A DNA stretch of 34,793 nucleotides from DHVE2 group archaeon (GCA_015523125.1 WAKX01000020.1:1-34793), one strand, 5' to 3'; counted from the first letter of the stretch, positions 1 to 34,793 are shown. Notes: generated by a model not told the origin, from the letters alone. Translations and numbers: made by a program.

Positions 1-41
1 AGAACCCGCTGGAGGTTCTTAGGTTGCAACTGGGTAGGTAA
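1..41 (+). CDS. C-terminal tail of an upstream gene (partial)
   Basis: Reading from base 3, one frame is open from the window edge and ends in TAA at 39-41. It gives the tail NPLEVLRLQLGR. The composition is protein-like and the stop falls just before the TATA box of dph2, as expected for the end of an upstream gene. Frame 1 is also open to a TAA at 58-60, but that would run into the dph2 promoter. With only 12 residues visible no function can be assigned. Confidence 0.35.
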   Translation, partial: NPLEVLRLQLGR

Positions 42-51
42 AGAAAAAACC

Positions 52-69
52 AAATATTAAAAAATATTA
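52..69 (+). promoter_or_regulatory. TATA-rich promoter of dph2
   Basis: The stretch AAATATTAAAAAATATTA lies 10-26 bases before the GTG start at 78. Counting about 26 bases from the first AAATATTA places transcription start at or very near that GTG, which suggests a leaderless or very short-leader transcript. No Shine-Dalgarno sequence precedes the start, which agrees. Confidence 0.5.
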
Positions 70-77
70 GCGAGCAT

Positions 78-1058
78 GTGATTCCGTACCGCATAGATTT
101 TGAAGAGCTGCGAAGGAGAATAAGGGAAAAAGGATACCGCAAGGTTCTTTTGCAGCTTCCCGAGGGCATGAAGCTCTACGGTACGGAAATCGCGGATCAT
201 CTCGATGATTTCGAAACGTACATCTCCACGGAGCACTGCTTCGGCGCCTGCGACATTGTTGTTCACGAGGACAAACTCACCGTGCAGTTCGGGCACTCGG
301 AGATTCCAAACATAAAATACCCCGAGAACGTGATTTTCGTCGAATCTTTCTCGGAGCAATCGTTCAAAGAAGTGGCGGAAAAATTCTTGAAGATGCAAAA
401 ATGCGAGAGAATTGGGATTGTGGCCTCGGTGCAGCATGTGAAAAAGATAGAAGAGGTGCGGGAAATATTCGAAGAGCATGGCCGCGAGGCTCTTGTGGGA
501 AAGGGCGATTCGAGGGTAAAATACGATGGGCAAGTTTTAGGTTGTAATTTCTCTGCGGCGAGGAGCATCGCTGAGGATGTGGATTGCTTTGCATTTCTTG
601 GAACGGGCGTGTTTCATGCAATAGGGGTGAGAATTGTAACGGATAAGAAAACCTACGTTCTGGATCCTTATTCGAATGAAATTCTGGATGTGGAAGAACA
701 GGCGGATCGACTAATGAGGCAGAGGTTCGGGGCCATAGTGCGAGCGGAGCATGCAGAGCGCTTCGGGATAATAGTGAGTGAGAAAATTGGGCAGAGGAGA
801 GAAAAATTGGCGCTTGCTCTTAAAAGCATGGTAGAAAGCTCGGGGTTCAAAGCGTACCTTCTCTATGGGAACGAGGTCAATCCGGAGGAAATGTACTACG
901 AGGTTGACGCTTATGTGAACACCGCATGTCCTCGTGTCACATACGATGACTACCTGCGCTTCTCCAAGCCCGTTCTGACTCCAATAGAATTGCAAATATT
1001 GTTGAAATACAAGCTCTGGGAAGATTATTCATTCGATGAAATTGTTGGTGTGGATTGA
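78..1058 (+). CDS. dph2: Diphthamide biosynthesis enzyme Dph2 (non-canonical radical SAM)
   Basis: This 326-residue protein matches archaeal Dph2, which carries out the first step of diphthamide synthesis: transfer of the 3-amino-3-carboxypropyl group of SAM to a histidine of elongation factor 2. Three widely spaced cysteines, the family's [4Fe-4S] ligands, are visible at about C58 (in FGACD), C156 (in LGCNF) and C284 (in NTACPR). The length is normal for the single archaeal homodimeric enzyme. The start is a GTG; the ATG two bases earlier is out of frame and followed at once by a stop. The promoter lies directly upstream and the gene appears monocistronic, with the next gene having its own TATA box. 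The identification is firm; the chemistry is known from the family. Confidence 0.95.
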   Translation: MIPYRIDFEELRRRIREKGYRKVLLQLPEGMKLYGTEIADHLDDFETYISTEHCFGACDIVVHEDKLTVQFGHSEIPNIKYPENVIFVESFSEQSFKEVAEKFLKMQKCERIGIVASVQHVKKIEEVREIFEEHGREALVGKGDSRVKYDGQVLGCNFSAARSIAEDVDCFAFLGTGVFHAIGVRIVTDKKTYVLDPYSNEILDVEEQADRLMRQRFGAIVRAEHAERFGIIVSEKIGQRREKLALALKSMVESSGFKAYLLYGNEVNPEEMYYEVDAYVNTACPRVTYDDYLRFSKPVLTPIELQILLKYKLWEDYSFDEIVGVD

Positions 1059-1063
1059 GGAAA

Positions 1064-1073
1064 ATTTAAAATA
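1064..1073 (+). promoter_or_regulatory. TATA box for the secreted protein at 1096
   Basis: The sequence TTTAAAATAT is centred near 1068, so transcription would begin close to 1094-1096, at the ATG itself. No Shine-Dalgarno sequence is present between it and the ATG, which points to a leaderless message. Confidence 0.5.
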
Positions 1074-1095
1074 TGGTGTGAAGTAATACTCCCCT

Positions 1096-2838
1096 ATGCC
1101 CAGAATCTTCGTTGCGTTTCTCATCGGATTAATTATTGCATCGAGTTTAGTTGGCGCTTCAAAGGGTGCCGAGTCCAAATTGGGCATAGATATGAGCACA
1201 GATAAAACAACCTATTTTTTGAATGATATCGTGAACGTTACTTACTTCGTGTATTCTTCCAACGGCCGGGAGGTGAGCGGGGGAAGCGGAGAGTGGTACC
1301 TCAATTCTTCCAACGATAATACTAATTTAGCCAATGGTACGGTTTCTTATGGACACGGGTATTTTAAAATAAACCTTGGAAATTGCAATATCACGCAGTC
1401 CGCCGGCGGAACACCTTATTTCATTACTCTCGTGTACAATTATGAAAATCAAACTGTTTCGAAGACCAAAGTTATTTACATAATGGATCCTGAGAGTATG
1501 TGGTTCAGTCTCTATTCTTCGCCACTCTCTGGAGGATATTATCCAGAGTCGTATGTAAAAATCTCGATACACGCGCCCGTGGGCAATCTATCGGTCGATT
1601 ACCTGAGAATCGAATACAACGGAAGCCTATGGAAAAATGTGGAAGATCTCGCGCTGGATAGAGACGGAGAAGCCACTTACACTTTTCAGATCCCAGCCGA
1701 TTGGAAGCCAAATGAGGAAGTGAATGTGTCAGCAAAGATAATGAACGCATCTCGTTATGTGACTTTTAAGATTCAGAGGTATTTTGGAATTTATTTGCAG
1801 ATTCAGGAAGAATCGAATGTTATAATTTCCGGGGATGATATAACCATAGCTGCAATTTCTCAGAGGGAAATAGATTTCCCATACTATCATTTTTACGTTA
1901 GAACTCAACAAGGAGAAATGCTATATCGTTTTTATACATTTCAAAATTACACCATATATCATGTTCCGACTTCATTTTCGGGATTTCTGGTGATTTCCTG
2001 CGAGATTTTCAACTCAACTGAAAAGATAGGAGAGATTCAGAAAACCATTTATGTGAGTTATTCCGAGATGAAGGTGTACTTCAATCGAGAGAATTATCAC
2101 GATGGGGGGGAATTCAGCGCACTGGTGTATCTCAGAAGCAATGTGATGAAAAACCCAACCTTCATATACGAAATTTATGAGAGTTACGGAGGTTACATGG
2201 TTCATGCAAACACAATTATTAGTAATAAAACGGAGATAAAAGTGGATGTGCCTGATAACGCGCCGGATTATTACCGGGTCGTTGTGAAAGCGGTATCCGG
2301 TGGCTACACCTCTGCTACTTCGGGAATTATAAGGAAAGCTTATTTTGTTTTGCTAACATCTCAGATCATAACAAAATCCGTTTACGCCACGGGTGTTTTC
2401 ACACCTGGTCAGAGCATAGAGATTCAATATTCCATTTCTGGTAAGTTTAAAAGGGGGATTCTTTATTACGGGTTTGGCGACCAATTTTACATGTTCCCCG
2501 GGATCAAATACGTGAACCACAGCGAAAATGGATATTTGAGCTTCAAAATACCTAATAATATAAATTCAGGAATCCACGTATTCCATCTAAAGTTAGTGTA
2601 TGACGGGGGCGAGGTGGAGAAGGACGTGCTGGTGAATGTGGACACGAACCCCCCATGGAGTCAGTACCTGGTTTTCACCATCCCCGCAGCGGATTTTCTA
2701 ACTCTAGTTATCCTCGCCACTTTGGTAATATTTTCTATAATCTACATAAAGTATCCCAAGAAAGAGAATAGCAAGAAAAATATTGGAGAGCAAAAACAAG
2801 AAATAAAGGACGAGATTCTGGACGAAGAGAACTTATAA
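1096..2838 (+). CDS. Secreted, membrane-anchored protein with Ig-like beta domains
   Basis: I do not recognise a named family for this 580-residue protein. Residues 1-25 form a signal peptide (basic start, then IFVAFLIGLIIASSLVGA). Residues of about 530-551 form a C-terminal membrane helix followed by KYPKK and a 29-residue charged cytoplasmic tail, so nearly all of the chain is outside the cell. The ectodomain is rich in aromatic residues, alternating beta patterns and NXS/T sequons (for example NVT, NSS, NGT, NIT, NYT), typical of repeated Ig/fibronectin-like sandwiches. It could be an S-layer-associated or adhesion protein and a substrate for the AglB encoded later in the window; that is inference. 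The last six bases overlap the end of the convergent aminotransferase gene. Confidence 0.8.
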   Translation: MPRIFVAFLIGLIIASSLVGASKGAESKLGIDMSTDKTTYFLNDIVNVTYFVYSSNGREVSGGSGEWYLNSSNDNTNLANGTVSYGHGYFKINLGNCNITQSAGGTPYFITLVYNYENQTVSKTKVIYIMDPESMWFSLYSSPLSGGYYPESYVKISIHAPVGNLSVDYLRIEYNGSLWKNVEDLALDRDGEATYTFQIPADWKPNEEVNVSAKIMNASRYVTFKIQRYFGIYLQIQEESNVIISGDDITIAAISQREIDFPYYHFYVRTQQGEMLYRFYTFQNYTIYHVPTSFSGFLVISCEIFNSTEKIGEIQKTIYVSYSEMKVYFNRENYHDGGEFSALVYLRSNVMKNPTFIYEIYESYGGYMVHANTIISNKTEIKVDVPDNAPDYYRVVVKAVSGGYTSATSGIIRKAYFVLLTSQIITKSVYATGVFTPGQSIEIQYSISGKFKRGILYYGFGDQFYMFPGIKYVNHSENGYLSFKIPNNINSGIHVFHLKLVYDGGEVEKDVLVNVDTNPPWSQYLVFTIPAADFLTLVILATLVIFSIIYIKYPKKENSKKNIGEQKQEIKDEILDEENL

Positions 2839-3987
2839 TTTTTCCAAATAATTCTCTATTTTATCCAACCCCAATTTCAAGTTCTCCATTGATGTAGCGA
2901 AGGATATGCGGAAGTGATATTCTCCGTAGTTTCCGAAGGCAAATCCAGGCGTGATAGCGACCTTTTCCTTCACCATCATGTCCTCGGCCAGTTTTTTGGA
3001 GGGTATGTCGTATTCGTAGCGCGGAAATGCGTAGAACGTAGCTTTCGGTTTTTTAATTTTTATTCCCGGCATCTTCGAGAGACGCTCATACACGTAATCC
3101 CTTCTTCTCTTGAACTCAGATACCATTTCTTCCACATAGCTTCTCGTTTTCAGGGCTTCCAGAGCGGCGTACTGTGCCATGCTAGGTGCGCATGATATTG
3201 TGTGCTGCTGAACCTTCTCCAGATCGGGAATGTAGCGGGATGGGGCAATCATGTAACCTATTCTCCAACCGGTCATTGCCCATCCCTTCGAGAATCCGTT
3301 TACTATTATCGTATTCATTAACAAATCTTCGTAAACTCCTGGGGACACATGCTCTCCTTCGAAGATTATTTTTTCGTATATTTCGTCGCTTATGAGGATT
3401 AGGTCGAAGTCAAGGACTAAATCTCTTATTGCTTTTATATCTTCGTGGTTGAGTGTTCCCCCCGTAGGGTTAGTGGGAGAATTGATAATCATTACCTTTG
3501 TTTTGTAGTCTATCTTGTTCACGATTTCGTCGACGTTCAATCTCCAATCCCTATCCTCATCGAGTTTTATGCTCACGGGCTTTCCGCGAGCGAAATGTAC
3601 CATCTCTCTGTATGAGACCCATCCCGGATCGGGAACTAAAACCTCATCTCCCGGGTCCACGAAAGCAGATAATATATTGAAAATTGCCAATTTTGCTGGA
3701 GTGACTATAACATTTGAAAAATCTACATTCACATTATTTTCCGTTCTGTACTTCTCAGCGATTGCCTCGCGGAGCTCTTTTATTCCAGATGGGGGAGTAT
3801 AGTGTGTTTTTCCCTCTTTCATTGCCTTGCATGCCGCTTCAATGATGTTAGGGGGAGTTGTAAAATCCGGCTCGCCTACTGCTAGAGAAATAATATTGTA
3901 GCCCTTTTCTTTAAATTTGGCAGCAAGTTCCACAAGGGAAAGGGTCTGGGAGGGGTACATCCCCTGTACGCGTTTTGAAATGAGCAT
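2833..3987 (-). CDS. aspC: Class I/II PLP-dependent aminotransferase (aspartate/aromatic type)
   Basis: This 384-residue cytoplasmic enzyme is a fold-type I aminotransferase of the subgroup that includes thermophilic aspartate aminotransferases. It transfers the amino group from an amino acid to 2-oxoglutarate. Visible signatures are LAVGEPDF near residue 40, SPTNPTG, SDEIYE, and the PLP-lysine motif SKGWAMTGWRIGY, in which SK carries the Schiff-base lysine. Length and order are normal. Aspartate is the likeliest substrate, but archaeal members also act on aromatic, alanine or branched substrates, and specificity cannot be read here. A TATA box at 4009-4017 places transcription start on the ATG, so the message is probably leaderless. 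The gene is convergent with the secreted protein gene and overlaps its end by six bases. Confidence 0.9.
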   Translation of the reverse strand: MLISKRVQGMYPSQTLSLVELAAKFKEKGYNIISLAVGEPDFTTPPNIIEAACKAMKEGKTHYTPPSGIKELREAIAEKYRTENNVNVDFSNVIVTPAKLAIFNILSAFVDPGDEVLVPDPGWVSYREMVHFARGKPVSIKLDEDRDWRLNVDEIVNKIDYKTKVMIINSPTNPTGGTLNHEDIKAIRDLVLDFDLILISDEIYEKIIFEGEHVSPGVYEDLLMNTIIVNGFSKGWAMTGWRIGYMIAPSRYIPDLEKVQQHTISCAPSMAQYAALEALKTRSYVEEMVSEFKRRRDYVYERLSKMPGIKIKKPKATFYAFPRYEYDIPSKKLAEDMMVKEKVAITPGFAFGNYGEYHFRISFATSMENLKLGLDKIENYLEKL

Positions 3988-4008
3988 AATGCAGGGTTAT
4001 AAAAATCA

Positions 4009-4017
4009 TATATATTA
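4009..4017 (-). promoter_or_regulatory. TATA box of the aminotransferase gene
   Basis: On the minus strand this reads TAATATATA, centred 26 bases upstream of the ATG at 3987, consistent with leaderless transcription. A second AT-rich element (TTTTTATA) lies closer to the gene but too near the ATG to serve it. Confidence 0.5.
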
Positions 4018-4148
4018 GAGTTTCCACAAAAACAGCCATTTTTATAAATTGAAGGGATATGATGGGCCAACATCCTTGTGCGGGGCGTGTGAAGATATGT
4101 AAAAAGATATACCCTAAAGAATAACCACAGAAACCATAAATGAGCGAA

Positions 4149-4160
4149 AAATATAAATAC
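4149..4160 (+). promoter_or_regulatory. TATA box of the HU gene
   Basis: The 12-mer AAATATAAATAC is identical to the one at 7520-7531 in front of the RNase H-fold gene. It predicts a transcription start near 4180 and a leader of about 14 bases containing the GGGTG at 4183-4187. Confidence 0.65.
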
Positions 4161-4193
4161 ATCTTTTTTATTAAGTAATATTGGGTGTTTGAG

Positions 4194-4463
4194 ATGGTTG
4201 GCATAACAGAAATTGCAAAACCCGTAGCAAAGAAAACAGGAATTTCTCAGAAGAAAGCGAGGGAAGTGATAAACGCATTTTTGGAAGAAGTGGTTAAACA
4301 GGTGGACAGGGGCGAGCGCGTGCGCATCGCAGGACTCGGAATATTCGAGCGCCGTGTGCAGAAGGCTAGGAAAGTAAGGAATCCCAGAACGGGCAAGATG
4401 ATGACTGTCAAAGCAAAGAAGAAATTCGCGTTCAAACCAAGTGCGAAGATAAAGTATCTCTAA
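4194..4463 (+). CDS. HU/HTa-family nucleoid DNA-binding protein
   Basis: This basic protein of 89 residues is a bacterial-type HU protein of the kind called HTa in Thermoplasma. It dimerises and bends or wraps DNA in place of histones. The N-terminal helices lead to the GxGxFERR core (LGIFERR) and the DNA-binding arm with RNPRTGK, including the proline that intercalates in HU proteins. The frame also opens at a GTG at 4185, but ATG 4194 is preferred: known HTa proteins begin MVG, the GGGTG before it sits about six bases away as a ribosome binding site, and the predicted transcript starts near 4180. A T-rich stretch directly after the stop probably terminates it. The gene is monocistronic and convergent with top6A. 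Confidence 0.95.
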   Translation: MVGITEIAKPVAKKTGISQKKAREVINAFLEEVVKQVDRGERVRIAGLGIFERRVQKARKVRNPRTGKMMTVKAKKKFAFKPSAKIKYL

Positions 4464-4480
4464 ATTTTCTTTTTTTATTT
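4464..4480 (+). terminator. Poly-T terminator after the HU gene
   Basis: Directly after the TAA the sequence contains TTTTC and then a run of seven T. T-runs without a required hairpin are a normal archaeal termination signal. The tract also includes the stop codon of the convergent top6A gene. Confidence 0.5.
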
Positions 4481-5563
4481 CATTACGCCTAACTCCGTTA
4501 ATTTTTCGGGGAGGTAGGTGTCGGTAACATAGTCCAATCCGTATTTTGCCAGAGCCTGTTGCTCAGCTTTCTTCTTTATTTGGAGCATGAGAGTGATTTC
4601 TCCGTGCCAGAATGGGGTGTTGAATCTCGGGTCATTTAGTTCCGCTTGCAGAGCAGCAATATCGCGGTCATTGAGTTTATCAGTGGGCAGATCGTAATTG
4701 AGAATATCGCTTGCGGTGATTCCAACAAACTCAGCTGTGGGAGTTGCAAGGTATTCGCTTATATGTGCGGTCTTTATTGCTCCATACGCGATTGAAGCGT
4801 ATATTCTGAACGACCATGGATCACCATCGGTGAATATGACTACCGGTAACCCTAATTCTTCGTTCATTCTCTTAAGCAATCTCCTCGTGCTTCTTGCGGG
4901 CTGCCCCTTGATGTGCACTAAAATGGCGCGGGCTTTCTCGTCGAATCCGTTCTCAACCAAGCGGTCGAACATACCGCCGGTTTCTATTCCTATCACGAAA
5001 TCTGCGTCCACATCTTTGAATTTAAGTTTGTCTTTTTCCACGTAGTACGGTATGAGATAACCGCTATCTCCCACATCGTCCCTGCAGTTTATCCTCATGG
5101 GCTTTCCCTTGCGGTTTATTTCCTCAACAGTTATGTTCCCGATGACGCTGGCTCCGTCTTCCTCGGGCCTGAGCTTGAAATCTTCTCTCAGATATCCCGT
5201 TATAACTTCCAAATCCTCCGCTAATTTGTTGCTCTCGTCCTGCGAATGGAATTTGGCGAGACCCCAGCCTTCCGAGATGTAGTACATTTCTCTCAGGGTC
5301 GATGATTTTTTCGTTTTGATCATCTCTTTAATGAACTCCATTATGTAGAGGGTTCTGAGAATCATGTATCCTCCGTCCAATTTTTTCGCACTTCTCGTGA
5401 TCATATTTTCCCCGTACTTCCACACCCCCAGCTTGTTGTTGAACACGATGTTCCCCTTGTGCCTTGCGGCAAGGTGCATTCTTGGAATTTCTCCGCGATT
5501 CAGCTGCTCGTATATGTCTTCGGCGATCTCGTACAATTTTTTGAGGGCTTCATCACTGCTCAT
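4475..5563 (-). CDS. top6A: DNA topoisomerase VI subunit A (Spo11-like cleavage subunit)
   Basis: This subunit of about 362 residues cuts both DNA strands through a tyrosine-DNA bond and pairs with Top6B in an A2B2 type IIB topoisomerase. The catalytic 5Y-CAP motif is visible as REMYYIS (tyrosines about 94-95). The Toprim domain shows the metal site in IETGGMFDR and DGDPW. The frame opens nine codons upstream at 5590, but start 5563 is preferred: GAGGTGG lies nine bases before that ATG, and the family begins close to this point. The gene then overlaps the end of top6B by 11 bases, so the subunits are translationally coupled, in the usual archaeal order B then A. Confidence 0.95.
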
Positions 5564-7454
5564 CTTCTTCCACCTCTTCAATCTCCTCAACGAAATCCAT
5601 CTTTATGCCCCAGTCTCCCGGAAGAGGCTCAGCTCCTATCACCTTTGATGGATTAATTCCGTCCACGTAGTAATTGGTCTCGCCGTACCCGCTGGCGTTC
5701 TTCAGCACTATCTTTTTGTACTGGTAACTCACAGGCTCGATTTCCACGTGCCATTTCACATAATCGTCTTGGATTTCTCCGTCGGTGTCCACAATTTCCC
5801 CTATTGGACAATCCCCGTAAAGATCGAATTTCTCCTTTTTCTCGGTGAAGTTTGCGATTCTCACGGTTATTTTAATCATTTTCCCATCTTTTTCTATTTT
5901 CTCGTCGATCCATATCACGTTCATTATCTTCGTGATCACAGGCTCCAGCTTCGGCACGGGCTTCTCCACAATTTCCGCACTCTTGCGTGCGATCTCAGGT
6001 AGAAGCTGGTTCACTATGAAGAACTTCTCGCTCAGCTTCTTCTTCCTCTCCTTCTTAACTCGATACATCTTCAGCTGCCGGCCAAGAGATTTAAGGGCGA
6101 GCTCTATCTCCTCTCGAATTTCTGGTACATCGGCTATTGCCTCCTTCGCCTCGGATGTGAATGGCACGCGAGTGGAAGCAACATGCACGATTATTATCGC
6201 GGGCCCAACGGGAATCCCCTGGCCTCCGCGCTGCTCCAGCCCGTACCTTCTCCAATCCACCGAGCTGATTGCCTTGGTTATCACGTCCGCACCCTGTTGG
6301 TAGAGGAGAGGAACGCGATTTGCGAATCTGAGAATCCTCACCGGTTGGTCTTTTGGAAGCTCTCCCCCGTAAACTATCCCCGCCTCAACGATGAACGGGT
6401 TTCCACTGTAAACCTTCGGCTCTCGAGTGATTGGTTGCGCGTAGAATCCTGGGCGCAGAGAACCGAGGACGTTTTTCAATCCTTTTTTTATCAGAGTTTC
6501 CCCTATCGGAGAGAGGCAATCCGTCGGAGGAGCCATCAATTTTACCTTGGTGAACGCTTCGAGAACTCTTCTTGCTTCGCTCAGGGACATGTCCTGCGGG
6601 CGCATATCCCCGTAGAGATATGCGATCTTGCAAACTTTCTCCGCAATCCTCGGGCTCACGCGCGAGAACTCTGATGTTAGGAAGGAAGTGAGGCGATACG
6701 CCTTCGTTGCCCTCGCCATGTTTATGAACTCGCCGAGCTCGATTCCGTGGGGGTGCGGCTTGATTTCTTTTACCGGCGGCGGCAATTCATCGGTGACCCT
6801 TTTGAACACCGTTTTTTTATCATCGGGCTCCACGAAGGTGATTTGAGCATGGGGATTCACGATGGCAGTCTGCTGCAAATATTCAAAAACGCTCTGCTTT
6901 CCACGATTGTACCTCGCTTTCATCACCACTTCCACGCGAGTGCCCTGCTCCTTCTCCCATATTATCGGCTCTTCCTTTATCACTTTTGGCTCGTTCTTCT
7001 TCGTGTTAATGGTGAGAAGAACCTCGTAGCCCACTTCTTCCTCCTTAATCTTCGATATGATTTTCGCGGGTTTTCCGCTGCTCAACTGACCGTAAAGAAC
7101 CACGGCGCTTATCCCTATTCCCTGCTGTCCACGGGATTGTCGCAAAGCGTGAAATCGGGAGCCGTAGAGCAATTTTCCGAAAACCAAGGGTATATTTTTC
7201 CTCACGATTCCCGGGCCGTTATCCTCCACGATCATCTTGTACTCATCTTTTCCCACCTGCTCTATTTGAACAAAAATATCGGGGAGTATGCGCGCCTCCT
7301 CGCATGCATCGAGGGAATTATCGACGGCTTCCTTCACGCTCACCACTAATGATTTTGTGAGGGAATCGAATCCCAAAATGTGCTTGTTTTTCTGAAAGAA
7401 CTCGGCCACGCTTATCTCGCGCTGCTTCTTTGCCATCTCGTGTGCAATGCCCAT
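5553..7454 (-). CDS. top6B: DNA topoisomerase VI subunit B (GHKL ATPase)
   Basis: This protein of about 633 residues is the ATP-operated clamp of topoisomerase VI. The GHKL Bergerat fold is seen in EAVDNSLDA (N-box), EDNGPGI (G1) and [11 protein letters not shown] (G2). The transducer domain carries the ATP-sensing lysine region [12 protein letters not shown]-terminal Ig-like extension ends in an acidic tail ([11 protein letters not shown]), as in other euryarchaeal subunits. A TATA box centred near 7479 places transcription start at about 7454, supporting the upstream ATG as leaderless; the in-frame ATG at 7436 (MAKKQREIS) is the alternative and fits homologues equally well. The gene is first in the operon with top6A. 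Confidence 0.95.
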
Positions 7455-7475
7455 TGGCTTTGGATTGCCATGTTT

Positions 7476-7483
7476 TATTTAAA
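7476..7483 (-). promoter_or_regulatory. TATA box of top6B-top6A
   Basis: The minus strand reads TTTAAATA here, inside an AT-rich block, 26 bases from the ATG at 7454. It forms a divergent promoter region with the TATA box at 7520-7531. Confidence 0.5.
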
Positions 7484-7519
7484 AATTCCCTTTTTTCCGG
7501 TTTAAAGGGATTTACCGCT

Positions 7520-7531
7520 AAATATAAATAC
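7520..7531 (+). promoter_or_regulatory. TATA box of the 7568-10374 operon
   Basis: The sequence AAATATAAATAC is the same 12-mer found in front of the HU gene. It predicts a transcript starting near 7552 and therefore excludes the upstream end of the open frame at 7430 as the true start. Confidence 0.6.
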
Positions 7532-7567
7532 TCCCACCGCATATTTTTAAGTGTGAAGGTTGGTTTG

Positions 7568-8263
7568 ATGTTCGATGATAAGCGGCTTGAGTACAGGGTC
7601 ATGAGCGCACTGAGCCAGCGCGGGATACCCTTCACGATTCTAAAAGACACCATAGATTTTCCGGGGCCGGTTCTGAGCGATGCACCTCGTGGTTGTAATG
7701 AGATTTTAGTGGACGACGAGATGGTCGGAGTGAGAAAGGTTATCTCGTACATGCACGGAAAGAAGAGATTTTCGAGGATTGTCGTTGGCATCGACCCCGG
7801 GCCCAAGCCGGGCATCGCGGTCATAGGAGACGGAATTGTTGTGGAAGAGATTCATCTGAGCGATGTTTCCGAAACAAAGGAAGAGGTGGATTCGATTTAT
7901 CGAGGTTATGCACCCATCAGATTTCTGGTTCGTGTTGGAGATGGAGATATGGTGAACAGAAACAGGATTGTCAATTCATTAGTTGAAGATTACGAAATAG
8001 AGCTCGTGGATGAGAGGAACACGACTACGAGCATAACAAACAGGGACGTGGTGTCGGCGAAGAATATAGCTTTCTCGCATGGAAGAATCATAAGGACCAA
8101 GATAAACACCGTGGTTAAAGAAGGATATCTGAGGGAGATTCAGAGAAGGAGCAGAATAGAGAGCAAGGGACAGGTTACCATTCCCAGAGATCTTGCGAAA
8201 AAGGTTGCCCTCGGAGAGATAACTTTGAACAAGGCCATTGAACTCACGAGGGAAAGCAGATGA
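7568..8263 (+). CDS. Predicted RNase H-fold (RuvC/YqgF-like) protein
   Basis: This 231-residue protein carries a central RNase H-like domain. Its hallmark is VVGIDPGPKPGIAV near residue 75-90, where the aspartate is the first catalytic acid of the RuvC/YqgF fold. Further acids lie in VDERNTTT and in NRDVVSAKNIAF, matching the order expected for a metal-dependent nuclease or resolvase. The C-terminal segment (SKGQVTIPRDLAKK) is basic and helical. It resembles uncharacterised archaeal RuvC-like proteins; whether it cuts Holliday junctions, RNA or nothing is unknown. The start is ATG 7568, behind GTGAAGG and the predicted transcript start; the open frame reaches back to 7430 but that part overlaps the divergent promoter. 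It is first in a five-gene operon and overlaps the next gene by ATGA. Confidence 0.65.
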   Translation: MFDDKRLEYRVMSALSQRGIPFTILKDTIDFPGPVLSDAPRGCNEILVDDEMVGVRKVISYMHGKKRFSRIVVGIDPGPKPGIAVIGDGIVVEEIHLSDVSETKEEVDSIYRGYAPIRFLVRVGDGDMVNRNRIVNSLVEDYEIELVDERNTTTSITNRDVVSAKNIAFSHGRIIRTKINTVVKEGYLREIQRRSRIESKGQVTIPRDLAKKVALGEITLNKAIELTRESR

Positions 8264-8589
8264 AGAGAGAAGAGGCCATGAAGAAAATAGACGACCTTGC
8301 CAACGTTGTGGTAACGGAAATTCCGGAAGTTATCGTAATAGACGGGAAAGAATACTCAATAAAGGAGGATGTAACCCGGGGAAACAGGGAGGAAATGCTC
8401 GTGAAATATGCGGAAATCTACGAAAAGATTCGGGACGAAATACGGGAGATGGAAGATGTTCCTGAGGAGCTAGTGGAGAAAGCACTTGTGCTAAGGAGAG
8501 CCATAATATTTCTCAAGGATTTCCGGCAGAGCGATGAAATCGAAGACAAGAAGAGATGGATGGAGTACATCAAAAGGGTGGGACTATGA
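8260..8589 (+). CDS. Small conserved-looking protein of unknown function
   Basis: I do not recognise this 109-residue acidic protein. It begins with a helix (MKREEAMKKIDDLANVV), then a short beta hairpin (IPEVIVIDGKEYSIKED), and continues as long charged helices (residues 45-105, EKIRDEIREMEDV). There are no cysteines, signal peptide or membrane segments. It overlaps the preceding RNase H-fold gene and the following deacetylase gene by ATGA, so its translation is coupled to both. That context suggests a partner or regulatory subunit for one of them, which is inference only. Confidence 0.7.
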   Translation: MKREEAMKKIDDLANVVVTEIPEVIVIDGKEYSIKEDVTRGNREEMLVKYAEIYEKIRDEIREMEDVPEELVEKALVLRRAIIFLKDFRQSDEIEDKKRWMEYIKRVGL

Positions 8590-9629
8590 ATATCTTGGTG
8601 GCACATAACCCCACGCACGTGTATCACAATCTCAAAGGAAGCCCCGAGTCGCCAGAGAGAATAGAGAGTGTTTACAAATATTTGAAGATGAAATTACAGG
8701 GTAAAATAGAATTTTTGGAAGTGAGGGAACCGGCAGATCTGGAAGAAGTGCTAGCGGTTCACACTCCTCAGTACTTGGAATTTTTGGAGAGAATGTCCAT
8801 GCGCGGCAATTCATATCTTGGGGATAGTACGTACTTGAACAATTATTCGTACATGGCTGCGCTGATAGCAGCGGAGACGAGTATAGAAGCCAGCGATGCG
8901 GTGATACGAGCGGATCATGATTTCTCCTACGCTTTGATTAGGCCTCCGGGGCACCATGCCAGTGCGGACATGTATGGGGGATATTGTCTCTTGAACAACG
9001 CCGCCATCACCGCAAAGCATGTGATGGAAAGAGGATTGAAGAAGATTGCGATAATAGATTGGGATGCCCATGCGGCAAATGGAACAATGAAGATATTCTA
9101 TCCCTCCAAAGAAGTTTTGCTAATATCCATACATAGAGACCCCAGCGATTTTTATCCCCACGAGGGATTCATACATCAAATCGGTCGTGGGGAGGGCACG
9201 GGATACACTGTCAATATACCTGTTCCAAAGGGTACCGGCGATGCGGAGTACCGAATGATTTTTGATGAAATTATAGATCCAATAATAAAGGATTTCAACC
9301 CTGATTTTATAATCGGGGAGAATGGATTCGATCCCCACTATTCAGAGCGTGGTGTAGGATTATCTCTTACAATCGGGGGGTTTGTGGATATTGTGAAAAG
9401 ATTGAAATCGTATGGAAAGATGTTCATGCTGGTACAAGAAGGGGGATACAACCCCAAAAATAAGGATATAGCGTACGCGATGTTAAGCACACTACTTGGA
9501 GAAAAGGTGGAAATGGAGAACTACAACATGTCAGAGCGGCTCACTTCGGGCAATCGGGTAAGAAAGGACGTGGAGGAAACGATCAATAAATTGAAGTTCA
9601 TCTTTGGAGATTATTTCAACGTGGGGTGA
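8586..9629 (+). CDS. Histone deacetylase-family (AcuC/HDAC) zinc hydrolase
   Basis: This 347-residue protein belongs to the arginase/deacetylase superfamily, which removes acetyl groups from lysine or polyamine amides. The active site is intact: RPPGHHA contains the two catalytic histidines, IDWDAHAANGT the zinc-binding Asp and His, and ENGFDPH the third zinc ligand. The GGYCLLNN motif is also typical. The start is ATG 8586, behind GGGTGG and overlapping the previous stop by ATGA; the open frame extends 30 bases further upstream inside that gene. The substrate is not readable. Because the nucleoid protein here is HU rather than histone, candidates are acetylated HU, other acetylated proteins, or acetylpolyamines. 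Confidence 0.9.
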   Translation: MNILVAHNPTHVYHNLKGSPESPERIESVYKYLKMKLQGKIEFLEVREPADLEEVLAVHTPQYLEFLERMSMRGNSYLGDSTYLNNYSYMAALIAAETSIEASDAVIRADHDFSYALIRPPGHHASADMYGGYCLLNNAAITAKHVMERGLKKIAIIDWDAHAANGTMKIFYPSKEVLLISIHRDPSDFYPHEGFIHQIGRGEGTGYTVNIPVPKGTGDAEYRMIFDEIIDPIIKDFNPDFIIGENGFDPHYSERGVGLSLTIGGFVDIVKRLKSYGKMFMLVQEGGYNPKNKDIAYAMLSTLLGEKVEMENYNMSERLTSGNRVRKDVEETINKLKFIFGDYFNVG

Positions 9630-9633
9630 TTTT

Positions 9634-9930
9634 ATGTTAAAAATAAAGAGGTACATGCTGTCCAAGGACGAAATGGCAGAGGCAATGGAATACTTCAAAG
9701 GGGAGAGGATGAGGTACTATATTTACTCCTACAAAATACACAAGGGTAGAAGATGGATCACACTGGTAAGGTTAGATAATTTGGATGGAATGGAACACAT
9801 GGACATTTACGACGAGAACGGGAATTACAGAGAAACCCGAGAATTTCCGCGTAAAAAATTCGATGATTTCGTGAAAATCGTGAAAACCTTCCGACGAAAC
9901 ATAATCGCGGTGGACATCTCCAACCTGTGA
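9634..9930 (+). CDS. Small protein resembling TumE-type toxins
   Basis: This 98-residue protein has a compact alpha/beta pattern: a beta-rich centre YYIYSYKIHKGRRWITLVRLDN, then GMEHMDIYDENG and a C-terminal helix KKFDDFVKIVKTF. The order 'aromatic strands, RxDN, H, then a charged helix' resembles the TumE (DUF6516-like) proteins that precede winged-helix genes in archaea. Its neighbour is just such a gene, nine bases downstream. The start is ATG 9634, behind GGGGTGA, four bases after the deacetylase stop. The toxin assignment rests on a pattern recognised by eye plus the pairing, so it is tentative; a non-toxic partner of the HTH protein is possible. Confidence 0.45.
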   Translation: MLKIKRYMLSKDEMAEAMEYFKGERMRYYIYSYKIHKGRRWITLVRLDNLDGMEHMDIYDENGNYRETREFPRKKFDDFVKIVKTFRRNIIAVDISNL

Positions 9931-9939
9931 GGTGAAAAA

Positions 9940-10374
9940 ATGAAATTGATCTTGAAGAGGAGGTACAGGGAAGAGGACATTGAAATTCTTAGAAAGGCAA
10001 TAAGGAGAAAATACGGGAGAATGGAGAAAATAAAAAAGCTTATGCAAATCAAAAAATGTGCCATGCCTGATTTAGGAGAGGCATACTTGATGAAACTCGC
10101 AATCGATGAAGGCTCTGGGATTGAGGAAGAAGTGATTATCGAAGATAGAAAAGTTCTTAATCACCTGAGTGCAAAGCGGTTCGAATTAATAGAATTTCTA
10201 AATAAAAACAAGCCCATGTCTTTAAAAGAATTGGCGGGAAAATTGGGGCGAGACTACAAAAATGTGTATGACGATGTGTCTTCTCTTAGTAATTATTTCG
10301 TGGTTAGCGTGGTCAAATTCGGCCGCGAGAGCGTTCCAGTGGGGGTTGTGGAAGACATGCAAATTCGGGTATAA
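9940..10374 (+). CDS. Winged-helix DNA-binding protein (HVO_A0114/TumA-like)
   Basis: This 144-residue protein has a basic N-terminal half (KLILKRRYREEDIEILRKAIRRKYGRME) and a C-terminal winged helix. The helix-turn-helix is clear in RFELIEFLNKNKPMSLKELAGKLGRDYKNVYDDVSSL (given here as family pattern; about residues 86-120), the layout of HVO_A0114-type regulators. It ends with a short wing (VVSVVKFGRES). The ribosome binding site GAGGTGA lies six bases before the ATG. It follows the TumE-like gene and ends the operon. By family analogy it could be antitoxin and autorepressor; the palindromic DNA just downstream of its stop, in front of the KaiC operon, is a possible target. That link is inference. 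Confidence 0.7.
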   Translation: MKLILKRRYREEDIEILRKAIRRKYGRMEKIKKLMQIKKCAMPDLGEAYLMKLAIDEGSGIEEEVIIEDRKVLNHLSAKRFELIEFLNKNKPMSLKELAGKLGRDYKNVYDDVSSLSNYFVVSVVKFGRESVPVGVVEDMQIRV

Positions 10375-10424
10375 TTACAATTTACACCATAGAAAAAAAT
10401 CAACATTCTGGCCGCTTTATTTAC

Positions 10425-10443
10425 AAATTATACCATATAATTT
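10425..10443. promoter_or_regulatory. Inverted repeat upstream of the KaiC-operon promoter
   Basis: Perfect 7-base arms AAATTAT and ATAATTT flank a five-base spacer (ACCAT). The element lies 25 bases upstream of the TATA box at 10468 and 50 bases after the winged-helix gene. The position suits a regulator site near the BRE, but AT-rich inverted repeats also arise by chance. Confidence 0.35.
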
Positions 10444-10467
10444 GGGGTGGTGAAAAACGCAGAAACA

Positions 10468-10475
10468 TTTATATA
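10468..10475 (+). promoter_or_regulatory. Strong TATA box of the KaiC-like operon
   Basis: TTTATATA, in the context CATTTATATATGG, is one of the best TATA matches in the window. Transcription is predicted to start at about 10498-10500, coinciding with the second ATG of the first gene, so the operon appears to begin with a leaderless message. Confidence 0.6.
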
Positions 10476-10499
10476 TGGATATGTGATATGACATATTGC

Positions 10500-10787
10500 A
10501 TGTATGCTTACCGCGTTGGAAACATAAAATACAATCTCAGAGGAACCAAAGGGGAAGTGTGCGGGGGAGATGGAAGTTTATGGATATCTTCAGACTCCAT
10601 TCTCATCAAAGAGAAATCCAAATGGTTGTACATACAGGGAAATCATATAAAGGGAGCCAAAATAAAGAAAGAGGCTCTTCTTCTTCGACTTGTCAACGAC
10701 TCATCAGTTGAGTTGAATTCTAAGAATGTTTATATTCTTAATGCACTTTACCATTATATAGAGGGAGCCATATGGAAGAAGGCATAG
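10500..10787 (+). CDS. Small beta-rich protein, first gene of the KaiC-like operon
   Basis: This protein of about 95 residues is predicted to be mostly beta strands followed by one helix: GSLWISSDSILIKEK, WLYIQGNHIKGAKIKKEALLLRLV, then YILNALYHYIEG. That pattern resembles the PH-like domain of archaeal CheF-type adaptor proteins, a weak resemblance made by eye. There is no signal peptide or membrane segment. The frame also opens at ATG 10488, but the TATA box puts transcription start at about 10500, where a second ATG gives a leaderless start. It overlaps the V4R gene by 16 bases and is the promoter-proximal gene of the module. Confidence 0.6.
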   Translation: MYAYRVGNIKYNLRGTKGEVCGGDGSLWISSDSILIKEKSKWLYIQGNHIKGAKIKKEALLLRLVNDSSVELNSKNVYILNALYHYIEGAIWKKA

Positions 10788-11605
10788 CCAGGATCATATA
10801 CGTGTTCGGTGAACTAACAAAGATGGAAGCGGCCATAAGTACGGTTATTGCGAAGTCAAAGGTTCCCACCAAAGAGATTCGTGTCTTGCTTAAGAGCCAT
10901 AATCGGCTGCAGGTTGAGCGCACGCCGCTTTTTCAGTACATGAGGGATTTCTTCAAGGATATAGGACTTGGTAATTTAAGGTGTGAGGGAATAGAGCCAT
11001 TTGTAATCACATTCGGAGTATACGACTCGAAAATACCCCGATTGTTCGCCGACACGAAGGGCAAAACATGCTATATAACTGCCGACGCGTTGAAGATGTT
11101 TTTCGAGAAGGACATGGATATAATCGTGGAAGTTACCGAGACCAAGTGCGTAAATGAAGGGGAAGATCATTGTGAATTTGCGGTGAAGATGAACCCTCCG
11201 GACGTGCTGAAATACGTAGTTGAAAGCGAGGACATGGAGATACTCAGAAAAATGAAGGATGATGAAGAAATAGGAAAAGAAGGGAAAATGCGGATTTTCG
11301 ATTTGGAAAGATACGGCCTCGTGGAAAACGGAAAAATCACCATTCTGGGTGAAAAATATCTGGAGCTTGGTTTATCTCCTGAGGTGGTAGAGGTTGAGCG
11401 GCCTTGGAAAAAATTATCTGAAATCTCGGAAGTTACGGCATCCGCAAAATCATTTGCGGAGGCTTTTTCAAGATCCATAGAGGATGATGTGGAAGAGGTC
11501 GATGAAGAGGTTTTGGTGAATGTGGTGGAAGAAACCGAAAAGAGCAAAAGTTTTGCAGAGTTAGTTGCGAAGTTTATGAAAAAGGAGGTGAAAGATGATG
11601 AATAG
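10772..11605 (+). CDS. V4R-domain sensory protein with acidic repeated tail
   Basis: This 277-residue cytoplasmic protein contains a V4R (4-vinyl-reductase) domain, a small-molecule-binding sensor fold. The signature is the closing motif VTETKCVNEGEDHCEF with cysteines at about 126 and 134; another cysteine lies at about 100 (KGKTCYITAD). A short helical segment follows (MRIFDLERYGL, residues 173-183), then a low-complexity acidic tail from about 210. The tail repeats a motif: KSFAEAF at 226-232 and KSFAELV at 259-265, separated by acidic residues. Such repeats may dock to a partner, possibly the KaiC-like ATPase encoded next, which it overlaps by a few bases. GGGAG precedes the ATG. The V4R call is good; the ligand is unknown. 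Confidence 0.75.
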   Translation: MEEGIARIIYVFGELTKMEAAISTVIAKSKVPTKEIRVLLKSHNRLQVERTPLFQYMRDFFKDIGLGNLRCEGIEPFVITFGVYDSKIPRLFADTKGKTCYITADALKMFFEKDMDIIVEVTETKCVNEGEDHCEFAVKMNPPDVLKYVVESEDMEILRKMKDDEEIGKEGKMRIFDLERYGLVENGKITILGEKYLELGLSPEVVEVERPWKKLSEISEVTASAKSFAEAFSRSIEDDVEEVDEEVLVNVVEETEKSKSFAELVAKFMKKEVKDDE

Positions 11606-12476
11606 ATTCCCATCTGGAATATTTGGACTGGACAGATTAATAGAAGGAGGATTTAGAGATAAGACGGCCAACGTGATTGTTGGTTCAAGCGGTACTGGAA
11701 AAACGACATTTGCCATACAATTTATTATGCATGGCATCGAGAACGGTGAGCAGGGTTTGTACATCTCCCTTGAGGAGAAACCGAAGCAGATAATGGAAGA
11801 AGCTGCGCTAATGGGATTTGACATGGAAAAGCATTACGAAGAAAGCCTGTTTTTCATTCATCTCAAAGGCGAGAATTTCAAGAAGATGATCGAGGAGCAA
11901 CTTCCAGCATTGGTGAAGGCAAGGAGCGATTATTTGATAAAGACGAGGATAGTGGTGGATCCTCTGACACCCGTCATATGGGCCACCGACGATAAGTTGC
12001 AGCAAAGAGAGCTCATAGGCAAGTTGTTCTACACGGTCAAGAATTTAGGTGTGGTTGTTGCCACCGTTGAAGAGCATACAAAGCCTGGAGAAACCATAGG
12101 CGAGGATGTTCTCACTCCGGTGTATCTATCGGACGGTGTTCTCCATCTGGATTATTATCCTGTTGGCGGAGCTTTCAACAGGACTCTCCAGATTCTCAAA
12201 ATGAGGGGTACCAAGCATGGTGAAGGCGTCTACCCTTTCATATTCGTGCGCGGCGCTGGAATTGTGGTGAGAAGCACACCCTTGGAAACTAAGGAAGAGG
12301 AGAAGAAGGATTATTCCAAGGTGTTCGAGGAAGCCATAGAGACTGCAAAGATGCTTAAGGCTCCACCGAATGTGATAATGAAGATAGAGAATATAAAGAA
12401 GTGGTGGAACTATCCATACTCGCCAGAGGAGATCATCGAAATAATATTTGACTCATACGGCCTAAAGGTGAGGTGA
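11598..12476 (+). CDS. KaiC-like single-domain RecA-superfamily ATPase
   Basis: This protein of about 292 residues is a one-domain KaiC-family ATPase. The opening FPSGIFGLDRLIEGGF is typical of KaiC and RadA-like proteins. Walker A is GSSGTGKTT (about 29-37), the catalytic glutamate pair lies in SLEEKPKQ (59-60), and Walker B is RIVVD (117-121). An extra C-terminal 80 residues (from about 210) hold helices not found in the minimal fold. Two ATGs lie at 11595 and 11598; the near-perfect AAAGGAGGTGA favours the second, six bases away. Archaeal KaiC-like ATPases have been proposed as hubs of signal transduction. The neighbours here (V4R, roadblock, coiled-coil/HTH) fit this, and no archaellum genes are nearby, so FlaH is unlikely. 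Confidence 0.85.
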   Translation: MNRFPSGIFGLDRLIEGGFRDKTANVIVGSSGTGKTTFAIQFIMHGIENGEQGLYISLEEKPKQIMEEAALMGFDMEKHYEESLFFIHLKGENFKKMIEEQLPALVKARSDYLIKTRIVVDPLTPVIWATDDKLQQRELIGKLFYTVKNLGVVVATVEEHTKPGETIGEDVLTPVYLSDGVLHLDYYPVGGAFNRTLQILKMRGTKHGEGVYPFIFVRGAGIVVRSTPLETKEEEKKDYSKVFEEAIETAKMLKAPPNVIMKIENIKKWWNYPYSPEEIIEIIFDSYGLKVR

Positions 12477-12477
12477 A

Positions 12478-13263
12478 TTGCAGGGGAAAAAGTTGGAGAA
12501 GACCCTTGAGGCGAGGGACGTCACACTTCTCCGCTCTCTGTTGCATCTTTCCATAATGCGTCTCAGAGAAGAGGGGAACATAGATCTGATACTCTTCGTG
12601 GGTGTGAATGGAAGGATATTCGATTCTTTAATTCCGGAGGTTCTGGACGCAAGAGAGTACTATTTGCTAAATATGTTCAAGTCCAACCTCTACAAAATAT
12701 GCTCTCAGCTGAAGAGCAAGAACATGAAGATATCCATCGAAGCATATAGCAGTGGAACAATGATCATATCAAAGGTTGGAGATGCGGCGTTCCTCGCGGT
12801 TATGATTACGAGGGACTTAAAGCACGAGGAGTTGCAGAAATTGATTTCTGTGACAAACAAATGGAGTATTATCGTGAATCACATCTTCCAGCTCAAACCC
12901 CTGAGCGGGCCGGAGATAGAAGGATATCCAGATGAAATAAAAGAAGAGTTCCACAAGTTGAGCAGGCAACTTTTCGTCAAGAGCTTCGCGCACACGAAGC
13001 AGTACAGGAAGAATCAGAAAATCATGGAATACTTCAAAAAGGAGCTTTCTTCGATTGTGGGTGTGGGGATGGTTGACGAGGTAATAACTATATCTTTCAA
13101 CGAGTTGGGAACTGCGCCTCAGTACATGACGGACGACCTCTGGCCCATATTCGTGGAAAAGATAGCTAACAGGGTTCGTGCGGTCAGGGGGGATATGATA
13201 GCAGACGAGTACTATAAGAAATGGATTGGCGATGTTGAGCGCTTGATAAGAAGCTTTGTGTGA
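12478..13263 (+). CDS. Roadblock/LC7-like protein with extra C-terminal domain
   Basis: This 261-residue protein starts at a TTG, the first usable codon after AAAGGTGA and two bases after the ATPase stop. Residues of about 10-120 resemble a roadblock/LC7 domain: helix, strand LILFVGVNGRIFDSLIP, helix LNMFKSNLYKICSQL, and strands ISIEAYSSGTMIISKVGDAAFLAVMIT. Such domains serve as dimeric platforms for small GTPases or regulators. The remaining half (about 150-261) is helical and not recognised; it contains VGMVDEVITISFNEL and ends in a helix. There are no transmembrane segments. The domain assignment is by pattern and moderately sure. It shares GTGA with the next gene. Confidence 0.6.
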   Translation: MQGKKLEKTLEARDVTLLRSLLHLSIMRLREEGNIDLILFVGVNGRIFDSLIPEVLDAREYYLLNMFKSNLYKICSQLKSKNMKISIEAYSSGTMIISKVGDAAFLAVMITRDLKHEELQKLISVTNKWSIIVNHIFQLKPLSGPEIEGYPDEIKEEFHKLSRQLFVKSFAHTKQYRKNQKIMEYFKKELSSIVGVGMVDEVITISFNELGTAPQYMTDDLWPIFVEKIANRVRAVRGDMIADEYYKKWIGDVERLIRSFV

Positions 13264-14549
13264 GAAATATGGATGTGGAGGAAAAGATAAAAAAGATGGA
13301 CGAGTCGTTGAAGAATAGGGCAACAACAGCGATGCTCTCAGAGATGAGAAAAGACTTGGAGAAAAAGATAGCGGATATCCAAGAGATGATAGATAGCAAG
13401 AGTGGGGAGCGGGGAGATGAGATAAATAAATTGAGAGAGGAGATAAAAGAAATAGAGGGAAAAATACAGGAGATGAAGAAATCGTCCATGAGCCTCCAGG
13501 ATGATATATCCCTTTTGAGAAAATATTTTTTGAAATACGAAAAGTTGCAGAAAAGGGTCAAAAATATGGAAGATGTAATGGGGATAGAGGAGGACATAAA
13601 CGTCAACAAGATTCCCCCCAGCATACTGCGATTGGTTTATCAGTACACACTCAACGATGCAATCGACATGCTCAGAAAATATGTTGGGCCATCCGAATCC
13701 GAGAGGATAATGAAGTATGTTTTGCAGGATGTGAGGACTAGAACCAGTGGTACAGAGCTTTTCAAGCTGGTAAACGGAAAGATAGAAGCCCGAGATATTG
13801 AGAAGGCTATAAAAAAGAAGTTAATATCCCCTAAGCAGATTCACTTGACCTACATAGAGATCATAAACAAAATACGGGAGTACATACCCGGATTCGTACC
13901 AAAGAATTTTGCCTCGCTTCTAAGAACCAAGGGACAGGAGTACGCCATCGAGACTTCCACCGAAAATAGAATACGGATTGAAATGCTGGAAAGGAACATA
14001 GAGAATATGAGGGGCGAAATGTCCTATCAGGAGAATATACTCAGGGAGGACATAAGCGAAATCAAGAGAATGATAGAAATGGACATTCAGAACACTGCAA
14101 ATTCTTTGAGTGAGCGGATCTCCAAAGTTGAGGAAATGGTCTCGGGTCTTCACGATGAGATGGAGAGGATCGCGGATACAATTAAGCACATGTTCCCATA
14201 CATATCTTCGTTAAGGGGTCAGATTTATTCGAAGATAATGGAAGACATACCTCCGGAGGGCATACCTTTGGAAAATTTAGAGTATCCTTCTGAAATTATA
14301 AACGATTTTCTAAATGAGGAGATAAACAGGGGGAATGTGATTTTGCAGGATAACGTGGTGTATTCAACGGAGAAAATAAAGAACAGGATTCTGGAAGCGC
14401 TGGAGGAGAAATCCCTGAGCTTTTCAAAACTGAGGAAGGAGTTGGGTTATGAGAAGGAAATTCTCGTCACGGTACTGGAATGGATGAAAAAAGAAGGACT
14501 GGTAGAGGAGAAAAAATATGGAAAAGGAAAGAAATATAAAAGGAGGTGA
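13260..14549 (+). CDS. Coiled-coil scaffold protein with C-terminal winged helix
   Basis: This 429-residue protein begins with a coiled coil of about 100 residues (EEKIKKMDESLKN to EKLQKRVKNMEDV), rich in E, K, I and M heptads. A globular helical middle (about 110-235, from PPSILRLVYQYTLNDAIDML to YAIETS) follows, then a second coiled coil (about 240-305, ENRIRIEMLERNIENM to LHDEMERIADTI). The C-terminal 55 residues form a winged helix: KIKNRILEALEEKSLSFSKL, KELGYEKEILVTVLEWM, KKEGLVEEKKYGKG. It may be a dimeric scaffold or a DNA-binding output of the module. The start is the GTG overlapping the previous stop (GTGA); ATG 13269 is the alternative. No family name is recognised. Confidence 0.7.
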   Translation: MRNMDVEEKIKKMDESLKNRATTAMLSEMRKDLEKKIADIQEMIDSKSGERGDEINKLREEIKEIEGKIQEMKKSSMSLQDDISLLRKYFLKYEKLQKRVKNMEDVMGIEEDINVNKIPPSILRLVYQYTLNDAIDMLRKYVGPSESERIMKYVLQDVRTRTSGTELFKLVNGKIEARDIEKAIKKKLISPKQIHLTYIEIINKIREYIPGFVPKNFASLLRTKGQEYAIETSTENRIRIEMLERNIENMRGEMSYQENILREDISEIKRMIEMDIQNTANSLSERISKVEEMVSGLHDEMERIADTIKHMFPYISSLRGQIYSKIMEDIPPEGIPLENLEYPSEIINDFLNEEINRGNVILQDNVVYSTEKIKNRILEALEEKSLSFSKLRKELGYEKEILVTVLEWMKKEGLVEEKKYGKGKKYKRR

Positions 14550-14554
14550 AAAAA

Positions 14555-15184
14555 GTGTTGGATATTGCCCTGGTATCACTCATACAGGATATGAGTGAGA
14601 AGGCAGGAGTGGAAGGAACGATACAGTACTGGCTACGCGTGGGAGAGAATCTTGCGAAGAGAATGGGTAAAGAAGCGTACATGGGCTGGCCCTCTTTCAA
14701 CGTGGCTCTGAGAGAGGGAAGAACGGCATTCTCCATTGAGGGAAATGTTGTTGCCCTAACGGATCTGGCAATAACTGATATCGACGGAGATGTTGTTGGC
14801 TACATATATGCTCTGGAGAAATGCGTTTTTGAGCCCACGATACTGAGAGTGAGGTATAGCGTTGGCCAACTACCAAAGGCGGACAAGCAGATAGCGGATG
14901 AGTACAACATGACTTACAGGAATATCGCTGTGTGCAACTTTTGCATTATTCACGTGAAATTCAGAGAAGAAGTTGCCAGAAATATAACAATCGCCGGCCA
15001 GCCCCTGGAGGCTTTGCATCTGGCCAATCGAGGATTTACCGGTGATACGAAGATCGACGAGGAGAATTTGAACAAAATTGGCATAAACCGCGAATACGTT
15101 CGTAGTTTGCTGAGGAATTATGCGTGCGTGTTTGCGCTAGTTATGAAAGGTGCCCGTTTGAAGGGGGAGGTGAATGAAGAATGA
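14555..15184 (+). CDS. Unknown protein, paralogue A of a tandem pair
   Basis: I do not recognise this family. The protein has about 209 residues and is cytoplasmic. Its first 65 residues form helices with the pattern DIALVSLIQDMSEKAG, YWLRVGENLAKRMG, EAYMGWPSFNVAL; the middle is beta-rich; the end returns to helix (GINREYVRSLLRNYACVFALVM). Four cysteines are present, including VCNFC in the middle region. The following gene has the same layout and is clearly a diverged duplicate. The open frame reaches GTG 14546, but that lies inside the AAAGGAGGTGA ribosome binding site; GTG 14555, five bases after it, is the likely start. Its proximity to V4R and KaiC-like genes suggests a sensor or adaptor role, which is inference. 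Confidence 0.7.
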   Translation: MLDIALVSLIQDMSEKAGVEGTIQYWLRVGENLAKRMGKEAYMGWPSFNVALREGRTAFSIEGNVVALTDLAITDIDGDVVGYIYALEKCVFEPTILRVRYSVGQLPKADKQIADEYNMTYRNIAVCNFCIIHVKFREEVARNITIAGQPLEALHLANRGFTGDTKIDEENLNKIGINREYVRSLLRNYACVFALVMKGARLKGEVNEE

Positions 15185-15804
15185 AGCAGATAAGCGGAGA
15201 TAATGAGGAGTTGCTGGATAATCCAATGGTGGATATTGCGACGTATCTGTTCCTGGAGGACATAGCGGACAAGCAAGGCGCCGCTGGAATGAACAATTAT
15301 CTGATGAGCCTCGCCTATTCTTTGGCCAGAAGCATGCCAGAGGAAGAGTACACGAGCTGGGATAGTTTCGTGGAAGCCATAGTAAAAGGGGAATCCATTC
15401 TATCCGCATTCGAGAAGGTTAACGCAGTGTCCAGCAATTGTATGGTGACAGTTGATAGTCCGTTCCTCAGAGGGTGGAAAGAGTACACCAAGAGGATTGG
15501 TGAATTCCCTAGGATACACAAGGAGGTAGCTGAGTATTACAACTCCCGCATCACTCCGACAGCCATAGAGACAGGAGATATAATCATCCAGACTTACAGA
15601 AAGGCTGCAGCTGAGAAGATAACTGTTGAGGGCAAGAAGGTGAGAGTAGCACATATAGCAACGGTTTCTCCCGATGGTTCAAAGAAGATAGCACCGGAAG
15701 AATGGCTCCCCATTCTGTTGGAGAAGGCAAATATAACTAGGACACAGCTTAACATGATTCTAAGGAACAATGCGGCAGTATGGATCATTTATCCCACCCA
15801 ATAA
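15181..15804 (+). CDS. Unknown protein, paralogue B of a tandem pair
   Basis: This 207-residue protein parallels the preceding one: helix DIATYLFLEDIADKQG, then YLMSLAYSLARSMPEEEYTSWDSFVEAI, a variable middle, and a closing helix ITRTQLNMILRNNAAVWIIY that matches VRSLLRNYACVFALV of its neighbour. It has a single cysteine, so the cysteines of paralogue A are not part of the shared core. Identity looks low, implying an old duplication and different ligands or partners. GGGAGGTGA lies seven bases before the ATG, which overlaps the previous stop by ATGA. It is the last gene of the KaiC-like operon; a hairpin plus T-run begins within its final codons. Confidence 0.7.
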   Translation: MKQISGDNEELLDNPMVDIATYLFLEDIADKQGAAGMNNYLMSLAYSLARSMPEEEYTSWDSFVEAIVKGESILSAFEKVNAVSSNCMVTVDSPFLRGWKEYTKRIGEFPRIHKEVAEYYNSRITPTAIETGDIIIQTYRKAAAEKITVEGKKVRVAHIATVSPDGSKKIAPEEWLPILLEKANITRTQLNMILRNNAAVWIIYPTQ

Positions 15805-15821
15805 TTTTGGGTGTTTTTTTT
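15795..15821 (+). terminator. Hairpin-plus-T8 terminator at the end of the KaiC-like operon
   Basis: CACCCAA (15795-15801) and TTGGGTG (15807-15813) form a perfect 7-bp stem with a five-base loop, followed by eight T. This is a bacterial-style intrinsic terminator shape. The stop codon of paralogue B lies in the loop region and the possible starts of the GNAT gene lie in the 3' arm and T-run. Confidence 0.6.
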
Positions 15822-16344
15822 GATAATCATTGCGAGGGACACAGACAACGATTACTATTTGATAGAAGAAGCAAGCGAGGTGGATGAGTTCAAAATCGGA
15901 AGTTTGAATTTTTTCCACCTTTACGGAATCGTAGATTATCGGGAAACTTTTAAAATTTGGCTCCGTAAATTTCCGAGACCTATTTTCATCACGGCGGTTC
16001 GCGGGGACACCATAGTTGGATTTATTTACGTAGACGCGTGGGAAGAGCTGCCTTTCGTGGTAAACGTGCTGCGTGCACAGGAAACTGAGGAAAGGTTGAG
16101 AGGAAAGAAAATAGGTTACAAGCTTTTTCTTCTCGGTGCTTATTTAACTTCAGAATACATGATCACAAAGCCTTTAACCGAGCAATCCAGAAATTTTTAC
16201 AAAAAATTAGGATTTGAGGATATATCACAAATACCCCTGTTCGGAAATTACCATCAGGTTGTGGGATACATGGGGTTGCCAACGGATAAAAAAAGAGAAC
16301 ATGTTGCGCAGATATCTTCGTATTTTACTGCCCTTTCGCTTTAA
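15820..16344 (+). CDS. GNAT-family N-acetyltransferase
   Basis: This protein of about 174 residues has the acetyl-CoA-dependent GNAT fold. The strand pair FITAVRGDTIVGFIYVDAW is followed by the CoA-loop region ERLRGKKIGYKLFLLGAYL (R-G-K-x-I-G-x-K in place of the usual Q/RxxGxG/A) and a closing NFYKKLGFEDI, which is the typical C-terminal GNAT motif. The substrate is unknown. There is no early ATG. TTG 15820 is chosen because GGGTG lies seven bases before it, as in other genes here; GTG 15811 is the alternative and would overlap the terminator stem. No separate TATA box is visible, so expression probably depends on read-through of the hairpin. It is convergent with the gene ending at 16346. 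Confidence 0.7.
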   Translation: MIIIARDTDNDYYLIEEASEVDEFKIGSLNFFHLYGIVDYRETFKIWLRKFPRPIFITAVRGDTIVGFIYVDAWEELPFVVNVLRAQETEERLRGKKIGYKLFLLGAYLTSEYMITKPLTEQSRNFYKKLGFEDISQIPLFGNYHQVVGYMGLPTDKKREHVAQISSYFTALSL

Positions 16345-16345
16345 T

Positions 16346-17122
16346 TTATTTTTTCCATTTTGGTGCGTTTTCCCTTTTTCCATGTTTCTTACCCAAGAGC
16401 ATGAATGTAAATAGTGTCGCTAAGGTGACCAGAGTGGCTATTCCCAAGTATCCGACCCAGTCATAGTTTGGTGGGTTTCCTATGTATATTGTTCTGCTGT
16501 AACTTACTTTGTTGTTCTCGAACATCACCCCTTTCTCTGTGAGCCTCATCTCTAAAACGTGCTCTCCATTACCCACATCTGGCACCCAAACGTACTTTAC
16601 CTGTTTGGTGGAATTTGCCCCTATTTTGTCAACGGTGGTATTCCCTATGTATCTTCCGTCGATGTAGAAATTAACGGTTACATTTGTTATTGTATAATTT
16701 TCTACGTTTTTAACGTCTGCCACAATGGTGTACGATTTTTTTACCTCCACCGCGAGCTTTCTTTCGAACACCTTTACTTTGTGCGTTGAATTGACCAGAC
16801 CATAGCCCCTAAAATCTAAGTATATAGTTTGGGTTGCATTAGGTGTTGTTACATCGAATGTGAAAAACCCATCGTAGCTTGTTTTTAGCACCTCCGATAA
16901 TGGCTCTGCACCACTGAGATTTTGCCCTCCCATCAGAAGCGTGCATTTGTACATGTCAAAATCCCCATTTATGTATACTTTGTACTGAACACTGGTGTTC
17001 ATGGCAACCACCGTGGGTCCCTCCACATGCATTCCCGCGCTGGAGGCGCCCGAACTCACGGGAAACATGTAAAGAAATGAGAGAGCTATCACTAGAGACA
17101 GAATCACTCCTATGCCTTTCAT
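16346..17122 (-). CDS. Secreted membrane-anchored CARDB-like protein coupled to aglB
   Basis: This 258-residue protein has a signal peptide (residues 1-26, MKGIGVILSLVIALSFLYMF then VSSGASS). It has a two-sandwich ectodomain and a C-terminal membrane helix (about 222-243) followed by a basic tail GKKHGKRENAPKWKK. The second sandwich (KKSYTIVADVKNVENYTITNVTV to GEHVLEMRL, about 120-195) looks like a CARDB or related Ig-like adhesion domain. Many NXS/T sequons are present. Its ATG overlaps the stop of aglB by four bases, so the two are translated together. It may be an accessory subunit or substrate of the oligosaccharyltransferase; no function is established. It ends two bases from the convergent GNAT gene. 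Confidence 0.75.
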   Translation of the reverse strand: MKGIGVILSLVIALSFLYMFPVSSGASSAGMHVEGPTVVAMNTSVQYKVYINGDFDMYKCTLLMGGQNLSGAEPLSEVLKTSYDGFFTFDVTTPNATQTIYLDFRGYGLVNSTHKVKVFERKLAVEVKKSYTIVADVKNVENYTITNVTVNFYIDGRYIGNTTVDKIGANSTKQVKYVWVPDVGNGEHVLEMRLTEKGVMFENNKVSYSRTIYIGNPPNYDWVGYLGIATLVTLATLFTFMLLGKKHGKRENAPKWKK

Positions 17123-20100
17123 CTCCTATACCTCCCTACTATGAGTATCGCAATCGCAAGAGCTATGGCCGCTCCCCATACCCAGTAATAATAGTCTTCT
17201 ATCTCTATTCCTGTGTAATTGTGCACGTTCTCTCCGACCACATACAGACTGCTATGTCCAATTTCCGGAGAGTAGAGCTGTAATTTCACCACGTTGTCTT
17301 TCTTCCCATCGAAGGCAGATATCTCAACGGGTTCCACAAGCGAAGGATTTTTAGTCGTTGCTGTAGCTATTATTTTCACCTTGTAGCTCTGTCCCGCACT
17401 CAGATTCACCCAGTTTCTCATCTCTCCGTTTACCAAAATCTCGAGATTCCATCCTTTGTCTTTCAGCTCCATTCCGTTGAGGACGGAAAGAGTGTAATTC
17501 ACCCTGAGGTTACCTTTGTTCTCTATATTAATCACATACACCAAGGAGTTGTTATCCCAGCCTATCATATTTTCCTTCAAATAAGTTTTGTATCTGGCGG
17601 TCACGTTTGTGTGTATTGTGATATCTTGGGATAACCCGGAGAACACTACGCGAATCTGCAGACTGTTTTCTCCGTACTTGGCTGATTTTGGCACCTGTAG
17701 GATCAGGGAAACCATTTTGTTCTCTCCCGGATATAACATGTATTTTTCTTTGTTCTTTATTTCCCAGCCATTTACCCCTTCAAAGCTCACATTTTCTGCG
17801 ATGTTTCCTTCGTTGCTTATCCTCACGGTTACGCCCATGGTGCCGTTGGGATTCACCAACGCGTCTGCAGAAATAACCTTCGCATCTATTATGTGCGAAG
17901 TGTCTCTCTTTAAGTGTATGTCGTAGGCCATATCTCCGGTTATGTTTATCTTCTCGTCGAAGTAATAGGTTATGTTTAACCCATACTCTACCCTGCTTAC
18001 ACTTGCTCGAATGTTATATTCTCCATGGGGCAAAATTACCCAGTAATACCCGTAAGAGGGTATATCGATGGTGGCTTTTTCAACACTAATATGGATGATT
18101 GTGTTTACTCTCTCCCCTTTAAGATACGTGGCTCCGCTTATTACGTATCCCTTTTCCATGCTTATGTTTAGATTCATCTCCTTACCGTTCACATGAACCT
18201 CGGAGATATTCGCGTATTTATTATTGCCAGAGATGAAGTATGTGTACACCATGTAATGTCCTGGAGTTAGATGAATTTCGTAGTTGCCGGAGGCATCCGT
18301 TACTGTGGTTTCGTTTGATGCGTAGCTTTCCAGGGAGATGAAGCGAATCACACAATTTCCAAACTCCTCTGCGCCGGTGAGCTTGCCTTTGAGGTCAGTG
18401 AGGATATTGGTTTTGATTACGTTGAGTGTAACTGTGGTATTTGCTCTTATCTCTGTTTCATTCATCGCGTGGTACACGTAGTAGTTTCCGTTTTCAACCT
18501 TTGTTTTGGTTATAGTGAAGTTATAGTATCCTGCAGGAAGCCTTACCATACCTGTTGCGGTTATGTACGCACTACCATTTCTCACATTTACCGGAGTATC
18601 TGGAGAGTAATTAACTATGTTGAAAGCAACAGAATATGCCGGATACAGAGGAACCTCGATTGTCGCATTCTCCTCGATGTCCACTGAAATCATGTTTGCT
18701 GATGTTTCGTTGGTAGCGTATATTGTGTATTCTCCTATCAATATGTCCTTTACCTTTCCGCTCGTTATGTTGCGGCCATTTTTGAACCAGCTCACATGGT
18801 CTGCCTGGGAAACTATCATTACATGAGCGTAAGCTTTGAAGGTTATGTTGAACGTCTGCTGGGCAAATCCCCGGTGTATCACCAATTTACCAGTTTGTAT
18901 CTGGTATGTGCGATTGTATCCAAAGATGCTCACGGTATAATTGCCCGGGGGCAGATACACAGAATATTTCGAGGTCACACCATAAACTTCCTGTGTGTAA
19001 TTATCCGCTGATTTGAACCTTATGTTAACTGGTATATCATTTACCATGTTTCCTCTGCTTAGTATCCCACTCACGTGGGTCATTGAAGGAGCCACTTTTA
19101 CTTTCACGAATTTCCCGTAAGATACGGAAGTCTGATTGTAGCCCCAGAGTATTGTTTTTATCTTGTAATCGATGGTTGTGGGCATGGTGAAGTTTCCATC
19201 GGGCGGTATGTTGCGTATCTCGTATATTCCTTGGGAATCGTAGAGACACACAAGGCCATTATCTATAATTTCTCCGGGATCTACTTTGTTGTTATTGTTC
19301 TTATCAAAATAAACAGTTCCTGTCACATTATATGCTCTGTGAAGCGTTACGTCCACATATCTGTTACTGCTCACGTGTATAATTTCTCTCCCAAAGTAAG
19401 GAGTGCGGTTATCCGTGAAACCAACGGAGCCAATCACGTACTTGCCTGCAGGTAGATATACTTCGAAGTAATTGGTTCCATTGGCAAACGCTCTGTAAAA
19501 TGTGTTTTCTCTATATATGCCAACTTCTGGATTCTTAACTTTGGCATCAACATGAACGTATCCGTATATCTTATACGCCTCTTCCAGATGTAAATTCAAA
19601 TTCATGTTGCTGTTCAGATTTATGGTGTTTAGGTATGCAATTCTTTTGTTATTGACATAACCCGTGGTGTATATTGTGTATATCCCTCCAGGAATCTTTA
19701 TGTTGAAGTACCCTTTACCGTCCGTGGAAATTATATATATGTCGTGAGGGAGCAACTCTGATGTTATCTTTATCGTCAAATGCCCTGCGGGGATACCCTC
19801 AAATGTGGCCCTGCCGCTGAGCTTGAATGCGTGGCGAAGGGTTAAGTTAACGGAAGTGGTGTAGTTCCATAGGTTTACAATCACTATCTGATTTGAGGAT
19901 TTAAACTCTCCAATGGTGGCTACCACGGTGTAATTATCCGGCACAACCATCACTTTAAAGCTTCCATTCTCATCGGTGTTAACATGATATTTTGCGTAAA
20001 TTCCTTTGAGCTCCACGGTTGCGTTGTTTGCAGGGGTACCATTTACGAATGTTACGTTTCCTGTTATGTATGAGGGGGTAATGGAAATATCCTTTGTGAG

Positions 20101-23100
20101 ATTCTGTCCGGAACTCAGAGATATATTTTCCACATCTTTAAAGTATCTTCCGTTCAAAATCACGTCCGCTGTGTATGTGTGGGGAGCTATATTTTTTATA
20201 CTGTACATACCATTTGTTATTGGCGAAGTCTTGTTGAATCCGTATGTATTGTTTCTCAGCACGAATGTACCGCTATTTATCTTTACATCTCCCTTATCAA
20301 ATCTGTTATCCCCGTTTACATCGAAATATACTATTCCATCTAAGTTTGCCGGTTTGATTGTTATATCTTTCTCAATCACGTAATTTGGCTTGAGGCGCAT
20401 TGCCTGTTCCTCGCTCACATTTATTTTCCCACTGTAAAGAATGGTTTGTTCAATCATTTTCAGTTTGTTCAATTTCCCGTTAGTGGAAACAATCAACGTT
20501 AAATTACCCGCCACGGCAGGTATTCTATATTGCCCGTTTGAGTCTGTGAAAACGGAAACATGGGGTATTCCGTATTCATCCAGGAGAGTTACCCTCACGT
20601 GTCTTGCGGGCTCCCCGTTGGATAATTTCACCTCGCCTCTTACTATTGCGCCTTCGTAGAATTTGACCATAACCACGTCGTTTGGCAATATCTGATATGC
20701 GGGAGGGTTCAACTCCACCACGCCCTTATTCTCGTTCTGATATTTTAATGCCAAATCGATTGGTATGGGCTTCCAATCTTTTGTGTGGTTTTGATAATCT
20801 TTATATGGGTTCCAGAATGCGGTTCTGTATACCAATTTGAAATGAGCCATGTCCCATGCTTGCATGGGGTAATAATTGTAGAGGCTTGGTGAAATACCCG
20901 GGATACCATCGCTTGCACCCACGTCCTGTCCGGAATATCCTATGAACGTCTTATAAAGCATGCTGTGGTAAAACATCGGTTTGTATTCTATTTTGTAGTC
21001 CACGATCCTCACATTTCCCGGAACCTTATCTAAATCGTACTCATTGCCGTACTGGTCCACGGCTTTAAGGGTGTAGAAATCATAAGGTACAACGGTACCT
21101 CCAAATTCTTGTATTCTTCTGTCTCCCAACTTCGCGGGGGCATAGAATATTCCCGTGTTTCTCCCGGAGAATGGGAACAGACGATAATCGATTGCAAAGT
21201 ACCTTATGTCTTTACCCGTGTAATTTCTCACATCATCGTACAGGCTGATTAAGAACGTCTCGGAGTGGTGAGCGAACATACCTTTGAGGTACGCGTATTT
21301 TGTATTTGTATCGGATATGTCTTTCTCGTAGTATCCATAGTAATCAGGGTTGTTGAGCACAACGTCCCTGTATTTTCCTGGGTTTTTCATGACATCTCTA
21401 ATTTTTTCTACATCTTCCGCTGAGAAGTATTTGTACAAAATATTTAGCATACCCTGCGAGAACTGGTCATGATGTGTTTTGTAGTTTCCCTCCATCAATC
21501 TTATCGTGAAAAGAGAGATCACTTCGCTCTCGTTCTGGGCCGTAATGATTTGGGCGGCCATCTGATATCCGTTCTGGAAGTTGTCTGCCACTGCAGGATG
21601 CTGGCCCTGTCTTATGGCCGAGAACCCGTAGTCCCACCATGACACGAAAGCAGGCCTATCTTCAGGTATTGTATTGTTATCCTGTTCCCGTAACCATTTC
21701 CACGCCCTCTCCCATGGATATTCTGGCTTGGGTAGAGAGTAACCGAATGCACCCAAGTACCACGGTGAAGATTTGTTATATGTGGTTTCGTTAGGTCTTA
21801 TAAAAGAAGGCATTGCGTTGTAAATCTGCTTATCATAGGTCTTCTTGGTTTCGTAAGGAATGCCGGCGTCTATGGCACTCCACACCGTTGGGACCACCAA
21901 TAAAAATGCGAGAACTAAAACGAACGCCACCTGCGAAAATTTCATGGCGGATTTTAGCTTCTTTTTCCAGCTACCCTGATACTTTCTGTATTCTTCAAAA
22001 CTTTCTCTGAATCTCAAGACATCTAAGAGCCAAATCACGCCTATGGCCGCCGTTAGTGCAAAGGCGGGGGAAGCGTTGAATATGAAACGGGCTGCGGATA
22101 TTGCCATGTACACGGCTATTATCGAGTAGAATACAAAGAAGAGGTAGTATTCTTCCTTCTCTTTTTTAACCAGGTAGAGAATCCAGATTATCCCACCAAA
22201 CGCCAGCAAAAATATTGCTACCCCGAATGACATTGCCAAATATCCGAGTGTGGCAGGTTGTGCCTCTGCGATCGTAGAGTACAATTTACTTTTGACGAAG
22301 TACCCCTGTCCGCTGGCAATCAGAGCCCAGTAGTCTGGGAGGAATACATTTATTAATACTAATCCCGCACCTATGATGATCGCCGAGATGCCAAATACCA
22401 AAGGCCATGGGTATTTTCCAGTTACTTCTAAGATTATTCCCACCAATAGAACTCCCCCAATCAATATGAGGGGTACATCAAACCAATTTTTTATGGTATG
22501 CGTTATGAAGTACCACGGGAATGCCAATCCGAACGCCGAGATTATAAATATGCCCATTATCATTACTATATGTAGCAGCGATTTGTTCCTGAATCTGTTG
22601 ATGAATACCTGTACGATTAGATAAATAGATAAGATGGCAATTGCATAAGTGTATCCTTTCCAAGCGAGGGCCAGGGCCCCGATGGACACACCGGAGAGAG
22701 CTGCGTAAACCATTGATTCTTTGTTCTCTTTGAAATATTCACTCAAACCATTTTTGATTGATTCCTTGTTGAACCAGTCCTTTATCCAGTACTTATAATG
22801 CACGGTTTTCAGAGCTCTGAGGAAGAAATAGAATGAGAACACGATGAAAAACAGGTCGAATGCGTCCCAATCCGCCTGTGTGGCAACGCTCCTGGTAATT
22901 GCCGCGGGCATGATTGCGAGGAAGAAAGCCGCAAGCAAACCAGCTTTTTTGCTGAAAGCCTCCTTACCCAATAGATATACGGGTATCACGGTGAGTGAGC
23001 CCCATATTGCGGGGAAAAGTATTAGTGAGAGTAAAGCTGCGTTGTATATGTTGTTGCCCATGAAAGGCGCAAACAGGAACCCTAACATTACAATTCCCCA

Positions 23101-23382
23101 GTGGAATAGCGGAGGTCTCGGGTTAATGCTGCCGATGGGATAATTGAGCATGGGATCATTTATCATCTGGTGTTTTGAATTCAAAATGTAATCTATAATT
23201 CTCTCGTGATAATACGAGTCAGAACCACCGGACACCGCGTAGCCGTACTGGATAGAGGGTCCCACTGCCCAGTATATCCTGATGAACAGAGCTAAGGCTA
23301 CTATCAAGCCCAGTATCACCGGAATCCGAAGTTTGTCCCACTGAATACCATGTAGTTTTTTACCAATCTTTAGCCCGGGCAT
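17119..23382 (-). CDS. aglB: Giant oligosaccharyltransferase AglB (STT3) with long beta-repeat extension
   Basis: This protein of about 2,087 residues transfers lipid-linked glycans to asparagine in NXS/T sequons outside the membrane. The first 500 residues hold about 13 membrane helices with the catalytic acids in GGSDSYYH (D about 55) and ADWDAFD (171-173), and the TIxE motif (TIAE, 370-373). The soluble part has SWWDYG (582-586). A usual archaeal enzyme would end near residue 900-950. Here about 1,170 residues follow: many carboxypeptidase-regulatory-like sandwiches (GxVxxxNGxPxxNAxV...DxxGxF), two calcium-loop motifs (DVNGDNRFDKGD, DKNNNNKVDPGE), NEW3-like domains and a final membrane helix with GRYRR. 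Start 23382 is chosen because GGTGA lies five bases upstream and the TATA box excludes the ATG at 23412. Confidence 0.93.
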   Translation of the reverse strand: MPGLKIGKKLHGIQWDKLRIPVILGLIVALALFIRIYWAVGPSIQYGYAVSGGSDSYYHERIIDYILNSKHQMINDPMLNYPIGSINPRPPLFHWGIVMLGFLFAPFMGNNIYNAALLSLILFPAIWGSLTVIPVYLLGKEAFSKKAGLLAAFFLAIMPAAITRSVATQADWDAFDLFFIVFSFYFFLRALKTVHYKYWIKDWFNKESIKNGLSEYFKENKESMVYAALSGVSIGALALAWKGYTYAIAILSIYLIVQVFINRFRNKSLLHIVMIMGIFIISAFGLAFPWYFITHTIKNWFDVPLILIGGVLLVGIILEVTGKYPWPLVFGISAIIIGAGLVLINVFLPDYWALIASGQGYFVKSKLYSTIAEAQPATLGYLAMSFGVAIFLLAFGGIIWILYLVKKEKEEYYLFFVFYSIIAVYMAISAARFIFNASPAFALTAAIGVIWLLDVLRFRESFEEYRKYQGSWKKKLKSAMKFSQVAFVLVLAFLLVVPTVWSAIDAGIPYETKKTYDKQIYNAMPSFIRPNETTYNKSSPWYLGAFGYSLPKPEYPWERAWKWLREQDNNTIPEDRPAFVSWWDYGFSAIRQGQHPAVADNFQNGYQMAAQIITAQNESEVISLFTIRLMEGNYKTHHDQFSQGMLNILYKYFSAEDVEKIRDVMKNPGKYRDVVLNNPDYYGYYEKDISDTNTKYAYLKGMFAHHSETFLISLYDDVRNYTGKDIRYFAIDYRLFPFSGRNTGIFYAPAKLGDRRIQEFGGTVVPYDFYTLKAVDQYGNEYDLDKVPGNVRIVDYKIEYKPMFYHSMLYKTFIGYSGQDVGASDGIPGISPSLYNYYPMQAWDMAHFKLVYRTAFWNPYKDYQNHTKDWKPIPIDLALKYQNENKGVVELNPPAYQILPNDVVMVKFYEGAIVRGEVKLSNGEPARHVRVTLLDEYGIPHVSVFTDSNGQYRIPAVAGNLTLIVSTNGKLNKLKMIEQTILYSGKINVSEEQAMRLKPNYVIEKDITIKPANLDGIVYFDVNGDNRFDKGDVKINSGTFVLRNNTYGFNKTSPITNGMYSIKNIAPHTYTADVILNGRYFKDVENISLSSGQNLTKDISITPSYITGNVTFVNGTPANNATVELKGIYAKYHVNTDENGSFKVMVVPDNYTVVATIGEFKSSNQIVIVNLWNYTTSVNLTLRHAFKLSGRATFEGIPAGHLTIKITSELLPHDIYIISTDGKGYFNIKIPGGIYTIYTTGYVNNKRIAYLNTINLNSNMNLNLHLEEAYKIYGYVHVDAKVKNPEVGIYRENTFYRAFANGTNYFEVYLPAGKYVIGSVGFTDNRTPYFGREIIHVSSNRYVDVTLHRAYNVTGTVYFDKNNNNKVDPGEIIDNGLVCLYDSQGIYEIRNIPPDGNFTMPTTIDYKIKTILWGYNQTSVSYGKFVKVKVAPSMTHVSGILSRGNMVNDIPVNIRFKSADNYTQEVYGVTSKYSVYLPPGNYTVSIFGYNRTYQIQTGKLVIHRGFAQQTFNITFKAYAHVMIVSQADHVSWFKNGRNITSGKVKDILIGEYTIYATNETSANMISVDIEENATIEVPLYPAYSVAFNIVNYSPDTPVNVRNGSAYITATGMVRLPAGYYNFTITKTKVENGNYYVYHAMNETEIRANTTVTLNVIKTNILTDLKGKLTGAEEFGNCVIRFISLESYASNETTVTDASGNYEIHLTPGHYMVYTYFISGNNKYANISEVHVNGKEMNLNISMEKGYVISGATYLKGERVNTIIHISVEKATIDIPSYGYYWVILPHGEYNIRASVSRVEYGLNITYYFDEKINITGDMAYDIHLKRDTSHIIDAKVISADALVNPNGTMGVTVRISNEGNIAENVSFEGVNGWEIKNKEKYMLYPGENKMVSLILQVPKSAKYGENSLQIRVVFSGLSQDITIHTNVTARYKTYLKENMIGWDNNSLVYVINIENKGNLRVNYTLSVLNGMELKDKGWNLEILVNGEMRNWVNLSAGQSYKVKIIATATTKNPSLVEPVEISAFDGKKDNVVKLQLYSPEIGHSSLYVVGENVHNYTGIEIEDYYYWVWGAAIALAIAILIVGRYRR

Positions 23383-23416
23383 GTTACTCACCGAATCAAA
23401 GCGGTATTGCATTTCT

Positions 23417-23425
23417 TATAAAAAA
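23417..23425 (-). promoter_or_regulatory. TATA box of aglB
   Basis: The minus strand reads TTTTTTATA here. Transcription would start near 23395, giving a leader of about 13 bases with GGTGA in front of ATG 23382. This is the reason for rejecting the longer open frame. Confidence 0.5.
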
Positions 23426-23480
23426 CTTATCGATGTGCCATTTTTTCAATATTTCACGTGAAAAAAGCAATAATTGGGAG

Positions 23481-24479
23481 TTAGGGAACGATGTATACGA
23501 CGTCGTCGATTCTCACTATTCTTACACTATTTCCATCTTTCACAGGAATTTCGCTAACGACCTCTATGATTTTGTTGTTTTTGTCCATCAGTTGAACCTC
23601 GTTGCCATGGGAATAAATAACCATTGCGCTCTCTATCTCTTCTCCCTTTTCCACCATTTTTATCCTGTGTTTCTTTGAATCCACATTTCTCCTCTTGCCT
23701 GTTTTTATATCCTTGGCTCTTATGAACGAATCGCTGATTTCCTCCACCACGTAGTAATTCCCCTCGATTTCTACGATGTCTCCAATTCTGTACGGTGGGA
23801 AGCGCACCGCGTACGTCACACGATAAAGATCCCGTCCGTCCTTTCTTCCGGCTATCTGAGGCGATTCTTTCAGCGTGGCTCCGTATTTATGGCATATCTC
23901 CTTTGATATTTTTTTAGCCTCTCTTTTATCGCTTAGATAGAGATCCCACCCCTCCTTTTTCTCAACTTCTTTTGTGAGGAACAAATTTTCGTTTTTTCGG
24001 GCATAGTGCTCTATTCTTCCGTATGTGAAATCTAATATTTTTTTCACCTCTCCTTCTCTCATGTCTCTCAGCTGAATTATGGCTTCAAAGTAATTCCCGA
24101 AGAACCTGTTGCATCGCGGGCAAGATTCGTATTTTACGTGGAATTCCATTAGGTGCGTTTCTTTAACTTTTAGATCTCGGTATTTTATTTCAATTTCCAC
24201 TTCCACATCGAATGTTCCCTCAATTTCCCCATGCTTTATAGTGTAGGAATAAGAATCGTATTCGTGCTCAAAAACTATGCTCTTCTCCACAATTTTTTTA
24301 ATGGCCTCCTCCAGTGACACATGCTCCCAGTGGCTTCCGAGCTTTATTGCGTGGCAGTGTGGGCACATGGTTATTTCTAGGTACTTTGGCATAGCGGTGA
24401 ATTTAACTTTTTTTAAGAAGCATTCTTCGCACAGGCCATCGTATTTCGCCTCTCTCTTTCCGCATTCTAAACACAGCAT
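23481..24479 (-). CDS. nmd3: NMD3-family ribosome-associated zinc protein
   Basis: This 332-residue protein matches archaeal NMD3. In eukaryotes NMD3 is the adaptor that leaves the nucleus with the 60S subunit; in archaea it is thought to act in large-subunit maturation. The N-terminal treble zinc site is clear: CLECGK, GLCEECF, then TMCPHCHAIKLG, with another CPRCNRFFG near residue 130. The C-terminal half contains the SH3-like and OB-like beta domains (YRIGDIVEIEGNYYVVEEIS and VKDGNSVRIVRIDDVVYIV). The frame opens at 24503, but that ATG overlaps the TATA box; ATG 24479 (MLCLECGK) is preferred, with a very short leader. It is divergent from the 133-residue gene. Confidence 0.92.
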   Translation of the reverse strand: MLCLECGKREAKYDGLCEECFLKKVKFTAMPKYLEITMCPHCHAIKLGSHWEHVSLEEAIKKIVEKSIVFEHEYDSYSYTIKHGEIEGTFDVEVEIEIKYRDLKVKETHLMEFHVKYESCPRCNRFFGNYFEAIIQLRDMREGEVKKILDFTYGRIEHYARKNENLFLTKEVEKKEGWDLYLSDKREAKKISKEICHKYGATLKESPQIAGRKDGRDLYRVTYAVRFPPYRIGDIVEIEGNYYVVEEISDSFIRAKDIKTGKRRNVDSKKHRIKMVEKGEEIESAMVIYSHGNEVQLMDKNNKIIEVVSEIPVKDGNSVRIVRIDDVVYIVP

Positions 24480-24504
24480 GTTATGTGGGCACCATAAATG
24501 CAAG

Positions 24505-24512
24505 GATAAATA
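24505..24512 (-). promoter_or_regulatory. TATA box of nmd3
   Basis: The minus strand reads TATTTATC, predicting a transcript start near 24483, four bases from ATG 24479. It overlaps the upstream ATG at 24503, which therefore cannot be the main start. Confidence 0.5.
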
Positions 24513-24583
24513 CCTTTTCCATGCTACGTGCTATCACGAAAATTTTATCTTTTGCACGGGCATGCACGCCACCGTTCCAAAAG

Positions 24584-24591
24584 TTTATATA
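24584..24591 (+). promoter_or_regulatory. TATA box of the 24633-27810 operon
   Basis: TTTATATA is preceded by AAAAG and predicts a start near 24613. The leader of about 20 bases carries GGAGTGA at 24620-24626, six bases before GTG 24633. Confidence 0.6.
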
Positions 24592-24632
24592 CTTAAATTC
24601 CGTAATATCACAATTAGAAGGAGTGAACGATT

Positions 24633-25034
24633 GTGGAAGAGGAATACGATGATGTAATAATCACGATTGATGTATTCGCGAGAGCGATACAGAACGGACT
24701 CAGCCGGCCTCGGAGAACGCTCAGTTTCGAGGAGGCAACTATGACTGCAATGCATATTCTAAACTTTTTCGGCTTCGGAGATAGAATCATTGACAACATG
24801 CTGGAGCCCGAAGACAGGGATACTTTCTACATGCTGGAGGACCTCGATATATTAGAGACCGAGCGTGAGGAAACGACGCTGTGGGACGGCAGAGAGTGGC
24901 GCATACACTACTGGGTTCTCAACAAAGAGAGAATTATGAAGTTGGCGGCCGGCGAAGTGGAAGAGAAGGTGGAAGTGGAAGACATTGGGGAAGTTTACGA
25001 AGAGATACCGGACGAAATCTGGGCCAGATATTGA
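24633..25034 (+). CDS. Uncharacterised 133-residue acidic protein (DUF6015-like)
   Basis: This acidic cytoplasmic protein resembles a small family of uncharacterised archaeal proteins (DUF6015, recalled from sequence pattern). It has an N-terminal helix (IDVFARAIQNGL), a second helical block (SFEEATMTAMHILNFFGFG), and then DRDTFYMLEDLDILETEREETTLWDGREWRIHYWVL. That last part resembles the recognition end and wing of a winged-helix protein; the tail is glutamate-rich. The start is GTG 24633, six bases after GGAGTGA. It leads an operon with ABCE1, nine bases downstream, and RaSEA, hinting at a role in translation or its regulation, but nothing more can be said. Confidence 0.7.
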   Translation: MEEEYDDVIITIDVFARAIQNGLSRPRRTLSFEEATMTAMHILNFFGFGDRIIDNMLEPEDRDTFYMLEDLDILETEREETTLWDGREWRIHYWVLNKERIMKLAAGEVEEKVEVEDIGEVYEEIPDEIWARY

Positions 25035-25043
25035 GGTGTTTTT

Positions 25044-26810
25044 ATGCACATTGCAATTGTTATCCATGATCGCTGTCAGTTTAAAAAGTGCAACTACGAG
25101 TGCCGCACCTACTGCCCGCCCGTGAGGATGGGCACGGAAACGGTGGTAATAACGGAGAGCGGGTATCCTAAAATAATCGAAGAATTGTGCGAGGGATGCG
25201 GAATTTGCGTTCACAAATGCCCATTCGAAGCGGTGAAGATAATAGGATTGCCAGAAGAACTGAATGAGGATTTGATTCATCAGTACGGTGAGAACGGATT
25301 TCGTCTTTATAGGCTTCCGAGGGTTCACAAGGACAGGGTCGTCGGCATTTTAGGGCCAAACGGCATAGGAAAATCTACAGCGCTTAAGATTTTATCCGGA
25401 AATTTGGTTCCTAATTTGGGCCGGTATTCAGAAAACGTAACATGGGACGATGTGATTTCCTATTTTGCAGGCACGGAAATGGCCGATTATTTCTCAAAAT
25501 TGAGGGATGGGGAATTGAAGACCGTTATGAAGCCCCAGTACGTGGATAAGATACCCATGGTTTTCAAAGGCCGCGTTTCCGAGCTTCTCAAAAAATCCGA
25601 TTTGAACGGAAATTTGGACGAAATTGCCTCTCTATTGAGCATTGAGAACACTTTGAATCGAGACATAGATAAGATAAGCGGTGGGGAGCTGCAGAGCGTG
25701 GCCATTGCGGCCGCTTTGCTGAAAGACGGGGATGTTTATTTCTTCGACGAGCCCAGCAGTTATCTGGACATATATCAGCGTTTGAGAGTTGCACGCGTTA
25801 TAAAAGATTTGGCTTCCAAAAAGATAGTTTTCGTGGTCGAGCATGATCTCGCGATAATGGATTTCATAGCGGACGTGGTGCACATAATGTACGGAAGCGA
25901 GAGTGCATACGGAATAGTTGCCAATGTCCGAAACACGAGAAATGCCATAAACACTTACTTGGAAGGGTATTTGCGGGATGAGAACATAAGGTTCCGCGAC
26001 TGGAAAATTGAGTTTGTGGCGCATCCGCCTAAGAGGAAGAGCGAGCTTCCCGTGCTGATCTCATGGGATTTCGTCGAGAAGAAATACGAGAATTTTCATT
26101 TAGAGGTGAATCCCGGGGAGATTCGAGTGGGGGAGGTTGTGGGTGTGGTTGGTCCAAATGCCACGGGTAAAACCACATTTGTGAAGATTCTGGCGGGAGT
26201 GGTAAAATCGGATAGGGGTGGCGTGGATAACGAGATCAAGGTGAGCTATAAACCGCAGTACATAAAGAGCGATTACGATGGCACCGTGGAAGAGCTTTTG
26301 AATTTCACCCTGAAGGATAGAATGCTCAACAATTTTTACCGTGCGGAAGTTTTGCACCCTCTTAGAATAAAATACCTATACAACAAAGATGTGAATAATC
26401 TTTCCGGAGGCGAGATGCAAAGATTGGCCATAGCCATCGCCTTGGGATTGGAGGCGGACCTTTATCTTTTGGACGAGCCATCGGCGTATCTGGATTCCAA
26501 CGAGAGAATGGTGGCTGCGAAGGTGATAAGGAGGTACATGGAGAATTTGGGAAAGAGCGCAATGATAGTGGACCACGATGTTTATTTCATGGACATAGTT
26601 GCCGACAGTATTATGGTCTTCTCGGGCGAGCCGGGTAGGCATGGCGTGGGGAATGGTCCGTTCTCAATGAGAGAAGGGATGAATATGTTTTTGAAGAACG
26701 TGGACATAACTTTCAGGAGGGATGGAGATACAAATCGACCGAGGATTAACAAGCCGGACAGCTACAACGACAGGGAGCAGAAAAACAAGGGGGAGTATTA
26801 CTATGCATAA
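25044..26810 (+). CDS. rli1: ABCE1/Rli1 ribosome-recycling ATPase
   Basis: This 588-residue protein splits ribosomes after termination by working with aRF1 or Pelota. The N-terminal iron-sulfur domain has eight cysteines in two clusters (CQFKKCNYECRTYC and CEGCGICVHKCPF). Two ABC domains follow: GPNGIGKST with SGGELQ and DEPSSYLD, then GPNATGKTT with SGGEMQR and DEPSAYLD. The hinge and HLH elements appear in order and the length is typical. GAGGTG lies six bases before ATG 25044. It sits between the DUF6015-like gene and RaSEA, overlapping the latter by eight bases. Confidence 0.97.
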   Translation: MHIAIVIHDRCQFKKCNYECRTYCPPVRMGTETVVITESGYPKIIEELCEGCGICVHKCPFEAVKIIGLPEELNEDLIHQYGENGFRLYRLPRVHKDRVVGILGPNGIGKSTALKILSGNLVPNLGRYSENVTWDDVISYFAGTEMADYFSKLRDGELKTVMKPQYVDKIPMVFKGRVSELLKKSDLNGNLDEIASLLSIENTLNRDIDKISGGELQSVAIAAALLKDGDVYFFDEPSSYLDIYQRLRVARVIKDLASKKIVFVVEHDLAIMDFIADVVHIMYGSESAYGIVANVRNTRNAINTYLEGYLRDENIRFRDWKIEFVAHPPKRKSELPVLISWDFVEKKYENFHLEVNPGEIRVGEVVGVVGPNATGKTTFVKILAGVVKSDRGGVDNEIKVSYKPQYIKSDYDGTVEELLNFTLKDRMLNNFYRAEVLHPLRIKYLYNKDVNNLSGGEMQRLAIAIALGLEADLYLLDEPSAYLDSNERMVAAKVIRRYMENLGKSAMIVDHDVYFMDIVADSIMVFSGEPGRHGVGNGPFSMREGMNMFLKNVDITFRRDGDTNRPRINKPDSYNDREQKNKGEYYYA

Positions 26811-27810
26811 CAACGTGGTTCAACTTATAAGGGAATTGAGGAGGGAGAGCAGGAGAGAAAATAAGAAAAATCTCATAGGTGCGTGGAGCGAGAAGGATAG
26901 GCTGAATGGGGAGATAGTGGACTCTTTCGTAATAATTCTCAGAACCCCGGGCTGCAAGTGGGCCAAGATATCCGGATGCTCAATGTGCGGCTACTACAAT
27001 GACACGAGCCCAAACATAACGGAAGAGGATTTGATGACACAGATAGAGGAGGCGAAGAAGAAATACCGCGGAGAGAAAATGGTCAAAATATACACTTCCG
27101 GCAGTTTTCTGGACGATAACGAAGTTCCGGAGAGGGTGCAAAGAGAAATGCTGGACCAATTTAGCGATGCTGAGAGGGTTATAGTTGAGACTCGCCCAGA
27201 GTTCATAAGGGAGAAGAAATTGGAAATGATCAAAGAATACGGAAACGTGATGATCGCTTTAGGATTGGAAAGCGCCAACGACGAAACCCTATTGTTCCGA
27301 ATAAACAAAGGTTTCTTAGTTAGGCATTACGTAGCCGCCGCGGAGAAGTTGAAGGAGAAGAAAGTACCCATAAAATCGTACGTTCTTCTCAAACCGCCGT
27401 TTATGACGGAGACGGAAGCTATAAAGGAAGCAATAGACACGATAAAATTCGCATCAAAATATTCCGAAACGATATCTTTGAATCCGATGAACATACAGCG
27501 AAATACATTGGTGGAATATCTTTGGAGCAGGGGAGAATACCGCGCCCCGTGGCTCTGGAGCGTTGTAGAAATCCTCAAGAGAACTTACGGAATTGACGAA
27601 GTTATTTCGTATCCAACGGCCGGAGGCACGCGCAGGGGTGCGCACAACTGCGGAAAATGCGACGAAAAGGTGCTTAAGGGAATATACGAATTTTCCTGGC
27701 ATCAGGACATATCTTATCTCGAAGACCTGAATTGCAAATGCCGCGAGAAATGGGAGAAAATCGTAAAATTTGGGGAATATTTCTGGGATTACACAATAGA
27801 AAAAAATTAA
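26803..27810 (+). CDS. raSEA: Archaeosine-biosynthesis radical SAM protein RaSEA
   Basis: This 335-residue enzyme belongs to the Elp3-like radical SAM group that converts the lysine adduct of preQ0 in tRNA (made by ArcS) into archaeosine at position 15. The iron-sulfur motif is the unusual CKWAKISGCSMC (C51, C59, C62; CX7CX2C) rather than CX3CX2C, as expected in this family. Further marks are VETRPEFI, GLESANDETL and a C-terminal cysteine cluster (NCGKCDEK, LNCKCREKW). The frame opens at 26722 within ABCE1, but ATG 26803, behind GGGGGAG, is the start. The partner ArcS is not in this window. Confidence 0.9.
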   Translation: MHNNVVQLIRELRRESRRENKKNLIGAWSEKDRLNGEIVDSFVIILRTPGCKWAKISGCSMCGYYNDTSPNITEEDLMTQIEEAKKKYRGEKMVKIYTSGSFLDDNEVPERVQREMLDQFSDAERVIVETRPEFIREKKLEMIKEYGNVMIALGLESANDETLLFRINKGFLVRHYVAAAEKLKEKKVPIKSYVLLKPPFMTETEAIKEAIDTIKFASKYSETISLNPMNIQRNTLVEYLWSRGEYRAPWLWSVVEILKRTYGIDEVISYPTAGGTRRGAHNCGKCDEKVLKGIYEFSWHQDISYLEDLNCKCREKWEKIVKFGEYFWDYTIEKN

Positions 27811-27815
27811 AAAAT
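27795..27815 (-). terminator. T-rich terminator region between convergent genes
   Basis: The minus strand downstream of the small membrane protein reads through six and then seven T (ATTTTTTAATTTTTTT), a normal archaeal termination signal. It lies across the end of the convergent RaSEA gene. Confidence 0.4.
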
Positions 27816-27819
27816 GGGT

Positions 27820-28272
27820 TCAGTTTTTGAACCAGTCTCTTATTGCCGGCCTGAATAGGTAAATCAGTATTATTATGCTCACTATTGTTCCGATGGGTAC
27901 ATTGAAAAGTCCAATTACTGCAAATATCACTGCCCAGAGCCATGCTCCTTTCATTCCCTTCATCAAGCCGCCGGCAATTCCGAAGTACAGGAAACCTATC
28001 AACCAGGAGCCAATCCAGCAGCATAGGGTATTTAGAAATACATTTGCCCATGGTATGTAGCCTTGTATCTCATGAAAGTAAGCTGCAAGTCCCCACATGT
28101 AGAAAAATGGATATATCAGCCACATTATTCCTCCGATGATGTAGAGGATAGCTATGATTACTAGCCCACCCGGTACGTTGTTGGGTACGTCTGCTGGTGT
28201 TTCTTGGGGTTGTTCTTCCTTCTTTTCTTCTGCTGCGGCGTTTTCTTCCGCAGTCTTTTCTTCTTCAGTCAT
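27820..28272 (-). CDS. Small polytopic membrane protein with acidic N-terminus
   Basis: I do not recognise a named family. Of 150 residues, the first 38 are a disordered tract of E, A, K, P and Q (EEEKTAEENAAAEEKKEEQPQE). Three or four membrane helices follow: GLVIIAILYIIGGIMWLIYPFF, a middle segment with LCCWIGSWLIGFLYFGIAGGLM, and WAVIFAVIGLFNVPIGTIVSIIILIYLF, ending in the basic FRPAIRDWFKN. GGAGGTGA lies before the ATG, and a TATA box at 28312-28319 gives a leader of about 18 bases. It is monocistronic. The glycine-rich helices and short loops suggest an oligomeric membrane protein, but no substrate is evident. Confidence 0.75.
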   Translation of the reverse strand: MTEEEKTAEENAAAEEKKEEQPQETPADVPNNVPGGLVIIAILYIIGGIMWLIYPFFYMWGLAAYFHEIQGYIPWANVFLNTLCCWIGSWLIGFLYFGIAGGLMKGMKGAWLWAVIFAVIGLFNVPIGTIVSIIILIYLFRPAIRDWFKN

Positions 28273-28311
28273 TTTTTCACCTCCAAAGCTGCCATTCTAT
28301 ACATATGTTCG

Positions 28312-28319
28312 TATATAAA
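28312..28319 (-). promoter_or_regulatory. TATA box of the small membrane protein gene
   Basis: The minus strand reads TTTATATA, giving a transcript start near 28290 with GGAGGTGA at 28277-28284 and the ATG at 28272. Confidence 0.55.
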
Positions 28320-28357
28320 CTTTGTTGTTCAAATATGTGTAATTTGGATGGGGAAAA

Positions 28358-28365
28358 ATTAAATA
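28358..28365 (+). promoter_or_regulatory. TATA box of tRNA-Leu
   Basis: ATTAAATA is centred 26-28 bases before the first base of the tRNA at 28390, so transcription would begin one or two bases before the mature 5' end. Confidence 0.45.
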
Positions 28366-28389
28366 ATCGTAGTTATTTTCTCGTACCGA

Positions 28390-28474
28390 GCGGGGGTTGC
28401 CGAGCTAGGTCAAAGGCGACAGACTCAAGATCTGTTCCCGTAGGGGTTCGCCGGTTCGAATCCGGCCCCCCGCA
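28390..28474 (+). tRNA. tRNA-Leu (anticodon CAA)
   Basis: The gene folds as a class II tRNA of 85 bases. The acceptor stem is GCGGGGG with CCCCCGC and discriminator A; the D arm is GCC...GGC around GAGCTAGGTCAAA. The anticodon stem ACAGA/TCTGT encloses the loop CTCAAGA with anticodon CAA (codon UUG). A long variable arm (CCCGTAGGG) follows, and the T arm is GCCGG-TTCGAAT-CCGGC. There is no intron and no encoded CCA, as in many archaeal genes. The T-rich stretch downstream (28490-28545) would end transcription. Confidence 0.95.
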
Positions 28475-28670
28475 TCCCTTTGGGTTTTGGGTAGTTTTCG
28501 GCTTCTCTACGATTTTGGTTTTATTCTTTCCCTCTTTATGTTTTTGCGAAGGTGTTTTAAATTTGATTAGGAGGAAATGTGACCAAGGATTCCGGAACGA
28601 TATCAATAATATGCTAAAGCCCAACTGGACGGGAGAATTGAGTGAGAAAAAACAATAAAAATGGAAAAAA
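28475..28670. other. Intergenic stretch between tRNA-Leu and lat
   Basis: About 196 bases without a supported gene. It holds several T-runs after the tRNA, a TATA-like TTTTAAAT near 28555 followed by AGGAGG, and an open stretch ending in TAA at 28656-28658 that has no usable start behind that AGGAGG. The minus strand shows T-runs at 28641-28668 (for example TTTTTTCC, TTTTTATTG, TTTTTTCTC) that would terminate lat. Confidence 0.5.
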
Positions 28671-30008
28671 TCACAGGAACCTCAGGGTTCTTTCCATTAT
28701 GTCGTGGGCGAGATTTATTTCGTCCTCTGTGATGATAAGGGGCGGTCTGAAGCGTATACCACGGGCACCGCTCTTCAAAGTTAGCAATCCGTTGCGGTAC
28801 GCCTCGGAGAAGAACTTATCTCTCATTTCCGTCGTGGAAAGATCGAAGGCGTCGAATATGCCGCGCCCACGTACGTTGCTCACCTTGTCCGGATATTTCT
28901 CTTCTAATTCGTGGAGCATTTTCAGCATGTATTCTCCCATCTTCGCCGCATTGTCCACGAGCTTGTCTTCGTGTATTATCTCGATTATTCTCTGTGCCTT
29001 CACCATGTCCACGATGTTTCCTCCCCATGTGGAGTTTATTCTGCTTGGCACATGGAACACATTGTCTTCGACTTCATCCACCTTCGGACCCACCATTATT
29101 CCGCAGACCTTCATCTTCTTGCCGAATGACATTATGTCAGGTTGCACATCAAAGTGCTCGTGGGCCCACCACTTACCAGTGGCTCCAACGCCAGTCTGCA
29201 CCTCATCTACGATGAACATTATGTCGTTCTTCTTCGTGATTTCTTCCACAGCCTTGAAATACTCTTTGCGGAAGTGGTTATCTCCGCCTTCGCCCTGGAT
29301 TGGCTCCATTATGAACGCTGCGATATCCTCCTGGTATTTGTCTATAGCCTCCTGAATCTCTTCGAGGCTCTTTTTCTCCATTTCCTTAACCTTTTCTAAA
29401 TTCTCTCCTTCCAGCGGGAACGTGATTTTAGGATTCGTCACACGGGGCCAATCGAATTTGGGGAAGTATTTTATCTTGTTTGGGTCAAAAGTGTTTGTTA
29501 GGGCTATAGTATATCCTGTTCTCCCATGAAATGCCTCCTTAAGGTGTATCACTTTGTACCCTTTCTCTCCCTTTCCCGCTGCTATGTTCTTGCGGACTTT
29601 CCAATCGAAAGCGGTTTTCAAAGCGTTCTCTACGGCCAGTGCCCCGCCGGAGACAAAGAAGAAATAACGGAAATATGAGGGTGTTGCATATTTTGATAGC
29701 GTATCAACGAATTCCGCGTATTCCACGGTGTAAATGTCGCTGTTCGTTATCTTGTTTATGGCGGTTCTCTGCAGTTTTTTCAAGAATTCTGGGTCAAACA
29801 TCCCGGGGTGGTTCATTCCCAGCGCGCTGGTGGCGAAGAATCCAAAGAAATCCAAATAATATTTGCTGTGCCTTGCATCGTACAACCACATTCCGTGGCT
29901 CTTGTCGATGTCCAGCACCATGTCCAGACCGTCGGTCAAAATTCTCTTTCCCAAAACCTCATGAACTTCCTTTGGCGATATCATAGTTGGGACATGGGAC
30001 TCGCTCAT
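28671..30008 (-). CDS. lat: L-lysine 6-transaminase (class III aminotransferase)
   Basis: This 445-residue PLP enzyme matches the lysine epsilon-aminotransferase family, which moves the 6-amino group of lysine to 2-oxoglutarate and yields 2-aminoadipate semialdehyde. Family marks are LDFFGFFATSALGMNHP near residue 55, SGGALAVENALKTAF, EAFHGRTGY, EPIQGEGGDNHFR, DEVQTGVG, and the PLP lysine in SFGKKMKVCG. Length is normal. The gene follows the STAND ATPase gene by ten bases with GGAGATT as a possible ribosome binding site; MISPKEVH eight codons in is an alternative start. A role in lysine catabolism or in compatible-solute synthesis is possible. Confidence 0.88.
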   Translation of the reverse strand: MSESHVPTMISPKEVHEVLGKRILTDGLDMVLDIDKSHGMWLYDARHSKYYLDFFGFFATSALGMNHPGMFDPEFLKKLQRTAINKITNSDIYTVEYAEFVDTLSKYATPSYFRYFFFVSGGALAVENALKTAFDWKVRKNIAAGKGEKGYKVIHLKEAFHGRTGYTIALTNTFDPNKIKYFPKFDWPRVTNPKITFPLEGENLEKVKEMEKKSLEEIQEAIDKYQEDIAAFIMEPIQGEGGDNHFRKEYFKAVEEITKKNDIMFIVDEVQTGVGATGKWWAHEHFDVQPDIMSFGKKMKVCGIMVGPKVDEVEDNVFHVPSRINSTWGGNIVDMVKAQRIIEIIHEDKLVDNAAKMGEYMLKMLHELEEKYPDKVSNVRGRGIFDAFDLSTTEMRDKFFSEAYRNGLLTLKSGARGIRFRPPLIITEDEINLAHDIMERTLRFL

Positions 30009-30018
30009 ATATATCTTT

Positions 30019-33000
30019 CTAACAATCTCCGCACAGCGTATCTATTTCTTTCACAATCTTATCCAATCCCATCTTCAAGTACATGTTTTTCGCTTTTTTC
30101 AGGTACTCCTTTCCCAGCGGTTTATTCAATTCCATCAGTACTTTTCCGTACTGGTAGTAAGAGTCCACCACAGAGGACACGTATCCCCCACTTTTTATTT
30201 CTTCTATCGCTTTTTCGAAATCTTTCTCTCCCATCTCTCCATTTTTCTCCTTAAGAATTGCGAGAAATAGATGATAATTGCCTGCTATTTCTTTGTCTCC
30301 GCTCTCCTCAGACAACCTTTTAAGCTCTTCCAAGCAATTTTTCGTTTTTAGGTACATAGGGGATAATACCAGCGTTTCGCAGAGGGTTATAAGGTATTCC
30401 GGGTATGCGTCCATATCGCTTTTCATCTTTTCTACGAGGTCCTCTTCGGATTTCAATACCTTTAGAGATTCTTCGTATTTTCCCATCTTTGTCAAAATCC
30501 TTGCAATTCCTACAATGCCCATCATTCGAACCTTGATGTAGTTGTTCTTCTTCGCAATCTTCAGAGCTTTCTTTATGTATTTCATCGCCTCATCGTAATC
30601 TCCCATTCTCATCTTGTATATACCCAACCATATTTCCGCAGAAGCTGCGAACTGGTAATCATTGAGTCTGTTGTAAATTTTTATTGCCTTCTGAAGATAT
30701 TCTATGGATTTTTTGTAGTTTCCGAGGTCAGCGTACAGACCTCCTAAGTTGTAATAAGATGTAGCAACGTTCCTTTTGTCGCCTATCTTCATGTGAAGCT
30801 CCATAGCCTTCTCCAAGTATTCTTTTACTTTCTGCAAGTCCCCGAAGGAGAAGTATAAAATGCCGATGTTGTTGTAGGCAAAGGCCATGCCCCGCAGATC
30901 GCCTGCTTTTTTAGCCAATTCGTACATTTTCTGGTATTTTTCCAAGGCCTCCCGAGGTTTGCCGAGAACGTCATAAATTATTCCTAAAATATTGTACGTC
31001 GATATTAATATCTTGTAGCTTGAGCTCTCTTTGGCAGTTTCCATTGCTTTCTTCGCGTACTCCAACCCCTCTTTGTATCTTGATTGATGAAATCTCAGGC
31101 TGGCTAAGTTTGCATAGGCATTTGCGATTTCTCTTTTATCTCCTGTGCTTTGAGCGAATTGAAGAAACTCTTGGTAGTATTTTTCTGCATCTTTCAATCT
31201 CCCTTGTCTTATGCTCAGCTTTCCCAATGTCTCTTTTATTCTCTCCCTTATTTCCTCATCACCTTTCTCTTGAGCCATATTCAAATTCTTTCGAGCAGAG
31301 TCGTACTCTCCTAAGTCCACCTGAATTGACGCAATTTTCCAGAATATCCGCGCGTCTTGCTTTATCTCCAGAATCTTTTTGAAATCCTCCAAAGCCTCTC
31401 TGTACCTGCCCGTGGTTTTTTCCAGATCCCCGACCTTTTCTAAAATATCCACAATTTCCCCTTTCATATCAAATTTCTCGGCGATTTCCAGAGCTTTTTT
31501 GTAGAAATCTATCGCGTTTTCCAGAGCGTACATGTCCACGGCGCTCTCAGCCGCGCGCTTGAGATATTCAATCGCTATTCTTTTTCTCGACATATAATAA
31601 TGATAGGCGGCTTTGAACGGAGATTTATTCTCGTAGTACTCTCCCAACTTTTCGTGAAATTTCACTCTCAAATCTGGGGATATGCTCCCGTATATCTGCT
31701 CCCAAATCATGGCCCCCTTGAACCTTATCTTTTCTCCGATTTCGATAAAATTCTCATACCCACTAATTTCCTTTTCCCAGTCTGCGCCTAAAATTTCTTT
31801 CGCTTCTCTTTCATCAATTTCCATGCCCATGGCCGATAAGAATCTCAGGTAATAGAGGGTTTTGTCGTCCAGCTTGCTGATCTGGAATTCTATGCTTTCT
31901 GCCACCGTGTCCGGTATAAACTTCTCGCCGGAGAATTTAGCGAGTTCTTTAATAAGGAGAGGATGCCCGCCGGTTCTTTTGTACGCCTCTTCTTTATTTT
32001 CTATGCCCAGTGAGTCCATCAATTCTTCCGCCTCTTCCCTTTTCAGCGGGCCTAAACGAATAATTTCCGTGTTTTCGTAGTCGAACATATCTCGAATTAT
32101 TTTCGCTTTTCTAGTAAGGGCGATTTCCTCACCTCTATACGATATTATGAATAGCACCCCTTTGGGCATACTTCTTGCTATGTAGTTGAGCATCTCCATT
32201 GAGTTGGAATCGGCCCACTGGATATCTTCCATTATTATCGCAACCCTCTTTTCCTTGGCTAAATTTTCCAGAAATTCTAAAAAGGATTCGTAGATTTTGT
32301 ACTGCGACACCTGTATGTCCTCGCCTTCCTCTTTTATTTCCCCCAAAGAGCTGAAAAATACCAATTCCGAAGGGGTCATGGACGATGTGTCCACATACAC
32401 CTTTCTCCCGTGGAGCATGGCCACATCCCCGATATATTTCAGCCATACATAAATCTCCTCGAGGGAATTGTAATCGATTAGGCTTCTCATACAGGCAAGT
32501 CCTATGTCCCTCTCTTTCAGTTCCTTCATTATCTTGTCCAGTAGGGCGAAGTGGGGCATGCTTGGTCGTAGCTCAGAGGATTCTGAAATCCAGTAATCTC
32601 CCCCTTTATTTTCGGAGAATCGAACCACGCCGTCGGGCAGGCTCGGAATGAAAATCAGATTTTTTTCCTCTTTTTCCGAGAAGCGAAATCGGTAAACATC
32701 CGTGAAAAGAGAGCTCAATTTTTTGAAGTTTTCCTCTTTGCAACTTCTAAAATCTCCGGAAACGATTATTATGCCTCTATTTGCGGAGTATATGTCCCTG
32801 AGGAACATGAGAACCTTTTCTAGACCTAGCGAGTAAATTAAATAGTTTATGTTTTCTATGAGCACCCTTGGCTCCTTTTCCTCGCGAATATAATTTACAA
32901 GTTTATCCAGAATTTTAGAGTCTATTTCGTAGGGCTTTATTCCATTTTCAACGTCTAACTCCGTGATAAATACTCCGTCGTTTCTGAGGGAGGATATGAT

Positions 33001-33378
33001 TAATCCTCCTCCTATTTCTTCAAGTATTTTTCTTGAGAATGTCCCGCTTGGCTCGTCCACCAGCACGAAAGCCTTCTTTCCCCTCAACTCTTCTCCGATT
33101 TTTTTCGCCCTTCTGTCCTCTTCTTTCTTCGGGATGTCCACTATGTTTTCCACATCGAATGCTTTGGTAAACAGAGAATACGGGATGTACTGGGAGCCCA
33201 CATCTCCCCGCGATTCGTAAATCTGAAAATCTCCGTGTTCTTCCTTTAATTTTTCCAAAAGGCTCGTTTTTCCTATGCCCGCAGGCCCTTCGATGATAAT
33301 GAATGAGTTCTCACCGTGTCTAACAACATCAGCTAAGGTTCTCAATCTTGCAAGCTCCTTCACCCGTCCAACAAACAT
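30019..33378 (-). CDS. STAND-class AAA ATPase with DUF835-like insertion and TPR repeats
   Basis: This 1,119-residue cytoplasmic protein begins MFVGRVKELARL, with Walker A GPAGIGKTS (31-39). Walker B comes only at 379-390 (VAIIMEDIQWAD), far beyond the roughly 60-90 residues usual in AAA_16/STAND proteins. The insert of about 270 residues resembles DUF835 (KAFVLVDEP, GGGLIISS, GIKPYEI, LDKLVNYIREEKEPRVLIENINYL) and seems to repeat its C-terminal half at about 279-347. After the ATPase (sensor SYRGEE, then GGHPLLIKEL), about 12 TPR repeats fill residues 590-1110. No DNA-binding domain is seen. A TATA box at 33401-33408 implies a leaderless message. Such proteins act as ligand-gated signalling platforms; lat follows by ten bases. 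Confidence 0.82.
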   Translation of the reverse strand: MFVGRVKELARLRTLADVVRHGENSFIIIEGPAGIGKTSLLEKLKEEHGDFQIYESRGDVGSQYIPYSLFTKAFDVENIVDIPKKEEDRRAKKIGEELRGKKAFVLVDEPSGTFSRKILEEIGGGLIISSLRNDGVFITELDVENGIKPYEIDSKILDKLVNYIREEKEPRVLIENINYLIYSLGLEKVLMFLRDIYSANRGIIIVSGDFRSCKEENFKKLSSLFTDVYRFRFSEKEEKNLIFIPSLPDGVVRFSENKGGDYWISESSELRPSMPHFALLDKIMKELKERDIGLACMRSLIDYNSLEEIYVWLKYIGDVAMLHGRKVYVDTSSMTPSELVFFSSLGEIKEEGEDIQVSQYKIYESFLEFLENLAKEKRVAIIMEDIQWADSNSMEMLNYIARSMPKGVLFIISYRGEEIALTRKAKIIRDMFDYENTEIIRLGPLKREEAEELMDSLGIENKEEAYKRTGGHPLLIKELAKFSGEKFIPDTVAESIEFQISKLDDKTLYYLRFLSAMGMEIDEREAKEILGADWEKEISGYENFIEIGEKIRFKGAMIWEQIYGSISPDLRVKFHEKLGEYYENKSPFKAAYHYYMSRKRIAIEYLKRAAESAVDMYALENAIDFYKKALEIAEKFDMKGEIVDILEKVGDLEKTTGRYREALEDFKKILEIKQDARIFWKIASIQVDLGEYDSARKNLNMAQEKGDEEIRERIKETLGKLSIRQGRLKDAEKYYQEFLQFAQSTGDKREIANAYANLASLRFHQSRYKEGLEYAKKAMETAKESSSYKILISTYNILGIIYDVLGKPREALEKYQKMYELAKKAGDLRGMAFAYNNIGILYFSFGDLQKVKEYLEKAMELHMKIGDKRNVATSYYNLGGLYADLGNYKKSIEYLQKAIKIYNRLNDYQFAASAEIWLGIYKMRMGDYDEAMKYIKKALKIAKKNNYIKVRMMGIVGIARILTKMGKYEESLKVLKSEEDLVEKMKSDMDAYPEYLITLCETLVLSPMYLKTKNCLEELKRLSEESGDKEIAGNYHLFLAILKEKNGEMGEKDFEKAIEEIKSGGYVSSVVDSYYQYGKVLMELNKPLGKEYLKKAKNMYLKMGLDKIVKEIDTLCGDC

Positions 33379-33400
33379 CAGAGCAGTATGGGGAAATGGG

Positions 33401-33408
33401 ATAAATAA
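33401..33408 (-). promoter_or_regulatory. TATA box of the STAND ATPase gene
   Basis: The minus strand reads TTATTTAT, 26 bases before the ATG at 33378, so the transcript should be leaderless. The perfect palindrome at 33421-33436 starts 13 bases upstream. Confidence 0.5.
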
Positions 33409-33420
33409 GTTATCTGCGTG

Positions 33421-33436
33421 AAGGGTAATTACCCTT
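33421..33436. promoter_or_regulatory. Perfect 16-bp palindrome, candidate operator
   Basis: AAGGGTAATTACCCTT is its own reverse complement. It lies between the divergent STAND ATPase and beta-propeller genes, just upstream of the ATPase TATA/BRE region, where an archaeal activator or repressor would bind. Confidence 0.5.
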
Positions 33437-33552
33437 GTATTTTGTTTGAAATTTGAGAAGCTTTAAATTAGGAACAGTTTTCTGTGTCTAATGGGAAAAT
33501 CTAAATACTGAGGTGAGTATATGGAATATTAGGCTTAAACAAAATAGGTGGC

Positions 33553-33560
33553 TATATAAA
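33553..33560 (+). promoter_or_regulatory. TATA box of the beta-propeller gene
   Basis: TATATAAA predicts a transcript start near 33583 and a leader of about 30 bases, which contains a six-codon open frame (33592-33612) and the ribosome binding site AAGGTGAT at 33601-33608. Confidence 0.5.
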
Positions 33561-33612
33561 ACATACTTGCCCGAAGACTGGGGTGGAATACATGTGTGCT
33601 AAGGTGATATAG

Positions 33613-34793
33613 ATGCGCGGTAATGCGATTGCGGTATTACTTATCCTTTCGCTTTTTTTATTTTTCAGTGTTGGAGCTGCGGGCTGGGATTTCAGAGGGT
33701 ATGAGGAGAACATATCCTCCACAACGGAGAGTGGTCCGGCGCCCCCGCTGAAAGAAATTCATACTAATTACGAGATTGGAGGAGACTGGTTAGCTCCCAT
33801 CGTGCATGGGAATGTGTTTTATCTGGTACGGTCTCATAGGAATGTGGCTGAGGGATATCCATATAATGTTATGGCAATAAACATGTCTGATGAAAAAATC
33901 CTGTGGATTCATAATAATTCAAAGGTGTGGGACGGTGCGGAGAGTGCATTTTACAAGTGGGGAATGATTTTTGTGGATACAGGATGGTGGAATGGGTTCA
34001 TAGAAGCTGTAAACGCCACCACAGGTAAAACGGTATGGGAGAGAAAAGGAGTATTTTCCTCGAATATTATTCCCTATGAAAACTCTCTCTATTTTGTGGA
34101 AAGAGAAAAAGAAAGTGGGAAAAATGTAACTGAAATAATCTCCGTTAACCCATTTACTGGAAAAGAAAAAGGGAAAGTGGAAATAAGCATTGCAATCCCT
34201 GTGATAAGGGAGTATATTTCTATCTCTAATGGGACTCTATACATGTTCAATAACGAGGATGGTGTGGAGGGTGGCCATTCTATTTACGCTGTGAATTTAA
34301 CAACAGGGAAAGTGATATGGAAATATGACATAAAAAACACATTTACCTATCTTATGAATTCTCCCATGGTTGTGGGAAAAGATATGCTGTATATCCCCGT
34401 GTGGCTCAATATGGGTGGGGGAGTGGCAGCGATAAATAAAACCACAGGAAAATTAGAATGGGAGCGTATAACGAGTACATCATTTGATGACTTCCAGTAC
34501 AAATTCGCCTACTCTCCGGAGTATCACATGATAGTTCGGGTCAATATCAGTGGTTACCTAATCGCCATGGATTCGAGGGATGGCCATATACTTTGGATTT
34601 CGCACGTTAACGATAGCAAATATGCAGAGGACCTTTGCGGCGATGTGGTAATCGCGCACAATTACATATACGAGTACGTGGATGCATGGAAATATCCCAA
34701 CGACATGTACAACGAAACGGAGGTTGGGCTTTTGAGGTTGTACAATATCACAAATGGAAAAATGATGTACCAGAAGGAATTGTACGCTGGAGG
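33613..34793 (+). CDS. Secreted PQQ-type beta-propeller protein (3' end outside the window)
   Basis: From ATG 33613 the frame is open to the window edge, 393 codons, with no stop. The first 24 residues are a signal peptide (MRGNAIAVLLILSLFLFFSVGAAG). The rest carries the repeat of PQQ/quinoprotein-like propellers: VNATTGKTVWERK, VNPFTGKEKG, VNLTTGKVIWKYD, INKTTGKLEWER and MDSRDGHILWIS, five blades at 50-80 residue spacing. Numerous NXS/T sequons fit export and N-glycosylation. It is probably a cell-surface binding or scaffold protein; enzymatic activity is not implied. AAGGTGAT lies five bases before the ATG. A C-terminal anchor, if any, is beyond the window. Confidence 0.85.
   Translation, partial: MRGNAIAVLLILSLFLFFSVGAAGWDFRGYEENISSTTESGPAPPLKEIHTNYEIGGDWLAPIVHGNVFYLVRSHRNVAEGYPYNVMAINMSDEKILWIHNNSKVWDGAESAFYKWGMIFVDTGWWNGFIEAVNATTGKTVWERKGVFSSNIIPYENSLYFVEREKESGKNVTEIISVNPFTGKEKGKVEISIAIPVIREYISISNGTLYMFNNEDGVEGGHSIYAVNLTTGKVIWKYDIKNTFTYLMNSPMVVGKDMLYIPVWLNMGGGVAAINKTTGKLEWERITSTSFDDFQYKFAYSPEYHMIVRVNISGYLIAMDSRDGHILWISHVNDSKYAEDLCGDVVIAHNYIYEYVDAWKYPNDMYNETEVGLLRLYNITNGKMMYQKELYAG

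Follow-up and report, generated by a model that had tools for sequence, protein, structure and literature searches.

An eight-gene block around a KaiC-family ATPase in uncultured Thermoplasmata that looks like an undescribed archaeal signaling complex

A block of eight genes found in many uncultured Thermoplasmata looks like an undescribed archaeal signaling complex with a KaiC-family ATPase at its center. The genes form a conserved operon, the core genes co-occur, the proteins have predicted folds, and the ATPase and a pair of paralogues (A and B) are under very strong purifying selection. That the block encodes a Thermoplasmata signaling complex for ligand-gated, ATP-driven control of transcription is a reading to which we give roughly an even chance. 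We know of no assigned partners for most archaeal KaiC-like ATPases, and the block names likely partners of one of them, since the same proteins are found in the same order class-wide. Three of these proteins are under exceptionally strong constraint.

Layout of the gene block

The window, meaning the whole 34,793-nucleotide stretch of DNA that was analyzed, is contig 20 of a 1.54-Mb genome that is 95% complete. The features of the block are listed below with the evidence for each.

10461-10475, plus strand: promoter, BRE-like AGAAAC and TATA box TTTATATA (motif conserved in seven species)
10500-10787, plus strand: m1, 95-aa probable PH/GRAM-like protein (weak PH-fold matches)
10772-11605, plus strand: m2, V4R domain followed by a predicted winged helix and a tail that carries the SFAE motif twice (PF02830)
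11595-12476, plus strand: m3, single-domain KaiC-family ATPase with a conserved C-terminal extension (PF06745 profile)
12478-13263, plus strand: m4, N-terminal roadblock/MglB fold and C-terminal helical domain, predicted (AlphaFold2, Foldseek)
13260-14549, plus strand: m5, conserved central helical domain flanked by two coiled coils, then a C-terminal winged helix-turn-helix (wHTH; profile matches)
14546-15184, plus strand: m6 (A), hyperconserved protein of predicted V4R/TRAPPC3 fold (AlphaFold2, Foldseek)
15181-15804, plus strand: m7 (B), paralogue of A, always adjacent to it (profile comparison, gene order)
15795-15821, plus strand: hairpin and T-run spanning the B stop codon and the GNAT start (folding compared with shuffles)
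15820-16344, plus strand: GNAT-family acetyltransferase, eighth gene of the cluster (PF00583, gene order)

Genes m1 to m7 are seven same-strand open reading frames spanning 10500-15804, joined by overlaps of 16, 11, 4, 4 and 4 bases or by a 1-base gap, which agrees with the head-to-tail arrangement originally described. The TATA box proper, also part of that description, lies at 10468-10475. The motif GAAAC.TTTATATA is found about 32 nt 5' of the homologous m1 ATG and is kept in seven species despite differing flanks; given this spacing, the mRNA is probably leaderless. The m1 start had been placed at 10488, an ATG that is unconserved beyond the nearest relative, and both this and the promoter spacing move it to the ATG at 10500, so that the first gene has 95 residues.

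The hairpin with its T8 run is real and folds better than its shuffles (z = -3.35); it does not close the cluster as had been assumed, because the GNAT gene follows it and adjoins B in 45 of 45 loci. Hairpin/U-tract elements with other stems are present in some relatives and absent in others, which is why this element may lower transcription rather than end it.

Two small genes lie upstream at 9634-10374, encoding proteins of 98 aa and 144 aa, the latter with an HVO_A0114-type HTH. They adjoin the module in many families and are sometimes on the opposite strand (L160, L170, L171). On the other side, the minus strand of 16346-23412 carries two genes that face the module, one for a membrane protein of 258 aa and one for an STT3/AglB-like protein of 2097 aa whose C-terminal part is long and repetitive.

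Predicted proteins

The ATPase m3 scores 153.9 bits against PF06745 (cut-off 26.6), and its closest solved proteins are KaiC, with the Walker A, catalytic EE, Walker B and KxRG (trans KxR) motifs aligned and intact; the KaiC-like assignment of the original prediction is therefore retained. The protein is a single 293-aa domain and falls below every NCBIfam equivalog cut-off, those of ArlH and circadian KaiC included. Archaellum ArlH/FlaH, the known identity that the original prediction had singled out as an alternative, was ruled out at 55.1 bits against a cut-off of 215, and circadian KaiC at 81.6 bits against 546 and with one ATPase domain rather than two. The family matches that profile searches returned for the cluster include none to arl, kai or gvp genes.

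The AlphaFold2 model of m4 (pLDDT 85, pTM 0.61) predicts a roadblock domain in the first 140 residues, followed by helices. Foldseek matched it with probability 1.00 both to Myxococcus xanthus MglB (8.8e-6) and to Asgard Roadblock3 (TMt 0.75). The earlier roadblock-like call thus stands by fold, the Roadblock/LC7 Pfam profile being absent from the families shown for 37 m4 members. The N-terminal alpha-beta-beta-alpha-beta-beta-beta-alpha domain is shared with MglB and Asgard roadblock proteins (6hjm, 9jue), but m4 has an extra C-terminal helical domain, and its partner gene encodes a RecA-type ATPase, not a Ras-like GTPase.

A and B had been described as two paralogues of an unrecognized family. 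Their paralogy is upheld (28% identical; profile-profile hhalign 99.7%, E 1e-26), but the fold is not a novel one, as A models as V4R/TRAPPC3. The AlphaFold2 model of A, built from a 102-sequence alignment, has pLDDT 88 and pTM 0.86. Its best Foldseek match is TRAPPC3 (E 5.4e-4, p 0.99), and the top 41 PDB matches are all TRAPP subunits (TRAPPC3/Bet3), XylR-type sensors (PoxR/MopR/DmpR, phenol sensors among them) or BcsD. Asgard TRAPPC3 was reported to have this same set as its structural neighbors (PMC10933270). A viral structure library, used as a negative control for these matches, gave none. Profile search of 102 A/B members did not place V4R or Bet3 among the matched families, hhalign with m2 gave 0.4% and no sequence link of A/B to V4R, and a sequence search of solved structures with the A and m4 profiles returned nothing significant. 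With modest TM-scores, between 0.35 and 0.42 by query and at most 0.58 by target, and no sequence link found, we assign A by its predicted fold at superfamily level; B would be V4R/Bet3-like through its paralogy to A. Compared with the known TRAPPC3/V4R proteins (PoxR/MopR, BcsD, Asgard TRAPPC3), A shares the predicted fold and the order of helices and strands, but it has no detectable sequence similarity to them, carries extra helices at 96-123 and 172-188, and is always paired with B and linked to KaiC. The invariant residues C93, C130, C133 and H136 of A follow strand 2 and lie at the beginning of the next helix, a position which, judging by secondary structure, is approximately that of the zinc site in Asgard TRAPPC3 and PoxR. 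A near-invariant D-[VI]-D-G-D at residues 78-82 (14777-14791), in the loop joining predicted strands 1 and 2, resembles a metal-binding turn.

The V4R sensor m2, also part of the original description, just exceeds the PF02830 cut-off (31.8 against 31 bits) and matches the C-terminal part of MsvR (E 2.5e-10). Residues C100, E123, C126 and C134 are invariant, and their spacing may equal that of the MopR Cys/Glu zinc site. The short SFAE motif of the tail is duplicated in nearly all of 21 orthologues, and two copies suggest docking on a dimer or a ring. Methanogen MsvR likewise links a V4R domain to a winged helix; in m2, however, the order is reversed, with V4R first, the SFAE tail is added, and the protein reaches 40 of the 220 bits needed.

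Matches of m1 to PH folds are weak but consistent over 20 orthologues (GRAM E 0.007, PH_SLA1 0.005, PH domain of FACT Pob3 0.05), so that the small beta-rich protein first proposed is now probably PH-like or GRAM-like. Full-length orthologues have an additional C-terminal winged helix (wHTH PF24409, 6.6e-6). Because of this combination CheF, with which m1 shares a PH-like N-terminal domain, was considered; the best match to PF04283 was E 0.18, in one of 20 orthologues and short of the cut-off. Since m1 has a single PH-like domain and CheF has two, with a C-terminal tail unlike that of m1 (PMC9126983), this identity was dropped.

Across species the coiled-coil protein m5 ranges in length from some 430 to over 900 residues, with its central nameless domain conserved. 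Its C-terminal winged helix, as originally proposed, finds weak support in HTH_5 (E 0.001 in the window) and TrmB (7e-5 in relatives). The GNAT protein scores 23.0 bits against PF00583 (cut-off 20.7). An anti-phage defense identity of the cluster was rejected, as PADLOC yielded only weak coiled-coil, wHTH or P-loop matches.

Distribution, gene order and constraint

Of 400 Thermoplasmata genomes sampled across the class, 67 have the A/B pair, covering 28 of 104 genera; it was not found in genus g5, genus g3 or family f6. Named carriers of the module include members of the DHVE2 group, soil bins labeled 'Euryarchaeota EA_', Ca. Saliniplasma and Ca. Proteinoplasmatales SG8-5; Aciduliprofundum, the cultured genus of the same family, seems to be without it. 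In the phylum-wide sample A/B occurred outside the class in one genome only, G468, with 7% contamination; the contig scan used two peptide patterns, so that remote relatives in other phyla were possibly missed. One contig labeled Leptolyngbyaceae cyanobacterium HOT.MB2.61 (L157) carries an archaeal A-B-GNAT arrangement and is most likely mis-binned.

Among the 61 nearest genomes, A/B were present in 11. A close KaiC orthologue (75-100% identity) was confined to ten of these, other KaiC matches in the 61 reaching at most 42%, and the roadblock gene was confined to the same ten. In the remaining A/B genome, G005, which has only a broken contig, neither was found.

Adjacency was counted over 65 loci, each pair being scored where both genes lay on one locus and counted as kept when they were adjacent and on the same strand. 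Besides B-GNAT, it was kept by m1 and the V4R gene in 26 of 26 loci, V4R and KaiC in 31 of 31, KaiC and roadblock in 55 of 55, coiled-coil and A in 44 of 44 and A and B in 63 of 63. The roadblock and coiled-coil genes were adjacent in 35 of 36 loci, the exception (L152) having a partial profile match. Order and co-occurrence are kept across Thermoplasmata, which bears out the central expectation of the original prediction, namely that these genes occur together in other genomes. Its self-contained module is a co-inherited unit, although with GNAT it counts eight genes and not seven.

The module is two-layered, with a core of KaiC, roadblock, A and B and an accessory layer around it. Thirty-one of the 65 loci have V4R through GNAT and 18 have only the core. 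In each of the trees of KaiC, roadblock, A and B the core-only loci group as a single clade (supports 0.935-1.0), and the accessory layer has therefore been gained or lost all together. The V4R-SFAE orthologue was absent from 12 of 12 searched genomes of core-only families, which had only generic V4R proteins. Taken with the single clade, this makes the core separable. In G061 A and B are on separate contigs, and L174 has A-B-GNAT without the remaining module genes nearby.

Two core-only loci have a gene that by eye is translin-family-like directly upstream of KaiC (L181:7536-8171 and L175:7574-8191), coming after a PurD-like gene. The membrane-protein and STT3/AglB-like genes that face the module are syntenic even in core-only soil lineages.

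Median identity to the window proteins is 77% for A, 69% for KaiC and 64% for B, and 27-44% for V4R, roadblock, coiled-coil, GNAT, HDAC and STT3. Within the genus, with the near-identical G003 left out, A is 95-97% identical, compared with 84-90% for topoisomerase VI subunits. KaiC, A and B keep 88-97% protein identity with synonymous sites near saturation; 55-78% of four-fold-type codons differ, even at 91-97% protein identity. Because third codon positions are near saturation, KaiC, A and B are under very strong purifying selection, and recent horizontal transfer as the source of their high identity is ruled out. The distance matrices of A and B are the most correlated pair (r 0.94, Mantel/mirror-tree); flanking genes give high correlations as well (0.78-0.90), and these values are thus undiagnostic of interaction.

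Proposed function and alternative readings

The original inference of a ligand-sensing, ATP-switched complex is plausible. KaiC would form a ring whose shape responds to the binding and hydrolysis of ATP, and the ATP state of KaiC would be read or set by the roadblock dimer and an A-B heteromer, the roadblock protein joining the two. The heteromer itself may bind a small invariant ligand or a metal. In most lineages the V4R-wHTH protein would sense a hydrophobic or redox signal and dock through its two SFAE tail motifs, with the PH-like protein as a possible adaptor, the coiled-coil/wHTH protein as a scaffold with DNA-binding output and GNAT adjusting the complex through acetylation. Weak matches underlie the PH, wHTH and DNA-binding output assignments. 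Transcription may not be the only output of the core, because the core-only clade is without wHTH proteins at the locus. As the core consists of four soluble proteins, the core question is testable in E. coli.

KaiC-like ATPases are proposed archaeal signaling hubs (Makarova, Galperin and Koonin 2017, cited in PMC5847659), likewise with a KaiC-family ATPase central to a conserved neighborhood of sensor and adaptor proteins. In the literature searched, which took in that survey only through its citation, no match was found for a combination whose invariant partners are two TRAPPC3-fold subunits and a roadblock protein, nor for a KaiC-roadblock-TRAPPC3-fold operon. We place the module with the KaiC hubs, with a new set of partners, and not within TRAPP.

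The main rival of the signaling reading is that the core organizes structure or space in the cell. A and B would then form a heteromeric assembly, like BcsD rings or TRAPP rods, with KaiC as its assembly ATPase and the MglB-like roadblock protein as a polarity factor, for example to place envelope or motility machinery in the cell. ArlH and other relatives of KaiC serve to assemble machines, the fold matches include BcsD and MglB, and the extreme whole-protein conservation of A, KaiC and B is more typical of packed assemblies than of sensors; the wHTH proteins are also missing in one clade. However, the cluster is without filament or machinery genes, its neighbors vary between families and its accessory layer is sensor- and wHTH-like, and we hold a structural role to be rather unlikely. 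Chance is another explanation, with ordinary V4R-type one-component regulators lying beside a KaiC paralogue and conserved by operon inertia only. The flanking HDAC, HTH144 and STT3 genes are indeed syntenic in many species; yet the module stays intact where flanks change (L140-L162, neighbors differing between families), and KaiC and roadblock are confined to A/B genomes, which makes this improbable. That the block is a known KaiC system, whether archaellum ArlH, circadian KaiC or gas vesicle GvpD, is very improbable: the ATPase superfamily is the same, but m3 has a single domain, stays well below the ArlH and circadian cut-offs given above and has no arl, kai or gvp matches beside it.

A platform like TRAPP or Ragulator is a further alternative, with a Bet3-fold A/B heterodimer and the roadblock protein docking or regulating KaiC in place of a Rab GTPase, possibly at membranes. 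Homology of V4R and Bet3 is known (PMC2253512), TRAPP cores are built of Bet3-fold subunits together with dimers of the longin fold, which is related to roadblock (PMC10933270, PMC2253512), and both fold classes appear to be represented in the invariant core. Ragulator-Rag similarly pairs an NTPase with roadblock-fold subunits. On the other hand, KaiC does not belong to the GTPases, the longin and roadblock families are distinct, the resemblance of A to Bet3 is not clearly stronger than that to PoxR or BcsD, and the module gives no indication of a membrane role. Membership in a TRAPP complex, defined by Bet3-fold subunits, a longin dimer and a Rab GTPase, was rejected, since the Pfam matches of the cluster include no small GTPase and the partner is roadblock, not longin. 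A platform of this kind seems unlikely to us, more so than a structural role. It is a doubtful but somewhat better prospect that a TRAPP-like arrangement exists outside Asgard archaea, where TRAPPC3 plus roadblock proteins are known (PMC10933270), in the form of a KaiC-driven switch core of Bet3-fold pair and MglB-like roadblock with exchangeable sensor and output layers. If true, this would be a third NTPase-roadblock module beside MglA/MglB and Rag/Ragulator. The pairing of TRAPPC3 and roadblock folds, discussed as an Asgard and eukaryotic trait, is predicted here for an ATPase-linked gene set in Thermoplasmata.

Returning to the ATPase at the center of the signaling reading, further KaiC-like proteins were also seen. 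In the genome of the window, contig 31 (L214:3538-5624) encodes a second one, of 595 aa, with zinc ribbon, coiled coil and ATPase, followed by a paralogue of the PH-like m1 (E 1.3e-19), beside Kae1-Bud32; KaiC and PH may be a recurring pair. An ATPase similar to the 595-aa protein occurs at L227 in G013, which is likely Aciduliprofundum. In one genome group (L155, L156, L158, L162), an opposite-strand KaiC-family open reading frame of about 520 aa lies beyond GNAT.
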